A stretch of 64,000 bases of DNA. Origin: Brevibacillus agri (GTDB lineage Bacteria > Bacillota > Bacilli > Brevibacillales > Brevibacillaceae). This document shows, piece after piece, positions 1 to 64,000 of the stretch. The first letter of the stretch is position 1. Each line of letters opens with the position of its first letter. The notes beneath the pieces are model-generated. The model saw only the letters and a program-made list of their open reading frames with translations, searched no databases and had not been told where the DNA came from. The stretch spans positions 4,549,001 to 4,613,000 of the forward strand of contig NZ_CP026363.1 in NCBI RefSeq assembly GCF_004117055.1, given 5' to 3'. Made by a program: the position numbers and the translations under genes.

Positions 1-1493
1 GCAAGCTTGGCGAGCACGTACACGTAACCTTCGTCGTGCGTCATCCAGATTTCGTCGATGCCGGGGACGCGGATGTCGAGGCGCTGTTTTTCCTCCGGCT
101 TGAGCTGATCCCAGTCGGCGCGGTCGCCGTCGATCGCGAGCACGCCTTCTTTGTTCGGGTACATCCCCAGTACGCCAAACAGCGACTCGTTCGTCAGCAC
201 GTTGATCCAGAAGGAGCGGCGGTCTTCGGGAAGCTCGAAGCGCATCGTGTTCCACGTTTTTTTGAACCATTCGTCCTGCCAGACGAACAGGATGCCGCCC
301 GCGTAGCCCTCCTGGTGAATCTCGCGCAACAGCGCTGCGTCGATCTCTCCCTGCTGCCGCTCGGAATGCCCGCCCTGATTGCGTCCGAGATTGCCGAAGT
401 GGGCGACTCCGATGGATGCCGGAACGCCAAACTCCGTCACCATGATCGGCATGTTTTTGTGATGCTCCTTCAAAAGCCGCAAGTACGCTTTGTACGAATC
501 GACCTGCCCGTCGTCATTTTTCACCTGCTGCAAGGCCGGATCGTAGCGGAACAAATCCGGGTAGTACGGATACACGTGATAGGAAGCGAAGTAGCCTGCC
601 TCCCAGTTTTTCGGCTGGATATGGGTCGGATCGACACTGACGAGATCCTCGTGATACAGCGGTTCGCCCGGATGGGACAGCGGATCGGTAGTCACCCAAT
701 TGGTAAACGTCATCGGGTGCTGCCAGCCGTACTTGCTCTCTTCCGTTGCGACGGTGTCGACCATTTCCGCGAGCCACGTCTCAAAGGCGGTCGCCTCTGC
801 CGTCGCCTGGAAATGCTTGCCCTGATACGGCGGCAGCTTTTGGTGCAGGCGGTTGGTGTTTTGCACCATCACAGGGTCCCACTCGGTGCCTGTATGCCAG
901 CCGATCAAGTACTTGCCCGCATTGGCGCGGTATGTACCGCTCGCTTTTCCTGATTTTTCAGGCAAAGTGACTTCCCCGTACACAGCGCCGACTGCGTCTT
1001 TGATCTCTGCCCGAAACTGTTCGCGAATCTCGGGCAAGTACGCATCTTTCTTTTCGATCAAAAGTTCCTCCGGGCTCCAGATGCCTTGCATCAAGTAGAG
1101 CGGATCTCCTTCTTTATGGCGGTTGTATTCCACAAGCGCCTCGTAAAAGACAGGAGGATGAATGGTATATACGCGGATGACGTTCGCTCCCATCTCGTCG
1201 ATCATGGCGAACCAGCGCAAGTAATCGTCTTTGGTAATAGGCAGCTCGCCAGGAAAATGACCCGGCAGCGACGCGCCCAGATTGACGCCTTTGACAAAGA
1301 ACGGCTGCCATTTCTCATCGCGGAACACTTCGATCTGCTCGCCTGACGTCCGAAATTTCATCTGAACGCCAGCCGTCGTCTCCATGCTCTCGACCCGGTC
1401 CGCGTCCCAAAACCACCAGATGGCGCTTGCCCCTGCCAGCATCAAGGCAGTGAGGCTCGCCCAACGCCAGTGTCTATTCTTTTTTGGTTCCAA
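1..1493 (-). CDS. membrane-anchored glycoside-hydrolase-like TIM-barrel protein, 3' end outside window
   Basis: The reading frame is open from a TTG start through the window edge (497 codons seen, no stop). The TTG is chosen because GGAGG lies 10 bases upstream, and an ATG-only search would miss it. Residues about 8-24 form one hydrophobic N-terminal segment, so the protein is probably an extracytoplasmic, membrane-tethered enzyme. After it comes FVKGVNLGASLPGHFPGEL and GANVIRVYT, the start of a clan-A type (beta/alpha)8 barrel. VTEFGVPAS, with a Glu near residue 354, sits where the nucleophile lies in GH2/GH5-like enzymes. Substrate unknown; related proteins often sit near surface-polysaccharide glycosyltransferases, but no neighbour is visible here to test that. 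Family assignment is by motif reading only. Confidence 0.65.
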   Translation of the reverse strand, partial: MEPKKNRHWRWASLTALMLAGASAIWWFWDADRVESMETTAGVQMKFRTSGEQIEVFRDEKWQPFFVKGVNLGASLPGHFPGELPITKDDYLRWFAMIDEMGANVIRVYTIHPPVFYEALVEYNRHKEGDPLYLMQGIWSPEELLIEKKDAYLPEIREQFRAEIKDAVGAVYGEVTLPEKSGKASGTYRANAGKYLIGWHTGTEWDPVMVQNTNRLHQKLPPYQGKHFQATAEATAFETWLAEMVDTVATEESKYGWQHPMTFTNWVTTDPLSHPGEPLYHEDLVSVDPTHIQPKNWEAGYFASYHVYPYYPDLFRYDPALQQVKNDDGQVDSYKAYLRLLKEHHKNMPIMVTEFGVPASIGVAHFGNLGRNQGGHSERQQGEIDAALLREIHQEGYAGGILFVWQDEWFKKTWNTMRFELPEDRRSFWINVLTNESLFGVLGMYPNKEGVLAIDGDRADWDQLKPEEKQRLDIRVPGIDEIWMTHDEGYVYVLAKL

Positions 1494-2049
1494 TTCCCGT
1501 CAACCTCCGATATGTTACCGCGAGCTTTCTTTTCAACGGAAACGGCCAAGGCCGTTTTGTCGACCGCAGGCGGTCACATCTCCTTTTATGCTCCTTTTAT
1601 GAAAAGCGCCGAGGTGTTTTCGCACGTCGAGACGTTTCTCACAGATTCAGAAAAACGATGCCGACGCGCGGCTTCTACGTCAGCGGGCGGTTACCGGCTT
1701 TCTCTCGCCCAAACGTCACTGTCATTGTAAACATAGGGGGCAAACCGTTCCCATAGACGAAATTCACTAATGTCTGTTTTACGGTTTTGTCATGAAACTG
1801 TAATGGAGAGGCAGATTCGCCCCCATCGTCCTACATATTTTGGTGCGAAGTCCTGCAACCCGCCCCTCCACCCGGCCCATCATTTTTTGACAATTAGGTA
1901 CATGTGCTTGAAGCTTTCATTTTGCGAATGCCCTGAAAAATGGTAGGTTGCTACTATTTGGAAATCGCACAAATTTGCCAATATCGTTTTTTCTTTACAC
2001 AAAAAATACAGGAAATTGGATGGAAAAGCGGTTTCGGGACGGAGAATGG

Positions 2050-2104
2050 CCCGGATGCTGCGTGAAGCGGGACTGTGGCTCTATCACGAGTGTCCGGGTT
2101 TTTT
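2050..2104 (+). ncRNA. possible small structured RNA or orphan terminator on plus strand
   Basis: CCCGGA (2050-2055) pairs with TCCGGG (2093-2098) and, inside, CGTGA (2061-2065) pairs with TCACG (2084-2088). A run of six T follows. This is an intrinsic terminator on the strand opposite to both flanking genes, so something may be transcribed into it from the AT-rich stretch at about 1880-2050. No convincing promoter was found. Confidence 0.25.
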
Positions 2105-2114
2105 AAAAGGAAAA

Positions 2115-2138
2115 GCGCCTCGGTCGGACTCAAGGCGC
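2115..2138 (-). terminator. second terminator downstream of the peroxide operon
   Basis: On the minus strand GCGCCT (2138-2133) and AGGCGC (2120-2115) form a stem followed by TTTTCCTTTT. It lies about 60 bases past the first terminator. Confidence 0.5.
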
Positions 2139-2160
2139 GGGGCTCCGATTTTTTTACCAT

Positions 2161-2204
2161 AAACAAAAAAGACAATCCCCCGCCTCCATGAGACGGCGGG
2201 ATTG
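2161..2204 (-). terminator. terminator of the peroxide-defence operon
   Basis: On the minus strand CAATCCCGCC and GGCGGGGGATTG form a strong stem, followed by TCTTTTTTGTTT. It begins 44 bases after the peroxiredoxin stop codon. Confidence 0.8.
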
Positions 2205-2247
2205 CCTTTTCCCCTCTTGCTCGTTGATGAAATTGTGTTCAATGAGA

Positions 2248-2805
2248 TTACAAAGTTTTCATTCCTGGCTTCCAGTTTGCAGGGCACAGGCCGCCTGCCT
2301 GGAGAGCTTGCAGGACGCGGAGTGTTTCGTCTACGCTGCGGCCCACGTTCATGTCTGTTACGACCTGGTAGCGCAGGATGCCGTCCGGGTCGATGATGAA
2401 CAGGCCGCGATGGGCTGCGCCGGTTACTTCGTCGAGGACGCCGTAAGCGCGGGCGGTTTCTTTTGTGAAGTCGCTTGCCAGCGGGAAGTTGACTTCGCCA
2501 ATGCCGTTCTGGTCGCGCGGCGTTTTGATCCAGGCGCGGTGTGTGTGCACGCTGTCGGTGGACACGCCCAGCACTTCGCAATCGAGATCTTCAAATTCGT
2601 CCATGTTGTCGCTGAAGGAAGTCACTTCCGTCGGGCACACGAAGGTGAAGTCGAACGGCCAGAAGAACAGGATCAGCCATTTGCCTTTGTAGTCAGCGAG
2701 CGTCACGCGCTCGTTCAACGTCTCCATGTTTTTGGTTGTGAGCATGTTGAAGTCCGGTGCCGGTTTTCCTACTTGAAGCTGTACAGTTTGTTGTTGGGTG
2801 GTCAT
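2248..2805 (-). CDS. 2-Cys peroxiredoxin (AhpC/Prx1 type)
   Basis: 185-residue thiol peroxidase that reduces hydrogen peroxide and organic hydroperoxides in the cytoplasm. The peroxidatic Cys57 lies in FVCPTEVTSF and the resolving Cys174 in GLCPANW, as in typical 2-Cys peroxiredoxins. The ATG at 2805 is preferred over one 45 bases upstream because AAAAGGAG lies just before it. It is the last gene of a three-gene operon behind the glutaredoxin-like and flavin reductase genes. Those two are the likely electron donors, in place of the AhpF usually paired with AhpC. PerR boxes at the operon promoter imply peroxide induction (inference). Length and motifs match the family well. Confidence 0.93.
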   Translation of the reverse strand: MTTQQQTVQLQVGKPAPDFNMLTTKNMETLNERVTLADYKGKWLILFFWPFDFTFVCPTEVTSFSDNMDEFEDLDCEVLGVSTDSVHTHRAWIKTPRDQNGIGEVNFPLASDFTKETARAYGVLDEVTGAAHRGLFIIDPDGILRYQVVTDMNVGRSVDETLRVLQALQAGGLCPANWKPGMKTL

Positions 2806-2875
2806 ACGTAATCGCTCCTTTTGCGGTGTCTTGGATTTGGTCAGTGACAAAACGGGCTGCTGCCGAGGCGACAGG

Positions 2876-3124
2876 TTACTGTGCCGTTTCTTCCAGGGAA
2901 GCCAGTACTTTTTTGATGCGGTTCGGGTTGAAGCCCAAAATTTTCTTTTCGCCGATGACGGTCAATGGTACCGACATCACGCCGAGGCGGCTCAGCTCTT
3001 GCGCAAATTCTTCCTTTTCGTCGATGTTGCGCTCTTCAAAAGAAATGTTTTGTTCCGTCAAATACGTTTTCAGTTGCTTGCAGAAGCCGCAGTTTGTGCT
3101 GGAATAAACGATTGCTTGTACCAT
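2876..3124 (-). CDS. glutaredoxin-like redox carrier (CGFC)
   Basis: 82-residue thioredoxin-fold protein with the active site CGFC at residues 12-15 and the cis-proline motif SVPLTV. This is the size and layout of NrdH/glutaredoxin-like carriers, not of thioredoxin (WCGPC). It lies 70 bases ahead of the peroxiredoxin and 30 bases behind the flavin reductase, so it most likely shuttles electrons from one to the other. The same trio (Cp34 reductase, Cp9 glutaredoxin homologue, Cp20 peroxiredoxin) is established as a peroxiredoxin-reducing system in Clostridium pasteurianum. Assignment to that role here rests on gene order. Confidence 0.88.
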   Translation of the reverse strand: MVQAIVYSSTNCGFCKQLKTYLTEQNISFEERNIDEKEEFAQELSRLGVMSVPLTVIGEKKILGFNPNRIKKVLASLEETAQ

Positions 3125-3154
3125 GTATCCATCTCTCCTTTTATGTTGGGGGAA

Positions 3155-4078
3155 TTATTTGTATTGGGGAACCACTTTGGAACGTTTGTGAATGTACTTG
3201 TCCACGGCCATCGCCGCAATCGCACCGTCTGCCGCTGCCACGACGGCTTGCTTGACCGGGGTTTTGCGCACCTCTCCGGCTCCGAACACGCCTGGAACAG
3301 AAGACTGCATGTATTCGTCGAGGATCATGAAGCCCTCGTCATCGAGCGGAACCTGGCCGTCGAGAAAATCCGTCCCCGGCTTGCTGCCGGACAGGAAGAC
3401 GAACACGCCGTCTACGGAAAGCACTTCCTCGTCGCCTGCCGCATTGCGGATGCGCAAACCTTCTACTGTATTCGTGCCGACGATCTCCAGTGGGCGGGTG
3501 CGGTACAGGATGTCTGTTTTCGGCAGCTCCGGCACCTCCTCCACGCCTTGCAGATCGGCGCGCGGCACCAAAAACGTAATTTTGCCCGCAAACTTGGTCA
3601 GCGCATGGGCTTCCTCCAGCGCTTCCTCCGTATCGCCAATCACGGCGACATGCTTGCCTTCATAAAACGCTCCGTCGCACGTCGCACATGTGCTGACGCC
3701 GCGTCCGAGCAGAGCTTCCTCTCCTGGCAGCATGCGGTTGCGCCCTTTTGAGCCAGTCGCCACGATGACCGCTTTTGCTTCAAACGTGCCGTGCGCGGTA
3801 AAAATGCTTTTGACTTCGTCCTCGACATCGACGGCTGAAATCGTCGTCTGGATAAACTCGGCACCGAAGCTCTCCGCCTGCCTGCGCATTTTGTCGAGCA
3901 GTTCTTTTCCCGTCAGTTCGCCTTCCACGCCAGGGTAGTTGGCGATTTTATGTGTCAGGGCAAGCGCACCTGAGCCTGGCGCCTTATCGATCACCAGCGT
4001 TTTCAGATTCCCCCTGGCTGTATATATCGCAGCGGATGTACCAGCCGGGCCGCCGCCGATTATGATTACATCGTACAT
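3155..4078 (-). CDS. thioredoxin-reductase-like flavoprotein with degenerate pyridine-nucleotide motif
   Basis: 307-residue FAD protein of the low-Mr thioredoxin reductase fold. The FAD site is GGGPAG at residues 8-13 and the redox disulfide is CATC at 131-134. The second Rossmann motif is unusual: where TrxB has GGGDSA and HRRxxxR for NADPH, this protein reads IGDTEEALEEA (about 147-157) and VPRADLQ (171-177). The C-terminal FAD motif is GAGE, not GAGD. NADPH use is therefore doubtful; NADH or another donor is more likely, as for the C. pasteurianum Cp34 enzyme. First gene of the PerR-type operon. The start at 4078 has GGGGGA upstream; an ATG 27 bases earlier is less likely. Confidence 0.88.
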   Translation of the reverse strand: MYDVIIIGGGPAGTSAAIYTARGNLKTLVIDKAPGSGALALTHKIANYPGVEGELTGKELLDKMRRQAESFGAEFIQTTISAVDVEDEVKSIFTAHGTFEAKAVIVATGSKGRNRMLPGEEALLGRGVSTCATCDGAFYEGKHVAVIGDTEEALEEAHALTKFAGKITFLVPRADLQGVEEVPELPKTDILYRTRPLEIVGTNTVEGLRIRNAAGDEEVLSVDGVFVFLSGSKPGTDFLDGQVPLDDEGFMILDEYMQSSVPGVFGAGEVRKTPVKQAVVAAADGAIAAMAVDKYIHKRSKVVPQYK

Positions 4079-4106
4079 GAATGGCTCCCCCTTTCTTTCT
4101 CTCAAT

Positions 4107-4121
4107 TTATAATTATTATTA
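4107..4121. promoter_or_regulatory. PerR box 1
   Basis: TTATAATTATTATTA matches the PerR consensus TTATAATNATTATAA at 13 of 14 defined positions. It lies just downstream of the -10 of the operon promoter, where binding would block transcription. Confidence 0.8.
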
Positions 4122-4137
4122 ACTAGGAACAGTTCTC

Positions 4138-4165
4138 ATTTTACTAGATATCAAGTAAAAGTCAA
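4138..4165 (-). promoter_or_regulatory. sigma-A promoter of the peroxide-defence operon
   Basis: On the minus strand a -35 TTGACT (4165-4160) and a -10 TAAAAT (4143-4138) are 16 bases apart, with a PerR box on each side. Confidence 0.75.
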
Positions 4166-4172
4166 TATCTTT

Positions 4173-4187
4173 TTATAATAATTTTAA
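4173..4187. promoter_or_regulatory. PerR box 2
   Basis: TTATAATAATTTTAA matches the PerR consensus at 13 of 14 defined positions. It lies just upstream of the -35 element. Confidence 0.75.
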
Positions 4188-4288
4188 ATAAGTAATTTTT
4201 ATCGGCTGATATGCCAGTCAAACGTATAGCGGACGAAAATGTGCTACTACTCCGTATTATTTTGCGATTCCGAATACAAGCGAACACG

Positions 4289-4317
4289 TTGACGAATCAA
4301 ACCATTCAGGATAAAGT
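4289..4317 (+). promoter_or_regulatory. candidate sigma-A promoter of nhaC
   Basis: TTGACG (4289-4294), 17-base spacer, TAAAGT (4312-4317). The leader to the nhaC start is about 120 bases and shows no clear riboswitch. Confidence 0.5.
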
Positions 4318-4443
4318 ACGCCTATCACTGGAACGCACAAAAGCGAAAAAGCAACAAAGCCAAAAAGCGCGAAAGCATGAAAGCCCACGTCTCTTTGCTT
4401 GCTGCTCGCTCGCGTTAGCCTGATTTTGCAAGGAGTTGCCATC

Positions 4444-5814
4444 ATGAACAAATCTATTTCATTTTCGCAAAGTATTTGGGTGCTTTTGGCGATCTTCGGC
4501 ATCCTGTTTCCTGCCTTGTTCTGGGGCAAAGTAGAGCCACACATGCCGCTTTTTGCCGCCACGATTGCGGCGGCCCCGCTCCTGCGGCTGTTCGGGGTGC
4601 CGTGGAAGCGGATGGAAGAAGGGCTGGTCAAAGGCATCCAGACCGCCATCGCCCCGATGCTGATCCTCTGTCTGATCGGGGTGTTGATCGGGGTCTGGAT
4701 GATGAGCGGAACGGTTCCGATGATCTTGCACCTTGGCATCTCGCTGATCTCGCCGGAGTACTTTACGATCAGCGCCCTCTTTTTGACCGTGATCGTCTCG
4801 AGCGTCACCGGCAGCACGTTTACGACGATCAGCACGATCGGCGTAGCGATGATGGGCGTCTCGACCGCACTCGGGCTCGACCCGCTAATGACAGCCGGGG
4901 CGATTATTTGCGGCGCCTGCTTCGGGGATAAAATGTCCCCGCTGTCAGACACGACCAACTTTGCGGCTGCGATTGCCAACGTCTCTTTGATGAATCACAT
5001 CAAATTCATGTCGCACACCGCGATTCCCGGCCTGCTGATTACGGCGATTTTCTTCGCCGTTCAGGGACAGTCCGCTGACGTAAGCCTGGAGGCGATCCAG
5101 GAAATCCAGACGGTGCTTGCGCAGCATTTTTCCCTGGGAATCACGACGCTTTTGCCTGCTGCCGTCGTGCTCGTCTGTTCTGCCTTGCGCAAGCCGATTT
5201 TGCCGACCCTCGTCTTCGGGATCTTGAGCGGAGTCGCGACTGCTGCTCTCGTGCAAGGCGTTCACTCCCCGGTCGAATGGATGAACGTCATGCAAAACGG
5301 CTTCGCCAGCGAAATCGCCAACGAAGCCGTTGCTTCTATCGTGAACAGGGGCGGGCTGTTGTCCATGACCTGGTCACTTGCCCTCATTCTCATCGCCCTG
5401 TCTCTCGGTGGTATTTTGCAGTACAGCGGTGTGTTCGAAGCCTTGTTTGCAGGCTTGATCCAGCGCATCCAAAAAGCGGCAGGCATGGTCGGACTGGCCG
5501 GCTCGTCGTCCATCCTCGTCAACCTTTTGACAGGCGAACAGTACTTGTCGATCCTGCTTCCGGGGCAAATGTTCCACGACGCCTTTGTCAAACAAGGGAT
5601 CGAAGGCAGACGGCTTTCCCGTACGCTCGAAGACTGCGGGACGCTCGTCAACCCGCTCATTCCTTGGGGCGTCAGCGGGGCCTTTTTCACCTCAACGTTG
5701 CACGTGGCGACAATCGACTACTTGCCGTATGTAATCTACCTGTGGATTTCGCCGCTGTTGACTTTCCTGTTTGCTCTGCGGCAGCCAAAAGTCACAGTCG
5801 AAACTAGACACTAG
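4444..5814 (+). CDS. nhaC: NhaC-family Na+/H+ antiporter
   Basis: 456-residue, strongly hydrophobic integral membrane protein with about ten or more predicted spans. The segment GACFGDKMSPLSDTT followed by NHIKFM is the hallmark of the NhaC ion-transporter family, which exchanges Na+ (sometimes malate/lactate) for protons. The start at 4444 has AAGGAG eight bases upstream; an earlier in-frame start lacks one. It is monocistronic. Its TAG stop overlaps the stop of the convergent diguanylate cyclase gene in a shared CTAG. Ion specificity cannot be read from sequence; some NhaC members carry organic acids in antiport. Confidence 0.88.
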   Translation: MNKSISFSQSIWVLLAIFGILFPALFWGKVEPHMPLFAATIAAAPLLRLFGVPWKRMEEGLVKGIQTAIAPMLILCLIGVLIGVWMMSGTVPMILHLGISLISPEYFTISALFLTVIVSSVTGSTFTTISTIGVAMMGVSTALGLDPLMTAGAIICGACFGDKMSPLSDTTNFAAAIANVSLMNHIKFMSHTAIPGLLITAIFFAVQGQSADVSLEAIQEIQTVLAQHFSLGITTLLPAAVVLVCSALRKPILPTLVFGILSGVATAALVQGVHSPVEWMNVMQNGFASEIANEAVASIVNRGGLLSMTWSLALILIALSLGGILQYSGVFEALFAGLIQRIQKAAGMVGLAGSSSILVNLLTGEQYLSILLPGQMFHDAFVKQGIEGRRLSRTLEDCGTLVNPLIPWGVSGAFFTSTLHVATIDYLPYVIYLWISPLLTFLFALRQPKVTVETRH

Positions 5815-7031
5815 CCTGTCGCATACACGGTCGTACAATTTTTCCCTCTGCGCTTGGAGCGGTACAGCGCCTCGTCTGCTGCCCGCTTCAAGCCGTCTGC
5901 CGTGTCGCTGTCGTCGGGAAAACGCGCGATGCCGACGCTGACCGCGATCGGGATGCAGCAATTGTCCTGCAATAATGGGTGCATGCGCAAAAAGTCGCGG
6001 ATCGCCCGCACCTTTTCCTCCGCTTCCTTCATCGTCGCCTTCGGGCAGAGCAGCATGAACTCGTCCCCCGCATAGCGGTAGGCCGTATTTTCTCGCCCTG
6101 CCACGGCTTTCATCGCCTCGGCGATTCTTCTAATCAGCTCATCTCCCGCGTGATGTCCGAAATGGTCGTTCACCAGTTTCAAACTGTCCGAATCGAGCAT
6201 AATCAACGCCACCGGGGAGCTTTCTTCTCCCAGCAGCTTTTCCAGATCGCGGTGGAACGCCCGGTAGTTGGCAAGTCCCGTCAGTTCATCCTGAAAAGAC
6301 ATCTGGTACATCCGCTCGTACAGACGCGCCGTCTCGATCGCGCTCGCCACCTGGAAGCCGATGATCTTCAAAAGCTCCTCGTGCTCCTTTTTGTAGGCAA
6401 ACTCGCGATAGGACTGTGCCGAAATGACGCCTTTGATCTGATTCCCCAGCATCAGCGGCACAAAAATACAGGTGTTCGTGTCGATCTCCGGGCTGCCCCA
6501 GCGAATCATTTCCGGCTCGCTCGGCTCGTCCTTCATCGTCCGAATGTGGATCGTTTGCCGGGTCTCAATCACCTTGGAGATCATCGCCTGGCCGTACGGA
6601 ACCGTAATCGGCCCGTAGTTGATGCCGTTGTCGATGCTGATCGGGATTCTGATCTCGCTGTCGCCCTCGTCAAAAAACGCGATGAAAAAGGCGTCGGCGC
6701 GCATCACGCGGGAGACCAGCTCAAAAGCCTTCCACAAAATCTTGTCTTCCTCAAACGTCTTCGCAAAAATATGGCTCAAGTCGTGCAAAATTTTCATGTG
6801 CTCCGACATCCACATCATTTCGGATACCTTGTCCCGCAACTCGCTGATTTTTTTCAGCAGCTCCTTGTGCCGCATCCCGTCTTCTGTTGCCAACACCTCG
6901 TCAATCTCGCGGGCTACCGCCTCGATCTCTTCCTGATCCACGGCGTCAACACGGCTGAGCCAGCCGCTATAACGCTCCAGCAGATGTCTTGCGTACGCTT
7001 CTCTTACGGCGTTGTTTTCATGCATGTACAA
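5811..7031 (-). CDS. GAF-GGDEF diguanylate cyclase (AGDEF variant)
   Basis: 406-residue soluble signalling protein. Residues about 1-75 are helical with a possible coiled coil. About 75-225 resemble a GAF sensor domain, and about 240-406 form a GGDEF domain beginning DELTGLANYRAFHRDL. The signature is RYAGDEF, a variant known to remain active in some cyclases. The upstream position that would hold the RxxD inhibitory site reads RENT, so product inhibition by c-di-GMP is probably absent. It would make c-di-GMP in response to an unknown ligand. Downstream of the DUF3870 and histidine kinase genes on the same strand, with 21 bases between it and the DUF3870 gene, so probably co-transcribed. Confidence 0.88.
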   Translation of the reverse strand: MYMHENNAVREAYARHLLERYSGWLSRVDAVDQEEIEAVAREIDEVLATEDGMRHKELLKKISELRDKVSEMMWMSEHMKILHDLSHIFAKTFEEDKILWKAFELVSRVMRADAFFIAFFDEGDSEIRIPISIDNGINYGPITVPYGQAMISKVIETRQTIHIRTMKDEPSEPEMIRWGSPEIDTNTCIFVPLMLGNQIKGVISAQSYREFAYKKEHEELLKIIGFQVASAIETARLYERMYQMSFQDELTGLANYRAFHRDLEKLLGEESSPVALIMLDSDSLKLVNDHFGHHAGDELIRRIAEAMKAVAGRENTAYRYAGDEFMLLCPKATMKEAEEKVRAIRDFLRMHPLLQDNCCIPIAVSVGIARFPDDSDTADGLKRAADEALYRSKRRGKNCTTVYATG

Positions 7032-7052
7032 CCCTCCGGCTATTGGGTAGGC

Positions 7053-7379
7053 TTACGCTTTTTTCTCGTGATAACGATCGACAGCCGCACGAATGGCCTG
7101 CAAAACAGCTCCCTGTCCGGGGGCGAGAAAACGCTCCTGGATCGTCTGCGCAATCTCCTGCATCCCCCCTGCCACTGACTTGCCCACGAGCAGACTGACC
7201 AGAAACTCGCTCGTCTTGTCCATCACAAAGGTAAAACTGGCATCGCATATGACGCCGTCATCGGCATCAATGATGAGCACACAGCCCACCATCGTCGACA
7301 CCTCGTACAGCGTCGTCCCTTTGGGGATTTGGGCAAATCCCGCTGTCAGCACTGTGTTTTTGTTTTTCCACTCAGCCAT
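7053..7379 (-). CDS. small DUF3870-type protein
   Basis: 108-residue soluble protein without signal peptide or membrane segment. Its fold-like layout (FAQIPKGTTLYEVSTMVG, then IDADDGVICDASFTFV, then a C-terminal helix) resembles DUF3870 proteins of Bacillales, whose function is not established. The ATG at 7379 is chosen because GGGGAGG stands eight bases before it; an ATG six bases earlier would be too close. It sits between the histidine kinase and the diguanylate cyclase and is probably in their operon. A role linking the two signalling proteins would be speculation. Confidence 0.6.
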   Translation of the reverse strand: MAEWKNKNTVLTAGFAQIPKGTTLYEVSTMVGCVLIIDADDGVICDASFTFVMDKTSEFLVSLLVGKSVAGGMQEIAQTIQERFLAPGQGAVLQAIRAAVDRYHEKKA

Positions 7380-7412
7380 CTGCATGTCCTCCCCTTCGCC
7401 ATTCGCCCCGCT

Positions 7413-8825
7413 CTAGCTGATGACGGGCAAACATACCTCCACTGTCGTTCCGATTCCTGGAGTGCTCATCAGCCGTAATGTTCCTCGATGGTTTTCGATG
7501 ATTCTGCGGCTGACCATCAGGCCGAGGCCGGTTCCCGTCTCCTTCGTGGTGAAGAAAGCCTCTCCCAGCCGGGCAAGCTGCTCCGCCGGGATGCCTACCC
7601 CATTGTCCTCAAAGCGGATGACCACCTTGTCGCCCTCGCACCATAGCCGGATGACGATTTCCCCACTGCCTGATGTAGCCTCGATACCGTTTTTCAAAAA
7701 GTTGATGAACGCTTGCTTCAACTGGTTTTCATCGCAGTGAACCATAGGCAACGGCGATTCAAACGCGACCTGGATCGTCACTTTTTGCAAAATCGCCTCT
7801 GTTTCCAATAACGTTACCACATGGGTGATGAGATTGGTCAAGTCGTGCACCTCAAAGGCAGACGCGTGCGGCTTCGCCAGCACCAACAGCTCGCTGACGA
7901 TCATCTCGATCCGCGCCAGCTCCGAGCTCATGATGGAAAAGTACTCCGGCTTGCGCATGCCGTCCTTTTGCATCAGTTGGATAAAGCCTTTCAACGAAGT
8001 CAGCGGATTGCGTATCTCATGGGCAATCCCCGCCGCCAACTGTCCCACCAGCGCCAGTTTTTCCGAGTTTTGCAAAAATTCATGCACCCTTTTGCGCTCT
8101 GTCATATCGCGTATCAATATGTAATGGCGTAGCTTGTCCTGAATGACCACAGATGTGCCGCAAACCTCCACATCCGTTCGCGTGCCGTCCAGGCGAATCA
8201 GCTCCACCTCAATCGGCGAGGTCGTCTCTCCCCGCTCCAGCCGCTTTTGCAGCTCGTGAATCAAAGGCATGTCGCGCGGGTGGAAAAAGGAAGTGAACGG
8301 ATAGGGCAAAAGCTCCTCGTACCCTCGTGCTCCCATGAGCCTGATTCCGGATTGGTTGACGTACTTCAGCTCTCCTTTTTCGTAGATAAAGGCCGCCTCC
8401 AGCGAGAGATCCAGCACCTTGCACGATTGGGCCTCCCTGCTGTCGGCCACGGCTTGCGACAGCTTTTGCACCATCGCGTAATAGCCAATCGTGGCACCTT
8501 CTGCCAAAAATGCGCCATACGTAATATGGACAGGTACCGGCGGACCAGCCTTGTGAGCGAAAACCGTGCAAAATGGCATCGGCTCCCCGTTTACTGCGCA
8601 TTGCGTCTGACGGCGCACTGTCTCCTGCTCCTCCGCGATGGCAAGCTTCCAAAACGGGTAGCCCTCCCACTCTTCTGCTGCGTAGCCTGTCAGCGCTTCG
8701 CAGGCGGGATTGCCTCTGCAAACGCCTCCTGATTGATCCAGCCAAAAAGCCGCTTGCACCATTTGCTCGAAGAAGGAGCGATAGAGAAGACTGCTCCTGC
8801 ACTCATTATCCAACAGGCCTTTCAT
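7413..8825 (-). CDS. PAS-PAS sensor histidine kinase, sporulation-kinase type
   Basis: 470 residues, no transmembrane segment. Two PAS domains (about 15-125 and 130-245) are followed by a HisKA dimerisation domain with the phospho-acceptor H-box AHEIRNPLTSLKGF (about 266-279). The HATPase domain has an N-box (FINFLKNGIEA) and G-boxes (EDNGVGIP, GTGLGL). This is the KinA/KinE-type soluble kinase architecture that feeds the Spo0F-Spo0A phosphorelay in sporulating Bacilli. No response regulator gene is adjacent, consistent with an orphan phosphorelay kinase. First gene of a likely operon with DUF3870 and the diguanylate cyclase. The true partner is not visible. Confidence 0.88.
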   Translation of the reverse strand: MKGLLDNECRSSLLYRSFFEQMVQAAFWLDQSGGVCRGNPACEALTGYAAEEWEGYPFWKLAIAEEQETVRRQTQCAVNGEPMPFCTVFAHKAGPPVPVHITYGAFLAEGATIGYYAMVQKLSQAVADSREAQSCKVLDLSLEAAFIYEKGELKYVNQSGIRLMGARGYEELLPYPFTSFFHPRDMPLIHELQKRLERGETTSPIEVELIRLDGTRTDVEVCGTSVVIQDKLRHYILIRDMTERKRVHEFLQNSEKLALVGQLAAGIAHEIRNPLTSLKGFIQLMQKDGMRKPEYFSIMSSELARIEMIVSELLVLAKPHASAFEVHDLTNLITHVVTLLETEAILQKVTIQVAFESPLPMVHCDENQLKQAFINFLKNGIEATSGSGEIVIRLWCEGDKVVIRFEDNGVGIPAEQLARLGEAFFTTKETGTGLGLMVSRRIIENHRGTLRLMSTPGIGTTVEVCLPVIS

Positions 8826-8855
8826 TGTGCCCTTCCCCTCCTGGGACGAGAAAAC

Positions 8856-8881
8856 GGCTAATCCGCCTAGCGGAAATAGCC
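8856..8881. repeat. inverted repeat between murQ and the kinase gene
   Basis: GGCTAATCCGC and GCGGAAATAGCC form a hairpin of about 10 pairs with a CTA loop. There is no T run on either side. It could end the murQ operon weakly or sit in the kinase leader. Confidence 0.4.
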
Positions 8882-8998
8882 TTAACCGTTCTCAAATGCT
8901 ATTCATACCCAATTTTACCCTATTCTTTTTGCCGTTTCCATCCCCTGGGTTTGTGAAATGTATATAAATCTTCTTTTATAGGATAGAGGGGAGCATTC

Positions 8999-9913
8999 TT
9001 ACCCGTGCTCAATCGCGGCCCTGACCTTATTGCCTGCACGCGCCAGCCGCTCTGCCGCCTCCTTTGCCGCCAAGCCTGTCTTTTGCATGACGATCGCCAC
9101 TCGCACATCGCCTGCCGCTTCCCCGAGCAATCGGGCCGCTTCCTCGTACGACGCTCCCGTCACTTGCATGACAATATGCTTCGCGCGCTCCCGCAACTTC
9201 TGGTTCGTCGCCTGCACGTTCACCATCAAATTCCCGTACACTTTGCCAAGCTGCACCATGCTCGCAGTCGTCAGCATGTTCAGCACCATCTTCGTCGCGC
9301 TGCCTGCCTTGAGCCGGGTAGAGCCGGTGACGACCTCCGGACCGACTTCGATGTTGATCGCGATGTCGGCGCTTTTGCTGCTGTCCGGGTCGGGATTGCA
9401 GGAAAGCGCTATCGTTGCAGCCTGCCGCGCCCTCGCCTCTTCCAGCGCTCCCAGCACATAAGGCGTCCGCCCGCTGGCCGCGATCCCCACGACGACATCG
9501 CCCTGCCCGACTCCCGCCTCACGCACATCCTGCCGCCCCAGCTCGTGCGAGTCTTCGGCCCCTTCGATGGCTTCTGTCATCGCTTGCGCTCCGCCGGCAA
9601 TGATTCCGCGCACGACGGAAGCATCCGTGCCAAAAGTCGGCGGGCATTCAGCGGCGTCCAGCACCCCAAGCCGCCCGCTCGTACCGGCTCCGAAGTAAAA
9701 CAGCCGTCCGCCGCCCGACAGCGCCTGCACGATCTGCTCGACAGCTTCGGCGACTTGCGGCAGCACCCGCTTGATGGCGACCGCTACCTTGTGATCTTCC
9801 TCGTTCATCAGCGTGACGATTTCCAGCGCCGTCATCTGATCCAGCCGCTCGCTGGCCGGATTGCGCATTTCCGTCTGAAGCTGGTGCAGGTTTTCGTCCA
9901 TGCTGGGCTTCAC
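8999..9913 (-). CDS. murQ: N-acetylmuramic acid 6-phosphate etherase
   Basis: 304-residue SIS-domain lyase that cleaves the lactyl ether of MurNAc 6-phosphate to give GlcNAc 6-phosphate and D-lactate, a step of cell-wall recycling. Diagnostic stretches are FGAGTSGRLGVLDAAECPPT, GEAAGDVRVAIVM and GSTRLKAGSATKMVLN. The GTG start gives a 4-base overlap with the kinase gene; an ATG 12 bases inside has a better-spaced AGAGG and may be the real start. Last gene of the seven-gene operon. In B. subtilis murQ receives MurNAc 6-phosphate from a PTS; here the neighbouring kinase must supply it. Length and motifs agree fully with the family. Confidence 0.96.
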   Translation of the reverse strand: MKPSMDENLHQLQTEMRNPASERLDQMTALEIVTLMNEEDHKVAVAIKRVLPQVAEAVEQIVQALSGGGRLFYFGAGTSGRLGVLDAAECPPTFGTDASVVRGIIAGGAQAMTEAIEGAEDSHELGRQDVREAGVGQGDVVVGIAASGRTPYVLGALEEARARQAATIALSCNPDPDSSKSADIAINIEVGPEVVTGSTRLKAGSATKMVLNMLTTASMVQLGKVYGNLMVNVQATNQKLRERAKHIVMQVTGASYEEAARLLGEAAGDVRVAIVMQKTGLAAKEAAERLARAGNKVRAAIEHG

Positions 9914-10884
9914 CTCTTTTCCAAGGCTGTACCGCTTTTTCGCAACTTCTCTGCCGCTTTTTCGTCCAGGCGGTGGCCTGTGCCCGTGATCGCCGCTGCC
10001 AGAGAACCGATCACAGGCGGCACGTCCGGGATGACCGTCGAAAACGAAGCTTTATCCATCACTCGCTGTCTGACCAGCGTGTCGGTGGCAAACAGCCCTC
10101 CCGCGAGCACGACAGGCAGTGCTTCCTGCGTCTTTTCCAGGCATGCCTGCGCCAACTCGAGCAGATCGTCCGCCGCTTCTGCAATCAGTCTGCACGCGAG
10201 GCTGTCTTGCTGCCGTGCCGCCTGCTCCACCAGCTCACTCGCCCCGGCCAGGCGCATGCGCGGATTGCTGGCCCCGTAGATCACGCCGATCAGCTCTTCC
10301 GGGCTTGCCACCTGGTAATGGGCAAGAAACAGCCCGGTCAAGGCAGTCGGCTCGCCGCGACCGTCATATGCGCGCAAAACCGCCATGGCCGCCTTTTTTC
10401 CGAGATCGTAGCCGCTGCCTTCATCGCCAAGCAAATAGCCCCAACCGCCTACGCGGTGCCTCGCCCCTCCGCTTGTCAGCGCACACGCAATCGAGCCTGT
10501 ACCGGAGATGAGCACAATCCCCGGCTGCCCCCACGTCCCGGAGTAGAGCGCAGGAACCGCATCGTTGTCCACGCGCAGCCGCTCCTGCCACACCTCTGCA
10601 AACGAAGCGTGCAGCTTTTCCCGAATCGCCGGGCGATCAGCGCCGCCCAGACCGATGAACAGCCCCGCCACCTCTTCCGCTCTCGCTCCCGCCTGCTCGC
10701 ACGCAGTCGCAACGAGCTGTTGCAGCGTCGCCTCCACCTGTGTCCACGGCCGCGACAGCGGATTGGATGACTCCCCTGCCACGATCGCCCACACTTGCCC
10801 TTGCTCGTCGCAGATGGCGGCTTTTGTCTTCGTCCCCCCTCCATCTATCCCGATAAACCATTTTTTCCCGTCATTTAACTGCAC
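9910..10884 (-). CDS. murK: BadF/BadG-type amino-sugar kinase (GlcNAc/MurNAc kinase)
   Basis: 324-residue ASKHA-fold kinase. The phosphate-1 loop is GIDGGGTKTKAAI, followed by LISGTGSIACAL and GGWGYLLGDEGSGYDLG, all typical of N-acetylglucosamine/N-acetylmuramic acid kinases of the BcrAD/BadFG family. It should phosphorylate at O6 the amino sugar brought in unphosphorylated by the adjacent ABC transporter, making the MurQ substrate. The GTG start at 10884 lies inside the end of the permease gene, with GGAGGGG ten bases upstream; the 3' end overlaps murQ by four bases. The name murK is an inference from context; GlcNAc alone could be the substrate. Confidence 0.88.
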   Translation of the reverse strand: MQLNDGKKWFIGIDGGGTKTKAAICDEQGQVWAIVAGESSNPLSRPWTQVEATLQQLVATACEQAGARAEEVAGLFIGLGGADRPAIREKLHASFAEVWQERLRVDNDAVPALYSGTWGQPGIVLISGTGSIACALTSGGARHRVGGWGYLLGDEGSGYDLGKKAAMAVLRAYDGRGEPTALTGLFLAHYQVASPEELIGVIYGASNPRMRLAGASELVEQAARQQDSLACRLIAEAADDLLELAQACLEKTQEALPVVLAGGLFATDTLVRQRVMDKASFSTVIPDVPPVIGSLAAAITGTGHRLDEKAAEKLRKSGTALEKR

Positions 10885-11695
10885 CTGCGGTCAACCCCTC
10901 CATGAACTGTCTGGACGCCAGCAAAAACACGACGATCATTGGCAGCGCAGACAACGTCAGCCCGGCAAAAAGCAGGCTCCAATCTGTTTCGTACTCCCCG
11001 AACAACACCATCATCCCCACCGGAATCGTCTTCAGCGCGTCTTCCTGAATGAAGATCAGCGGGAAAAAGAAGTCGTTCCAGGCGTGAATGAAGTTGATGA
11101 TGACAACCGTCGCGAGCGCGGGCCGGATCAGCGGCAAGAGCACGCGCCAAAACACCTGAAAGTGGCTGCAGCCATCAATCCGCGCCGCCTCCTCCAGCTC
11201 TACAGGAAGCGTGCGGAAAAACCCCGTCAAAATAAACACCGAGATCGGAATCCCGCTCGCCGTGTAGATCAGGATCAGCGACCAGAGCGAATTGAGCAGC
11301 CCGAAATTTTTCATCAGCAAAAACAAAGGCACAATCCCCAGCTTGATCGGAATCATCAGCCCGATGATGAAAAAGAAGTACAGCGCCCCTGTCCAGCGAT
11401 ACGAAAAGCGCGACAAGTAAAAGGCAGCCATCGCGGAAAAGACCGTAATCATCAACACCGACATCCCGCTGACCAATACGCTGTTCAGCAAAAAGTCGGC
11501 AAACGGCACCGCTTCCCACAGCTTCCGGTACGTCGCAAAGCCAAACGACTGCGGCAGCGACAACGGACTGGCGAAAATCTCCCTGTTCGTTTTAAACGAG
11601 GAAAGAATCATTAACACGATTGGATAGAGCGACACCAATGCAAACATATACGCGGCCACATACGAAACCGCCCTGCCCGCTACGCTCGTTTTCAC
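10871..11695 (-). CDS. sugar ABC transporter permease (MalG type)
   Basis: About 274 residues with six predicted membrane spans and the EAA motif for ATPase contact (EEAARIDGCSHFQVFWRVLLP). The GTG at 11695 is preferred because AAGGGGGG stands six bases upstream. An in-frame ATG at 11752 would add 19 charged residues and lacks a good ribosome site. Partner of the MalF-type permease and lipoprotein encoded just upstream. The operon has no dedicated ATPase, so a shared MsmK/UgpC-type ATPase encoded elsewhere must energise it, as is common for carbohydrate importers of this class. Probable cargo is MurNAc or a GlcNAc-MurNAc fragment (inference from murK and murQ). Confidence 0.88.
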   Translation of the reverse strand: MKTSVAGRAVSYVAAYMFALVSLYPIVLMILSSFKTNREIFASPLSLPQSFGFATYRKLWEAVPFADFLLNSVLVSGMSVLMITVFSAMAAFYLSRFSYRWTGALYFFFIIGLMIPIKLGIVPLFLLMKNFGLLNSLWSLILIYTASGIPISVFILTGFFRTLPVELEEAARIDGCSHFQVFWRVLLPLIRPALATVVIINFIHAWNDFFFPLIFIQEDALKTIPVGMMVLFGEYETDWSLLFAGLTLSALPMIVVFLLASRQFMEGLTAGAVK

Positions 11696-11755
11696 CTGCA
11701 TCCCCCCTTCCCGTTCCGGTTCAGCCCCAGCCTGCTCGCGGGTCCGCTTCATCGC

Positions 11756-12745
11756 TCAATGCTGGACTTCGCGCTTGCGCATCAAGTACAGCGAGACAGC
11801 CGACACGGATGCGACGATGAAAAACAGCACGACAGCCAATGCGGAGCCGAGCCCGACAGCCAAGTCTCCCGCGCCGCCCGCACTGGAAAACGCCATGCGA
11901 TAAAAGTAGACCGCGAGCGTATCCGTCGAGCGAAACGGCTCGCCCATCGAGCCTTGCATCGCGTACACCAGCTCAAACGCTTCGAACGCCTGGATAAAGG
12001 TGAAGATCGTCATGATCGTAATCGCCGGCATGCACAGCGGCAGGATGATTTTCCACAACAACCGCAAGCCCCGCGCCCCGTCCAGCCTGGCTGCCTCGAT
12101 CAGCTCTTCCGGAATCGCCTGCAATCCGGCCAAAAAGATCAGCATGGCAAAGCCGATGCCAAACCAGCAGTTAATCAAAATAATCGCAATCAGCGCCGTA
12201 TCCGGATCGCCCAGCCACGGTCTGGCCCACTCCTGCAGTCCTACCTCGGCCAACAGCGTGTTCAGCGCTCCGTAATTCGGATTGAGGATTAATTTCCATA
12301 AAAAACCAATCACAATCACAGACAGCAGCCGCGGCATGAAGTAAGCGATTTTCAAAAAGGCCGAGCCGCGAATTTTGCGGTAGATGAGAAAAGCGAGGCC
12401 GAACGCAATCCCGTTTTGCACGATCATTTCGATGACAAAGTAGGAGACGTTGTGCCCGAAGGCGTTCCAGAACATCTCGTTGAACGGCTCCACCGTAAAC
12501 AGCGTGACAAAATTTTTCAGCCCGACAAACACTCCCCGCTTGATGCCCTGCCAGTCGTACAAGCTGTACAAAAAAGCGCTAAGAATCGGGTACAGGACAA
12601 ACAGCGTGTACACAATCAAGGCGGGCAAGGGAAACAGGTGGATCAGCCAGCGCGCCCGCCCCTTCGGTCGAATCGTATGCCTGTTCCTCGTGCCGATGAT
12701 CTCCACCCCCTTTTGGCTTTCGCGGACGGGAGGGCTACGGTTCAT
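11756..12745 (-). CDS. sugar ABC transporter permease (MalF type)
   Basis: 329 residues. A positively charged N-terminus of about 30 residues precedes six predicted membrane spans, and the EAA loop reads EAARLDGARGLRLLWKIILP. It would form the membrane channel with the MalG-type permease downstream. The spacing to that gene depends on which start it uses; the genes are adjacent in one operon. The ATG at 12745 has GGGAG very close, so the exact start is uncertain. Family assignment is secure; substrate is inferred from the operon. Confidence 0.9.
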   Translation of the reverse strand: MNRSPPVRESQKGVEIIGTRNRHTIRPKGRARWLIHLFPLPALIVYTLFVLYPILSAFLYSLYDWQGIKRGVFVGLKNFVTLFTVEPFNEMFWNAFGHNVSYFVIEMIVQNGIAFGLAFLIYRKIRGSAFLKIAYFMPRLLSVIVIGFLWKLILNPNYGALNTLLAEVGLQEWARPWLGDPDTALIAIILINCWFGIGFAMLIFLAGLQAIPEELIEAARLDGARGLRLLWKIILPLCMPAITIMTIFTFIQAFEAFELVYAMQGSMGEPFRSTDTLAVYFYRMAFSSAGGAGDLAVGLGSALAVVLFFIVASVSAVSLYLMRKREVQH

Positions 12746-12771
12746 CCGCTCCCGCCAACGATCATCACTGC

Positions 12772-14070
12772 CTACTTTTTAAACGGAGGGAACCAGGTGG
12801 CGGCGGACTTCTGTACTTCCCCCGCGACCTGTTCGGGCGTGAGCTTGCCCAAGTACATGCCTTGCAGGGCGTTTTCCAGCGTTTGCTTCGTTGTCGGCTG
12901 TCCTTCGGCGAAGTGCACGACCATCAGGTAAGGCGTCGAGCTTGTTTGCGACAGCTCCGCCATTTTGTTTACGAGCGGATCGTCTGTCGACACTCCCGGC
13001 ACTGCGCTGATACGCTTGAACTGGTTGGCGAACAGCTCGCCGAACTTTTTGGTCGCCATAAACTCCATGAATTTCAACGCTTCCTGCTTATGTTTCGACT
13101 TGGCGTTGACGGCATACGAACCATCCACCCATGTCGTCAGGACAGACTGCCCGTTGTTGGTCGGCATCGGGAAAAAATCTAGCTGCAAATCGGGGTTCAG
13201 CTTTTTCAGCCCTTCCAGCTCAAAGCTGCCGTTGATGAACATCGCCGCCTTTTCCGTCGCGAACAAGGTGCGCATGTCGTTCAATTCGAGCCCCACATAA
13301 TTTTCCGGGAAATAAGGAATCAGTTCCTGCATGCGTGTAACCGATTGGAGAAACTCGGAACTTTGCAGATTGCTTTCGCCTTTGAGCAGCTTGTCGAGAT
13401 AGTCGCCGCCGCTGTAGCTCGCCGGAGCGATCACGCCGTGGCTCAACGAAAGCAGCCAGCCTTCCTTCGCGCCAAACGAAATCGGCGTGATGCCTTTTTC
13501 CTTCAACGCCTTGGCTGTCGCTATCAATTCGTCCCAGCTCTTTGGCTCTGTCAGGCCGTTTTGCTCGAAAATTTTCTTGTTGTAGTAAAACTGCGTGGAA
13601 TTTAAGGAGAGCGGAACGCCGTAGACTTTGCCGTCTTTGCCTGTCGCCGCTGCGAGGACGTCTTTGGGGAAGGAGGAGATGCCTGGCACATTGTCCAGCG
13701 ACTCCAGATAGCCTGCTTCCGCCAGGGAAATACCCGGGGCATACGGACGCAGTTGCAGGATGTCCGGTCCGCTGTCGCTTTGCAGCGCGGTGTTGAGGAT
13801 GGTATTGTACTCGGTTGCCTTGAACGGCTTGAACTCGATCTTGATGTTCGGGTTCTCGGCCTCAAACGCTTGGATAATCGCCTTGTAGCCCTCTGTGTCC
13901 TCGACCCGCCAACTGTGCATGGACAGCGTCACCTGCTGTCCGCCACCCTCATTGCCACCAGGCTGGGTGCCCGGCGCGGTTTGCTCCCCTCCACCTGAAC
14001 TGCAGCCGACCAGTGCCATGGCTGTTACCAAAAAGACAGACGCCGCCCTTCGAAAACGGAAATGCTTCAT
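12772..14070 (-). CDS. sugar-binding lipoprotein of ABC importer
   Basis: 432-residue extracellular solute-binding protein of the MalE/UgpB class. The N-terminus has basic residues, a hydrophobic stretch and the lipobox LVGC near residue 24, so the mature protein is a lipoprotein on the outer face of the membrane. A Ser/Gly/Gln-rich linker follows. The body has the usual EGYKAIIQAFEAENPNIKIEF start and ends in KSAATWFPPFKK. The ATG at 14070 has GGGGGAGG seven bases upstream; an ATG 39 bases earlier is not supported. It captures the sugar for the two permeases downstream. Confidence 0.92.
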   Translation of the reverse strand: MKHFRFRRAASVFLVTAMALVGCSSGGGEQTAPGTQPGGNEGGGQQVTLSMHSWRVEDTEGYKAIIQAFEAENPNIKIEFKPFKATEYNTILNTALQSDSGPDILQLRPYAPGISLAEAGYLESLDNVPGISSFPKDVLAAATGKDGKVYGVPLSLNSTQFYYNKKIFEQNGLTEPKSWDELIATAKALKEKGITPISFGAKEGWLLSLSHGVIAPASYSGGDYLDKLLKGESNLQSSEFLQSVTRMQELIPYFPENYVGLELNDMRTLFATEKAAMFINGSFELEGLKKLNPDLQLDFFPMPTNNGQSVLTTWVDGSYAVNAKSKHKQEALKFMEFMATKKFGELFANQFKRISAVPGVSTDDPLVNKMAELSQTSSTPYLMVVHFAEGQPTTKQTLENALQGMYLGKLTPEQVAGEVQKSAATWFPPFKK

Positions 14071-14127
14071 CCAGAACCCTCCCCCTTTTTCTTCGAAGCG
14101 ATCATACACGTGCTCTCGCTTTATCAG

Positions 14128-15165
14128 TCAGACCGTTTGCAGCGCGGTCGTGACAGCGTTGTGCAGGATGGGCCGCAATTGCCGAAGCTGATGATTGCGC
14201 CCGAGGTGAACGGCATTGGTGAGAAAAATGACGGCAAGCTCCCGGACCGGGTCGATCCAGATGCTGGTCCCGGTGAACCCCGTATGTCCGTAGCTCGCGG
14301 GATGAAAATGATCGCCGCAACTGAGCGTAGTTCCTGCCTGGTTCAGCTCCCAGCCGAAACCGCGGCTTTCGCCCGCTTGCCCGGCGTGGTTGCGCACCGC
14401 CAGCTCGCGCCAATGCTCCGCAAGCAAGGGCGGTTCGTTGTACAGCCAGCTTTGCGCGTACAGGCACAAGTCGTCCGCAGTCGCAAACAGCCCGGCGTGC
14501 CCCGCGACTCCGCCCATGGCAAACGCTTTTTCGTCATGGACTTCCCCACAGATGTACGCGCTTGTGAGCGAGCAATATTCTGTTTTTGCAATATTCAGAA
14601 AACATTTCCCGTCAGGACAGTAGCAAGTGTGCGCCATCCCCAATGGGGCAAAAACCCGCTGTGCGACAAACGCATCCAGCGGCTGTCCTGCCACTCGCTC
14701 GATGAGCAGGCCGAGCCAGATCATGCCCAGATCGCTGTAGACGACTCGCTCGCCCGGCTTTTGCAGCAACTGCTGCCGATACAACAGCTCAGGCAGCACG
14801 ATCTCGCTATCCCGCCTGCGCGTCTCTAAATCTGCCGGCAGTCCGGACGTGTGCGCGAGCAACTGCCCGATCGTGATCGCGGCTTTATCGGGCGGACAAT
14901 CCGGAAAAAATGCGCCGATCCGGTCATCGGGGGCGAGCAGCCCCTCCTGCATCAAGAGCAGGAGCGCGGGCAATGTCGCTGTCACCTTTGTCAGCGAGGC
15001 CAAGTCAAACAAAGTGTCTTTCGTGATCGGCTGGCCGTCGGCGATACTCGTAGCTCCCGCATCGAGCGAGTAGCAGACACGCCCCTCGCGGACGACGCGC
15101 AGGGCAGCTCCCGGCAGCAGTCGCTCGCCGATCCAGCCTTGCAACAGTTTTTCGAGCGCCTCCAT
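14128..15165 (-). CDS. serine hydrolase of the beta-lactamase class C / AmiE (YbbE) type
   Basis: 345 residues with the three penicillin-recognising motifs: SLTK (nucleophile Ser, general-base Lys), YSDLG in the YxN position, and HTG (GHTGFTG) near the C-terminus. No signal peptide is evident, so a cytoplasmic role is possible. In the B. subtilis MurNAc cluster the related ybbE/amiE product is an N-acetylmuramoyl-L-alanine amidase that strips peptide from MurNAc. The operon position between murR and the transporter makes the same role likely here. The middle part is rich in Cys (HTCYCPDGKCF), which is unusual for a secreted enzyme and fits an intracellular one. Function is inferred, not shown. 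Confidence 0.82.
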   Translation of the reverse strand: MEALEKLLQGWIGERLLPGAALRVVREGRVCYSLDAGATSIADGQPITKDTLFDLASLTKVTATLPALLLLMQEGLLAPDDRIGAFFPDCPPDKAAITIGQLLAHTSGLPADLETRRRDSEIVLPELLYRQQLLQKPGERVVYSDLGMIWLGLLIERVAGQPLDAFVAQRVFAPLGMAHTCYCPDGKCFLNIAKTEYCSLTSAYICGEVHDEKAFAMGGVAGHAGLFATADDLCLYAQSWLYNEPPLLAEHWRELAVRNHAGQAGESRGFGWELNQAGTTLSCGDHFHPASYGHTGFTGTSIWIDPVRELAVIFLTNAVHLGRNHQLRQLRPILHNAVTTALQTV

Positions 15166-15186
15166 ATTTCCCCCTCCGCCTTTTCG

Positions 15187-16053
15187 TCAATTGGATGAGC
15201 GTTTTGTCCGGCTGACAGCCAGCCGCGTTTTTTCCAGCAACGGAATCACATCATCCTGCTTTCTGCTGACCATCGTGATGAACAAAATATCAATCACATT
15301 GAGCTGCGCAATCCGGGAAGCCATCGCCCCGCTGCGGATGCTTTTTTCCACGGAGCTGGTAAACAGCCGGATATGAGCCAAATCCGCGACAGGCGAAGGC
15401 CCGAATTTGGTCAGCGAAATGACCGTGGCGCCCTGCTGTCTCGCCTCTGTCAGCGACTGGATGATATCCTCGGTTTGCCCCGAATAGGAAATGCCGATGA
15501 CGACGTCTTTTTCCGACAGGTTGACAGCCGAGGTCAGTTGCGCGTGAAAATCGGAGTAAGCCTCGCACCACAGGTTGATGCGGGAAAACTTTTGCCTGAT
15601 GTCGTCGGCAATGACCGCGGAGGCTCCTACTCCGTACACATCTATTTTTCTCGCTGTGGACAGCGCATCGACGGCTCTGTTCACTTCTTCGCTGGACAGG
15701 ACCGAGAGTGTGTCCTGAATCGACTGAATGTTGTTCCAGCTCACCGCCTGCATGATCGACTCGGTCGTGCCCTCCATCATGATTTCCTGATAGCTCGTGG
15801 GCGCCGTCTGTTTGTTCAAGTCGCCCGCAATCCGCAGCTTCAGCTCCTGATAGCCCTTCATATTCAGCGAACGAGCCAGGCGAATAATCGTCGCCTCCGA
15901 TACTCCGCTCAGCTCGGACAGCTTTTGCACCGACAGCTTCACCACATCTTCCGGGTGAGCCAGTATATACTCGGCCACCTTGCGTTCGGATGGCTTCAAT
16001 TCGTCCAAAATCGCCTGCAGGCTGACAAGTCCTCCGTTTAACATATACGCCAC
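15187..16053 (-). CDS. murR: RpiR-family regulator of the MurNAc operon
   Basis: 288 residues. An N-terminal RpiR helix-turn-helix (about 10-85, with LSELSGVSEATIIRLARSL as recognition region) precedes a sugar-isomerase (SIS) domain at about 125-265, with VYGVGASA and ISYSGQTEDI binding a sugar phosphate. This is MurR architecture: repressor of MurNAc catabolism, relieved by MurNAc 6-phosphate. It is the first gene of the operon and would regulate itself through the operator at its promoter. GTG start at 16053 with GGAAG upstream; an ATG three codons inside is possible. Gene name is from family and context. Confidence 0.88.
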   Translation of the reverse strand: MAYMLNGGLVSLQAILDELKPSERKVAEYILAHPEDVVKLSVQKLSELSGVSEATIIRLARSLNMKGYQELKLRIAGDLNKQTAPTSYQEIMMEGTTESIMQAVSWNNIQSIQDTLSVLSSEEVNRAVDALSTARKIDVYGVGASAVIADDIRQKFSRINLWCEAYSDFHAQLTSAVNLSEKDVVIGISYSGQTEDIIQSLTEARQQGATVISLTKFGPSPVADLAHIRLFTSSVEKSIRSGAMASRIAQLNVIDILFITMVSRKQDDVIPLLEKTRLAVSRTKRSSN

Positions 16054-16080
16054 CGCTCTCTTCCTTCGTATCTTATCACC

Positions 16081-16109
16081 ATTTTATGTAGTATTATTTC
16101 TTGAGTCAA
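16081..16109 (-). promoter_or_regulatory. sigma-A promoter of the murR operon
   Basis: On the minus strand TTGACT (16109-16104), 17-base spacer, TAAAAT (16086-16081). Confidence 0.7.
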
Positions 16110-16128
16110 TTGTTATCTAATAAACAAT
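16109..16128. promoter_or_regulatory. candidate MurR operator
   Basis: Inverted repeat ATTGTT (16109-16114) and AACAAT (16123-16128) with an 8-base centre. It abuts the upstream edge of the -35 element. Assignment to MurR is inferred from position. Confidence 0.45.
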
Positions 16129-16253
16129 ATTACAGAATCCGGCGAATCAGCACTGCTTTGCTTCTCTTTTTCGAGACAAATTTCCCTCTTGACTCTGCCG
16201 CCGCGTGAAGCTTTACGCTTGCAACCGAACAGAAATCCAAGGAGGATGGTTGC

Positions 16254-17546
16254 ATGAACACGTTACTGATTAAAGGGTGCCATATCTTGACGATGGTGGA
16301 AAAAGAACGGCCGTGGGTCGGGGACATTTTGATTGCGGACGGGCGGATTGCGAAGCTCGCACCCGTGATTGAAGCGTCTGCCAGCACCGTGCTTCCGGCC
16401 AAAGACATGGTCGCCATGCCTGGCCTTGTCAACGCCCACAATCATGCGAGCATGTCGCTGCTGCGAGCTTTTTCCGACGACCTGAAGCTGATGGATTGGC
16501 TGGACAAAAAGATGCTGCCAGCGGAAGCGCGGATGACGCCAGAGGACGTTTACTGGGGAACGATGCTCGGGATTGCGGAAATGATCGCCTCTGGCACGAC
16601 GGCTTTTGCCGACATGTACGTGCACATGGACGCTGTAGCCGAAGCCGTGCGGGACAGCGGAATCAGAGCTTCGCTGACGCGCGGCCTGATCTTTTTACAG
16701 GATGACGGCGGACGGCGCATGACCGAAGCGCTCGATCTGATCGACAAATGGTCCGGTGCGGCAGACGGCAGAATCACCACCATGCTCGGGCCGCACGCGC
16801 CTTATACGTGCCCGCCGCAGCCGCTGAAAGAGGTCGTCGATCTCGCCAGAAGCCGCCGGATTCCGCTGCACATCCACCTGGCCGAAACCCGCGAGGAAGT
16901 GGAAAAAATCCGCGAGAAATACGACCAGACGCCGACCGAGTATTTGCAGGAGCTGGGGACTTTTCACGAAAATCACGTCCTGCTCGCCCACGCTGTCCAC
17001 TTGAGCCTAGAGGACATCGGCCGTTTGCGCGGCATGCGAGGCGGCGTCGCGCACAACCCTGTGAGCAATCTGAAGCTCGGCTGCGGAATCGCTCCTGTCG
17101 CGGAGCTGCTCGCCCAAGGCGTCACGGTCGGCCTGGGCACCGACGGAGCAGGCAGCGCCACGACGCTCGACATGTTTGCGGAAATCAAGGCGGCGTCCTG
17201 GATGCAAAAGCTGCACTATGGCGATCCGACCGTGCTGCCAGCCGAGCAAGTTTTGCGCATGGCGACGATCGAGAGCGCCAGACTGCTCGGGATCGACCAC
17301 GAGGTGGGCACACTTGCGACAGGCAAACGCGCCGATCTCATCCTGCTCGATCTGAAAAAGCCGCACCTCGCCCCGCTGCACGACCTGCATTCGCTCGTCG
17401 CCTACAGCGCGACCGGCGCGGATGTCGATACCACGATCGTCAACGGCGAAGTTTTGATGCGCGACCGCAAGCTGCAAACCATCTCCTGGGAGGACGTGTA
17501 TCGCCAAGCCACAGAGCGGGCAAAGCGGCTCGTCGCAGGGCTGTAG
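16254..17546 (+). CDS. mtaD: 5-methylthioadenosine/S-adenosylhomocysteine deaminase
   Basis: 430-residue amidohydrolase-superfamily metalloenzyme. Metal and catalytic residues are visible: HNH in GLVNAHNHASM, His in HIHLAETREE, His in LLAHAVHL, and Asp in GLGTDGAGS. The domain order and the C-terminal GKRADLILLDL strand match MtaD/TrzA-type deaminases that convert MTA or SAH to the inosine form. The ATG at 16254 has AAGGAGG eight bases upstream. Stands alone, divergent from the murR operon. Related enzymes deaminate other purines or pyrimidines, so substrate is inferred from overall similarity. Confidence 0.9.
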   Translation: MNTLLIKGCHILTMVEKERPWVGDILIADGRIAKLAPVIEASASTVLPAKDMVAMPGLVNAHNHASMSLLRAFSDDLKLMDWLDKKMLPAEARMTPEDVYWGTMLGIAEMIASGTTAFADMYVHMDAVAEAVRDSGIRASLTRGLIFLQDDGGRRMTEALDLIDKWSGAADGRITTMLGPHAPYTCPPQPLKEVVDLARSRRIPLHIHLAETREEVEKIREKYDQTPTEYLQELGTFHENHVLLAHAVHLSLEDIGRLRGMRGGVAHNPVSNLKLGCGIAPVAELLAQGVTVGLGTDGAGSATTLDMFAEIKAASWMQKLHYGDPTVLPAEQVLRMATIESARLLGIDHEVGTLATGKRADLILLDLKKPHLAPLHDLHSLVAYSATGADVDTTIVNGEVLMRDRKLQTISWEDVYRQATERAKRLVAGL

Positions 17547-17565
17547 TCCGGCACGATCCCAACGC

Positions 17566-18024
17566 TCACAGGTTCAGCACACAGAACGAAACCGCAAGAT
17601 AGATGGCGAACACGCTCCATTGCAAATACGGGATCAACAAGGAGGAGGCGATCTTGTCCAGCGGCCGAATCGCCCGGATCAGCACCCAGGTCGAGTACAG
17701 GATGAGGATCGTGTCGACGGCGGCCAAAAACGGCAATTGCAGCCTGTAAAACAACAGCGTGAACAACTGATGAAAAAACCAGTTTATTCCGTACAGAAGC
17801 AAAAGCTCCCGATTCATTTGCTTGCGGCGAACAGCAATGACGACAGATGCGGCAATGAGCACATGCAAAATAAACCAGACGATCTTGAGCACATGGTCGG
17901 GCGGCGTGCCTTCAGGCTTGGTCAGCGACTCGTACCAGGCCCCGCCCCCCGGAAAGGCGAGGCTCGCCAATGAATAAAGGACGATCACCGAGAAAAACAG
18001 CAGCGTATGGTGCAAAGTGCTCAT
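17566..18024 (-). CDS. TspO/MBR-family membrane protein
   Basis: 152 residues with five predicted membrane spans, the length and topology of TspO. Family motifs include WYESLTKPEGTPPDHVLKIVW in the first loop and an aromatic-rich NWFFHQLF stretch. TspO proteins bind porphyrins and related tetrapyrroles and take part in stress or heme homeostasis; the exact role in Firmicutes is unsettled. Convergent with mtaD (20 bases between stops). Confidence 0.82.
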   Translation of the reverse strand: MSTLHHTLLFFSVIVLYSLASLAFPGGGAWYESLTKPEGTPPDHVLKIVWFILHVLIAASVVIAVRRKQMNRELLLLYGINWFFHQLFTLLFYRLQLPFLAAVDTILILYSTWVLIRAIRPLDKIASSLLIPYLQWSVFAIYLAVSFCVLNL

Positions 18025-18150
18025 CGAGACTTTCCTCTCCTTTTTGCCAGGCTCTCTTCCCTATGTTTCTATATCTATGAGCGTCGCTACCATTTTCATG
18101 CCGCTTTTTCAGAGATTGGCCTGTCTCTTTTTATAGAAGACAGGAAAAGA

Positions 18151-18187
18151 AAAACCGCCTGTCCCGTTTTTTCGGACAAGCGGTTTT
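18151..18187. terminator. intrinsic terminator
   Basis: AAAACCGCCTGTCC (18151-18164) and GGACAAGCGGTTTT (18174-18187) pair with one mismatch, flanked by T runs in both directions. It most likely ends the UPF0173 gene on the minus strand. Confidence 0.75.
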
Positions 18188-18274
18188 TTGGCAAAAGGCG
18201 GTTTGCTCTCGGCTGCGGGCTGGTAGACTTGCGGGCTTGTAGCTTGCAGTCTTACAGGCTCGCAGTCTTGCAGA

Positions 18275-18970
18275 CTACGGCAGGCGCAAAACCTCGCCTG
18301 GTTTCAGTGCCTTGCCTCTGATATCTTTTTCGGCCAAAGTCGCGACAAACGCGTCTCCGTCCTGTTTGATCGGCGGGAACGTATCGTAGTGAATCGGCAC
18401 GACGTAGTCGGCGGCGATCCACTCGGCGGCGATCACCGCATCCTCCGGCCCCATCGTGAATACATCCCCAATCGGCAAAAACGCCAAGTCGATATCATGG
18501 CGATCTCCAATCAGCTTCATGTCGCCGAACAGCCCTGTATCTCCCGCGTGGTAGATCGTTTTGCCGCCCAGCTCGATCACAAAGCCGCCTGGCATCCCCA
18601 TGTAGACGATCTGCTGCTTGTCATCCAGCACGACGCCGGAGCTGTGGAACGCCTGTGTCATTTTCACTTTTCCAAAAGGCAGTGTCACAGAGCCGCCCAG
18701 GTTCATCGAAACGGTTTTGACGCCTTGCCAGTCAAGGTATGTAGCCAGCTCATGCGTCGCGACGATGGTCGCGTCATTTGCCTTTGCCAGCTCGACTGCG
18801 TCGAGAATATGGTCCTGGTGTCCGTGCGTCAGCAGGATGTACTGGACTTGGATGTCCGCAAGCGTCGTTTTTGCCAGCGGATTTCCCGAAATAAACGGGT
18901 CAATCATGATCGAATGCCCTTCACTGGTCAACTGCACGGAAGAATGTCCGTGAAACCGGATTTCCAACAT
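18275..18970 (-). CDS. UPF0173 metal-dependent hydrolase (YtkL-like)
   Basis: 231-residue metallo-beta-lactamase-fold protein. The metal site LTHGHQDHI, the start [18 protein letters not shown] and the C-terminal [11 protein letters not shown] are the signature stretches of the UPF0173 family, as in B. subtilis YtkL. These are soluble di-metal hydrolases of unknown natural substrate. Length is normal. It appears monocistronic. Confidence 0.93.
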
Positions 18971-19060
18971 GGTATCCCCTGCCCTCTCTCATCATTGGTT
19001 TGTTCCTCTACCATGTTACCATGCGCAGGGGCGGGAATAAAATCCATCTGCACACTCCGG

Positions 19061-19099
19061 CAAAAAGAAAGGAAGAGGCTGCCGATCGCTCGACAGCCT
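19061..19099 (-). terminator. terminator of the DUF2642 gene
   Basis: On the minus strand AGGCTG (19099-19094) pairs with CAGCCT (19081-19076), followed by CTTCCTTTCTTTTT. Confidence 0.65.
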
Positions 19100-19139
19100 G
19101 AGGAACAACTCATTTCTGTTAACAAGACGGTATGGCAGC

Positions 19140-19334
19140 TTAGCAGTCGTGGTCGTGTTCCGTAACGGCAATAATTTTAGAATCACGAATGATGGTGCGG
19201 CGATGGTTGTCGTGTTCGCGCAGGATGATAGTGCTGGATTTTACCTCGATCAGCTTGCCGAAAAAGTTGCAATTCACAGTCTCAACCTTTACGTTTTTCC
19301 CTTCGAATCGTCTCACCTGGTCTCTGAATGCCAT
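19140..19334 (-). CDS. small DUF2642-type protein
   Basis: 64 residues, highly charged, with an Sm/SH3-like beta pattern (VKVETVNCNFFGKLIEVKSS, then IILREH) and a His/Asp/Cys tail EHDHDC that could bind metal. It resembles DUF2642 proteins of spore-forming Bacilli; function unknown. The ATG at 19334 has AAGGAGGG seven bases upstream, and has its own terminator. A TTG six bases earlier is less likely. Confidence 0.65.
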   Translation of the reverse strand: MAFRDQVRRFEGKNVKVETVNCNFFGKLIEVKSSTIILREHDNHRRTIIRDSKIIAVTEHDHDC

Positions 19335-19546
19335 GGTCAATCCCTCCTTCTGTAAGCATCCTATGTACGTTTGGCATAGCCCTACTGAGCAAATGCACAG
19401 ACAAACAGAAAATGTACTTGTACCCGTCCGTCATTCGTCTAGTTTGCGGCGTGCAGCGCCACAACGGCGAGTTTTGTCGGCAGATGACAGAGCGCGGACA
19501 ATCACCGGCGCAAAATTCGAACGGTGCAGGAAATTGTCGCACGATT

Positions 19547-19566
19547 GCAAAAGGAAATTCTTTTGC
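19547..19566. repeat. inverted repeat upstream of the MerR-like gene
   Basis: GCAAAAG (19547-19553) and CTTTTGC (19560-19566) with a 6-base centre, 55 bases before the start codon. Possibly an operator for autoregulation. Confidence 0.35.
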
Positions 19567-19620
19567 CGCACAGAATGGGTAAAAAACGGATGAAAAGCAC
19601 GTACGGCAGGAGGGATAAGC

Positions 19621-20217
19621 ATGGGAGACGTCATTGAGCTTGTCGCCAGGGAACGGACCTACAGCGGCAGGGAAGTCGCCGAAATGCTCGGGATCGGGGC
19701 GAGCACATTGCGCAAGTGGAGCATGCTGCTCGAGCAGCACGGCTATTGGTTCCTGCGGGACAATCAAAACCGGCGCGAATACCGCCAGATGGATGTGTCC
19801 TGCCTGACCCGCTTTTACGAGCTGACCAAGGACCAGCTCATTCCCCAGGAAGAAGCCGCGCAAATGATCGTCAGCCAAAACTACACGGGAGCGGGAGCGG
19901 CTCACAGAGAGACGGCTGTTGCTCTCGCCCCTGTTGCTCATCCCGTCGCAACAGAAGACACTCTCGAAGCATTGGACGCCATCGACGAAAAGCTGCACGC
20001 CCTGGCGCTGCACGTGAAGCAGCAGGATGAGAACCAGCAGGCGCTGCTCGCGCGCCTGGAAAAGCAGGAGGCGTATATCCGCAGCAGCCTCAAGGAGCGC
20101 GACCGCCGCCTGACCAAAGCGATGAGCGACATCATGGACGCCAAAGTCCAGTTGGCCAAGCTCAAGGACGAAGAGCGGAAAACGTCTATTTGGCATAAGC
20201 TGTTTCGGCTGAGCTAA
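19621..20217 (+). CDS. MerR-type HTH protein with coiled coil and DUF3967-like C-terminus
   Basis: 198 residues. Residues about 10-80 form a MerR-like winged helix (YSGREVAEMLGIGASTLRKW). A flexible Ala/Pro-rich linker follows (about 88-120), then a long predicted coiled coil (about 120-190) ending in a basic, aromatic tail IWHKLFRLS. This is the layout of DUF3967 proteins and also recalls RacA, the chromosome-anchoring protein of sporulating Bacilli, which has a MerR-like head, coiled coil and amphipathic tail. Which of the two is right cannot be decided by eye. AGGAGGG lies upstream of the start. Confidence 0.75.
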   Translation: MGDVIELVARERTYSGREVAEMLGIGASTLRKWSMLLEQHGYWFLRDNQNRREYRQMDVSCLTRFYELTKDQLIPQEEAAQMIVSQNYTGAGAAHRETAVALAPVAHPVATEDTLEALDAIDEKLHALALHVKQQDENQQALLARLEKQEAYIRSSLKERDRRLTKAMSDIMDAKVQLAKLKDEERKTSIWHKLFRLS

Positions 20218-20296
20218 GTGTAATGGCAGGAAGTGGTTTGGCAAGCTGGCGGAGGCGGTTTCTGCGGTTTCGTATGTTCGTTCGTGAGGCCGATGC

Positions 20297-20345
20297 AAAA
20301 ACACTCTGACTCGCCTCGGTGCGCGAGGGCGGTAGAGTGTTTTTT
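20297..20345 (+). terminator. terminator of the MerR-like gene
   Basis: AAAAACACTCT (20297-20307) pairs with AGAGTGTTTTT (20334-20344) with an inner CGCC/GGCG stem. It marks the last typical host sequence before the AT-rich island. Confidence 0.75.
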
Positions 20346-20525
20346 GTTTTGGGTGTGTAATTTGATACGATCACTGTCGAAATTCGCATATTCGTGCGAT
20401 GGTGACTACCTAGGAAAAGCGATTCAGTAGTGAGTGAATGCTATCCGCATTAGTTAAGAAAAACTATTTAGTAGATAGCTAAATTATCTTATGAGGTTTT
20501 TTATAAAAATTGACATTTAAAACAA
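20346..20525. other. left edge of AT-rich island, no gene
   Basis: Composition changes here from GC-rich to strongly AT-rich. I see no integrase, tRNA end or clear direct repeat that would mark an attachment site. TTGACA at 20510-20515 is followed 17 bases later by TATCTT, but that -10 falls inside the next reading frame. Confidence 0.4.
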
Positions 20526-21473
20526 ATGGATGTATCTTCACCAATATATGCCACTGAAAAACAAAGTAATTACAAAAAGTTAATTAATGAAGGATTATCA
20601 GTTGAAGATGCTTTATACTATTCCGAATTACAAGCCTCGCTTGATCAACTAAAAAAGGAAAATAAGACGATTGATGTTGATTCTGTACGTAGCTTGTCGG
20701 CAGTTGAGTATACAGATGATTATATTCGGAAAAATAAAAAAGAGTTTAGGGAGAAGATTTTGCAGCAGGATCCCGTTGCAATTAAAAAGGCTACTGAAAA
20801 TGCACTACAGTCTCACTTTGAAGGAAACGATTTATTAGCCAAATTAGTTAAAGAAGATATTGAGAAAAATGGAAAACCCAAAAGCTTCTACGAGATAACT
20901 TTTCCTAGCGGAGATCGCATGCAAGCAACTTTTGAAAGCGTAAAAGAAGTAGATTCTGACAGCGATCAAGTAGAAACGAACGCATCATCCCAGCCTTATG
21001 CTGGTCCATGGGGGTCAAATGTGACAACTATAGGTCAAGGAACTTTACCAAGCTCAAGTGGAAATTGGGGAACAAGCACCGATATAAAGTTCTATAATGC
21101 AGCGGGATACGCATCAAACTATCTTCAAATCAAATATACACTAGATAAAAAAAACACAAGCACTGCTGATGATGACACTGTTTCGGTCTACTATACCTAC
21201 TCCACTGCCTCTTCTTCAGGTATCATGGAGGTAGTTACTCCCAATCCAAATGTCGGGCGTCCCTATGATAAAGCTTCCAAATCTTCAAATCTGTACACAC
21301 AAACTTTTTCGGATGCTACTATGAAGCTTTCTGCCCAAGTAAGCGGTTCTTATAATTTTGTCGCAGGAGGTATTAGTGTTACCTTAACGCACTCGACGAT
21401 TTGGCATGAGTTCAGCATCATTGAAGTCATGTATCATGGACTCCCAATTTATTATGGTGGATATAAACTGTAA
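20526..21473 (+). CDS. unknown Ser/Thr-rich beta-type protein, N-terminus possibly lost
   Basis: 315 residues, not recognised. Residues 1-150 are charged and helical with a Glu/Lys/Asp bias. Residues about 150-315 are rich in Ser, Thr, Tyr and Gly and look like a beta-sandwich (GPWGSNVTTIGQG, SVYYTYST, SGSYNFVAGGISVTLTHS). The composition is that of a secreted protein, yet there is no signal peptide. The ATG has no ribosome site, and an in-frame TGA lies 12 bases upstream. The signal sequence may have been deleted when the island formed. AT-rich codon use contrasts with the flanks. It precedes a subtilisin gene and ends in its own terminator. Confidence 0.55.
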   Translation: MDVSSPIYATEKQSNYKKLINEGLSVEDALYYSELQASLDQLKKENKTIDVDSVRSLSAVEYTDDYIRKNKKEFREKILQQDPVAIKKATENALQSHFEGNDLLAKLVKEDIEKNGKPKSFYEITFPSGDRMQATFESVKEVDSDSDQVETNASSQPYAGPWGSNVTTIGQGTLPSSSGNWGTSTDIKFYNAAGYASNYLQIKYTLDKKNTSTADDDTVSVYYTYSTASSSGIMEVVTPNPNVGRPYDKASKSSNLYTQTFSDATMKLSAQVSGSYNFVAGGISVTLTHSTIWHEFSIIEVMYHGLPIYYGGYKL

Positions 21474-21485
21474 AGGGGCGCTAGA

Positions 21486-21519
21486 AGGGGATAGTTTTTT
21501 ATCCCCTCCTTTTAATTTG
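21486..21519 (+). terminator. hairpin between the unknown gene and the subtilisin gene
   Basis: GGGGAT (21487-21492) and ATCCCC (21501-21506) with a T-rich loop, followed by TCCTTTTAATTT. It may end the first gene, and it leaves the subtilisin start without an AGGAGG-like site. Confidence 0.55.
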
Positions 21520-21520
21520 T

Positions 21521-22468
21521 GTGATTATGTCGAGAAAAAAAATAATTTATATCTTTGCGATAGGAATTACATTAATTCTTATTGCTTTAAATATTAAAAT
21601 TGAAACTGATTTCAGATACCCCAATACACCAAATCTCGAAGCAATTCAAAATATGAATGGGTATCCTTTAAAAGTTAGAATTTCACAAGAAAAATTGTAT
21701 GGTGTGAAAATAGCGATAATTGATAGTGGTATAGACGGGAATCAAAAGAATCTAACACTAAATGAGATTGCTTCCTCACAAAGATTCGGTGATAAATCAC
21801 ACGGTACAATTATTGCTAGCGTGATTGGGGCTAGGGAATGCGAAAATCTGAATTTTAATGGAATACTCCCAGGAATAACGCTGTATACCTATGATATTCA
21901 TTCAGATACTTTAAATACTGAGACATTGTCTAAAGCTATAGATGAGGTTTCACACATAGGAGTTGATGTGATTAATATTAGCTTATCTACTTATAAAGAC
22001 ACCCCTTCCTTAAAAAACAGTGTTGAAAAAGCCGTAAATAGCGGAATCACGATCGTTGCATCCGTAGGAAACGATTCTTCTAAACAATACAGCTACCCAG
22101 CATCTTATAAAATACCTGGTGTAATCTCCGTTGGTGCTTTAGATGAAAACTTGGATGTTTGGTCGCTAAGTAACTTTAATGATACTGTTGATATTTTCGT
22201 GCCTGGAACAAAAATTTACTCAATAAATCATAAATTAAGTGGGGATAGCGTTGAAATTTTTAATGGAACATCGCTGGCTGCCCCATTGGTAACGACTTGG
22301 GTAGCCATGTTATTAGCAACAAACCCCAATTTGACACCAAAGAATATTGAAAGCATAATTCAAGAAACAGCTCGCCGCCACTTAGTAAATTGGAAGCAAA
22401 GTAGAGTAAATATTCAAATGGCAGATATTAATGGATCATTATTGAAGGCAATTAATTTCGTGGAGTGA
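21521..22468 (+). CDS. membrane-anchored subtilisin-like serine protease (S8)
   Basis: 315 residues. One hydrophobic segment at about 8-24 acts as signal anchor. The catalytic triad is complete: Asp68 (IAIIDSGIDG), His94 (KSHGTIIAS), Ser251 (NGTSLAAPL), with the oxyanion Asn184 in VASVGND. Between the anchor and the catalytic domain there are only about 40 residues, too few for the usual I9 inhibitor propeptide, so folding and activation may depend on another factor. A GTG (21521) or the ATG two codons later may start translation; neither has a clear ribosome site. AT-rich like its neighbours. The preceding secreted-type protein and following lipoprotein may be substrate and partner (inference). 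Confidence 0.85.
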   Translation: MIMSRKKIIYIFAIGITLILIALNIKIETDFRYPNTPNLEAIQNMNGYPLKVRISQEKLYGVKIAIIDSGIDGNQKNLTLNEIASSQRFGDKSHGTIIASVIGARECENLNFNGILPGITLYTYDIHSDTLNTETLSKAIDEVSHIGVDVINISLSTYKDTPSLKNSVEKAVNSGITIVASVGNDSSKQYSYPASYKIPGVISVGALDENLDVWSLSNFNDTVDIFVPGTKIYSINHKLSGDSVEIFNGTSLAAPLVTTWVAMLLATNPNLTPKNIESIIQETARRHLVNWKQSRVNIQMADINGSLLKAINFVE

Positions 22469-22472
22469 TAAT

Positions 22473-23108
22473 ATGAAACGAAGACTGATTTTTATAATCA
22501 CACTTATTCTTATTAGTGGTTGTAGTAATTCAGAGGTGCTTAACAAAGAACAACCGACTCAATCGATAAACAATGTCACCTATCCAGCCGATAATCCGCC
22601 TGTAGTTGGTGAGGCTGGGAATGAAAAAAGCATAGAAGAGCCTATCTATCAGAGATTGATTAAGTACTACAATAGTAATTCTATAAGTGAATTTGAGGTT
22701 ACTAACTATGCAAAAATTAGCAAGACCATTTTTTGTACGATTAACTTCAAAGTTGATAACAAACTACATTATGGGCTTGTTCAGGCTTATCCTAAAGATA
22801 AAAGGTGGGTCATTCAATCTATCAATGAAACCCCTGAAATTCCAGATTTAGCTGTAGTATTACAAATGAGTGTTGGGAAAGAACTGGTAGAAGAAAATGA
22901 AACTATAAAACAGTCGTATAGAATTTACTCAGGCTATATAAATGAGAAGCAGGTTAAAGAAATTAGAATTACTACCACAGATGATCGTATGTATGTAATC
23001 AAGATAGGTGATAATCAAAAACAGTTTCTTTATGCGTCTCCTCGTGAGGAGGTCAAAGCAAAATTCGTTGCTCTAGATCAGAACGGAAAGATTATTTACG
23101 AACAGTAA
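22473..23108 (+). CDS. lipoprotein of unknown function
   Basis: 211 residues. A short signal ends in the lipobox ISGC (Cys17), so the protein is probably anchored on the outer membrane face. The rest has two parts: about 20-120 including a region like small secreted domains (FCTINFKVDNKLHYGLVQAY), and about 130-211 (KQVKEIRITTTDDRMYVIKIGDN), reminiscent of lipoproteins that bind the peptidase of a neighbouring operon, but not recognisable as a family. Begins four bases after the subtilisin stop with GGAG eight bases before ATG, so the two are surely co-transcribed. Confidence 0.75.
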   Translation: MKRRLIFIITLILISGCSNSEVLNKEQPTQSINNVTYPADNPPVVGEAGNEKSIEEPIYQRLIKYYNSNSISEFEVTNYAKISKTIFCTINFKVDNKLHYGLVQAYPKDKRWVIQSINETPEIPDLAVVLQMSVGKELVEENETIKQSYRIYSGYINEKQVKEIRITTTDDRMYVIKIGDNQKQFLYASPREEVKAKFVALDQNGKIIYEQ

Positions 23109-23206
23109 TCAGTAGCACCTAAAAACAACTGAAAAGCATTCCCTATAATTAAAAGCCTTCTCTTTGAGAAAAAAACAATCTATCGGTGAAGTGGTCAAGA
23201 GAGAGC

Positions 23207-24255
23207 GTAAAAAGTTTTGTGTAAATGGTTAAACTTCCCAGTAAGGAGATGATCATTTATGCAAGACAAAAGAGACATGACGATCAAGGAGTTAGCGAAG
23301 GATTGCCGTACCATCGAGGACGTGCACGCCATGTTAAAGATTTGTTCCGCGACACCATTCAGCAGTTGTTTGAAGCAGAAATGGATGCTCATTTGGGCTA
23401 TGCCAAACATAGTTCTGACGGCGATCACACGGGAAATAGTCGGAATGGGTATAGCAAAAAGACGTTGAAAACAAAGTTTGGCCATACAGAAATTCGGGTA
23501 CCTCGTGACCGTAATGGAGAATTTGAACCTCACGTTGTGAAGAAGCATGAGACTACGGTAAATGGCTTAGAGGAGCAAATCATCGCACTCTACGCCAAAG
23601 GAATGTCCACACGAGACATTGAGGAACACATGAAGGAGTTGTATGGGATTGACGTATCTCCTGCCATGGTTAGTAAGGTGACCGACAAGATTATGCCTTT
23701 GGTAGCGGAATGGCAATGCAGACCGCTTGATCGTGTCTATCCCATCGTGTTCCTGGATGCCATTCACTTTAAAGTTCGGCAAGAAAATCGGATCATCAAC
23801 AAAGCGGCCTACAGCGTTCTTGGCATTTCGATGTCGGGTCATAAGGACATTTTGGGCATTTATACAACGAACATAATCGAGGGGTATCATCGGCAACTCC
23901 GTAAGGTCACAAAGACCAAAACGGCCTATCCATCCGACGATGCTCTGCGGAAAATCATCTACCTCGCTACCGTAAATGCATCGAAGAAGTGGACGATGCC
24001 GCTTCGAAGTTGGAAAGAATGTATCTCACAACTGGCCATCCATTTTGGAGATCGATTGCAAGGCGAACTGTCCGCATAACCCAACTGTTGAGTCGGCTTG
24101 ACATGGAGCCTCTGCGGGCATGATTTCTTGCGATGGGGCGATGCCAGTCAACCATGCATCGCATGGCAAACGAGCCTATCATGCCCGCCCCTCCATGTAA
24201 AGCCGCCCACGTAACCATCCGCCTGTTAAAAACCCATTTACACAAAAAAATTTAC
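23207..24255 (+). mobile_element. IS256-family element, internally deleted remnant
   Basis: The ends carry imperfect inverted repeats sharing TTTTGTGTAAATGG: left about 23207-23230, right about 24234-24255. The element is 1049 bp, shorter than the 1.3-1.5 kb usual for IS256. Most of the loss is a deletion inside the transposase. An unusual 170-bp GC-rich stretch lies between the transposase stop and the right end. No 8-bp target duplication directly abuts the ends. Confidence 0.85.
23259..24079 (+). pseudogene. IS256-family transposase, frameshifted and internally deleted
   Basis: The ATG at 23259 with AAGGAG upstream starts a normal IS256 N-terminus (KRDMTIKELAKDCRTIEDV). At about 23339 one base is missing after AAG, and the sequence continues in another frame with DLFRDTIQQLFEAEMDAHLGY. 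At about 23860 GHKDILGI joins directly to YTTNIIEGYHRQ. In intact members about 115-120 residues lie there, including the second catalytic Asp and the conserved Cys/His region. The first Asp (FLDAIHFKV) and the Glu (NIIEGYHRQ) remain. Transposase activity is therefore impossible from this copy. Confidence 0.9.
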
Positions 24256-24865
24256 ATTCCCTATGGATGTTCGTGAATTTATAAGATTCGCCCTTTGATA
24301 AGGTGATAGATCCATCGTAAGCTGCTGTTAACGCAAACTTGCCTTTTGCCGGGGCCTCTTCTTCGAAATTGGCAGGCTCTGCTTCGTTTGTTTTTGCTGA
24401 TGACGTGCCATCAGCAATCTTTTCTTCTGTATCAGTCTGGACAGGTTCTTCCGAAGGGGCAGTTACGGTTACATTGATGGGAAGAACTTCCTTCTCGTAG
24501 TTTGCCACCAGAGTTGTGTTTCCCACGCTTTTGGCATAAATCGTTCCCCTTGAAACGGAAACAACTTTGGGATCTTCTACTTGCCATTCTGTTTGTTTGG
24601 AAACATCCGTCTTACTGCCATCGCTGTAAATGGCGTTGATTTCGACTTTTTGAGAGTCTCCGATTTTTAGCGTCATTTCTTTTATAGATGAATCAATAGA
24701 TACTAGCTCGGGACCCGGATTCGTATTGCTTTCGTCGACGGATGAAACAGCTTCCTGAGCTAATGCCGTGTTGTTAAACATGAGTGGCTGGCTAAAAAAA
24801 TGGATGGGTTCCAGCAATAGGCAAAACATAACAAAGCAGCACAAAAGTCGTTTTAAGTGAATCAA
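24179..24865 (-). pseudogene. secreted Ig-like (Big_2) protein truncated by the IS element
   Basis: TTG start at 24865 with GGAAGGG upstream, then a signal peptide ending near residue 35 (NNTALAQ). A bacterial Ig-like domain follows (about 50-135): MTLKIGDSQKVEINAIYSDG, DVSKQTEWQVEDPKVVSVS, GNTTLVANYEKEVLPINVTV. Next is an acidic linker and the start of another beta domain (GSITLSKGESYKFTN). At about 24256 the reading frame enters the IS256 right end, so the last 25 or so residues are IS sequence and the remaining domain is missing. Such proteins usually bind cell wall or polysaccharide. The missing part is not recognisable on the other side of the IS. Confidence 0.75.
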
Positions 24866-25296
24866 ATCTTACACATCCCTTCCTCTATTTCCAATTAATT
24901 GATATGCAGACTTGGTTATACTCTTAAATACTCTGCGTGCAAGATGATTCATAGACAAACGAATTTGTCGATGATCCAAAATACCCCGTCACGATTGCCT
25001 CCGCATCACTCCCCCGCTCGCTTCCGTATCCGCAAGTCGCCACGCCCTCACTAAACCGCGCCCATTCAACACCGCTTATCTTGACAATCCCCCCTCAAAA
25101 CTCCCCTTGTAATATCTCCAAACAAAACGAGTATGCATAACAATAACGCCCCCTAGTCCTGCTGTATAAAAATGGAACAAATTAATATACAAAATAACAA
25201 CCTCCTCTAACTCACTACCATCTCCACCCTTCGACAAATCTGCGGTTTCCGGCGGTTCCCCTGCACTCGTGGCCCTTTTTCATTACAAAATCCTTA
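24866..25296. other. 431-bp intergenic region, island right edge
   Basis: No gene seen. It holds a minus-strand promoter candidate for the truncated Ig-like gene (TTGCAC, 16 bases, TATAAC at about 24916-24943). It also has an inverted repeat GACAAA-CGAA-TTTGTC at 24954-24969. The plus strand from about 25080 to 25260 is notably poor in G. GC content returns to host level near 25380. Confidence 0.4.
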
Positions 25297-25325
25297 TTGA
25301 TAATAGTAATCATTCTCTATATAAT
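25297..25325 (+). promoter_or_regulatory. sigma-A promoter of the iron/heme uptake operon
   Basis: TTGATA (25297-25302), 17-base spacer, TATAAT (25320-25325). Confidence 0.8.
25298..25312. promoter_or_regulatory. Fur box 1
   Basis: TGATAATAGTAATCA matches the 7-1-7 Fur consensus TGATAATNATTATCA at 12 of 14 positions and covers the -35 element. Confidence 0.75.
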
Positions 25326-25340
25326 CAAGCCAAACGGTAT

Positions 25341-25355
25341 TGATTCTCATTATCA
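25341..25355. promoter_or_regulatory. Fur box 2
   Basis: TGATTCTCATTATCA matches the Fur consensus at 12 of 14 positions and lies just past the -10, before the ribosome site. Confidence 0.75.
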
Positions 25356-25375
25356 AAATCAGGAGGCTATACATA

Positions 25376-26386
25376 GTGAAGCAATCAGGATGGAAAATGG
25401 GCATGATTGCCCTACTTTTGACAAGCGCTGTCGGGTGCAGCAGTGCACAGTCTCCCGAACAGGCAACCACTCAGCAGAACCAAACCAGCGAACAACCGAG
25501 CCAAAACACCTCCACGCAAGCGGCATCCAGCGAGCAGGCTGCTCCCTCTGTCAGCATTGATGAGAAAAAGGCGGAAGAACTGCTCGCCCAGTTTCAAAAC
25601 CAAACTCCCACAAAAGTCGTGACCATCTCTGTCGCAATTACGGAAATTTTGCATGAACTCGGGATCGCCCCCGTAGGCGTACCGACGACGAGCAGCAAGC
25701 TGCCAGCGGCTCTGGACAGCGTTCCGCGCATCGGGACGTCGCACCAGCCGGACCTGGAGCAAATCGCGAAGCTGCAGCCGGAGTTCGTGCTCGGTCCGTC
25801 CTCGATCAAGGACAGCGTCGACAAAAAATTAAAGCCTGCCGGCACACCTACCGCTTACTTGCCTGTCGATTCCTTGGATGAGCTGAAATTGTCCACTGTC
25901 GTACTCGGACGGCTGTTCAAGCAAGAGGCAAAAGCAGAGCAGCTCCTGAGCAAAATTGCGGAGCAGGAAAAAAGCATCATCGAAACGACGAAGGGCAAAC
26001 CGACGCCAAAGGTGCTGTTCCTGTTCGGCTCGGCGGAAGCGCTCATGGTCATGAGCGACCAGACTTTCGCCGGAAGCATCGCGCACAACCTAGGAGCCGT
26101 CAACGTCGCTACCGACACGTTGAAGCAAACGCAAACGTACGCGCCGCTGAACATGGAGAGCATCGTCGCGGCCAACCCGGACGTGATTTTGCTCGTGGCG
26201 CACGGCGATCCGAATGCCGTAGCGAAAAAATTCGAAGAAGACGTGAAAAAGAACGGCGCCTGGGAAAAAATGAACGCCTTCAAAAACGGCAAAATGCAGT
26301 CGCTTGATTTCAGCACGTTCGGCACTGCCTCGATCGTCAACGCCCCTGCCGCCTACCAGCAGCTCGCGGAAATTCTGTACAAGTGA
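25376..26386 (+). CDS. iron/heme ABC transporter substrate-binding lipoprotein
   Basis: 336 residues, FecB/BtuF-type class III binding protein. The GTG start at 25376 is preferred because AGGAGG stands nine bases upstream. The signal ends in the lipobox SAVGC, followed by a Gln/Ser/Thr-rich linker of about 40 residues. The body shows VVTISVAITEILHELGIAPVG, DLEQIAKLQPEFVLGPSS and the Met/Asp hinge pattern of heme and siderophore receptors. IsdE-like heme binding is suggested by the HugZ-like gene in the same operon (inference). First gene behind two Fur boxes. Confidence 0.88.
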   Translation: MKQSGWKMGMIALLLTSAVGCSSAQSPEQATTQQNQTSEQPSQNTSTQAASSEQAAPSVSIDEKKAEELLAQFQNQTPTKVVTISVAITEILHELGIAPVGVPTTSSKLPAALDSVPRIGTSHQPDLEQIAKLQPEFVLGPSSIKDSVDKKLKPAGTPTAYLPVDSLDELKLSTVVLGRLFKQEAKAEQLLSKIAEQEKSIIETTKGKPTPKVLFLFGSAEALMVMSDQTFAGSIAHNLGAVNVATDTLKQTQTYAPLNMESIVAANPDVILLVAHGDPNAVAKKFEEDVKKNGAWEKMNAFKNGKMQSLDFSTFGTASIVNAPAAYQQLAEILYK

Positions 26387-26401
26387 TAAGGAGTTTTTGC
26401 A

Positions 26402-27397
26402 GTGAGCCAGAACCATTCAACCAGGAAACCAGTCCTTCTCAGCGTCGCTTGCCTGCTGCTCGTAGCGGCAATCGTCCTGTCTGTCGGGCTTGGGAGCGTG
26501 CAGCTCTCGCTGTGGGAAACGATGACGACCGTACTCGGCCAAGGCAATGAAGCCAACCATACGATTCTCTGGGACATTCGGATTCCCCGCGTGTTTCTCG
26601 CGCTGCTGATCGGGGCCAACCTCGCTGCGTCCGGGGCGCTGCTGCAAGCTGTCATGCAAAATCCGCTGGCTGATCCGGGGCTGACCGGGGTATCCAGCGG
26701 GGCAGCGGTCACGGTGTTGTTCATCATGCTGGTCGTCCCCGGTTATTCCGCGCTGATTCCGCTCTTTGCCATTGTCGGCGGGGGCATCGCAGCCGTGATG
26801 GTCTACTTGTGGGCCTGGAAAAAGCAAGGGGGCTTCACCCCGATCCGCATTATTTTGTCCGGTGTCGCCGTCAATGCTGTATTTGGCGGCGTCATCGGCC
26901 TGTTGTCCATCCTCTACAGCGACAAGCTGCCAGCGGCTCTGCAATGGATGAACGGAAGCCTGTCCGGGAAAAGCACAAGCGACGTGCTGACGATTCTCCC
27001 CTACTCGGTCGTCGGGTGGATCGCTGCGCTGATGTGTATCCGCCAGGCCAACATCTTGCGTCTCGGCGAGCAGGTCGCGCACAATCTCGGGCAAAACCTG
27101 AACCGGCTTCGCTTCACCCTGTCCCTGATCGCGGTCTACCTCGCGGCCATCTCCGTTTCGACCGTGGGCCTGGTCGGTTTCGTCGGGCTGATCGTCCCGC
27201 ACATGTCGCGCATGCTGATGGGCTCCGATTACCGGATGAACTTGCCGTTTGGACTCGTGCTCGGCTCGCTCGTCCTGCTTGTGGCAGACACGCTGGGCCG
27301 GACGCTTTTTGCTCCACTCGAAATTCCGGCGGGGATCGTCATGGCCATCGTCGGCGGGCCTTACTTCCTTTATCTGATGCGCAAAGGAGGAACGTGA
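26402..27397 (+). CDS. FecCD-family iron/heme ABC permease
   Basis: 331 residues with nine to ten predicted spans. FecCD stretches include IRIPRVFLALLIGANLAASG, LQAVMQNPLADPGLTGVSSGAA and GLVGFVGLIVPHMSRMLMG. A homodimer would form the channel. GTG start with AAGGAG upstream, 16 bases after the binding-protein stop. Feeds heme or siderophore iron from the binding lipoprotein to the cytoplasm, powered by the ATPase downstream. Confidence 0.92.
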   Translation: MSQNHSTRKPVLLSVACLLLVAAIVLSVGLGSVQLSLWETMTTVLGQGNEANHTILWDIRIPRVFLALLIGANLAASGALLQAVMQNPLADPGLTGVSSGAAVTVLFIMLVVPGYSALIPLFAIVGGGIAAVMVYLWAWKKQGGFTPIRIILSGVAVNAVFGGVIGLLSILYSDKLPAALQWMNGSLSGKSTSDVLTILPYSVVGWIAALMCIRQANILRLGEQVAHNLGQNLNRLRFTLSLIAVYLAAISVSTVGLVGFVGLIVPHMSRMLMGSDYRMNLPFGLVLGSLVLLVADTLGRTLFAPLEIPAGIVMAIVGGPYFLYLMRKGGT

Positions 27398-27398
27398 T

Positions 27399-28178
27399 GT
27401 GCTGAACGTGCAGTCAATGAACGTCTGTTACGGCAAAAAACGAATCGTAAATGACTTTTCGCTGGATATACATGAAGGAGAGATTGTCTCGCTCATCGGG
27501 CCAAACGGCTCCGGCAAATCGACGGTCCTCAAAGCCATCTCCCGGCTGATTCCTTGCGAGAGCGGCTCGGTGCGCATCGCAGGGGAGCCAGCCGACAACA
27601 TGAGCATGAAGCAGCTTTCCCGCATCATGTGCATGCTGTGCCAGTCCAACTCCTGTCCTTCGGATGTGACTGTCGAGGAGCTGGTCGGCTACGGTCGCGT
27701 CCCCCACAAAAAATGGTATGAACGGCTGGATGCAGCCGACTACGAAATCGTCGACTGGGCGTTGCAGCAAACAGGACTGGAAAGCTACCGGGGCCGCTAT
27801 CTCGCTTCTCTGTCGGGCGGGGAAGCCCAGCGCGCCTGGATCGCCATGGCCTTGGCCCAGAAGCCGAAGCTGCTGCTGCTCGATGAGCCGACGACGTATC
27901 TGGATATTGCCCACCAGCTCGATGTGCTTGAGCTGATCGCCAAGCTGAATCGGGAATTGAAGCTCACGGTTGTCATGGTGCTGCATGACTTGAATCACGC
28001 CAGCACCTACAGCGATAAAATTTGCGTCATCAAAGACGGGGACATTCGTGTTTTCGGCAAGCCTCAGGATGTGTTTACGCTGGAGCTGATCCGCAGCGTC
28101 TACGGGGTCGACACAGAAATCCGGTACGCGCCAGACAGCACCAGCCCGCGTATTCACGTCCTGAAAAAAGCGCAATAA
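27399..28178 (+). CDS. iron/heme ABC transporter ATP-binding protein
   Basis: 259 residues of the FepC/BtuD class. Walker A GPNGSGKST, Q-loop in MLCQSNS, signature LSGGEAQRA, Walker B LLLLDEPTTYLD and the H-loop in VLHDLNHAS are all intact. GTG start one base after the permease stop, so translation is coupled. It supplies energy to the FecCD permease. Confidence 0.93.
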   Translation: MLNVQSMNVCYGKKRIVNDFSLDIHEGEIVSLIGPNGSGKSTVLKAISRLIPCESGSVRIAGEPADNMSMKQLSRIMCMLCQSNSCPSDVTVEELVGYGRVPHKKWYERLDAADYEIVDWALQQTGLESYRGRYLASLSGGEAQRAWIAMALAQKPKLLLLDEPTTYLDIAHQLDVLELIAKLNRELKLTVVMVLHDLNHASTYSDKICVIKDGDIRVFGKPQDVFTLELIRSVYGVDTEIRYAPDSTSPRIHVLKKAQ

Positions 28179-28206
28179 AACTACAGGAAAAGCGAGGGAT
28201 GCTCGT

Positions 28207-28713
28207 ATGAAAGCAATGGCGAAGGAAGCGATGAAGGTCCAGTACCAAACGTTTGCTGCCGGAATGAAGACGCTCATGCTCAGCACGGTCGACGAGCATG
28301 GAAAGCCGTTTACCTCCTATGCCCCTTTTGTCAAAACCAACGGAAAGTTTTATATCTACATCAGCAAAATCGCCAACCATTATCGCTATCTGGAAGAAAC
28401 GCCGGCAGTCGATGCCATGCTGATTGAAGATGAAGCGAAGACGGCCAATCTGTTCGCCCGCCAGCGCGTCCGCTTCGTCTGCACAGCGAGAAATATCGGC
28501 AACGCGGACTGCGACGAGATTTTCGCGCTGTTCGAACAGCGCTTTGGCAAAAGCATGATGGATATGCTGCGCGGCCTCGACTTCTCCCTGTTTGAGCTGA
28601 CGCCATCCGAAGGCCGCTACGTCGCCGGATTTGGCCAGGCGTACGACATTGATCTTTCCGCCGACAAGTTCGAACACGTCAATCGCGACGGCCACACCCA
28701 AACCGCCAAATAA
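28207..28713 (+). CDS. HugZ-type heme-utilisation protein (split-barrel, PNPOx-like)
   Basis: 168-residue FMN-binding split-barrel fold protein resembling HugZ/HutZ, which bind or degrade heme in the cytoplasm. Visible stretches are MLSTVDEHGKPFTSYAPFV, FYIYISKIANHYRYLEETP, ARQRVRFVCTA and the C-terminal YVAGFGQAYDI. AGCGAGGGATG with the ATG at 28207. Its place directly behind a Fur-box-preceded ABC importer strengthens the idea that the cargo is heme and that iron is released here. Catalysis of heme breakage is not proved by sequence. Confidence 0.85.
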   Translation: MKAMAKEAMKVQYQTFAAGMKTLMLSTVDEHGKPFTSYAPFVKTNGKFYIYISKIANHYRYLEETPAVDAMLIEDEAKTANLFARQRVRFVCTARNIGNADCDEIFALFEQRFGKSMMDMLRGLDFSLFELTPSEGRYVAGFGQAYDIDLSADKFEHVNRDGHTQTAK

Positions 28714-28741
28714 TCATTCGCGCCAACAGGAGGGCAAATTC

Positions 28742-29218
28742 ATGACCAATTCAACGTATTCAACTGCACTGACACTCTGGCTCACGATCCAGGAAAGATT
28801 CCACAAGACAGCCAAAAGTATGCCGGAACAAGACTTGACGCTCGGGCTCGGCCCTGCCTCCATCGGGTATATGCTCAGACATAACGCCGAAGTGGAATAC
28901 ATGTTTGCCGAGTGGTTTTTCGGCCGCAGCATCCCGGCGGACGTGGAGCTACTGACGAAAAACGGCCCTGTCGAGGGGCGGCAGTTTACGAACTTGCAGG
29001 AGCTTGCCGATTTTATGACGGCTTCCAACGAGCATTTGCTCGAAGGCATGAAAAGCTTGTCCGAGGAAGCGTGGCATACGCCTGTCAATACGCCGCTCGG
29101 CAGCTCGACTCCGCTCGAAGCGCTGGGGCGTCTGATGTACCATACAGGCATCCACGCCGGACAGATTTCGCAAATCCAAAAAGCGTTTCATACAAGAGAA
29201 AAAGAGCGCACGCACTAA
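28742..29218 (+). CDS. DinB-family protein
   Basis: 158 residues in a four-helix bundle of the DinB/YfiT superfamily. His residues at the usual metal positions are MLRHNAEVEYMFAEW near the first third and YHTGIHAGQISQI near the end, which probably bind a divalent metal. AGGAGG lies upstream of the ATG at 28742. Related proteins act as thiol transferases (bacillithiol, mycothiol). Last gene of the iron/heme operon, 28 bases after the HugZ gene; its role with heme is unknown. Confidence 0.82.
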   Translation: MTNSTYSTALTLWLTIQERFHKTAKSMPEQDLTLGLGPASIGYMLRHNAEVEYMFAEWFFGRSIPADVELLTKNGPVEGRQFTNLQELADFMTASNEHLLEGMKSLSEEAWHTPVNTPLGSSTPLEALGRLMYHTGIHAGQISQIQKAFHTREKERTH

Positions 29219-29235
29219 AGCGCCCTATTCACGCA

Positions 29236-29275
29236 AAAAGCGCCCCCATCCGACCTGGAAAGGAGGCGCTTTTTT
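29236..29275 (+). terminator. terminator of the iron/heme operon
   Basis: AAAAGCGCC (29236-29244) pairs with GGCGCTTTT (29265-29273) followed by T. It can also act on the convergent M20 gene. Confidence 0.8.
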
Positions 29276-29295
29276 CATGCTTGGGTTTAACATTT

Positions 29296-30477
29296 TTACA
29301 TGACGATTTTTCTCGCCGCGTTGACGAACATTTTCACGCCGACTTCCAGCGCATCCTCGTCGATGGTAAAGCGCGGGTGATGGTGCGGATACGTAATGCC
29401 TTTTTCCTTGTTGCCGGCAGCGACGTAGAAAAAGCAGCCTGGCGCTTTTTGCTGGAACGCCGAGAAATCCTCGCCGCCCATGGTCGGGCGCATATGCTCC
29501 ACCCACTCCGCTCCCAGCGATTCCACGACTACTTCTTCCATCAAGCGGGTCACTTCCTCGTCGTTGATGACCGGACGGTAGCCGAACTCGTACTTGAACT
29601 TGTAGCTTGCGCCGTGCGCTTCCGTAATCCCTTTGATGACGCGCTCCATCAGGCCGGGAACGGATTCGCGCAGCGTCTGGTCAAAGCTGCGCACTGTCCC
29701 GCAAATTTCCACTGTGCCCGGAATGACGTTGTGTGTCGTGCCGCCCACAAATTGCGTCACGGACAAGACGAGGTTGTCGAGCGGGTCGGCGTTGCGCGAG
29801 ACGATGTGCTGCAGGTTGGTCACCACTTGCGCCGCAACCGCGATGCTGTCGATCGTCTCGTGCGGAAGAGCCGCGTGCCCGCCTTTTCCGAGCACGGTAA
29901 TCCAGAACGTATCAGGAGCTGCCATCATCGGCCCAGGGCAAATGCCTACGGTGCCGTACTCCATCGTCGCCCACAGATGCGTACCGATCACGATGTCCAC
30001 GCCATCCATGACTCCCGCCTGCACCATTTCCTCCGCGCCGCCCGGAAATACTTCTTCCGCGTGCTGGAACAAAAAGCGCACCTCGCCTTTGATCTGGTCC
30101 TTCATCCCGGACAAAATTTTCGCGGTTCCGAGCAGCATCGACGTATGGCCGTCATGTCCGCACGCATGCATCACGCCCGGATTTTTCGAGACGAACTCAA
30201 ACGTGTTTTCTTCCGTAATCGGCAAAGCGTCCATGTCGGCGCGCATCGCCAGCACTTTTCCCGGCTGCGAACCGATCAGGCGGGCCATTACGCTGTTTTT
30301 CGTCGGCCGACTCACTTCCAGATTGCCAAAAGACAGAAGCGTCTCGTACACGAACTGCGCTGTTTTCTCTTCGTGAAAAGACAGTTCGGGATGCTCGTGC
30401 AAATAGCGTCTCCACGCGATTACTTGCTCTTTGACCGCCTCTGCCGCCTGATTCAATGTTGTTGCTGTCGCTGTCAT
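29296..30477 (-). CDS. M20-family amidohydrolase (aminoacylase type)
   Basis: 393-residue di-zinc amidohydrolase of the M20D class (aminoacylase, hippuricase, IAA-amino-acid hydrolase). The metal-binding stretches are HACGHDGHTSM, FLFQHAEEVFPGGAEEM and GGEDFSAFQQ, with the dimerisation lid in between (GKGGHAALPHETIDSI). It cleaves N-acyl amino acids. Minus strand, following the N-carbamoyl-amino-acid hydrolase-like gene by about 100 bases, so the two are likely co-transcribed. Confidence 0.9.
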   Translation of the reverse strand: MTATATTLNQAAEAVKEQVIAWRRYLHEHPELSFHEEKTAQFVYETLLSFGNLEVSRPTKNSVMARLIGSQPGKVLAMRADMDALPITEENTFEFVSKNPGVMHACGHDGHTSMLLGTAKILSGMKDQIKGEVRFLFQHAEEVFPGGAEEMVQAGVMDGVDIVIGTHLWATMEYGTVGICPGPMMAAPDTFWITVLGKGGHAALPHETIDSIAVAAQVVTNLQHIVSRNADPLDNLVLSVTQFVGGTTHNVIPGTVEICGTVRSFDQTLRESVPGLMERVIKGITEAHGASYKFKYEFGYRPVINDEEVTRLMEEVVVESLGAEWVEHMRPTMGGEDFSAFQQKAPGCFFYVAAGNKEKGITYPHHHPRFTIDEDALEVGVKMFVNAARKIVM

Positions 30478-30579
30478 CCGGTTCTCCTCCTCGTTCGGTG
30501 CGCTTTTTGCCCGTCGTCGCCAAGCTGCCGAACCCTCGTCTCTTTTGTTTGTACGCCTGTTGCTTTTCCGTCAGTCTCT

Positions 30580-31809
30580 CTATATTTGCTTCGCCAAAGC
30601 CAGCACGGTGCGGTACAGCACGTTGGCTCCGTCCGCGCAATCCTCAATTGTCGAATACTCGGCCGGATTGTGGCTGATACCGTCTTTGGAGCGAATGAAA
30701 ATCATGCCGACCGGACACAGGTCAACCAGTTGCATGCAGTCGTGGCCTGCGCCGCTCGGCAACCGGAACACCTCCAAACCTTCCTGGGCACACGCCTCTG
30801 CCGCCGCCTGCTGGATGCTCTCGGAGCATACGGCAGGAGCGATCCGCTGCAACAATTCCACTTTCAGCGTCACGTTCCGCTCGGCACAGATCGTTTTCGC
30901 CCGCTCGATTATGCGCTGCTCGACCTGATCGCGAACCGCTTCGTCCACATCGCGCAAGTCGAGCGAAAACTCTACCCGGCCCGGAATGACGTTGACTCCG
31001 CCAGGGAACGCCTGCACCTGTCCAACCGTCCCTACGCTTGTGCCCGTCCGCGCCGCCTCTTCCTCGATAGCAAGCATCACGAGCGCTGCCGCAGCCAGCG
31101 GATCGCGGCGCAAGTTCATCGGCGTAGCTCCAGCGTGGCCCGCTTCGCCCTCCAGCACGAATTTCATCCAGAGCGGTCCTGCGACACCCGTCACGATCCC
31201 GACGGACAAATCGCGGCTTTCCAGCACCTTGCCCTGCTCGATGTGCAGCTCCACGTACGCTTTGACGCTGCCGGGCGTGCGCGCCGCCTGACCTGTCTGA
31301 TCCGGGTCCAATCCGACCTGGCGCATGGCTTCGGCAATCGTGATGCCGTCCTTGTCCGCCTGCTCCAGCTCGCTGCGCTTAATCAGCCCGGCGATCCCGC
31401 GGCTGCCGATCATGCCGTAGCCGAAGCGCGTGCCCTCTTCATCCGTGAAAGCGATCACTTCAATCGGATGCTCGGTCTCTATGCCTTGTTCCTGCATCGT
31501 CTGCAAAATTTCTACGCCTGCCAAAACGCCAAGCGGCCCGTCGAAATCTCCGCCATTCGGTACGGAGTCGATGTGCGAGCCTACGAGAACAACAGGTGCC
31601 GCAGGGTTTTTCCCCTCTTTTCGCCCAATCAGATTGCCTACCGCATCTTCGCGAACTGCCAGTCCCGCTTCCTTCATGAAGCCGGCGACGATGTCTTTTG
31701 CTGCCCGTTCCTCAGGTGTAAATGACAGCCTCGTTACCCCTCCGGCCTCCTGGGCGCCAATCTTGCCTACCTGCCCTAGTCGGTCCCACAATCGGTCCGC
31801 ATTAATCAT
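30580..31809 (-). CDS. N-carbamoyl-L-amino acid hydrolase / allantoate amidohydrolase family
   Basis: 409-residue member of the HyuC/AllC branch of M20. Zn-binding residues are in [35 protein letters not shown] and [11 protein letters not shown], with a late [10 protein letters not shown]. It hydrolyses N-carbamoyl amino acids or allantoate/ureidoglycine, releasing ammonia. No other hydantoin or purine-breakdown genes are present, so the substrate is open. An inverted repeat upstream and the regulator gene beyond suggest local control. Confidence 0.88.
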
Positions 31810-31877
31810 GACAAGAGACTCCTCCTTCGTAAAACCGTCTATTAACGGTTGATTTACGGCTATGTCCCTAATTGTAT

Positions 31878-31892
31878 AATAGTCTGTCTATT
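31878..31892. promoter_or_regulatory. inverted repeat, possible operator of the amidohydrolase pair
   Basis: AATAG-TCTGT-CTATT, a perfect 5-bp inverted repeat about 70 bases upstream of the hydrolase start, in an AT-rich promoter-like region. The cognate protein may be the regulator encoded upstream. Confidence 0.4.
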
Positions 31893-31946
31893 TTGAAAAG
31901 GAGAAAAGCCTGCGTCATGCTGATTTTTCCAGTTGGTTTTCACGGA

Positions 31947-31985
31947 AAAAGGCGTGCAAATGCGCTTGCTCGTTGCACGCCTTTT
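31947..31985. terminator. terminator of the three-part regulator gene
   Basis: AAAAGGCGTGCAA (31947-31959) pairs perfectly with TTGCACGCCTTTT (31973-31985). It separates the regulator from the hydrolase operon. Confidence 0.85.
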
Positions 31986-32036
31986 CTATGTTCACGATTG
32001 CAATTGGTTGAGTAGAGAGGCAGGCCCCCTAGCTTC

Positions 32037-33353
32037 TCAAAAATGGATCCGGTACACCTTGCGCGGACGCCCCCGCGGATGCGGGTTTTCCTCCCCGACC
32101 ACCTGCGCGATGCCCTTCGATTCCAGCTCGATCAAAATGCGGCGGGCGCTGCGCGGCTGAATCTGCATGTGCGAAGCCAGCTCGTGCGCGTTGATCTCCT
32201 GCTTGCCCCGCTTTTTCAAGATCGACTCCAGCTTCGACAGCGTCATGACGCTCAGCGAAGTAAGCTGGCTCAACTCCTGCAGCTTCTTCGAGTCGTACCG
32301 ATAGGCGATCTGCTCGTCGCGTCCGAGCGGCCCCACGACGCTTTTGTCGTCCAGGAAAACCATCCAGTTGCCCGCGCCCCGCTCCTTGGCGTGCAAAAGC
32401 GCAGTGCCGCCGTGGATTTCCGCTTCGTACGCCGTCTTGCCGATCCCGATTCCGCACGTCACCAGATCGGCGCGAATCCCGAACAGCTCCTCCAGGTCGG
32501 GGATCGTCGCATAGTCGCCGGTGACTTCCTGCACTTTTCCGCGCGTCGTGAAAATGACGTAGCGCCCCGGCCCCGCCGTCTTCAGCGAGCCTTGCAAATA
32601 CCTGGCGTAGCGCAACAGCTTTTCCATCGTCTTGATCTCGGCGTTTTGCCATTCGTCCGTGGAAAAACTCCCGCCTGCCAGCTCCCGAAACGGATCAATC
32701 TCCATCATCTGCACAGCGATTTGCGTGTCTTTGAAATGCAGCATCTCATGCGTGCGCAAAAGCATGTGGACGACCGACAGCACGCCCGCTCGCGTCGGCA
32801 CGACGCGATGCACGGGAACGCCTCTGCGCACAAGCTCCAGCTCTGCCGTCCGCAGGCAGGTCACCGCCGCCTTCGTCTTGCCTTCCTTCCACAATGCCTC
32901 ATGAAAATCCGCCAGCTCATTGGCAGAGATCGCACCTTCGTAATGCTTCAGCCATTTGTAGCCTTCCGCGATTCCCGCTTCCATGAGAAAATGCCCCAGC
33001 TCCTCGCCCGAAAACGTATCGAAGCTCACCTCATCCACGCGAATCCCGAGCTGATGGGACAGATGCAGCAAGGTCCGGTACAGGCTCGCGCCAATATGCG
33101 GCACATACGCCATCGGCACCTGGATTTTTCCGGTCTGGCTCGCCATCGCATAAGGAACCTGACCCGAGAAAAGCCACATGTCCACCTCATCCAGATGCGC
33201 CATGAGCAGCTCGACGATTTCCTCTTCTCTCCAATACACAATCGGCAAGCATTCGATCTCGGGAAACTCCTGCATGACCGATTGGATAATCACAAGCGAA
33301 TCATCCGCGCCGATCACGCCTAGTCGCAGCTTCAATACACGTCCCTCTTTCAC
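32037..33353 (-). CDS. multi-domain transcriptional regulator with cyclase-like middle domain
   Basis: 438 residues, not assigned to a named family. Residues about 6-110 resemble a ligand-binding Rossmann-like domain (LKLRLGVIGADDSLVIIQSV). About 215-355 look like a degenerate GGDEF/nucleotide-cyclase-like domain (CGIGIGKTAYEAEIHGGTAL, MVFLDD), as in some PucR/CdaR-type regulators. About 375-438 form a winged helix ending in the basic stretch HPRGRPRKVYRIHF. It probably senses a small molecule and controls the amidohydrolase genes downstream (inference). A GTG at 33353 with AGGA upstream or a TTG at 33335 behind GAGGG could start it; I cannot decide. Confidence 0.65.
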   Translation of the reverse strand: MKEGRVLKLRLGVIGADDSLVIIQSVMQEFPEIECLPIVYWREEEIVELLMAHLDEVDMWLFSGQVPYAMASQTGKIQVPMAYVPHIGASLYRTLLHLSHQLGIRVDEVSFDTFSGEELGHFLMEAGIAEGYKWLKHYEGAISANELADFHEALWKEGKTKAAVTCLRTAELELVRRGVPVHRVVPTRAGVLSVVHMLLRTHEMLHFKDTQIAVQMMEIDPFRELAGGSFSTDEWQNAEIKTMEKLLRYARYLQGSLKTAGPGRYVIFTTRGKVQEVTGDYATIPDLEELFGIRADLVTCGIGIGKTAYEAEIHGGTALLHAKERGAGNWMVFLDDKSVVGPLGRDEQIAYRYDSKKLQELSQLTSLSVMTLSKLESILKKRGKQEINAHELASHMQIQPRSARRILIELESKGIAQVVGEENPHPRGRPRKVYRIHF

Positions 33354-33407
33354 AGCGTTTTTTCCTAGAATAGCAAAAATATGCCCGCACTTACAGCCAC
33401 CCCCGCC

Positions 33408-33947
33408 TCATCCGCGGCTGACCAGCCCTCCTGCCGCCTGCCCGAGCCAGTGCGCAGCGTACAAAATCGGCACGGCCAGCAAGCAGAACGGCAGCGTACT
33501 CCAGACGAGCGGCCACGTAAGCACCCCTGCTTCAAACAGGCGGACATAGGTGTAGACGCTGTACGGCAAAACGAGCACGACTGCCGTCACGACGCCCGGT
33601 GTGTACGTGCGCAGCGCAATCGTGTGTCCGATGTGCGTGAAAACGTGCAAAAACATAACGTGCAGGCAGACGAGAAAAAACGGCAAGTACGTCCCGAGCG
33701 GCAGCGTGGCAGCCGCAAGCACGACGGCAGCGGCGAGGACGGCGAAGACGCACGTGACGGCTACGGCAAACTGCGCGGTGTTCATCGCAAGCGACGGCTC
33801 CACGAACTTTTGCAGCCAACTCGGCAGCGCGCGCAAAACCTGCTCCCGCTTCTGCGCAAGCCAGCCCTCGACCGTGATGATTTCCTCCAGATCGTGAAAC
33901 ACAAACACGACCAGCAACAGCCAGATCAGATTCACAAGCTCACTCAT
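33408..33947 (-). CDS. HXXEE-domain membrane protein
   Basis: 179 residues with five predicted membrane spans. The N-terminal FVFHDLEEII carries the HxxEE motif that names the family, and a later HVFTHIGHTIALR supplies two more His, so a metal site within the membrane is plausible. Function unknown. Its start overlaps the end of the TetR gene by eight bases, so it is the likely target of that regulator and might act in export or modification of a toxic compound (inference). Confidence 0.82.
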   Translation of the reverse strand: MSELVNLIWLLLVVFVFHDLEEIITVEGWLAQKREQVLRALPSWLQKFVEPSLAMNTAQFAVAVTCVFAVLAAAVVLAAATLPLGTYLPFFLVCLHVMFLHVFTHIGHTIALRTYTPGVVTAVVLVLPYSVYTYVRLFEAGVLTWPLVWSTLPFCLLAVPILYAAHWLGQAAGGLVSRG

Positions 33948-34548
33948 GCCGTGCCCCCTCCCTCGTCTTTTCCTGCAAGATTCCGTGCGCCAAAAACGAC
34001 ACCGCCTCGTCGGCGAGCTGCTCGGCCGTCTTTTCCCCCGCCAGCAAAAAGCGGGACGTCAGGCGGTAGCAGACGGCGACCATTGCTTCTGCCGCCACCT
34101 CCGGCGACAGGTCGGCGCGGACATGGCCCGCCGCCTGGTTTTGCCGCAGATTGGCGCTGACCGTGGCTGCCAGCTTGCGGTGCAGCTCCTCTCCCGCCTC
34201 CGCCTGATAGAGCACCATCTGCGTCAGCTCCGGCCGCCCCTGAAAGAAGCGGAACAGCGCCAAGAGATTTTCCCGCACCTGCCCGTACACATCCGCTTCG
34301 TCCAGCGCCGTCACCTTGCTCCCTCCGTCGGCCAGCTCCCACAGCTTCGCGAAAAACTCGTCCATGAGCTGCTGGTACAGCCCTTCCTTGCTCTCGAAAT
34401 ACTGGTAAAAAGACGCTTGCGTCAGCCCGGCCGCCTTCACGATGTCACTCACCCTGGCACGGTGAAAGCCTTTGGCCGCAAATTCGGAAGCCGCTGCTGC
34501 CAGCAACCGTCCGCGGCTTTGCTCCCCTTTGGAAAATTTGCTGTCCAT
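33940..34548 (-). CDS. TetR-family repressor
   Basis: 202 residues. The N-terminal helix-turn-helix spans about 10-55 (FAAKGFHRARVSDIVKAAGL, TQASFYQYFESKEGLY), followed by an all-helical ligand-binding domain. Two perfect TAACT-N4-AGTTA operators overlap its own promoter, so it almost certainly represses itself and the HXXEE gene. Ligand unknown. Confidence 0.92.
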   Translation of the reverse strand: MDSKFSKGEQSRGRLLAAAASEFAAKGFHRARVSDIVKAAGLTQASFYQYFESKEGLYQQLMDEFFAKLWELADGGSKVTALDEADVYGQVRENLLALFRFFQGRPELTQMVLYQAEAGEELHRKLAATVSANLRQNQAAGHVRADLSPEVAAEAMVAVCYRLTSRFLLAGEKTAEQLADEAVSFLAHGILQEKTREGARHE

Positions 34549-34571
34549 CCGTGTTGTTCACTCCTAAAAAG

Positions 34572-34601
34572 TAACTTTTCAGTTATATAACTCTTGAGTT
34601 A
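34572..34601. promoter_or_regulatory. tandem TetR operators
   Basis: TAACTTTTCAGTTA (34572-34585) and TAACTCTTGAGTTA (34588-34601) are two perfect TAACT-N4-AGTTA sites 16 bases apart. They sit within a larger concentric palindrome (34567-34606). Confidence 0.8.
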
Positions 34602-34610
34602 CTTTTACAA
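34582..34610 (-). promoter_or_regulatory. sigma-A promoter of the TetR-HXXEE operon
   Basis: On the minus strand TTGTAA (34610-34605), 17-base spacer, TATAAC (34587-34582). It is covered by the operators. Confidence 0.75.
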
Positions 34611-34637
34611 CTTTTGGATGATATTGTCAATCCCCTC

Positions 34638-34666
34638 TTGCTTTTTTGGTTTGGACTGCGTAAAAT
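34638..34666 (+). promoter_or_regulatory. candidate promoter of the trpS leader
   Basis: TTGCTT (34638-34643), 17-base spacer, TAAAAT (34661-34666). It would start the T-box RNA near 34673. Confidence 0.55.
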
Positions 34667-34672
34667 GATTGC

Positions 34673-36003
<1,331 letters not shown>

Positions 36004-36017
36004 GAAAATCGAGACGC

Positions 36018-36054
36018 AAAACGGGCCGGGAAGCTTCTCCCGACCCGTTTTTTC
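36018..36054. terminator. terminator of trpS
   Basis: AAACGGGCCGGGA (36019-36031) and TCCCGACCCGTTT (36038-36050) pair with one mismatch, then T. It can also serve the convergent nuclease gene. Confidence 0.85.
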
Positions 36055-36138
36055 ATTTGCGAGGCAGACGAGACGCGCGGCTCGCGACGGCAAGCAGTTG
36101 TGCCGCCCGCTCCTGCGTGAAGCTCTCCCCCGCGGCCC

Positions 36139-39100
36139 TTACTTTTCTGCGCTTCTGACAAAAAGATGTACCTTCGCCGTTTTTCCGGCATAGCGAATCG
36201 AAATCGTCGCGCGCGTGCCCGCTTCCGCATCGGCCAGAACTGACACCCGGCCTTCCTCGTCCACCTCGATCTGCGCGGGACGGCTGGACTCGAACTCGAT
36301 TCCTTCTGCCTTTGTCACGTCTTCCGAAGTGCCGTCGCCGAATATCGCCAGCACCTCAAGCTGCGCTTCCTCTCCGGGAGCGAGCTTCAACGACTTCAGT
36401 TTGGCTTCGAGCGCCTCCAAGGCAGCGTTCCCCGCGACGTAGGTCGCCGCCGACTTGACTGTGAAGACGGCCAGGTCAGCTTCTTGCGCCACCTGGAGCG
36501 GCTTGCCCTTCGCCCCTGTTACTGCCCGCCACTGCTTGTTGCGGTACGTGTAAGCTTGCAGCTTTTCACCTGCATCGGACGCCAGCGGCAGCGCGAGCGT
36601 AAACCCTGGCTCGCCAAGGCTGCCCAGCGCTTTTCCGTTGCTCCACGCTTCGAGCAAATAGGCTTCACCCGGATGGGAAACGCCCTTCCAGCCGCTTGCT
36701 TCTGCCGCTGTCAGGGAGAGGGCAAATTTTCTTCCGCTTTCCTTGGCAAAATAAGCTCCCGGTACTTCTACCCATGCTCCTGCCGGAACGGTCAGCCTGA
36801 TGCCGACCTCTTTTTTCTTCAGCAGCTCGACCAGCTTCTGCTCCAATGTAATCCGCTGATCTGCCTGCCCTGCTTTTTTGCTGCGGGGACGGTCGGCCGT
36901 ATCGGCATCCGCACCGTCTTCCTCTGCCCCCTCGCCTTCCATGCGAATGAACAGCACCGGGGAAAAGCCGATTTTTTCCTGCACGTCTTCGATGGCTTCC
37001 AAAAAATCGTCCAGCGTGTCGAGCGCGTCGCCCACTTGCTCGTCTTGGGCTTTGATCTCGGCCCCAGGCTCGACGGCCAATGTGCTTGCCTGTTTCAGCA
37101 GCGTTTCTGCCAGCAGGCGAACACGCTTGGCTACGTCCTTAGGAACCGCCTTTGGCGCGAGCGGTTCCAGCACTGTGTTTGCAAAATTCGCCAAGGCGGC
37201 GAGCCCCAACCTTGCCAGCTCCGCATCCGCTTCCTCGTCGCTTGCGAGGGGCGCAAATGCTTCGTCCAAAAAGCTTTCGCCAAGCGCAAGCAGCGTCTTT
37301 TCCCGAACGACTCCGCGCTCCGCCTGCTCCGCTACAGCGGCCAGCACGGTCGAAACGGAATGCGTGACCGCGTCCCACTTCTCGGCCTGGTTGACCTGTT
37401 TGGCGGCGAGCAGCTTTTCCAGACTGGCAAGCACCCGCTGCACCTGTTCCTCGATGCTCTGTTCATCTTTTGCAGACAAAATGGCCTGTTCTGCCTGCTT
37501 GTTTGTTTCTTTTTGCCTGTCTGGCGTCGGTGTCGGATCTGGCGGAGTGACAGGAGGCGGCGGGGTTGTCGGTTTGGCTGGCACCTGGACGGTCAGCTTT
37601 TCGGTGCTGGCGCTCGTACCGTCCGACCCCCGGGTTACTAGCAAAATCAGCTCGATGTCCGTCTGGCGACTCGGCGGCGTGATCGTGCCATCCAGCGCGA
37701 TGACGCCTGTGTCGCTCGATTGCTTGATTGCGACCGTAAATCCTGCGGGCACTTCAGGCAAACGCAGCCTTGTCGCCCCCGCTGCCGGCTGCGCAAGACC
37801 CGTGATGCCGTCCGCCACTTCCTGCGCCGTCGTCTCGTGCTCGCCCTGATCTTGCAAATGGATTTGCACAAGCACCGGATCGTGGTCGCTCACCCGGCCC
37901 TCGCCCTCGGTGAATCCGGCATTGATATGCACGATGTCCACCTTTGTGCTTTTTTCCAGATGGGGGCTGACCAAAATTTGATCGAGCACCTGGGAATTGC
38001 CCTGGTACACGTAGGTGTACTGTCTGCCCGGCGGCAGCTTCTCGACCATATTGGTCAGAGCGCCATCCGCCAGCGCTTTCACTGGATTGGAGAACGGAAA
38101 GTCGTTCAGGTCGCCCAACACGACCACATTGGCCTTGGGATCTGCTGCGTGGATTTGTTTCACAAAGCCGTTCAGCACGCGGGCGATTTTCATTCGCTGC
38201 TTCTCGCTAACCAGCTCCGGCGGCTGCTGTTTGCCGAACAGCGCCCCATCCCCGCCCTTGGAATTGAAATGGTTGGCGATGACAAACACAGGCTTGCCCT
38301 GGAAGACGAACTGCGCCGCCAACGGCTTGCGGCTGGACGCGAATGCCTCGTTGTTCGGGTCGACCCGGCCTGGATTGCGCGAGAGGTACGCCGCTCCGTC
38401 GCGTGTCTCGACCTGTACTGCCCCTGTTGCCGTTCCCGCTACGCCCTCTGCCAGTTGCACGCGAGCCGGGTTGTAGAAAAACCCGACGCGGATGTTGCCG
38501 CCTGGCTGGCCCCCGTCCTGGTTGTTCTCTGGCGCGATGTCGATGTAGCGATAGGCAGGGCCGTTCTTTTGCTGGATTGCCTTGCGCAAGGCATCTGCGG
38601 ATTTCGCGGCATTTGTTTCGCCGTCGTCCGTCGGTCCGTTGTTGTCCTGCATTTCCACTACGCCGATAATATCCGGCGCTTTCATGTTCTCGACGATCGT
38701 TTCCGCGATTCGCGTTATTTTTTGGGACTCGGTTTTGGCCGAAAAATTTTCAATGTTGTAGGAAGCAATCGTCAGCTCATCGTCTTTCGGGGCGAGTGTC
38801 GTCACAGTCGGTTTGTTGCCGCCCGACTGGACGGAAACCGTTTCGGTGGGATACAGCTTGTAATTGGCAAAGCTGTAATCAATGATCCCTACCAGCGGCT
38901 CGGAGATTTTGTCGCCAACCATTGGACGCTCCAAAATCGGCACGAGTTTGTCTGCTACAGTGATGCGCTCAGGGTGAAAATCGTCGGCTGCAAGCACCAC
39001 GCCGCCTGCCGGCGTACGCGGTTGTCCGCGATGCGCCTCGTCGTCAATGACGACGAACTCTACGCTTGCCGGGTTCGTGAAAACTTTTGTTTCCCCGACC

Positions 39101-41655
39101 ACGACCGGATTGTCGACCTGCACCAGCATCCCTTCGAGGCTCTCCCAGAAGTCAATGCCGTCCTCCTCCGGATCGAATGTGCCCAGGCTGTCGTTGTCAA
39201 TGATCCCCTTCGGATAGCGGTAGCTTCCTTTCCCTAAAACAACCGGGTCCGGGAGCGGCTGCGCCTTTTTGACAACGGTGACTTTCGCCGCGTCAATCTG
39301 CGTCTGGGTGAGATCGGTCGCCGCTCGGTTTTGCGACACGTACTCCTTCACCGTGCCGTCTACCTTCACTTCATCACCCGCGTTGACCGCCGCTTTCGGC
39401 TCGTACACGTAGATGCCTTCGGACGTGCGCGGATCGTCGTCCGGAAGCAGGTCTTGCATGTAGAAGCCTTGTATTGTTCCGCCGCTTTTCACGACTGCCG
39501 TGACGATTCCCGTGACGGCTTTTACCGTGCCGTTTTCCAGCGGGGACTGGTGGGAGGCTCCCTGAATATCGCGAATGCGCACGCTCTCTTTTTGGATCGT
39601 GTAGCGGAAGCTGGCGACTTTGCTGTCCGTGAAACCTTCCTTGACGGCAAACGCCTGAATCGTCGTATCCGCGTCGAGCTGGATCGGCTCCGTATAGACG
39701 GCACTGTCTCTGGTCGGCTCCGTGCCGTCTGTCGTGTAGTAAATTTTCGCGTCTGCCATGGACGTGGACAAGCTCACTTTGGTGCCTGCCGCGACCAGCG
39801 GGCCTTGCGGATACGCCGTCACCGTCGGCACCCGCGTCTCATCCTCGACCAAATCTGCCTGCGTCCGCGGCACCAGTTTGTATTCGTTAAAATCGTAGTT
39901 GACCACTCCGGTGATGCTGGCGTAAGTCGTGCCCGGTTCCAGCAGGAGAGTGACGGGCGGGCGGGAGAGGAAGTTGCCCTGATCGTCTTGCAACGTATAA
40001 TTGCCGTTTTGTACAGACTGGACCGTCACATTGCGGACCGTCACCAGTTGGCCTTCGATCGCTTCCCCCGCATGGGACGCAAAATTCACCGATGTAACCG
40101 ACTGCGGCGTTGGCACACCTGCCTGCTTCTCTACGACCGTCACGTCGTCGGTTGCGGCTTCGAGCTGGGCCAGCCCGTAGTAGTCATTCATTTTTCCGGT
40201 CGCCCGGATTTTGTCTCCGACCGCGATTTTGGCGGCAAGCCCTGGACCGCGCACGACCAGCCCGGCCGTTTCGTCCTGCATGTAGACGTTATTTTGGCCC
40301 CCCGCCTCAAAGATGGCCGTCACGGTTCCGGCAACGCTCGCGGTTGTTCCTTTTGCCAGCGCCCTCGCCTCGGCAATCGTGCTGGTCGAAAGCACAGACT
40401 TGGGAATCGGCACAGGCTCGCTCTCGAACATCTTGCCGTGCTCGCTTGCGAGCTGCTGCGTCACGTAGACGGTTTCCAACTGCTCTATGCCTTGCAGCAA
40501 ATAAGAAAACGCGCCGTTCTCCCCTGCGTTGCCTGTCGAATTGCCGCTGAGCAGCAGGCTGTTGCCATCTGGCGCATCATAGGCGCGCAAAATCGCCTTG
40601 CCTGCGGCTGCCCCCGTTTGGCCTTTTAGCTCCGCTGCACTTCCGGCTTGCTGCAGGCTGATTTTTTCAGCCGTCAAGGCCGGGCTTGCCTCGGCTGGCA
40701 GCAGCTCGATGCTCTCGCTCTCCTGTTTGCCGCTCTCCGTCGCTGTGAGATAGACCGCTGCCGAAGTCGGATGGGCAAAAGTCAGTTCGACCTGGCCGGA
40801 ATCGTTCGACACCTGCTCAGCCAAAGGCGTTTCGCTGCCAGCAGGCGGGCTTGCGTACACCTTGATGGTGACGTGCGGACGGACTTGGCCGCGAATGACG
40901 GCTTCCGCCGGATTCGTATTGTCAAACAGCAGCTCCCGGCCGCTCGGCTTCTCGCTGACATCGCTCTCTGTCGGCGGCGGCTCTGCCGGACTCTGCGTAT
41001 TTTTCGGAGTAGGCTCTCCCACCACGAAGTCGGCGCTGTTGTTGTCCGTGTCCCAGCCGTTTCCGCCGTTTGGTACGATGCCATCCGCTCGGCTTTTGCG
41101 GGAAGCGCTGGCGGAGTTCGACGTAGCGGGAGCAGGACCAGCCCCCTCATAGCCATTGGCCGCTCCGAAGCCGACCAGATCGACTACATCGGGCCGGGCG
41201 GACACATCGGCTCCCGTCAAGATAGTTCCGCTGCTGACGAGGGCCACTTTTCCAGCCGTGCTTCCCATGGCAATCGCGCCCTCGTCATCTGCGGCGGGCA
41301 GCCCGGTCGTTCCCCCTGTTCCTGCCGCCTGCTTAATCAAGTAATATCCGTATGGAGCGATACTGCCCGTCAAGTCTGTCTTGTTCCATGTCGTCCCGCT
41401 TGCTGAAGCGTACTGCACAGACCAGCCTGCAAGCGAGACGGTCGTGCCCGTCGGATTGTACAGCTCAATAAAGTCGTTTTTGTAATCGGCCCCGCTGTTT
41501 CCTCCGCCTCCGTACACCTCGCTGATGACGACATGTCCGGCTTGCTGCGCTTTTGCCTGCGGCTCCCATCCGCTCGGCAAAACCGCGCTCGCGACAACCG
41601 CCGCGATCAGCGCCAGCTTCGAGAGACAGCGCAATCTTCCCTTTTTGCTTTGCAT
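36139..41655 (-). CDS. large secreted multidomain nuclease (EEP domain)
   Basis: 1838 residues, start at 41655 with AGGAGG 12 bases upstream; a frame extending further upstream is not supported. A signal peptide ends near residue 36 (AKA). Domains in order: lamin-tail-like domain (about 40-165, HVVISEVYGGGGNSG), Ig-like and OB-fold-like repeats, a chitobiase-type C-terminal fold (about 620-690, IYYTTDGTEPT) and more OB-like segments. An endonuclease/exonuclease/phosphatase domain spans about 960-1260, with catalytic stretches SYNIENFS, GVVEMQDNNG, VLGDLNDFP and RVSDHDPV. Then come a Pro/Thr-rich linker near 1367, helical repeats and a C-terminal Ig-like domain. It probably degrades extracellular DNA or RNA for phosphate and nucleosides. 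No LPXTG or SLH anchor is visible. Confidence 0.88.
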   Translation of the reverse strand: MQSKKGRLRCLSKLALIAAVVASAVLPSGWEPQAKAQQAGHVVISEVYGGGGNSGADYKNDFIELYNPTGTTVSLAGWSVQYASASGTTWNKTDLTGSIAPYGYYLIKQAAGTGGTTGLPAADDEGAIAMGSTAGKVALVSSGTILTGADVSARPDVVDLVGFGAANGYEGAGPAPATSNSASASRKSRADGIVPNGGNGWDTDNNSADFVVGEPTPKNTQSPAEPPPTESDVSEKPSGRELLFDNTNPAEAVIRGQVRPHVTIKVYASPPAGSETPLAEQVSNDSGQVELTFAHPTSAAVYLTATESGKQESESIELLPAEASPALTAEKISLQQAGSAAELKGQTGAAAGKAILRAYDAPDGNSLLLSGNSTGNAGENGAFSYLLQGIEQLETVYVTQQLASEHGKMFESEPVPIPKSVLSTSTIAEARALAKGTTASVAGTVTAIFEAGGQNNVYMQDETAGLVVRGPGLAAKIAVGDKIRATGKMNDYYGLAQLEAATDDVTVVEKQAGVPTPQSVTSVNFASHAGEAIEGQLVTVRNVTVQSVQNGNYTLQDDQGNFLSRPPVTLLLEPGTTYASITGVVNYDFNEYKLVPRTQADLVEDETRVPTVTAYPQGPLVAAGTKVSLSTSMADAKIYYTTDGTEPTRDSAVYTEPIQLDADTTIQAFAVKEGFTDSKVASFRYTIQKESVRIRDIQGASHQSPLENGTVKAVTGIVTAVVKSGGTIQGFYMQDLLPDDDPRTSEGIYVYEPKAAVNAGDEVKVDGTVKEYVSQNRAATDLTQTQIDAAKVTVVKKAQPLPDPVVLGKGSYRYPKGIIDNDSLGTFDPEEDGIDFWESLEGMLVQVDNPVVVGETKVFTNPASVEFVVIDDEAHRGQPRTPAGGVVLAADDFHPERITVADKLVPILERPMVGDKISEPLVGIIDYSFANYKLYPTETVSVQSGGNKPTVTTLAPKDDELTIASYNIENFSAKTESQKITRIAETIVENMKAPDIIGVVEMQDNNGPTDDGETNAAKSADALRKAIQQKNGPAYRYIDIAPENNQDGGQPGGNIRVGFFYNPARVQLAEGVAGTATGAVQVETRDGAAYLSRNPGRVDPNNEAFASSRKPLAAQFVFQGKPVFVIANHFNSKGGDGALFGKQQPPELVSEKQRMKIARVLNGFVKQIHAADPKANVVVLGDLNDFPFSNPVKALADGALTNMVEKLPPGRQYTYVYQGNSQVLDQILVSPHLEKSTKVDIVHINAGFTEGEGRVSDHDPVLVQIHLQDQGEHETTAQEVADGITGLAQPAAGATRLRLPEVPAGFTVAIKQSSDTGVIALDGTITPPSRQTDIELILLVTRGSDGTSASTEKLTVQVPAKPTTPPPPVTPPDPTPTPDRQKETNKQAEQAILSAKDEQSIEEQVQRVLASLEKLLAAKQVNQAEKWDAVTHSVSTVLAAVAEQAERGVVREKTLLALGESFLDEAFAPLASDEEADAELARLGLAALANFANTVLEPLAPKAVPKDVAKRVRLLAETLLKQASTLAVEPGAEIKAQDEQVGDALDTLDDFLEAIEDVQEKIGFSPVLFIRMEGEGAEEDGADADTADRPRSKKAGQADQRITLEQKLVELLKKKEVGIRLTVPAGAWVEVPGAYFAKESGRKFALSLTAAEASGWKGVSHPGEAYLLEAWSNGKALGSLGEPGFTLALPLASDAGEKLQAYTYRNKQWRAVTGAKGKPLQVAQEADLAVFTVKSAATYVAGNAALEALEAKLKSLKLAPGEEAQLEVLAIFGDGTSEDVTKAEGIEFESSRPAQIEVDEEGRVSVLADAEAGTRATISIRYAGKTAKVHLFVRSAEK

Positions 41656-41718
41656 TCTCTTTTTCTTCCTCCTCTCAAACATGCGAAACCATAAACTATA
41701 CACATCGTAAACATACAA

Positions 41719-41757
41719 TCCGAATTTTATGTAAATTGGATGTAAAGAATGTATATT
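41719..41757 (-). promoter_or_regulatory. possible PhoP-box array upstream of the nuclease
   Basis: On the minus strand two perfect TTTACA hexamers (41746-41741 and 41735-41730) are spaced 11 bases start to start, flanked at the same interval by AATATA and TTCGGA. The spacing and sequence resemble the TT(A/C/T)ACA repeats bound by PhoP in Bacillus. Low-phosphate control of a nuclease would make sense but is not shown. Confidence 0.35.
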
Positions 41758-41777
41758 CCTTCCAGATTTAAATAAAC

Positions 41778-41813
41778 AAAAACCGCCAAAGGTCTGACGC
41801 TTTGGCGGTTTTT
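41778..41813. terminator. terminator of the YhhQ-type transporter gene
   Basis: AAAAACCGCCAAAG (41778-41791) pairs perfectly with CTTTGGCGGTTTTT (41800-41813). Confidence 0.9.
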
Positions 41814-41828
41814 CTGTCTTTTTGTCGC

Positions 41829-42509
41829 TTACTCTTCCGGCACCTTCATATTGCGTGCGATATAGAGAAACGGCGTCGAAGCAGCCGAGACGACGAACTT
41901 GATTAAATACGTGGTCAATAAAATTTGCCACCACACTTCCAGCGGGTAGACGCCCCAAAAAGCGATCGTGCAAAACGTCAAGGAATCGAGCAACTGGCTG
42001 AACAGCGTACTCCCGTTGTTGCGAATCCACAACTGGTTGCGTCCCGGGCACTTTATCTTCAGCCAGGAGTAAATTTTCACGTCCACGAACTGGCTCAGCA
42101 AGTACGCGCACAGGCTGCCCAAAGCGAGCCTTGGCATCAGGCCGAACAGCTTTTCCAGCGATTCCTGGGCAATGTCTTCCGGCTGCGGATCAAACAACAG
42201 CACGAGCTGCATGATGATCGTCGTCGCGATCAAGGTGAAAAAGCCGAACCAGACCGCCTTTTTCGCCGCCCGCTCGCCGTACTTTTCATTCAGCAGGTCT
42301 GACACCAGGTAGATGGATGCATAAATCGTATTGCCGAGCGTCATGACCAGCCCGAACATCTCGATGGTTTTGACCACCTGAATGTTCGCCAGCACCGTAG
42401 CCATTCCGATCCAGGCGTACAGCCCCATTCTGCCGAACAGGCGGTAGCAGAGCAGAAACAGCCCGAAATTCACCAGAGCAAAACATACTCCGAGTGCAAG
42501 ATTAAACAT
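41829..42509 (-). CDS. yhhQ: YhhQ/VUT-family queuosine-precursor transporter
   Basis: 226 residues with about six predicted membrane spans. Family stretches include TLGNTIYASIYLVSDLLNEKYGERAAKKAVWFGF and QFVDVKIYSWLK. YhhQ proteins import 7-deazaguanine precursors (preQ0, preQ1 or queuine). The ATG at 42509 follows AGGAGG by seven bases, and that ribosome site is part of a preQ1-I riboswitch, which fits the function. An upstream in-frame ATG (42569) would run through the riboswitch and is rejected. Confidence 0.92.
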   Translation of the reverse strand: MFNLALGVCFALVNFGLFLLCYRLFGRMGLYAWIGMATVLANIQVVKTIEMFGLVMTLGNTIYASIYLVSDLLNEKYGERAAKKAVWFGFFTLIATTIIMQLVLLFDPQPEDIAQESLEKLFGLMPRLALGSLCAYLLSQFVDVKIYSWLKIKCPGRNQLWIRNNGSTLFSQLLDSLTFCTIAFWGVYPLEVWWQILLTTYLIKFVVSAASTPFLYIARNMKVPEE

Positions 42510-42516
42510 ATGATAG

Positions 42517-42556
42517 CCTCCTAGTTTTGATAACGCGGGAGTTTTTCGAACCGCGG
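42517..42556 (-). promoter_or_regulatory. preQ1-I riboswitch controlling yhhQ translation
   Basis: On the minus strand P1 is CGCGG (42555-42551) paired with CCGCG (42538-42534). The loop TTCGAAAAACTC lies between, then the A-rich tail TTATCAAAACTA and GGAGG (42521-42517). The tail closely follows the known Thermoanaerobacter preQ1-I form TTAACAAAACAAGGG. Pairing of loop CTC/CTCC with the GGAG of the ribosome site would block translation when preQ1 is bound. Confidence 0.85.
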
Positions 42557-42575
42557 CCCTTTTGGGCATTTCATC

Positions 42576-42604
42576 ATTCTACTTGGAATCGGCTGTTTGC
42601 GCAA
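42576..42604 (-). promoter_or_regulatory. promoter of the preQ1 riboswitch-yhhQ transcript
   Basis: On the minus strand TTGCGC (42604-42599), 17-base spacer, TAGAAT (42581-42576). Confidence 0.6.
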
Positions 42605-42790
42605 TGCTCGCAGGAAGCTGCCCCGCCCGCTTTTTCCCTGTTACTGTTTTGTAGGCGGGCTGTCACTTGTCTGTAACCATCGGATCCACTCTATCGTACA
42701 TAATGAACGTGTAGCAAGACACATGAACTCACTCACCACACACTCACCTGACACCATGAACAAACACCAAGATGGGAGAGAACATTCAAC

Positions 42791-43849
42791 ATGAACAACT
42801 GGAACAAAATCGTCACAGGGACATTGCTCACCTCGGTGCTTTTCACCGGACAAGCCCTGACCGCCGACGCCGCAAGCACAGGCTCTGCCACAAAAGACCT
42901 GCAGGCGCTCGCGGAAAAAACGGCTGACGTGACAGGCGACAAAAAGGCCGACACGATCACGCTCTACGGGAAAAAGGACAAAAACAGCCCGTACATTTCC
43001 GCCCTCACTGTCAAAGTAACAGATGGCCAGACCAAGAAGTCGTTTCCGATTGACGTCAAAGACGGCGGCTATGAGCCCAAGCTGTCCGTGCAAGACTTCA
43101 CCTACGACAAAAAAGGCGAGATCATGGTTACCGCAAATACGGGCGGCAGCGGCGGCTACACCATCCAGCACATCTACACCGTCCAAAACGGCAAAGCCGA
43201 AAAGCTCAGCCTGCCTGGCCTTGATAAAGACAAACAAGGCATCGTTGGAGACGGATTTGTCGAGTTGAAGCCAATCGACAACAACAAAAACGGTCTTTAC
43301 GTGCTGGAAGGCACAGAGCGCCTGACCGGAGACTACAACGCAGACGTGCGCGGCTACCTCAAATCGAAATGGAAATGGAGCCAAAGCAAGTGGGAACTGA
43401 TGAGCGCCCATTTTGAGCCGACCAAAGCGGAGAAAACAGTGTATCAAGGCTCTTTTCGCAGCTACGACTCCGCTTATGATTTTCTCGCGCCACAATCGTG
43501 GAACGGGAACATCCTGATCGACGAGAAAACAGGCCCGCATGCCGATCCATACTTGCCAGAGGCCAAGAGCGTGACCTCCTTCCTGTTCAACAGCAGCAAG
43601 GCGGAAGACCAGGCAGCGGTCGTCGTGATTTACGCTTTTGACAAAAGCGACTGGAAAAAGCTGAACACGCCAAATGAACCGCCAGTCGGCTACGAAATCG
43701 CGCAAAATCCCGCAACCAACACCGTCTACGTCGCGGCTCTGCCACAAGACAGCGTGTTTGACCCGGCGACTGACAAAGGCAAAAAGTTTCAATCGCTCGT
43801 CATGACGCTGGATGAAGTGAAAAAGGCGTTCGTGCTGGTGAAGCGCTAA
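42791..43849 (+). CDS. secreted protein of unknown function with VCBS/FG-GAP-like start
   Basis: 352 residues. A signal peptide ends near residue 27 (LTADA). Residues about 40-60 (KTADVTGDKKADTITLYGKK) look like the Asp-rich calcium loop of VCBS/FG-GAP repeat proteins. The rest is Lys/Asp-rich with beta character (GGSGGYTIQHIYTVQNGKAEK) and no known catalytic motif. Exported protein of unknown function. Its transcript probably runs through the 16-bp repeat array to the terminator at 44084. Confidence 0.75.
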   Translation: MNNWNKIVTGTLLTSVLFTGQALTADAASTGSATKDLQALAEKTADVTGDKKADTITLYGKKDKNSPYISALTVKVTDGQTKKSFPIDVKDGGYEPKLSVQDFTYDKKGEIMVTANTGGSGGYTIQHIYTVQNGKAEKLSLPGLDKDKQGIVGDGFVELKPIDNNKNGLYVLEGTERLTGDYNADVRGYLKSKWKWSQSKWELMSAHFEPTKAEKTVYQGSFRSYDSAYDFLAPQSWNGNILIDEKTGPHADPYLPEAKSVTSFLFNSSKAEDQAAVVVIYAFDKSDWKKLNTPNEPPVGYEIAQNPATNTVYVAALPQDSVFDPATDKGKKFQSLVMTLDEVKKAFVLVKR

Positions 43850-43896
43850 GCTTGGCAACAGGCGCTTCGGGCAACTGAGGGAGATGGGCGACGGAC

Positions 43897-44082
43897 CAAA
43901 CAAGCAGCTTAGCAGACAAGTAGCTCAGCAAACAAGTAACTCACCAAGCAGAGCAGCTCACTCAACAAAGCAACTCGCTCAACAAGCAACTCGCTCAACA
44001 AGCAACTCGCTCAACAAGCAACTCGCTCAACAAGCAACTCGCTCAACAAGCAACTCGCTCAACAAGCAACTCGCTCAACAAG
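43897..44082 (+). repeat. 16-bp tandem repeat array (seven perfect plus degenerate copies)
   Basis: Seven identical copies of CAACTCGCTCAACAAG run from 43971 to 44082. Upstream, from about 43897, lie four or five degenerate units of similar length. The period is 16, not a multiple of three, so the array is not protein-coding. It fills the 3' untranslated region between the secreted-protein stop and its terminator. Confidence 0.9.
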
Positions 44083-44083
44083 C

Positions 44084-44127
44084 AAGGACACCTTCTGCTC
44101 ATGACGAAGCAAAAGGTGTCCTTTTTT
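44084..44127 (+). terminator. terminator after the repeat array
   Basis: AAGGACACCTT (44084-44094) and AAGGTGTCCTT (44113-44123) form a perfect stem, followed by T. Confidence 0.9.
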
Positions 44128-44139
44128 GCAAAAACTGGC

Positions 44140-44604
44140 TTACCTGGCGCTTTCCCTCTTCCCCGCAAGTCCAGCCTCATTCTTTTTCATACATAAAAAA
44201 CGCTCAACGCCGGGGTAGACTTCCCCCAGACTCTCCACCGCAAACCCGCACGACCGATAAAAAGCAACCGCCTCCCGATCGGTTTCCGCCTGAATGGCAG
44301 CCAACGAGTGCAGGGCCAAGACGTCGTCGATCAATTGGCGTCCGACGCCTTGTCCCCGCCGCTCTTCTGTGACCGCAATATGCAAAATGACCGCCGTATT
44401 CTCAGTCGGATTCCTTTTCAGCCCGATAATCGCGAAGACGCTGTCGCCATCGACGCAGGCGTACAAGCTCCGATTCGGATCGGTCTTGTACAATCTCATG
44501 AGCACGTTCAGCTTTTCCGGTGTCGGGTTGTACAGGCACGGCGCGATTACGGCCGCGACATCGGCGGTCAGCTCATCGACCTGTTGTAACGTTAACGGAA
44601 GCAT
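44140..44604 (-). CDS. GNAT-family N-acetyltransferase
   Basis: 154 residues. The acetyl-CoA loop is RRGQGVGRQLI within a typical GNAT fold, with the later YRSCGFAVES strand. The ATG at 44604 has AAGGAGGG five bases upstream; a longer start 35 codons earlier lacks one. Substrate unknown. Convergent with the secreted-protein gene. Confidence 0.88.
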   Translation of the reverse strand: MLPLTLQQVDELTADVAAVIAPCLYNPTPEKLNVLMRLYKTDPNRSLYACVDGDSVFAIIGLKRNPTENTAVILHIAVTEERRGQGVGRQLIDDVLALHSLAAIQAETDREAVAFYRSCGFAVESLGEVYPGVERFLCMKKNEAGLAGKRESAR

Positions 44605-44764
44605 GCTTTCCCTCCTTGATCGGGCCGTGCAGTCTTTTCGCAAAGCGGCCAGCCTTGCGTTAAAGCCCGTGAATGGACGTGTGGCAGCGAGGCACGCCAT
44701 GGTGCGCACCCGCTACAGCACCCCTAAATTTACCACTGGCTGGATGAAAAGATCAATAAGCAAA

Positions 44765-44790
44765 CAGCCACCCCCCAAAGAGGATGGCTG
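44765..44790 (-). terminator. weak terminator of the Liv-type operon
   Basis: CAGCCA (44765-44770) and TGGCTG (44785-44790) with inner C/G pairs; the T-tract on the minus strand is broken. Confidence 0.4.
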
Positions 44791-44809
44791 CCTTTGCCGC
44801 TTTCTGCCG

Positions 44810-45598
44810 TCACAACCAGCGCTTCCGCCGTTTGTAGTGCTTCACCTGGCGAAAGCTTTTTCGCTTCCCGTCACTCATACCCAAGTAAAACTCGCGAACG
44901 TCCTCGTTGGACTGCAACGACTCCACGTCCCCTTCCAGCACGATCCTGCCGTTTTCCATGATGTAGCCGTAATCGGCAATGGACAGGGCGACATTCGCGT
45001 TTTGCTCGACGACGAGTATCGTTGTGCCTTGCTCCTCGTTGATCTTTTTGATGATCGAAAAAATTTCCTTCACGAGCAGCGGGGCCAAACCGAGCGATGG
45101 CTCATCGAGCAAGAGCAACCGTGGACGGGCCATCAGCGCCCGGCCGATCGCCAGCATCTGCTGTTCGCCGCCGCTCAAGTAGCCAGCCGTTCTTGTGCGC
45201 AGCATTTTCAGCTTGGGAAAGTAATGGTAGACCTGCTCCATCTCGTCCTTGAGCGAGCCGCGCTCCCGCCGCGTATGGGCTCCGGCGATGAGATTTTCCT
45301 CCACGCTGAGATGCTCGAACACGCGCCTGCCTTCCATCACCTGAAAAATTCCGCTTTTGACGATTTCCTCCGGCTCTCTCCCGGTGATGACGCTTCCCGC
45401 GTACTCCAGGCTGCCGTCCGTCACTTCGCCGTTCTCGCTTTTCAGCAGGCCGGATATCGCCCGCAGCGTCGTCGTCTTGCCCGCGCCGTTGCTGCCGAGC
45501 AGCGCGACAATTTTCCCCTCCGGCACGTGCATCGACATCCCCTTCAGGACGAGAATCACCTTGCCGTACATCACTTCCACGTTGTTCAGTGTTAGCAT
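44810..45598 (-). CDS. Liv-type ABC transporter ATPase (LivF class)
   Basis: 262 residues. Walker A GSNGAGKTT, signature LSGGEQQMLAIGRAL, Walker B RLLLLDEPS, followed by LGLAPLLVKEI, the LivF hallmark. The C-terminus has an unusual basic tail (KRKSFRQVKHYKRRKRW). Last gene of a six-gene operon (LivG, ligase, LivH, LivM, binding protein, LivF). Pairs with LivG to drive the LivHM permease. Confidence 0.92.
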   Translation of the reverse strand: MLTLNNVEVMYGKVILVLKGMSMHVPEGKIVALLGSNGAGKTTTLRAISGLLKSENGEVTDGSLEYAGSVITGREPEEIVKSGIFQVMEGRRVFEHLSVEENLIAGAHTRRERGSLKDEMEQVYHYFPKLKMLRTRTAGYLSGGEQQMLAIGRALMARPRLLLLDEPSLGLAPLLVKEIFSIIKKINEEQGTTILVVEQNANVALSIADYGYIMENGRIVLEGDVESLQSNEDVREFYLGMSDGKRKSFRQVKHYKRRKRWL

Positions 45599-45618
45599 GG
45601 CTTCCCCCGATCCAGCCT

Positions 45619-46863
45619 TTAGTAGCCGATGTAGTCCGTAATGATCTCGAACTTGCCGTTTTTCACTTCGCCGAGCCGCACCTGCGTCGTTCCGCGGTGA
45701 TTATCAGCCGAGAAGGAGACAGGAGCAGCCAGGCCGCCAAACTCCAGGTTGGAAATTTTTTCGATGCCCGCCTTGATTCCTTCGCCTGTCAAATTGTCGC
45801 CCGCATTTTTAATTCCTTCCACCATGATTTTCGCTGCGACCCAGCCTTGGACGAACTTCTGGTTTTTGTCCGCCAGCTTCTCTCCTTTGGTGGCGAGGTA
45901 GTCTTCGATTTCTTTCAGTCCCGGCAAATTTTCGTACGGGAAGGCGTGCGTGATGACGCCGATGTAGCCTTCCGCCGCGTCGCCCGCCAGCGTGATGACG
46001 CCTTCGCCCGCCGCCCAGTTCAAGCCGATGAATTTGGTCGTCAGCCCGAGCTTTTTCGCATCCTTCAAAATGGTAGCCGTCGCTCCCCACGTCTGCTGGA
46101 TGATGGCGAAGTCGGGATTTTTCTTTTGCATGTTAAGAAGCTGCGGTGTCGCGTCGAGCGCCTTGAGATCGACAATCTGCTCATCCACGACGTCCACGCC
46201 TACGGAAGCGGCGTACGCTTTGGCGTCCTCAATCGGCGACTTGCCGAACGGGGTGTCGTTGTAGAGCAAGGCCAGCTTCGGATTGCCGCTGCCTTTCCAG
46301 TTGTCGCGGAACCATTTGATCGCGACTTTGGCCTGATCGGAGTAGGTGGCAGCCGTCATGAAGTTGTACGGATGCTGGTTGACCTGCGTCAGCGCTTCGG
46401 AGTAGGAGGCGGAGATGAACGGCACTTTGTCTTTGGCGATCAGCTCCTTCATCGCTTCCGTGTCTCCGGTTCCCCAGCCCAAAATCGCCGAGACTTTATC
46501 CTGCTTGATGAACTTTTGATAAATTTTCACCGCCTCCGGGACTTTGTAGGCGTAGTCCACGCCGATCAGCTCGACCTTCGCCCCCTCGATGCCGCCTTTG
46601 GAGTTGAGGTAGTCAATGTACGCCTTTTCGCCCTCTGCGTACGGCTTGCCGACGTCTCCGGTTCCGCCCGTTTCGTCAAACAGCCCGCCGATTTTGATCG
46701 TGGCCGCAGGCGCAGTTGCAGCCGGAGCGCTTGTGCCGCCCGACGAATTGCCCGACGAGCCGCCTGTCGCGGCCGGAGCGCTTGACTGTCCGCCTCCCCC
46801 GCAGCCTGCGATCAATACCGCAGAGAGAATCGCAACCGAAATCGCTTGCATCCGTTTTTTCAT
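45619..46863 (-). CDS. Liv-type substrate-binding lipoprotein
   Basis: 414 residues. The N-terminus carries the lipobox LIAGC, then a Gly/Ser/Pro/Ala linker and a type I periplasmic-binding fold (IKIGGLFDETGGTGDVGKPY, NFMTAATYSDQ, AILGWGTGDTEAM). LivK-class proteins bind branched amino acids, amides, urea or aromatic acids. An acyl-CoA ligase in the same operon favours a carboxylic acid here (inference). ATG start with AAAGGGGGA upstream. Confidence 0.9.
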   Translation of the reverse strand: MKKRMQAISVAILSAVLIAGCGGGGQSSAPAATGGSSGNSSGGTSAPAATAPAATIKIGGLFDETGGTGDVGKPYAEGEKAYIDYLNSKGGIEGAKVELIGVDYAYKVPEAVKIYQKFIKQDKVSAILGWGTGDTEAMKELIAKDKVPFISASYSEALTQVNQHPYNFMTAATYSDQAKVAIKWFRDNWKGSGNPKLALLYNDTPFGKSPIEDAKAYAASVGVDVVDEQIVDLKALDATPQLLNMQKKNPDFAIIQQTWGATATILKDAKKLGLTTKFIGLNWAAGEGVITLAGDAAEGYIGVITHAFPYENLPGLKEIEDYLATKGEKLADKNQKFVQGWVAAKIMVEGIKNAGDNLTGEGIKAGIEKISNLEFGGLAAPVSFSADNHRGTTQVRLGEVKNGKFEIITDYIGY

Positions 46864-46910
46864 CCTGAAAATCCCCCTTTTTATTTTTTACAGGCGCTGC
46901 CCAAAGAGCG

Positions 46911-47972
46911 TTAGTAGGAAAACGGCCACAGCTTGCACTTCTCCTTGAAATTGCGCCACATCTTCGCCAGTCCCTCCGGCTCGTAGATGAGAAAGCCGAT
47001 GACGATGCCGCCAAAAATGATTTGGCGAATGGCGCCGTAATGCTCGGTCACCTGCGGCAACAGCACAGCGAGCAAATCCATCAGCTCGCGCAACAGCACG
47101 GGCAGCAAGGTGAGAAACACCGCGCCGAAAATCGAGCCGACGACACTCCCCAGCCCGCCGATCAAAATCATCGCCAAATACTCGATCGACACCCCGATGT
47201 CGAAGTGCTCCGGGGAAATCACCAGCGTGTAATGGCCCATCAGCGCGCCTGCGATCCCGATGAAAAACGAGCTGGTGGCAAAAGCCAGCACTTTGTAGCG
47301 AAACAGGTTGATCCCCATGACCTCTGCGGCGAGATCGCGGTCGCGCACGGCGACAAACGCGCGTCCGGTGCGGGAGCGAAACAGGTTTGCCGAAAAGACG
47401 AACGTAACCACGAGCACAGCCAGCGTCAAATAGTAATAGCTCATCTCCGAATCGAACGAAAAGCTGCCCAGCGTCGGGCGGGACAAAATCATCCCGGCTG
47501 TACCGCCCGTAAGCCCATCCCAATGATTCATCGCATACAAAATAATCACTTGCGCGGCCAAAGTCGCCATCGCGAGGTACAGCCCTTTTAGCCGCAAGGA
47601 AGGGATTCCGAACAGCGCCCCGACCAATGCTGTCGCAATTCCGGCCAGCGGCAGCGAAATCCAGAAGCTCAGGCCAAGCGACGTCGTGAGCAGCGCCGAT
47701 GCGTACCCGCCCACTCCGAGAAAAGCGCCGACCCCGATGGAAATTTGCCCGGTAAAACCTGTCAAAATATTCAGACCGATAGCGCCGATCGAGGCGATGG
47801 CACACAAGACAGCCAGACTGGTCACATACTCGCTGACCACCCAGGGCAGCAGGAGAAAACAACCGAGCAGCGCGTACACCCGGTAGCGGATGCGCGGAAT
47901 TTTGTACAGCGCCATGTCTTCCCGATACGTCGTGCGAAACTCTCCGCATTCACTGACAAATGGACTTCTCAT
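46911..47972 (-). CDS. Liv-type ABC permease (LivM class)
   Basis: 353 residues, about eight to ten spans. LivM stretches are NILTGFTGQISIGVGAFLGVGGYASALL and GGLGSVVGSIFGAVFLTLLP. The ATG at 47972 overlaps the end of livH (47977) closely; an in-frame ATG near 47916 (MALYKIPR) is an alternative. Forms the channel with LivH. Confidence 0.9.
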   Translation of the reverse strand: MRSPFVSECGEFRTTYREDMALYKIPRIRYRVYALLGCFLLLPWVVSEYVTSLAVLCAIASIGAIGLNILTGFTGQISIGVGAFLGVGGYASALLTTSLGLSFWISLPLAGIATALVGALFGIPSLRLKGLYLAMATLAAQVIILYAMNHWDGLTGGTAGMILSRPTLGSFSFDSEMSYYYLTLAVLVVTFVFSANLFRSRTGRAFVAVRDRDLAAEVMGINLFRYKVLAFATSSFFIGIAGALMGHYTLVISPEHFDIGVSIEYLAMILIGGLGSVVGSIFGAVFLTLLPVLLRELMDLLAVLLPQVTEHYGAIRQIIFGGIVIGFLIYEPEGLAKMWRNFKEKCKLWPFSY

Positions 47973-47976
47973 CCGC

Positions 47977-48861
47977 TCACACCCTTTCAATCTCACGTTT
48001 GCCAAACAACCCGTACGGCTTGAACATGAGAATCAGCACGAGTACGACAAACGGCAACACTTCCTTGACCCCGCCGCCCAAAATCGGATCGAGGTACCCG
48101 CCCGCCAGCGTCTCCAGCACGCCGATGATAAAGCCGCCGACAATCGCGCCGGGAATGCTGTCCAGTCCGCCGAGCAAAGCTACTGGCAGCACCTTCAGCC
48201 CGATCAGCGCCAGCGAGGAGTTGACCCCATTAATATTGCCGAGCAGTACGCCGCCGACTGACGAGACAATCGCGGAAATCGCCCAGGTGACGGCAAAAAT
48301 CACTTTTACGCTGATCCCCATGGAGAGAGCTGCCTGCTGATCGTCCGCCGTTGCGCGCATGGCGATTCCGAGCTTGGAAAACTTGAAAAACAACGTAAAC
48401 AACCCGAGCAAAATGAGTACGGTAACCAGCGACCAGACGTACACTTGTGGGACGACTACGCCACCGAGCGCAAGCGGCTGCACAGGAAAAATCGCCGGAA
48501 ACACCCGTGTATCCGTCCCCCAGAACAGGTGGACGATCCCCGCCATGACACTGGACAGACCGATCGTCGCCATAATCATGGAGATGACGGGCACGCCGAT
48601 GAACGGCCGCAAGACGACGCGCTCCACCGCCCAGCCGAGCACCGCGCTGAAGACGAGCGTCAGCAGCAAGGCGGGCAAAAACGGTATTTGGTAGGAAGTA
48701 ATCAGCGTCAGGCAGACGTACGAGCCGACCAGCACGAACTCGCCCTGCGCGAAGTTGATCGCGTCACTCGATTTGTAAATGAGGACAAATCCGAGCGCGA
48801 TCAAGCCGTAAATGCTACCTACCGCCAGCCCCATGACCAGCAGTTGCCAAAACATATCCAT
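47977..48861 (-). CDS. Liv-type ABC permease (LivH class)
   Basis: 294 residues, about eight spans. LivH stretches are GSIYGLIALGFVLIYKSSDAINFAQGEF and GGLDSIPGAIVGGFIIGVLE. Its ATG shares one base with the TAA stop of the ligase gene, so translation is coupled. Forms the channel with LivM. Confidence 0.92.
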   Translation of the reverse strand: MDMFWQLLVMGLAVGSIYGLIALGFVLIYKSSDAINFAQGEFVLVGSYVCLTLITSYQIPFLPALLLTLVFSAVLGWAVERVVLRPFIGVPVISMIMATIGLSSVMAGIVHLFWGTDTRVFPAIFPVQPLALGGVVVPQVYVWSLVTVLILLGLFTLFFKFSKLGIAMRATADDQQAALSMGISVKVIFAVTWAISAIVSSVGGVLLGNINGVNSSLALIGLKVLPVALLGGLDSIPGAIVGGFIIGVLETLAGGYLDPILGGGVKEVLPFVVLVLILMFKPYGLFGKREIERV

Positions 48862-50783
48862 TACGCCACCTCCCCATCCGACGCCAGCGGCGCGTCCACA
48901 TCGACGATTTTCAGTTGCGTGCGGACGGCTGTTTCCCGACCATCTCGGTAGCGGACCGCGCCCTCTACCCAGACCGCGTTCAAATCGCTGTACATGCCGT
49001 CAATTACCGCTTCGTACTTGTCTGCGACGTAGCTCCGCCGCACTTTTTTCGTCCGCGTCAGCTCTTCGTCATCCGCATCCAGTTCCTTGTGGAGCAGCAC
49101 AAACCGCTTCACTTTTTCCTTTTCCGCAAGCTCGCTGTTCATCCGCTCGACTTCGCGGCGAATGAGCAGCAGCACCTCCTGCTTTTGCGCCAGGTCGCTG
49201 TACGTCGTGTAGGCGACCTGATTCAGCTCGGCATAGCGGCCGACATTCGCCATGTCGATATTGAGAATCGCCGTCACATACGGGCGATCCGTGCCAATCG
49301 CCATCACCTCCTTGATATAGGGGCTGAATTTCAGCTTGTTTTCGATCAACTGCGGAGACACCAGCTCGTCGTTGTCCAAGCGGATCACATCCTGCAAACG
49401 GTCGAGCACGACCAACTGTCCGCTCTCGTCCATATAGCCGACGTCTCCCGTCCGCAGCCAGCCATCCACCAAAGCGTCTTCCGTCGCCCGCTCGTTTTTG
49501 TAGTAGCCGGAAAAGACGCTCGGGCTTTTGATCCAGATTTCCCTTTTGTCCGAGACGTTGATTTCCGTCCCCGGGAGCGGTTCGCCGACCGTATCCGGCT
49601 TGATTTTACCGTCGCGGTGAACGGCGGCGATCCCGGACACTTCCGTCTGCCCGTATATTTGCTTCAGATTGACCCCAAGGCTCTGAAAAAACCGGGAGAC
49701 GTCTGCTCCCAGCGCGGCGCCTCCCGTATAGGCGCGCTTGATGCGCAAAAGCCCCAGATGATCCTTGATCGCGGAAAAGACGAGATAGTCTCCGAGCGTG
49801 TACATCAAGCGCTGCCAGACCGTCAGCCGCCCTCCCGCAATCGCAGTCTGCGCCTTCGCTTCGCCGTACGGACGGAACCATTCGTACAACGAGCGCTTCA
49901 GCCAGCCAGCGTCCTGCAGCTTGACCTGCACGCGCGACACCATGTCCTCCCATATTCTCGGCGGGGAAAAAATCAGGTGCGGGCCAATCTCGCGCAAATC
50001 CGCCTGTACCGTAGACGTATCCTCCGGGAAGTTGACCGTGTAGCCTGCGAGAAACGCGCCGGAGACGCTCATCATCTGCTCCCCGATCCAGGCCAGCGGC
50101 AAAAACGAGACGTACTCGTCGGACACGTCCACAGGGTCGATGGAAAACAGGCTCTCCGTCATGTGCAGCAGATTGCGGTGCGACAGCATCGCCCCTTTTG
50201 GCGGTCCGGTCGTTCCGGCGGTATAGCACAATATCGCGATGTCCTCCACGCTTCCCTGCTCAACCTCCCGCTCCCACTCGCCTGATGCGTAATAAGCGCA
50301 TTGCCTCCCAAGCTGCTGGACGTCGCGAAACGGGGAGAGCAGCGGGTGATCGTAGCCGCGCATCCCTTTGTCCTTGTAAAACACGATTTTTTGCACAAAC
50401 GGCAGCTCGTCGGCAATTTCCAGCAGCTTGTCGACCTGCTCCTGATCCTCGACTACGACGATTTTTGCATCGGAGTGGTTCAAAATGTAGGCGATCTCTT
50501 TTGGCAGCGAATCCTGGTACAAGCCGACGGATACGCCCCCGAGCGCTTGCGCGGCTGCCTCGGCCATCACCCACTCCGGACGGTTGTCCCCGATGATCGC
50601 CAGCTTGTCGCCGCGCGAAAAGCCCAGCTCTCTAAGCCCACTTGACAGCGCTTTCACTTCTTCCGACAGTTGCCTCCAGGTCAGCTCCTGCCAGATGCCC
50701 AGCTTTTTTTGGCGCATGGCTGTCTTGTTCGGCCACTGCACTCCCCTTGCCAGCAAATATTGCGGAATGGTCTTCAGCTTCAT
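48861..50783 (-). CDS. AMP-forming long-chain-type acyl-CoA ligase
   Basis: 640 residues of the ANL superfamily, FadD15/FAA1-like branch (COG1022). The phosphate loop is YTAGTTGPPKGAMLSH and other core stretches are YGQTEVSG and GWLRTGDVGYMDESG. It makes acyl-AMP and then acyl-CoA from a carboxylic acid. The ATG at 50783 has GGGAGGA upstream; a longer frame reaching 50879 overlaps LivG and is rejected. Lying between livG and livH, it probably traps the imported acid as a CoA ester, a layout seen in other acid-uptake Liv operons. Acid identity unknown. Confidence 0.9.
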   Translation of the reverse strand: MKLKTIPQYLLARGVQWPNKTAMRQKKLGIWQELTWRQLSEEVKALSSGLRELGFSRGDKLAIIGDNRPEWVMAEAAAQALGGVSVGLYQDSLPKEIAYILNHSDAKIVVVEDQEQVDKLLEIADELPFVQKIVFYKDKGMRGYDHPLLSPFRDVQQLGRQCAYYASGEWEREVEQGSVEDIAILCYTAGTTGPPKGAMLSHRNLLHMTESLFSIDPVDVSDEYVSFLPLAWIGEQMMSVSGAFLAGYTVNFPEDTSTVQADLREIGPHLIFSPPRIWEDMVSRVQVKLQDAGWLKRSLYEWFRPYGEAKAQTAIAGGRLTVWQRLMYTLGDYLVFSAIKDHLGLLRIKRAYTGGAALGADVSRFFQSLGVNLKQIYGQTEVSGIAAVHRDGKIKPDTVGEPLPGTEINVSDKREIWIKSPSVFSGYYKNERATEDALVDGWLRTGDVGYMDESGQLVVLDRLQDVIRLDNDELVSPQLIENKLKFSPYIKEVMAIGTDRPYVTAILNIDMANVGRYAELNQVAYTTYSDLAQKQEVLLLIRREVERMNSELAEKEKVKRFVLLHKELDADDEELTRTKKVRRSYVADKYEAVIDGMYSDLNAVWVEGAVRYRDGRETAVRTQLKIVDVDAPLASDGEVA

Positions 50784-51565
50784 GCGCTCCTCCCCTCTTT
50801 TGTCCCTTCCTGTCCCAAATACGCCTCGATCACTTGCGGGTCGGTCTGAATCTGTTCCGGCGTGCCAAAAGCGATGCATTTGCCGAAGTCCAGTACGGCA
50901 ATGTGCTGGGACAGCTCCATGACTACGCCCATGTCGTGCTCGATCAAGATCATCGTCGTGCCCCGCTCCTCGTGAATATCGAGAATAAACCGCGCCATAT
51001 CTTCTTTTTCTTCGCTGTTCATCCCCGCCATCGGCTCGTCGAGCAACAGCATCTCCGGAGACAGAGCGAGCGCTCGCCCGACTTCCACGCGTTTTTGCAG
51101 GCCGTACGACAAAGTGCCCACTGGCTTGTGCCGAATGGACTCAATCTCGAGAAACGAGATGATCTCCTCCACAGCCCGCCGATGTTCGATCTCTTCCTGC
51201 TGTGCCTTCCCCCAGTAAAATCCGCACGACAAAAGCCCGGCCCGCATCCGCACGTGCCTGCCCAGCATGATGTTGTCCAAAACAGTCATATGTTTGAACA
51301 ACTCGATGTTTTGAAAGGCGCGCGCAATGCCTTTTTCCGCCCGCTTGTAGGGAGGAAGCGCAAGAATCGGCTCGCCCTGGAAGCGGATGGTGCCAGAGGT
51401 CGGTTTGTACAGGCCGCTGATGCAGTTGAGCATGCTCGTCTTGCCTGCTCCGTTCGGCCCGATGAGGGCAAAAATCTCGCCCTTTTCCACGTGAAAACTC
51501 ACCTCCGACAACGCTGCTACCCCGCCAAACTGCAGCGACAGCCGGTCTACCTCAAGCAACGCCAT
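50780..51565 (-). CDS. Liv-type ABC transporter ATPase (LivG class)
   Basis: 261 residues. Walker A GPNGAGKTSM, the LivG insert IARAFQNIELFKHMTVLDN, signature LSYGLQKRVEVGRAL (LSYG instead of LSGG, common in this class) and Walker B MLLLDEPMAG. The ATG at 51565 has AAGGGGGG seven bases upstream; upstream codons in the same frame are not supported. First gene of the operon. It overlaps the ligase start by four bases. Confidence 0.92.
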   Translation of the reverse strand: MALLEVDRLSLQFGGVAALSEVSFHVEKGEIFALIGPNGAGKTSMLNCISGLYKPTSGTIRFQGEPILALPPYKRAEKGIARAFQNIELFKHMTVLDNIMLGRHVRMRAGLLSCGFYWGKAQQEEIEHRRAVEEIISFLEIESIRHKPVGTLSYGLQKRVEVGRALALSPEMLLLDEPMAGMNSEEKEDMARFILDIHEERGTTMILIEHDMGVVMELSQHIAVLDFGKCIAFGTPEQIQTDPQVIEAYLGQEGTKEGRSA

Positions 51566-51603
51566 CTGAAATCCCCCCTTCTTTTTCGCAATGTATATGC
51601 TGG

Positions 51604-51618
51604 ATGTAAACATTACAT
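51604..51618. promoter_or_regulatory. possible operator upstream of the Liv/ligase operon
   Basis: ATGTAA-ACA-TTACAT, a perfect 6-bp inverted repeat about 40 bases upstream of the LivG start. A FadR- or TetR-like acyl-CoA sensor could bind here; none is encoded nearby. Confidence 0.4.
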
Positions 51619-51700
51619 TCGTTGCTTGTACCGCAAAGCCCTTCTTAAATTTTTAAAATTTTCTTTATTTTCAATCTAATTGATTTTCCATTCTTTCTCC

Positions 51701-53128
51701 CTATACATCCAGCGGCGTTTTCCGCGTTTGCTTTTTGTCAAACCACCTGCCCTTCAGATAGCAAAGGTCGTGCTGCCGAAAAAAGGCGACCAGCTCCCGC
51801 TCCGTATGGCCGAACAAGTCGGGACAAAAACGGTCAAACAGCACGTCAAACCTTCCGTACAGCATACCGCTCGCCGAAATGCGCTCTTTGTTTGGCGTTG
51901 TATTTCGCAAAAAGCCAAGCGCCTCCAGGCGGCAAAAGTACTCGTACACCAGCTCGTGAACCGCTTTGCCAGGCGACTCTCGCTCGTTCGGGCGACGGAT
52001 CGTTTGCGCCAGCCGCTGGTCGACGTACCTGGTCACTACGCTGCGAAACGGCCGCTCGAAAAAGCGGTCATCCTTCGTCAAAATGTGCTTGATAAAGAGC
52101 CGGGGAATTTCCGTTCCGGTGGCAAATACAGCCTTCCTTTGATAGACCTTGTGAATTTCCGTCAAAAACAGATAGCTTTGCCACAGGCGATGGTCGATGA
52201 CAAACAGTTGGTCGCCCTCCAGCTTCTGGTTGAACAGCGGATGCGAAAGATAGTCGCCCACTCTCGCCAGCGCGAACTTTCGCAACGGGTGGGCCAAAAA
52301 CTCGCGCTCTCGCTCGCGTTCCGTTTTTTTATGTGCCAGCGCCGCCTTTTCCCTTGTTGCCCTGCGCCGGGATGTTTTTTGGGCCTGCGGGCTTTGTCGC
52401 TTCTTTTCCGCCGCCAGCGGGGCATCGTCTGCCTGCAAAAGCTGCGCTTCCGGCGTGAGCTTCAACCGCGAAAGCTCCCACTCCGCCCTGCGCTTGCAGG
52501 AAAACAGCGTCTTCGCTCCCGCCACTGCTGCCAAATCCAGGAGCACGTCCAGGCGCTTCCTCCCGAGCGGATCGAGCAGGCACAGCAGGCGCTGCCGCTC
52601 CCAAATCGTTTTCTCCCAGGCTTGCAGCCGAAAGCGATTGACAGACCTGCTCGCAAAGACGCTTTTCCCGATGATCCAGATTTGCGCGATCTGCGCCTGG
52701 TCATATCCCTCGATTCGTTTGCGCAATGCCTTGTCCTCGATCCGTGAGCATTGGTATTCGATACAAAGCCGCTGTCCGTTCGGGAAAATCGTCAAAACAT
52801 CTGCGCGCTGCCCGATCTCTTCCAAATACGCTTCCTGACGCGTGTGATTCGCGGGATACAGCTCCCGGACCCACTCCACCAGCAGTTGTTTTCCCGCCTT
52901 GTGCTCGGCTGTCTCCGGCTCGCCAGCGTCACAGCAACTGCTCGCTACATGGGCAAAGTGCGGGGTCACGAGCTGTCCGTGCCGAAAGATCACTTTCGCC
53001 CCACACTGTTGACAAAACAACTGCTTGCCGGACCATGTCCGCAGCAACTCCGGCGAATGCGTCTGCGGATCAACCGAAAAGCCCTCTCCGTGCACACACT
53101 GTCTCACTGTCCATTCCCCCTCGGCCAT
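51701..53128 (-). CDS. coiA: competence protein CoiA-like nuclease
   Basis: 475 residues. The N-terminus has a Cys pair zinc-finger-like region (FCQQCGAKVIFRHG) and later SSCCDAGEPETAEHKAGK. The nuclease-like core includes EIGQRADVL and IEYQCSRIED, the restriction-endonuclease-like motif of CoiA. A basic, charged middle region (KKRQSPQAQKTSRRR) and a C-terminal half rich in Arg/Phe follow. CoiA promotes recombination during natural transformation. It is longer than the usual 370-390 residues by an internal insertion. Confidence 0.85.
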   Translation of the reverse strand: MAEGEWTVRQCVHGEGFSVDPQTHSPELLRTWSGKQLFCQQCGAKVIFRHGQLVTPHFAHVASSCCDAGEPETAEHKAGKQLLVEWVRELYPANHTRQEAYLEEIGQRADVLTIFPNGQRLCIEYQCSRIEDKALRKRIEGYDQAQIAQIWIIGKSVFASRSVNRFRLQAWEKTIWERQRLLCLLDPLGRKRLDVLLDLAAVAGAKTLFSCKRRAEWELSRLKLTPEAQLLQADDAPLAAEKKRQSPQAQKTSRRRATREKAALAHKKTEREREREFLAHPLRKFALARVGDYLSHPLFNQKLEGDQLFVIDHRLWQSYLFLTEIHKVYQRKAVFATGTEIPRLFIKHILTKDDRFFERPFRSVVTRYVDQRLAQTIRRPNERESPGKAVHELVYEYFCRLEALGFLRNTTPNKERISASGMLYGRFDVLFDRFCPDLFGHTERELVAFFRQHDLCYLKGRWFDKKQTRKTPLDV

Positions 53129-53151
53129 ACCGTACCAGAAGGCAGAAGGAC

Positions 53152-53182
53152 AAAAAAATACCCCAACGGAAAGTCGGGGTAT
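53152..53182 (-). terminator. terminator of the purine permease gene
   Basis: On the minus strand ATACCCC (53182-53176) pairs with GGGGTAT (53164-53158), followed by TTTTTTTG. Confidence 0.8.
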
Positions 53183-53189
53183 CTCTTCC

Positions 53190-54482
53190 TTACGTGAATA
53201 CAGGCAGCATCAGATTGAGCAAAAACAACCCGGCGATGACGTACAGCAAGGCAGGCACTTCCCGGCGCTTGCCCAGCGCGAGCTTCATCAGCGGGTACGC
53301 CACGAAGCCGAAAGCGATGCCGTCCACGATGCTGTAGGACAGCGGAATGATCGCGATAATCAAAAAGGCGGGGAAGCCCTCCGAAAAGTCTTTCAGATTG
53401 ATGTTTTGCACATTTTGCAGCATCAGTGCCCCGATGATGATGAGCACAGGCGCAACCGCGCCGTCCGGAATCATTTTCACCACCGGAATCAGGCCGAGCG
53501 AGAACAACAGAAGCGTCCCGGTGACGAGCGTGGTCAGCCCGGTCCGCCCACCTGCCGCGATTCCGGCTGCCGTCTCTACCGTTGCGACGGTCGGACTCGT
53601 TCCCAGGATGCCAGAGATAGCCGCCGACAAAGCATTTGCTTGCAGCGAGCGGCGGAACTTTTGCGGCTGGCCGATCATCGCCGTATGCCCGTGCAGCAAG
53701 CCGATGTTTTCAAACACGATCACCATCGCAAGCGAAAAGGTCGCGATCCAGAACGGCAAGGTCCAGATGGCGGAAAACGACATGCCGCCCAATACTTGTC
53801 CGTACTGCGCAAACGAAAACGTCTCTCCTGTCCCCGGCTCGACGATCCCGAACAAAAAGCCAAGTCCCGTACCAGCCGCAATCCCGATCAGGAAGTTGCC
53901 GGGGACATTGCGCACAAACAGGATCAGCGTGAGGAGGAGCGTTACCAACGTCACGAGCACATGCGGGCTGGACAAATCGCCCAGCGCGACGAATGTGGAC
54001 GGATTGGTGACGATCAGGCCGCCTTTTTGCAGCCCGATAAAGGTCAAAAACAAGCCGATGCCTACCGTAATCGCTTCCTTCAGCGAAGCGGGAATCGCAT
54101 TGGACAAAATCGCCGCCGCGCGGGTAAAGGCGATGACGGTAAAGATCAGGCCGGAAACGAATACAGCCGCCAGCGCTTCCTGCCAGGAGAGGCCCATCGA
54201 CTGGCAGAGCGTATAGGTGAACAGCGCATTAATCCCCATGCCGGGGACGAGGATGATCGGGGCATTCGCCCAGAAGGCCATTAACAGCGATCCGATAAAA
54301 GCGGTCAGAACAGTTGCCAAAATCCCTGCCTCCATCGGGATTCCGGCATCCTGCAAAATCGAAGCGTTTACGGCAACAATGTAGACAATGGTGACAAAGC
54401 CGATAAATCCGGCGATCAGCTCCCGTTGAAACGTCGTGTCGCAAGCGCGCAAGTGAAACAGCTTATCCAGCCACGTACGCAC
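53190..54482 (-). CDS. AzgA/PbuG-type purine permease (NCS2)
   Basis: 430 residues, about 12 spans. Family stretches are GFVTIVYIVAVNASIL, VPGMGINALFTYT, GIGLFLTFIGLQ and GTSPTVATVETAAGIAAGGRTGLT. These carriers import adenine, guanine or hypoxanthine with protons. The GTG at 54482 follows GGAAGGG by eight bases; an upstream ATG at 54542 lacks support. No purine riboswitch is present in the short leader. Divergent from a LysR gene that may control it. Confidence 0.92.
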   Translation of the reverse strand: MRTWLDKLFHLRACDTTFQRELIAGFIGFVTIVYIVAVNASILQDAGIPMEAGILATVLTAFIGSLLMAFWANAPIILVPGMGINALFTYTLCQSMGLSWQEALAAVFVSGLIFTVIAFTRAAAILSNAIPASLKEAITVGIGLFLTFIGLQKGGLIVTNPSTFVALGDLSSPHVLVTLVTLLLTLILFVRNVPGNFLIGIAAGTGLGFLFGIVEPGTGETFSFAQYGQVLGGMSFSAIWTLPFWIATFSLAMVIVFENIGLLHGHTAMIGQPQKFRRSLQANALSAAISGILGTSPTVATVETAAGIAAGGRTGLTTLVTGTLLLFSLGLIPVVKMIPDGAVAPVLIIIGALMLQNVQNINLKDFSEGFPAFLIIAIIPLSYSIVDGIAFGFVAYPLMKLALGKRREVPALLYVIAGLFLLNLMLPVFT

Positions 54483-54533
54483 GTCTATTTCCCTTCCTTC
54501 TTTCGTCGTCTCTCGATGTTTTGCTGAAACATA

Positions 54534-54546
54534 TGCTATCATAGCA
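54534..54546. promoter_or_regulatory. inverted repeat in the permease promoter
   Basis: TGCTA-TCA-TAGCA. Its right side overlaps a minus-strand TATGAT that may be the -10 of the permease. Confidence 0.35.
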
Positions 54547-54552
54547 ACAACA

Positions 54553-54587
54553 ATATGAAAAATATCGAGTAAATCTGATTTTCATAT
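54553..54587. promoter_or_regulatory. inverted repeat in permease-LysR divergent region
   Basis: ATATGAAAA (54553-54561) and TTTTCATAT (54579-54587) are a perfect 9-bp inverted repeat with 17 bases between, in the divergent promoter region. It is the best candidate for the LysR binding site. Confidence 0.45.
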
Positions 54588-54627
54588 CGAAATCATATAG
54601 TTGAGCAAAACGAAAGAAGGATGACAC

Positions 54628-55497
54628 GTGGATATACGGCAATTGCGCTACTTTATCGCCATCGCGGAGGAAGGCCAAATTACAGGGGCGGCGAAACGGC
54701 TGAACATGGCCCAGCCTCCTTTGAGCCAGCAGCTCAAGCAAATGGAGGACGAGCTGGGCGTCACGCTCGTGGAGCGCTCCGGGAAGCGGATGGAGCTGAC
54801 CGAAGCCGGGCTTACCTTGTACCGCCAGGCGCTCAACATCGTCCACCAGATGGAGGAAGCGCTCTCCGAAGTAAAAGAAACGGGCGAAGGCATTCGCGGG
54901 ACGCTGTCCATCGGGGTGAGCGCCTTGTCCGCCTACCGTCTGCCGGAGCAGATTCGCCTGTTTCAGCAAAAATATCCGCTCATTACCTACAAAGTCTGGA
55001 AGGGCGATACCCAACTGCTCAACCAGTGGCTGGAGCGACGCACCATCGAGGTCGCGATCGTGCGCCTGCCCCACTCGCTCAACAACTGCACGATGATTCC
55101 GCTGGAGGAAGAGGCGTTCGTCCTGATCGTCCCCGCAAGCTCGCCGTATGCGGACCGCACCGAGATTCACATGCGGGAAATCGCCAAGCTTCCGCTCATC
55201 ATGCCCAGCCTGCCCGGCCTTGGCATTTACGACCTGATCGTCAAAGAGTTTTCGCGCCTTGGCGTTGCGCCGCACGTCATCTGCGAATGCCCGGACATCT
55301 CGCTGATCGTCAGCATGGTCGCCGCTTCCGTCGGCTCGTCCATCGTCCCGATTTCCGCCTGGGAGACGCACAAGAGCGAACAAATCCGCGGAATCAGGCT
55401 TGCCGGGACGTCCATTTACTCGTCTGCCGCTGTCGTCTGGCAGTCGGGCCGACACTTGTCCAAGGCTGCCAAGCGGTTTATCGAAACGTTTTCGTAA
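54628..55497 (+). CDS. LysR-family transcriptional regulator
   Basis: 289 residues. The N-terminal helix-turn-helix is DIRQLRYFIAIAEEGQITGAAKRLNMAQPPLSQQLKQ (about 1-65), followed by a substrate-binding domain of the type II periplasmic fold. GTG start at 54628 with AAGAAGGA upstream. Divergent from the purine permease, which is its probable target. Effector unknown. Confidence 0.93.
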   Translation: MDIRQLRYFIAIAEEGQITGAAKRLNMAQPPLSQQLKQMEDELGVTLVERSGKRMELTEAGLTLYRQALNIVHQMEEALSEVKETGEGIRGTLSIGVSALSAYRLPEQIRLFQQKYPLITYKVWKGDTQLLNQWLERRTIEVAIVRLPHSLNNCTMIPLEEEAFVLIVPASSPYADRTEIHMREIAKLPLIMPSLPGLGIYDLIVKEFSRLGVAPHVICECPDISLIVSMVAASVGSSIVPISAWETHKSEQIRGIRLAGTSIYSSAAVVWQSGRHLSKAAKRFIETFS

Positions 55498-55513
55498 ACG
55501 AGTAGAAACCGAA

Positions 55514-55560
55514 ACAAAAACCCGTGCGCACAGCCATCTGCTACGCGTCCGGGTTTTTGT
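55514..55560 (+). terminator. terminator of the LysR gene
   Basis: ACAAAAACCCG (55514-55524) pairs perfectly with CGGGTTTTTGT (55550-55560). Confidence 0.85.
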
Positions 55561-55568
55561 GGTATAAT
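55560..55568 (+). promoter_or_regulatory. extended -10 promoter of the following membrane-protein gene
   Basis: TGGTATAAT, a TGn extended -10 with no good -35. It lies 32 bases before the TTG start and overlaps the end of the LysR terminator. Confidence 0.5.
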
Positions 55569-55600
55569 TTGTAAAAAACACAAAAAAGGCATGATCGAAT

Positions 55601-56386
55601 TTGCAAAGCACACCAAAAGTACGCGTACAACCAAAATCATACTGGCAATTGGCGGTAGTGATCGCGCTCTTTTTCAGTTGGTTCATCGTCTGGGAAAACG
55701 CAAAGGAGCGCCACCACTTTGCCACCGATGAGCTGGTTTACACGAAGTCGATTTTTTCCGACGTCATGTACAAAATCGAATACGAACGGGATCTGACAGG
55801 AAATGCCGTCGCGTACCATACGGTTTCCGGCCCTGACTACGTTCGGGAGCGGCTGATTCCTGCCGAGAGCACCGAGTCCACATGGATAAAGCTGCAAAAC
55901 GAAGTGCACCGCTTGCTTCACGGGGAACAAGAGCTAGTCTTTTTCCTCGCCAATATCGTCTATTTCCTGCTCTCTGCCCTTATTTTCCGCCCCTACTATT
56001 CGCAGCTTCGCTTCCGAAAAACGGCGCTATTGCTTTGCGGCGGGTTCTTTCTTTTCCTCTGCTTTTCGGCTGGGGATGCGTGGGTGAGTACAAGGGCAAC
56101 CAAGGCTGCGCCGATGGCTTGGCGCAGCCAAGTTTTCCAATGCGCTAAAGCTAGTTCCGCTCCGACTTCACCTCTATGCCGTGTCTGCGAAACAGCGCCG
56201 CCGTCACGCCAGCTCCCGGCACCTTTTTCCCGGAAAACTGGCCGTCGTACACGAACGAGCTGCCACAGGACGGGCTGTTTTCTTTCAGGATGGCAGACGT
56301 CGCCCCGACCGTTTGCGCCAGCCTCAGCGCCTGATAAGCGCCCGCCACAAATTCAGCCGTCACGTCACAGCCTGTCTGGTCGATAA
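55601..56386 (+). CDS. membrane protein with aberrant C-terminus
   Basis: The first about 165 residues look real: an N-terminal span (about 14-30), a soluble stretch (NAKERHHFATDELVYTKS, YVRERLIPAES) and two more spans (about 113-130 and 140-155). The TTG start has AAAGGC upstream and an extended -10. After about residue 160 (56080) the translation turns into Arg/Pro/Ser-rich low-complexity sequence that lies antisense to the DUF523 gene and passes through a hairpin at 56104-56129. A frameshift near 56040-56090 is likely; the other frame ends at 56148, just before the DUF523 stop. Family not recognised. Confidence 0.45.
   Translation: MQSTPKVRVQPKSYWQLAVVIALFFSWFIVWENAKERHHFATDELVYTKSIFSDVMYKIEYERDLTGNAVAYHTVSGPDYVRERLIPAESTESTWIKLQNEVHRLLHGEQELVFFLANIVYFLLSALIFRPYYSQLRFRKTALLLCGGFFLFLCFSAGDAWVSTRATKAAPMAWRSQVFQCAKASSAPTSPLCRVCETAPPSRQLPAPFSRKTGRRTRTSCHRTGCFLSGWQTSPRPFAPASAPDKRPPQIQPSRHSLSGR
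56104..56129. terminator. hairpin inside the membrane-protein reading frame
   Basis: GGCTGCGCC (56104-56112) and GGCGCAGCC (56121-56129) pair perfectly. The T-run on the plus strand is short (AAGTTTTCC). It would be a natural end for both convergent genes if the membrane protein stops near 56100. Confidence 0.5.
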
Positions 56387-56591
56387 TTTTTGCCCGCCCA
56401 TCCAGCACGTCGTTTCCGTCTCCCCCGACAATCTCCGCTGGCGGACGCGGAGTAGGCAAGCCGCCCAACTGCTCCGGACAGACAGGGATTACTTTGCCGT
56501 CCCGTAGCAACTGCTCCAGTTCCTTGTCCAGACACGATTTTTGGTCGTAGCGGCATTCGCAGCCGATCAGGCAAGCGCTAATCATTTTCAC
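56151..56591 (-). CDS. DUF523 / TudS-like thiouracil desulfurase
   Basis: 146 residues. The three Cys that hold a [4Fe-4S] cluster in TudS are seen in SACLIGCECRYD, VCPEQLGGLPTPRPPAEI and SPSCGSSFVYDG. Members of DUF523 remove sulfur from 2-thiouracil or related compounds. GTG at 56591 has GGGGGA seven bases upstream; an ATG 18 bases earlier is less likely. Additional Cys in CLIGCECR and SCLDKE are typical. Sits 22 bases after coaA on the same strand. Confidence 0.9.
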   Translation of the reverse strand: MKMISACLIGCECRYDQKSCLDKELEQLLRDGKVIPVCPEQLGGLPTPRPPAEIVGGDGNDVLDGRAKIIDQTGCDVTAEFVAGAYQALRLAQTVGATSAILKENSPSCGSSFVYDGQFSGKKVPGAGVTAALFRRHGIEVKSERN

Positions 56592-56613
56592 AAGCGATCC
56601 CCCTCCCATGTGT

Positions 56614-57546
56614 TTACAGCTTGCGCAGCTTGACGCTTTGCACCATGTGGTCCTGTCCCTTGTTCAAAATCAACTGGGCACGGACGCGCGTCGGCAAAAT
56701 GTTTTGCACCAAGTTGGCTCCGTTGATCTCCGTCCAGATGCCTGTCGCCACCTCTGTCGCTTCCTCGTCAGACAGGCTCGCGTAGCGCCGGAAATACGAG
56801 TTCGGATCGGAAAATGCCGTCTGGCGCAGCAGCTTGAACCGCTCCACGTACCATTGCAAAATATCTTTTTCCTCGGCGTGCACGTAAATCGAAAAATCGA
56901 AAAAGTCGGAGACGATCACCTCGGAAATATGCGGCTCGTCGCCTTTTGGCGGCTGGAGCACGTTCAAGCCTTCCACGATCAGGATGTCGGGCTGGCGGAC
57001 AGTCTGCCATTCCCCTGGCACGATGTCATAGACGAGGTGGGAGTAGACCGGGGCCTTGACCTCGGGAAGACCGGACTTCACATCGGCCAAAAAGTTGATA
57101 AAGCGGCGCAGGTCGTAGCTTTCCGGGAAGCCTTTGCGCTTCATGATCCCCCGTTCTTCCAAGACGCGGTTCGGATACAAAAAGCCGTCCGTCGTCACCA
57201 GATCGACCTTGGGATGATTCGGCCAGCGCGACAAAAGCGTCTGCAAAATACGCGCTGTCGTGCTTTTTCCGACCGCCACGCTTCCGGCGATCCCGATGAT
57301 AAACGGCACCTTGCCGTCCTGGTTGCCCAAAAACGTATGCGTCGCCTGATACAGCTCCTGCATGCCGCCGACGTACAAATTCAGCAGCCGGGACAGCGGC
57401 AAGTAAATATCGGTCACTTCAGTCATGGATATATTTTCGTTCAACCCCTGCAAACAGGCGAGCTCTTCGTCTGATATGGTAAGCGGTGTGGAGGCCCGCA
57501 GCGCTCTCCACTGCTCGCGATTAAACGTAACGTAGGGTGATGCCAT
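56614..57546 (-). CDS. coaA: pantothenate kinase, type I
   Basis: 310 residues. The P-loop [12 protein letters not shown], then TTDGFLYPN, and later [12 protein letters not shown] and [10 protein letters not shown] are CoaA hallmarks. It phosphorylates pantothenate, first step of coenzyme A synthesis, and type I enzymes are inhibited by CoA. The ATG at 57546 is chosen as the start with AAAGGA about 11 bases upstream; in-frame ATGs at 57555, 57567 and 57570 are alternatives. Many Bacilli instead carry type III CoaX; which other copy exists is not visible. Confidence 0.95.
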
Positions 57547-57715
57547 GGGAATGTACATCCTTTCCATCATGAAAGTGCTTTCTTTGTTTCATCACAAGGT
57601 AAGTTTACACTAGCATGCCTCTCTTGGGAACAAGAGGGATGTCCCAAATAGAGCCACAGCACCTTCTTTGTTTATGGAAAACAGATGCGCACCCACGGAA
57701 AATCCCGCCTCGCTG

Positions 57716-58693
57716 TTACGTCGCCGTCGCTGCCGGACCTGTTGCGGGCATGCGCTTTTTTTCTTCCAGCTCCCACTTTTGCGCCTGCTCGTCCCAGCGA
57801 TATTTGGCAAGGTGGTTGCTTCCCAGCCCGTCATTGTATATGACGACAGCCACTGGCTCGTCTTTTTTCAAAAAGACGGCAGGAATACTGCCCTTGTAGG
57901 CCGTTCCGCGCTCCACCATCGGCTGGCGGGAAAGCAGCCCGATCTGTTTCAGCGCGTCTTGCTTCCAACCCATGTCTGTATAGATCGCGTTTTGCTTGTA
58001 ATCGTGGAGGTACGCATACGCCGACAGCGACAGCCCGAAGCTTTGCAAAAACTGTTCATGCCGCTGCTCGCGGTCCAGCGCAAATTTCACGTCCGCATGC
58101 AGCGACAAGCTGTTGGTCAGAAACAGGACGTTTTTGACCGCATACAAATACGTCGGGCCGCTCGCCGAAAGCGGCAGGAGATCCTCCCGCAGCTTCGCCC
58201 CCTGAAACGTATAAGTGACCTCCTTCGGGCGAGTGAAGTCCTCCACGATCTTGATTTGATCGGCCCTGTACCCTTCCGGAAAAAAGAGGATGTGCACCTT
58301 CCTGTACGGTTCCTCCAACAGAACGCCTTCCTGCGCCTCGGCAAAAACTCCCGCCAACGGAGAAGCGGAAATTTTCGCTGCGTGTACTCCGCCGTACAAG
58401 GCCATGATCTCGATTAGCTGAGCCGCGCGCTGACTGAGTACCGCTTCGCCATAGGGCGCTTCCAATGGATGTTTGCCCCCTTGATTGCTCACACCAACCT
58501 GAAGGCCGACGCCGACCGTGACCGCCAGCACGATTCCGGTAGCAACCGCCCCTCCGATTCGCGGGAGCGCGCTTTTCCGTCTTTTTGCCTGTGCGAGAAT
58601 GTTCTGCTCCATGCGTGCCTTCCGCTCGTCGTCGAGCTTCCACGCTTGCCGTTCGACTGTTGCCAATTGGCGCAATCCTTTTTCTACGTCCAC
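57716..58693 (-). CDS. membrane anti-sigma-factor-like protein
   Basis: 325 residues. Residues 1-50 are charged and cytoplasmic (EKGLRQLATVERQAWKLDDE). A single span lies at about 55-73, so most of the protein is outside. No zinc-binding HxxxCxxC motif is present, so it is not a ZAS-type anti-sigma. The C-terminal half has beta-rich secreted character (GLSLSAYAYLHDYKQNAIYTD). GTG start with AAAGGAGGG six bases upstream, overlapping the ECF sigma gene by 10 bases, the usual arrangement for its anti-sigma. No close family was recognised. Confidence 0.8.
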   Translation of the reverse strand: MDVEKGLRQLATVERQAWKLDDERKARMEQNILAQAKRRKSALPRIGGAVATGIVLAVTVGVGLQVGVSNQGGKHPLEAPYGEAVLSQRAAQLIEIMALYGGVHAAKISASPLAGVFAEAQEGVLLEEPYRKVHILFFPEGYRADQIKIVEDFTRPKEVTYTFQGAKLREDLLPLSASGPTYLYAVKNVLFLTNSLSLHADVKFALDREQRHEQFLQSFGLSLSAYAYLHDYKQNAIYTDMGWKQDALKQIGLLSRQPMVERGTAYKGSIPAVFLKKDEPVAVVIYNDGLGSNHLAKYRWDEQAQKWELEEKKRMPATGPAATAT

Positions 58694-59235
58694 GGTTCTC
58701 CCTCCTTTAGCAACAGCTTTTTCAGCTTTTCGCGCGCGCGGTGCAAACGGGTGTAGACAGCGCCGGGCGATATGCCGAGAACCGCCGCGATCTCTTCCGC
58801 GCTTAGTTCTTCGTAGTAGTGGAGAACCAGCATTTGCCGATGACGATACGAAAGCTTCGCCATACAGCCTGCCAGTTGGCGCCACTCTTCTTTTTGCAGC
58901 ACTTCCTCTTCCAGCCCGGAAAAGCCAGGCACAGCCGGTTCCGCCTGATACAGCAAATGCCGAAACGACCACGAGCGCATGTAGCGTTTGCACTCATTTA
59001 CCGCAATCCGATACAGCCACGTCTCGATTTTGCTCTCTCCGCGAAAGCGCGGCAGGTGCTGGTACGCGCGCAAAAACACTTCCTGGGCAATATCTTCTGC
59101 GACCTGCCTGTCCTGGACAAGCCAGCAGCAGAGACGGTAAATCCGGTACAGATGAGCGTCCATGATCGCTTCCAGCGAGACGTCGACTGTCGTGCGAAGA
59201 ATCGAGAGCGACGGCAGCAGTTCTTTGTCTCTCAG
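58684..59235 (-). CDS. ECF RNA polymerase sigma factor (SigX/SigW-like), CTG start suggested
   Basis: Region 2 spans about 20-90 (LYRIYRLCCWLVQDRQVAEDIAQEVFLRAYQHL, WLYRIAVNECKRY), and region 4 about 120-175 (LSYRHRQMLVLHYYEELSAEEIAAVLGISPGAVYTRLHRAREKL). The strong ribosome site GGGAGGGGAGG is three bases before CTG at 59235, giving the usual length of 183. The first ATG (59163) gives 159 residues, drops the region-2 helix start and has a weak ribosome site. Longer ATG-initiated reading overlaps the dps terminator. Target genes cannot be read from here. Confidence 0.82.
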   Translation of the reverse strand: MRDKELLPSLSILRTTVDVSLEAIMDAHLYRIYRLCCWLVQDRQVAEDIAQEVFLRAYQHLPRFRGESKIETWLYRIAVNECKRYMRSWSFRHLLYQAEPAVPGFSGLEEEVLQKEEWRQLAGCMAKLSYRHRQMLVLHYYEELSAEEIAAVLGISPGAVYTRLHRAREKLKKLLLKEGEPWT

Positions 59236-59321
59236 CGTCCTCCCCTCCCTTTCAGCATTTAGATACCGCAGCCCGCATTTTCTTACACGTTTTTTGGCGA
59301 ATCCACAAATTCTTATCTGGA

Positions 59322-59358
59322 TAAAAAAGCAAGCTGACACCGACGGCATCAGCTTGCT
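59322..59358 (-). terminator. terminator of dps
   Basis: On the minus strand AGCAAGCTGA (59358-59349) and TCAGCTTGCT (59337-59328) form a perfect 10-bp stem, followed by TTTTT. Confidence 0.9.
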
Positions 59359-59371
59359 CTCCTGCTTGCGC

Positions 59372-59824
59372 TTATTTTCCCAAATACGCCTGCAGCATCC
59401 ACACATGCTTTTGCAGGCTTTCGCTCATTCCCAAAAACATGTCGCCCGTCGCTTCGTCATCGGCTGCCTCTGCGGCGACGATCCCTTCCTTCAGCTCGCC
59501 GATCAACGTCGTAAAGTCGTTCACGACCGCCTGCACCATCTGCTCGGCTGTCTCGCCAGAAGCCGCTTCCTTGATCGAAGCCTGCTCGATACAGGCCTTC
59601 ATGGTCGAGACAGGCTGGCCGCCGACGGCAAGCAGCCGCTCCGCCAGATCGTCCACATATGTCGCCGCCTCGTTGTACAGTTCCTCGAACTTGGCGTGGA
59701 GCGTAAAGAAGTGCGGACCTTTTACATACCAGTGGAAATGGTGCAGTTTCACATACATCACAGACCAGTTGGCAACCTGTTTATTTAAGACATCGGTGAC
59801 GGGCCGACTTATCGTCATGCTCAT
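59372..59824 (-). CDS. dps: Dps-family mini-ferritin
   Basis: 150 residues. The ferroxidase ligands characteristic of Dps are in KLHHFHWYVKGPHFFTLHAKFEELYNE: His and Asp/Glu that bind iron at the dimer interface. Dps stores iron, uses hydrogen peroxide to oxidise it and protects DNA. The ATG at 59824 has AAAGGAG upstream. I searched the upstream region for a PerR or Fur box and did not find one, unlike the peroxide operon. Confidence 0.93.
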   Translation of the reverse strand: MSMTISRPVTDVLNKQVANWSVMYVKLHHFHWYVKGPHFFTLHAKFEELYNEAATYVDDLAERLLAVGGQPVSTMKACIEQASIKEAASGETAEQMVQAVVNDFTTLIGELKEGIVAAEAADDEATGDMFLGMSESLQKHVWMLQAYLGK

Positions 59825-59937
59825 GAAAAAGACGCTCCTTTCTCTGATGAAAAAGATACAGCGTCTGTAGTGTTCCGCCGCTCGCCTCATCCTATACCCG
59901 GACCCTGCCTTGAAAAACGGCGTGTGAGAAGCCTGCG

Positions 59938-61152
59938 TTATTTTTCCTGCAAGCTGGCCGCCCGCTCCTGCAAAAAGGTGATCGCGTTGTACGTCTGCAT
60001 CGCTGTGCCGATCACCAGGCTACGCTCATCGAGGTCAAAGCGCGGATGGTGGACAGGATAGACGAAGCCCGCTTCCTCATTGCGCACCCCGAGGTGGTAA
60101 AAGGCGCTCGGGACATGCTCCGCGAAAAAGGCGAAATCTTCCACGCCCAGGCTCGGCAGCTCGTTCACCTTGACCCGCTCTCTTCCGAGCAGTTCTTCGC
60201 CGCACTTTTTCACCAGGTCGACCATAGCGTTGTCGTTGATGAGCGAGGTGTAGCCTTCCTCGAACGCCACCTCTGCCGAGCCGCCGAGACTTTTGGCCGT
60301 CAGTTCGGCTACCTCGCGCACGCGCTCTTTCACCATTGCCCGCACCTTTTTGTCCAGCGTCCGAATCGTTCCGGTCAGCTTCACTTCCGAGGCGATGATG
60401 TTGCTTGCCGTCCCGCCAGCGATCATGCCGAGCGAAAGCACCGCCGAGTCGCGCGGGTCGACGTTGCGGCTGATGATCGTCTGCAGGGCCGTAATGACGT
60501 GAGCCGCGATCACGATTGCGTCCTTGCCGTTGTGCGGGTAGGCTCCGTGCCCGTTTTCCCCGCGGACGACAATGTGCACATCGTCAGAGGCCGCATTCAT
60601 CTGTCCGTACTTGACCGCGATGCTACCGACAGCCAGCTCAGGCGATACGTGCAAGCCAAAAACCGCTTCCACGCGCGGGTTGTCGAGCACGCCTTCGCGG
60701 ATCATCGGCAGCGCCCCGCCCACCGTCTCTTCCGCAGGCTGGAAAAACAGCTTCACGCTGCCGGACAGTTGCTGCTTCTGCGCCGCGAGCAGCCGCGCCG
60801 CACCGAGCAGGCACGTCATGTGGGCATCGTGGCCGCAGGCGTGCATCCGTCCGGCGATTTGCGAGCGGTACTCCACGGCGTTTTCCTCTACAATCGGCAG
60901 CGCGTCCATGTCGCCGCGCAGCCCGACGACAGCTCCTGGCCGTGCGCCTTCAATCAGTCCGACGACACCTGTGCCCGCCACTTTTGCATGCGAAATCCCC
61001 AACTCGTTCAAGTAGGCGCTAATTTTTTCCTGTGTGCGAAACTCCTCCAGCCCAAACTCGGGAAATTGATGAAAATCGCGGCGAACTGCCCTCAGCCAAG
61101 GAAGCAGCTCCTGCGCTTGCTGCATGATCCAGTCGTTTTGTCCGGGACTCAT
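59938..61152 (-). CDS. M20-family amidohydrolase in the sigma-54 operon
   Basis: 404-residue M20D-type metallohydrolase. The metal-binding stretches are MHACGHDAHMTCL, FFQPAEETVGGALPM and a late LGVEDFAFFAE, with lid motif GENGHGAYPHNGKDAI. Its start overlaps the LD-carboxypeptidase stop by four bases, so the two act together. Since the partner trims murein peptides, this enzyme may cleave an N-acyl amino acid or dipeptide released from them; substrate unknown. Confidence 0.88.
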   Translation of the reverse strand: MSPGQNDWIMQQAQELLPWLRAVRRDFHQFPEFGLEEFRTQEKISAYLNELGISHAKVAGTGVVGLIEGARPGAVVGLRGDMDALPIVEENAVEYRSQIAGRMHACGHDAHMTCLLGAARLLAAQKQQLSGSVKLFFQPAEETVGGALPMIREGVLDNPRVEAVFGLHVSPELAVGSIAVKYGQMNAASDDVHIVVRGENGHGAYPHNGKDAIVIAAHVITALQTIISRNVDPRDSAVLSLGMIAGGTASNIIASEVKLTGTIRTLDKKVRAMVKERVREVAELTAKSLGGSAEVAFEEGYTSLINDNAMVDLVKKCGEELLGRERVKVNELPSLGVEDFAFFAEHVPSAFYHLGVRNEEAGFVYPVHHPRFDLDERSLVIGTAMQTYNAITFLQERAASLQEK

Positions 61153-62078
61153 ACGGTCACACTCTCTTCTACCGCGAGTATTCTTGAAGTCGCGTCAAGC
61201 GTAGCCTCGACGCCGAAGGGCAGCGCCATATTGTAAGAGCCGTGCCCGATCTGCACGTTCCAGATCGTCGGCTTTCCGTAAGGCACGACGATGTTTTGGA
61301 ACACGTCCCAGACGGAAAAGCCTTCGCGCTTCTTCGGCTCGCAGTTGGTCCACGTGCCGATGACGATGCCTGCGCAATCGGCGAACAGGCCGCCGAGCGC
61401 AAGCTGTGTCAGCATGCGATCTACGCGATACGGCTCCTCGTCAATGTCTTCCAGAAACAGGATTTTGCCGCGGGTATCCACCTGATACGGCGTGCCCATT
61501 AGCGTGGCGATCAAAGCGAGGTTTCCGCCGACAATCGGGCCGTACGCCTGCCCTTCCACGAGACAGAGAATGTCCTCTCCCGGCGGGTTGATGATCGGCC
61601 CGAGCGGCTCAGGCCGGGTCAGCGCCCGCAGCAAATACTGCCTGGTCCAGTCGTCCAGGCCGTGCGCAATATCCGAGGTCGCCATTGGCCCGTGCAAGGT
61701 CGCCAGATGCGATACCTGTCCGAAAGCGGCGTGCAGCGCAGTAATGTCGCTGTACCCGACAAACAGTTTCGGATTTTGCGCAATGAGGTCGTAATCGAGC
61801 AGCGGCAAAATTTGCGGGGACCCGTAACCGCCGCGCATGCACATGATGCCGTCCACCTCGTCGTCGGCAAACATCGCGTTCAGCTCGCCTGCCCGTTGCT
61901 CCGGGGTGCCCGCCAAATAGCCGCCGTACGTCTCATAGCACGTCTGCCCGACCTTTACCTTGAAGCCCATCTCCATGATCGCGGCCACTGCCTTGCCCAG
62001 CACCTCTTCCGTAGCGGGACTGGAAGTGGCGACCAGCCCGATTGTATCTCCTGCCCGCAATGCTTTTCCTTTATTCAT
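61149..62078 (-). CDS. ldcA: LD-carboxypeptidase (S66 family)
   Basis: 309 residues. The N-terminal LRAGDTIGLVATSSP and the nucleophile region DGIMCMRGGYGSPQILPLLDYD, then VGYSDITAL, PIVGGNLALIATLMGTPYQ and a late IGHGSYNMALPFGVEATLD are S66 motifs. It cleaves L,D bonds in murein tetrapeptides, removing terminal D-Ala during peptidoglycan recycling, or hydrolyses microcin-like peptides as in MccF. First gene of the operon behind a sigma-54 promoter; 5' leader about 100 bases. Confidence 0.92.
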   Translation of the reverse strand: MNKGKALRAGDTIGLVATSSPATEEVLGKAVAAIMEMGFKVKVGQTCYETYGGYLAGTPEQRAGELNAMFADDEVDGIMCMRGGYGSPQILPLLDYDLIAQNPKLFVGYSDITALHAAFGQVSHLATLHGPMATSDIAHGLDDWTRQYLLRALTRPEPLGPIINPPGEDILCLVEGQAYGPIVGGNLALIATLMGTPYQVDTRGKILFLEDIDEEPYRVDRMLTQLALGGLFADCAGIVIGTWTNCEPKKREGFSVWDVFQNIVVPYGKPTIWNVQIGHGSYNMALPFGVEATLDATSRILAVEESVTV

Positions 62079-62186
62079 CCGACACGTCTCCCTTTATCAA
62101 TTGTCCATCTGTCCACAGCGGCCCTTGCGCAAGCAGCTTTTGCACACACGTATGCGTTCCCTCATCCGTTCATGACTTTTTCAATA

Positions 62187-62204
62187 TTGCAAAAACAATG
62201 CCAA
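62187..62204 (-). promoter_or_regulatory. sigma-54 promoter of ldcA-M20
   Basis: On the minus strand TTGGCATTGTTTTTGCAA has the GG (-24) and GC (-12) dinucleotides with the required 10-base spacing. Transcription would start near 62177. Confidence 0.8.
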
Positions 62205-62235
62205 CAAGCTGCCCGCTCCCTGTATGTACAGCGGC

Positions 62236-62251
62236 TATTCACGGCCGCATA
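62236..62251. promoter_or_regulatory. enhancer site 4 (degenerate)
   Basis: TATTC-ACGGCC-GCATA matches TATTC-N6-GAATA at 9 of 10 positions. Centre at 62243.5, 27 bases from the next site. Confidence 0.5.
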
Positions 62252-62262
62252 CAAGCACCGCC

Positions 62263-62278
62263 TATTCGCGCAGGAACC
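62263..62278. promoter_or_regulatory. enhancer site 3 (degenerate)
   Basis: TATTC-GCGCAG-GAACC matches TATTC-N6-GAATA at 8 of 10 positions. Centre at 62270.5. Confidence 0.45.
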
Positions 62279-62287
62279 ATCCTGCAT

Positions 62288-62307
62288 GCTATTCACGCGC
62301 GAATAGC
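62288..62307. promoter_or_regulatory. enhancer site 2 (perfect palindrome)
   Basis: GCTATTC-ACGCGC-GAATAGC, a perfect 7-bp inverted repeat. Centre at 62297.5, 27 bases from site 3 and 21 from site 1. Confidence 0.7.
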
Positions 62308-62309
62308 GA

Positions 62310-63680
62310 TTATTCACCTGTGAATACCCACTTTCTCAGCTTCCGGCTGGCGGATGGCTGGCTGATGCCGAGCGCTTCCGCTACTTTTGTCGTCGTCTTG
62401 TGCTGCTCGTAGGCGCGCTGCAGCAACTGCCGTTCGACTTCCTCCATCGCCTCCTGCATCTGCATCACCCGCTCGACCTTGATGCCGCCCAAGGCGCTAT
62501 CCTCGTGGCTGTGGATGTACCGGGGGATTTGCGTCGGCGTAATGAGGACGTCAGGGGCGGTCACCACGAGCCGCTCCACTACATTTTCCAATTCGCGCAC
62601 ATTGCCTGGCCAATCGTATTCCGCGAGAATCCGGAAGCAGGCGTCGGAAAGCTGCCGATCCAGACAGTACTTTTCGCAAAAAACGCCCAGGAAATAATGG
62701 ACGAGCACCGGAATTTCCTCGCGGCGTTCCCGCAGCGGCGGAATTTCCAGCGGCACGACGTGAATCCGGTAGTACAAATCTTCGCGAAACCTGCCCTCTT
62801 TGACCATTTGCCGCAAGTTTTGGTTGGTGGCGGTAATCAGCTTCACATCGACCTTGCGCGGAACGGCGCTGCCTACGGGCGTAATCGTTTTTTCCTGCAA
62901 GACGTTGAGCAGCTTCACCTGCAAGACGAGCGGCATCTCTCCGATCTCGTCCAAAAACAGCGTGCCGCCGTTCGCCTTTTCGATCAGGCCCGCTTTGCCG
63001 TCCTTGTCCGCTCCGGTAAACGCTCCTTTTTCGTACCCGAACAGCTCCGATTCCAGCAACGTCTCCGGGATCGCTCCGCAGTTGATGTGGACGAACGGCT
63101 TGTCTGCGCGCGGGCTGCACTCGTGGATGTACTTCGCGAGCACGCCTTTGCCGACGCCCGATTCTCCCAGTAAAATCATGGACGACTCGACCTGCGCCAG
63201 CTTTTCCGCCAGCGCGGTGACCTGCTCCATCGACTGGCTGCGGTAGACGAGACTGATTTTGCCTTTTCGCCTGCTGTTCTCCTTTGTCATTTCGCTTTGC
63301 AAAAGGCCGCCGACGTACTTGCGCTCATTTTGCTCCTGCTGCAACTGCTCGTGGTCGGTAATGTCAATCGACGTGTTGACGACTCCGCAAAAGTTGCCGT
63401 CCGCGTCCCAGAGCGGGGTGCCCTCGACCAGCAGCCGGCGTTTTTTCCGGGTCGTCTGGATCGTGTGCACCTTTTTCCGATCGCGAATGACGCGCATCGT
63501 AATCGTCGGGGAAAAATAGCCCAGATGGTAAAATTCCTCAATCGGCTTGCCGATCATTTCCTGCGGATCGATCCCGAAAAACTCTTCGTAGCGCCCGGAG
63601 CAATACAGTGTCCGTCCTTTTTCATCCGTCACGTGAACGATGTCAAACAGCCCGTCCAATATGGCTTCAAAGTCGATCAT
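62310..63680 (-). CDS. PAS sigma-54-dependent transcriptional activator
   Basis: 456 residues. A PAS sensor lies at about 5-115 (DIVHVTDEKGRTLYCSGRYEE). The AAA+ domain (about 150-375) has Walker A GESGVGKG, the sigma-54 contact GAFTGA in ELFGYEKGAFTGADK, Walker B GGTLFLDEIGEM and arginine-finger region REDLYYRI. A C-terminal TyrR-like helix-turn-helix follows (about 415-456, TTKVAEALGISQPSASRKLRKW). It should bind the TATTC-N6-GAATA sites and activate ldcA-M20. Its start overlaps the upstream response-regulator gene by four bases. Confidence 0.95.
   Translation of the reverse strand: MIDFEAILDGLFDIVHVTDEKGRTLYCSGRYEEFFGIDPQEMIGKPIEEFYHLGYFSPTITMRVIRDRKKVHTIQTTRKKRRLLVEGTPLWDADGNFCGVVNTSIDITDHEQLQQEQNERKYVGGLLQSEMTKENSRRKGKISLVYRSQSMEQVTALAEKLAQVESSMILLGESGVGKGVLAKYIHECSPRADKPFVHINCGAIPETLLESELFGYEKGAFTGADKDGKAGLIEKANGGTLFLDEIGEMPLVLQVKLLNVLQEKTITPVGSAVPRKVDVKLITATNQNLRQMVKEGRFREDLYYRIHVVPLEIPPLRERREEIPVLVHYFLGVFCEKYCLDRQLSDACFRILAEYDWPGNVRELENVVERLVVTAPDVLITPTQIPRYIHSHEDSALGGIKVERVMQMQEAMEEVERQLLQRAYEQHKTTTKVAEALGISQPSASRKLRKWVFTGE
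62311..62326. promoter_or_regulatory. enhancer site 1, inside the activator coding sequence
   Basis: TATTCAC-CT-GTGAATA, a perfect inverted repeat formed by the last codons of the sigma-54 activator gene. Confidence 0.65.
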
Positions 63681-64000
63681 GCCCGCCTGCCACCCCCTGT
63701 CTCATGCTCGTCGACGCGCACGTAGCGATTCGTCGGCCTGCCGACTCCGCCGTAGCTGACGTCGATTCTCACCATCCCGGCCTTCTCCAGGTAGTCCAGA
63801 TAGCGCCTCGCCGTCACCCTGGCGATGCCTACCCGCTCCGCCACATCTTCCGCCGACAGCGCCTGGTCCTCGTTGTCGAGCTGGCGAATGATCTGCTCTA
63901 ACGTCACTGCGTGTAGCCCTTTTGGCAGCGGACTCAGCTTGCTGCCTGTGCCTGCCGAAGCCGAGCGAGCCTGTTCCTCTTCGCGCTCTGACGCCCCGCG
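63677..64000 (-). CDS. C-terminal part of a CitB/DcuR-type response regulator, edge-truncated
   Basis: The frame is open to the window end; 107 codons seen plus stop. The visible part SKLSPLPKGLHAVTLEQII, LSAEDVAERVGIARVTARRYLDYLEKAGMV and YGGVGRPTNRYVRV is the DNA-binding domain of DcuR/CitT/DctR response regulators. The receiver domain must lie beyond the window. A GTG at 63907 is internal, not the start. Such regulators respond with a CitA-type kinase to C4-dicarboxylates or citrate. Confidence 0.85.
   Translation of the reverse strand, partial: RGASEREEEQARSASAGTGSKLSPLPKGLHAVTLEQIIRQLDNEDQALSAEDVAERVGIARVTARRYLDYLEKAGMVRIDVSYGGVGRPTNRYVRVDEHETGGGRRA

What the first reader, a model, noticed from the sequence alone, without database searches (positions are those of the whole stretch)
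20526..23108. AT-rich trio: signal-less secreted-type protein, minimal subtilisin, lipoprotein
The three genes differ sharply in base composition from the flanks. The protease lacks a normal inhibitor propeptide, the first protein looks secreted but has lost or never had a signal peptide, and the lipoprotein is co-transcribed with the protease. None is assignable to a known cassette, so it may be an undescribed protease-substrate or competition module.
Basis: partly seen in the sequence, partly recalled or inferred. Interest (0 to 1): 0.6.

Follow-up and report, generated by a model that had tools for sequence, protein, structure and literature searches.

The report
Secreted protein, tethered protease, lipoprotein cassette
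Three low-GC genes in a Brevibacillus-type genome are one copy of a rare, horizontally moving cassette that makes an exported protein of unknown family, a membrane-tethered protease and a surface lipoprotein, most likely a bacterial competition module whose exported part has lost its export signal in this copy.

Summary
The three genes are real and about 20 points poorer in GC than the left flank. They form a conserved cassette: Brevibacillus fluminis has the same trio, 78% identical in DNA from codon 10 of gene 1 to the lipoprotein stop, and two genomes of another order of the class have it too, one split by a transposon. Relatives of protein 1 have a signal peptide; the window copy is 5'-truncated. 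Across 7 loci gene 1 is damaged in 5, the lipoprotein is open in 7, and 3 lack the protease. The trio proteases are one clade of propeptide-less subtilases with a hydrophobic N-terminus. On plasmids, 6 of 6 other such subtilases stood beside secreted proteins, two of them SAR2788-family putative toxins. Protein 1 matches no known family. Best reading: an exported effector, processed by the tethered protease, with the lipoprotein protecting the producer; it works like a bacteriocin cassette (nisin logic, closticin-574-like precursor). Toxicity, cleavage and immunity are inferred.

The parts
20526..21473 (+). Gene 1: exported protein of unknown family; this copy lacks the signal peptide (5'-truncated)
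   Evidence: 88% identical to B. fluminis protein 1, which has a signal peptide; no family
20353..20525 (.). Low-GC stretch of unknown origin between the conserved left flank and gene 1
   Evidence: Homology to G013 and G017 ends at 20352; only short chance-level matches elsewhere in the own genome and the fetched loci
21486..21507 (+). Terminator-like hairpin directly after gene 1
   Evidence: hairpin at the corresponding place in 6 of 7 loci, weak on its own in the window (z -1.9, 12 of 200 shuffles fold as well)
21527..22468 (+). Propeptide-less S8 subtilase with hydrophobic N-terminal segment (GTG start at 21521 possible)
   Evidence: PF00082 141.7 bits; D66, H92, N182, S249 invariant in 4 trio proteases; Asp at residue 66
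22473..23108 (+). Lipoprotein, proposed self-protection factor
   Evidence: Lipobox by eye; next to gene 1 or its remains in 7 of 7 loci (in G128 beyond transposon genes and the protease) and open in all
23195..24267 (+). IS256-family remnant bordering the cassette, transposase ORF 23225-24079 shortened inside
   Evidence: NF033543 235 bits in two stretches; end repeats 76% complementary
24262..24865 (-). 5' remnant of a polymorphic-toxin-type gene at this site, cut by the IS remnant
   Evidence: Matches the start of the G017 gene, which has a PT-HINT domain there

Best explanation
The trio is a mobile competition cassette of the bacteriocin kind. Gene 1 encodes a Sec-exported precursor of about 310 aa after signal removal in relatives (a helix-rich N-terminal and a strand-rich C-terminal part, from a low-confidence prediction). 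A propeptide-less subtilase held at the outer face of the membrane by its N-terminus cleaves it outside the cell and releases or activates the effector part. The lipoprotein on the same surface shields the producer. A terminator-like hairpin after gene 1 would keep the precursor in excess over protease and lipoprotein. Shown: the recurring trio, signal peptides in relatives, protease with catalytic residues and no propeptide, lipobox, hairpin at a shared place, low GC in the six hosts measured, different surroundings. Inferred: that the N-terminus is an uncleaved anchor, that the protease cuts protein 1, that the product harms other cells, that the lipoprotein protects. In this window the cassette is decaying: gene 1 has lost its export signal.
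For: Trio in the same order in 4 of 7 loci over two orders of Bacilli. Patchy: 6 of 398 genomes of a class sample after dropping one weak hit. GC far below the host in six hosts. Lipoprotein open in 7 of 7 loci while gene 1 is damaged in 5 of 7. Protease clade 100/100. Hairpin after gene 1 in 6 of 7 loci. Tethered propeptide-less subtilases on plasmids stand beside secreted proteins in 6 of 6 loci against 3 of 12 for other subtilases, two neighbours being SAR2788-family putative toxins. Precedent: nisin has a surface S8 protease and a protective lipoprotein, and the nisin O cluster lacks the protease (passages); closticin 574 is a 309-aa secreted pre-protein cut outside by an unidentified proteinase (passages).
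Against: No toxin domain is recognised in protein 1. Protein 1 is the most conserved of the three between window and B. fluminis (dN 0.063, dS 1.53), which a self-use protein would also show. Three loci lack the protease. Five strong lipoprotein relatives stand alone, so the family has other uses. Between G010 and G003 gene 1 was itself under constraint for most of the time, so lipoprotein retention is weaker evidence than it looks. The tethered/other split of plasmid subtilases was made after seeing the loci, and the four fetched as a fresh test gave no tethered one. The hairpin is weak on its own in the window and B. fluminis, and G128 showed none. The trio proteases are not in the same clade as the plasmid ones.
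Confidence: 0.45

Rival explanations
1. Surface-structure or enzyme module for the cell's own use: protein 1 is a matrix, adhesin or hydrolytic protein, the protease trims or turns it over, the lipoprotein helps to fold or hold it.
For: Protein 1 is strongly conserved (dN/dS about 0.04); solo lipoproteins occur.
Against: Rare and patchy, low GC, damaged in 5 of 7 loci; tethered propeptide-less subtilases elsewhere stand beside putative toxins.
Confidence: 0.22
2. Protease and lipoprotein are the functional pair: the protease cuts and releases the lipoprotein, or the lipoprotein inhibits the protease, as with the Listeria metzincin and TIMP-like lipoprotein; protein 1 is an associated cargo.
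For: Adjacent genes in 4 of 4 trios; precedent of a metzincin that cleaves a neighbouring lipoprotein (abstract); weak cystatin-like fold hits for part of the lipoprotein (E 0.02).
Against: In 3 of 7 loci the lipoprotein stands with gene 1 and no protease, and 5 of 11 strong relatives stand alone. The lipoprotein model has mean pLDDT 51.
Confidence: 0.12
3. Signalling module: protein 1 is a precursor of an extracellular signal cut out by the protease and sensed with help of the lipoprotein.
For: An exported precursor with a surface protease and a surface lipoprotein would suit it.
Against: No receptor or regulator travels with the trio in the loci read.
Confidence: 0.07
4. This copy is simply decaying foreign DNA without present function in the host, whatever the cassette does elsewhere.
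For: Gene 1 truncated, no clear ribosome-binding site before its ATG (by eye), shortened IS256 and a cut toxin-type gene next door.
Against: Protease and lipoprotein are open and conserved against B. fluminis (dN/dS about 0.20 and 0.11), so any decay is recent. Compatible with the best explanation for the family.
Confidence: 0.35

Closest known systems
Closticin 574 (Clostridium tyrobutyricum) type of bacteriocin precursor
   Same: Large precursor (309 aa there) with a signal peptide, cut outside the cell (passages of PMC10888436)
   Different: No sequence link tested; its proteinase is unidentified, here a candidate is encoded next door; effector activity of protein 1 unknown
Nisin-type lantibiotic clusters (NisP, NisI)
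   Same: S8 protease acting outside the cell plus a lipoprotein that protects the producer (passages of PMC10885120 and PMC10257480)
   Different: Precursor is a protein of over 300 aa, not a short modified peptide; NisP is made as a prepro-protein and anchored to peptidoglycan, this protease has no propeptide and an N-terminal hydrophobic segment
SAR2788-family putative toxins beside tethered subtilases on Bacillota plasmids (L109, L111)
   Same: Secreted protein next to a propeptide-less subtilase with a tether-like N-terminus
   Different: Protein 1 is not SAR2788 (no hit); the proteases are of other clades; the third gene differs and is no lipoprotein by eye
Type VII secretion mycosin (TIGR03921)
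   Same: Best NCBIfam match of the protease (133 bits)
   Different: Far below the cut-off of 278.75 bits; hydrophobic segment is N-terminal here (mycosins carry a C-terminal one, recalled)
Listeria metzincin / TIMP-like lipoprotein pair
   Same: Secreted protease with a neighbouring lipoprotein (abstract of PMC8235301)
   Different: Different protease class; a third exported protein is present here and the lipoprotein also occurs without the protease

Membership tests
Subtilase S8 (PF00082) | Profile match above cut-off and catalytic Asp, His, Asn, Ser | tested here: met
   141.7 bits against 21.8; D66, H92, N182, S249 invariant in 4 of 4 trio proteases
Subtilase S8 (PF00082) | I9-type propeptide, usual in secreted subtilisins (recalled) | tested here: not met
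   Asp at residue 66-75 in 4 of 4 trio proteases against 129-155 in three propeptide-bearing plasmid ones
Type VII mycosin (TIGR03921) | Score above the equivalog cut-off | tested here: not met
   133 against 278.75 bits
Lantibiotic (LanP/LanI) cluster | Short precursor peptide | tested here: not met
   Protein 1 is 315 aa here and 338 aa in B. fluminis
Lantibiotic (LanP/LanI) cluster | Lanthionine synthetase genes nearby | not tested
   No family search of the wider neighbourhoods for them was made; none was noticed in the ORF lists
Closticin-574-type bacteriocin | Signal peptide on a long precursor | tested here: met
   Hydrophobic N-terminus in B. fluminis, G168 and G010; not in the window copy
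Closticin-574-type bacteriocin | Sequence relation to closticin 574 | not tested
   Its sequence was not fetched
Closticin-574-type bacteriocin | Antimicrobial activity of a C-terminal product | not testable with these tools
   Needs expression and assay
Toxin-immunity pair | Protective gene adjacent to the effector gene and kept when the effector is lost | tested here: inconclusive
   Lipoprotein with gene 1 or its remains in 7 of 7 loci and open in all, gene 1 damaged in 5 of 7; but 5 of 11 strong lipoproteins stand alone and protection is untested
SAR2788 putative toxin (NF038340) | Profile match above cut-off | tested here: not met
   No hit for window protein 1 at E up to 1 or B. fluminis protein 1 at E up to 0.1

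The most novel reading that the evidence does not exclude
Surface-tethered subtilases that have dispensed with the propeptide are a general, repeatedly assembled partner of secreted protein toxins in Bacillota: dedicated maturases that free an effector domain outside the cell. The trio is a separate lineage of this design, with an undescribed effector family (protein 1) and a lipoprotein immunity factor. Such proteases would be candidates for the unidentified specific proteinase of closticin-574-like precursors.
Probability: 0.35. Interest if true: 0.72.

Novelty: new variant of a known kind. Interest (0 to 1): 0.52.

Why it matters
If true, the cassette names a new exported effector family, a likely immunity factor and, more widely, a class of tethered subtilases to look for beside orphan secreted toxins. 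It would make the open question of how large Sec-exported bacteriocin precursors of Gram-positive bacteria are processed directly testable in laboratory strains.

Tried and rejected
Led nowhere. Structure prediction of protein 1 from two sequences gave mean pLDDT 35 and was not used for a fold search; that of the lipoprotein gave 51, with weak cystatin/NTF2-like hits and none at E 0.001. Protein 1 relatives: none in phages (window protein, G168 protein), none in plasmids (window, G010 and G168 proteins), none confirmed in viral contigs; PDB hits of the profile (best E 0.016; C-terminal part best 0.39) look like chance. PADLOC hits of the protease are to generic subtilase and IetS models. A beta-strand moment test of the C-terminal part was reached by 30, 29, 7 and 290 of 500 shuffles in four sequences, so nothing is built on it. 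A link between protein 1 and the 240-aa P. flexa secreted protein was too weak (hhalign probability 7.5%). The single genome-contig scan returned one locus, B. fluminis.

Considered and rejected: a frameshift hiding a signal peptide in the window (no hydrophobic stretch in the three upstream frames); the protease as a chance neighbour (trio clade 100/100 and shared order); the lipoprotein as an inhibitor of this protease only (it occurs without it).

Rows dropped before counts: G284 (E 0.004) and G102 (E 0.003) as weak protein 1 hits; second hits of one locus (G003, G010, G021) counted with the first; 25 lipoprotein hits with E from 2.6e-6 to 1e-3 not inspected; L109 left out of the Fisher test because its record is not annotated there. 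The 18 plasmid loci are 5 of the 30 rows listed (499 records matched) and 13 of the 50 rows listed (295 matched); some records stand in both lists and Enterococcus rows were not fetched. The first four were taken for query coverage, the next ten for variety after the pattern was noticed, the last four as a fresh test: none of these proved tethered and propeptide-less, so they only add to the control class, where none of the four had a qualifying neighbour. In one search the regular expressions misplaced the Asn of B. fluminis and the Ser of G168; the alignment was used. One search ended in an error after printing the figures used here. Signal-like N-termini were judged by a simple hydrophobicity rule or by eye, not by a trained predictor.
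Full report
What is there. The window lies in a 5.37-Mb single-contig genome; one genome of its family is Brevibacillus fluminis. Three genes at 20526-21473, 21521-22468 and 22473-23108 on + have 38, 34 and 34% GC against 56% for the left flank. Protein 1 matches no family, the second protein is an S8 subtilase, the third is a lipoprotein of no family.

The window copy of gene 1 is truncated. B. fluminis JCM 15716 (G032; L012, L015) has the same trio in the same order. DNA identity of 78% runs from window 20555 to 23109, that is from codon 10 of gene 1 to the lipoprotein stop, and stops there on both sides. Its protein 1 begins with a typical signal peptide, as do those of G168 and G010. The window protein starts in what corresponds to the last residues of that signal peptide, with an in-frame stop just upstream and no hydrophobic stretch in the three upstream frames.

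How common it is. Protein 1 was found in 4 of 39 genomes of the family, 7 of 398 of a class sample (G284 dropped as weak), 3 of 14 of the order of G168 (G102 dropped as weak) and 1 of 398 of a phylum sample, the window itself. This gives seven loci. Four have the order protein 1, protease, lipoprotein: window, B. fluminis, G168 (L025) and G128 (L026, where transposon genes lie between gene 1 and the protease). Three loci of the window's genus, G010, G003 and G021, have gene 1 or its remains followed by the lipoprotein without a protease. G168 and G128 belong to one other order of the class. The window and B. fluminis share nothing but the trio in the stretches compared, and by eye the surroundings of G168, G128 and the G010/G003/G021 group differ again, the last three sharing a downstream gene. 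In the six hosts measured the genes are far lower in GC than their surroundings, for example 34 against 48-49% in B. fluminis, 39 against 56% in G168, 36 against 53% in G010; G128 was not measured. Repeated transfer from low-GC sources is the simple reading.

State of the genes. Gene 1 is full-length with a signal peptide in 2 of 7 loci (B. fluminis, G168). It is damaged in five: 5' truncation in the window, a frameshift near the end in G010, a stop and a frameshift in G003, fragments in G021 and a C-terminal piece in G128. The lipoprotein is open in 7 of 7. Between window and B. fluminis all three genes are constrained: dN and dS are 0.063 and 1.53 for protein 1, 0.192 and 0.975 for the protease, 0.134 and 1.24 for the lipoprotein (NG86), so the truncation is recent. 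Lipoproteins of G010, G003 and G021 are also constrained (dN 0.19-0.24, dS 1.4-2.1), but so is the shared open part of gene 1 of G010 and G003 (0.146 and 1.38); most of that constraint predates the damage, which weakens the argument from a retained lipoprotein. In the same class sample the lipoprotein family is wider: 36 of 398 genomes at E 0.001, of which 11 are strong (E 2e-8 or better). Six of the 11 stand with gene 1 or its remains and five stand alone in the stretches read.

Expression. A G+C-rich hairpin with a T-rich tail follows gene 1 in the window, B. fluminis, G168 (where it overlaps the start of the protease gene), G010 and G003, and stands before the lipoprotein in G021; the 78 bases examined in G128 showed none. 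Against dinucleotide shuffles the z-scores are -1.9, -1.4, -4.9, -3.5, -3.6 and -4.4. The pattern scan names it in the window and G168 but not in B. fluminis, and terminator-like matches as a whole are no commoner than in shuffles. The shared position is the better argument. A leaky terminator that keeps protein 1 in excess is an inference.

The protease. In 4 of 4 trio proteases a hydrophobic N-terminal segment is followed by the catalytic domain, with the catalytic Asp at residue 66-75 and no propeptide; D66, H92, N182 and S249 are invariant. They fall on one side of a fully supported branch among 21 subtilases (100/100). That the N-terminus is an uncleaved anchor is inferred from the lack of an obvious cleavage site.

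The wider pattern. I fetched 18 plasmid subtilase loci from the listings. Six subtilases (L100, L102, L103, L109, L111, L113) have a hydrophobic N-terminus (lipobox-like in L111 and L113, by eye) and no propeptide. All six stand by a signal-peptide-bearing protein of 187-325 aa; in L100 an IS701 gene lies between. Two of these neighbours are SAR2788-family putative toxins (112 and 197 bits, cut-off 50) and one ends in a DUF4258-like stretch below cut-off (20.1 against 25 bits); the others match no family. Of the other twelve subtilases three have such a neighbour (L101; L104, of an immunity/bacteriocin fusion family, 301 bits; L106, lipoprotein-like) and nine do not. By my own arithmetic the hypergeometric chance of 6 of 6 against 3 of 12 is 0.0045, but the split was made after seeing the loci. 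A rule-based count in 13 annotated loci found signal-like N-termini in 11 of 24 adjacent genes against 9 of 66 others (Fisher p 0.002); some of the 11 are small membrane proteins. The tethered plasmid proteases lie outside the trio clade and in more than one place in the tree, though only 5 of 18 inner branches are firmly supported, so separate origins are likely but not shown.

The site. Homology with G013 and G017 runs to window 20352; with G017 it resumes at 24262-24463 and 24714-24949. In G017 the place holds a 1597-aa gene with a PT-HINT domain, a polymorphic-toxin feature. The window keeps only the start of that gene, cut by an IS256 remnant. The trio thus sits at a site that elsewhere hosts a toxin-type gene, which is suggestive only.

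Interpretation. The most economical reading is an exported effector with a dedicated tethered protease and a protective lipoprotein. Nisin gives the logic of an S8 protease outside the cell plus a lipoprotein that protects the producer, and the nisin O cluster lacks the protease (passages of PMC10885120 and PMC10257480). Closticin 574 gives the precedent of a 309-aa pre-protein with a signal peptide, cut outside by a general or specific proteinase that is not identified (passages of PMC10888436); the closticin-like product tested in that paper showed no activity against its two indicators. Passages of a review on propionibacteria describe further bacteriocins cut from longer precursors (PMC5756557); passages of PMC11322243 added nothing. 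Membership in these families is not claimed. Against the reading stand the lack of a recognised toxin domain, the strong conservation of protein 1 and the loci without protease. Rivals are a structural or enzymatic surface module, a protease-lipoprotein pair like the Listeria metzincin and TIMP-like protein (abstract of PMC8235301) and a signalling module. Eight searches of the held library listed no paper whose title or shown abstract describes such a cassette; that is a limited search. PMC9973311, the first SAR2788 paper listed, was seen only in the listing.

Noticed in passing
L059 (G017) 2954-7747; window 24262-24865: A 1597-aa gene with a PT-HINT (pretoxin) domain at the same site in G017, followed by a 123-aa ORF that may be its immunity gene; only its start survives in the window.
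   Followed up: partly
window 23195-24267: IS256-family element with a transposase ORF of 284 aa, apparently shortened inside, bordering the cassette.
   Followed up: partly
window 20510-20538: A TTGACA-17-TATCTT promoter-like match (10 of 12) straddles the start of truncated gene 1; such matches as a whole are no commoner than in shuffles.
   Followed up: no
L109 5001-7459: Niallia megaplasmid: tethered subtilase, SAR2788-family putative toxin two bases... directly downstream, then a 176-aa ORF that may be an immunity gene; the record is unannotated there.
   Followed up: partly
L113 2513-5033: Bacillus altitudinis plasmid pPOD2000: a lipobox-bearing subtilase between two secreted proteins of 219 and 187 aa without a family.
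   Followed up: partly
L108 4896-6667 and L112 5067-6975: Subtilases without a signal-like N-terminus directly followed by a gene annotated as endonuclease in two genera, perhaps another two-gene module.
   Followed up: no
L026 940-1689: A second lipoprotein-like ORF of 249 aa follows the trio lipoprotein in G128.
   Followed up: no
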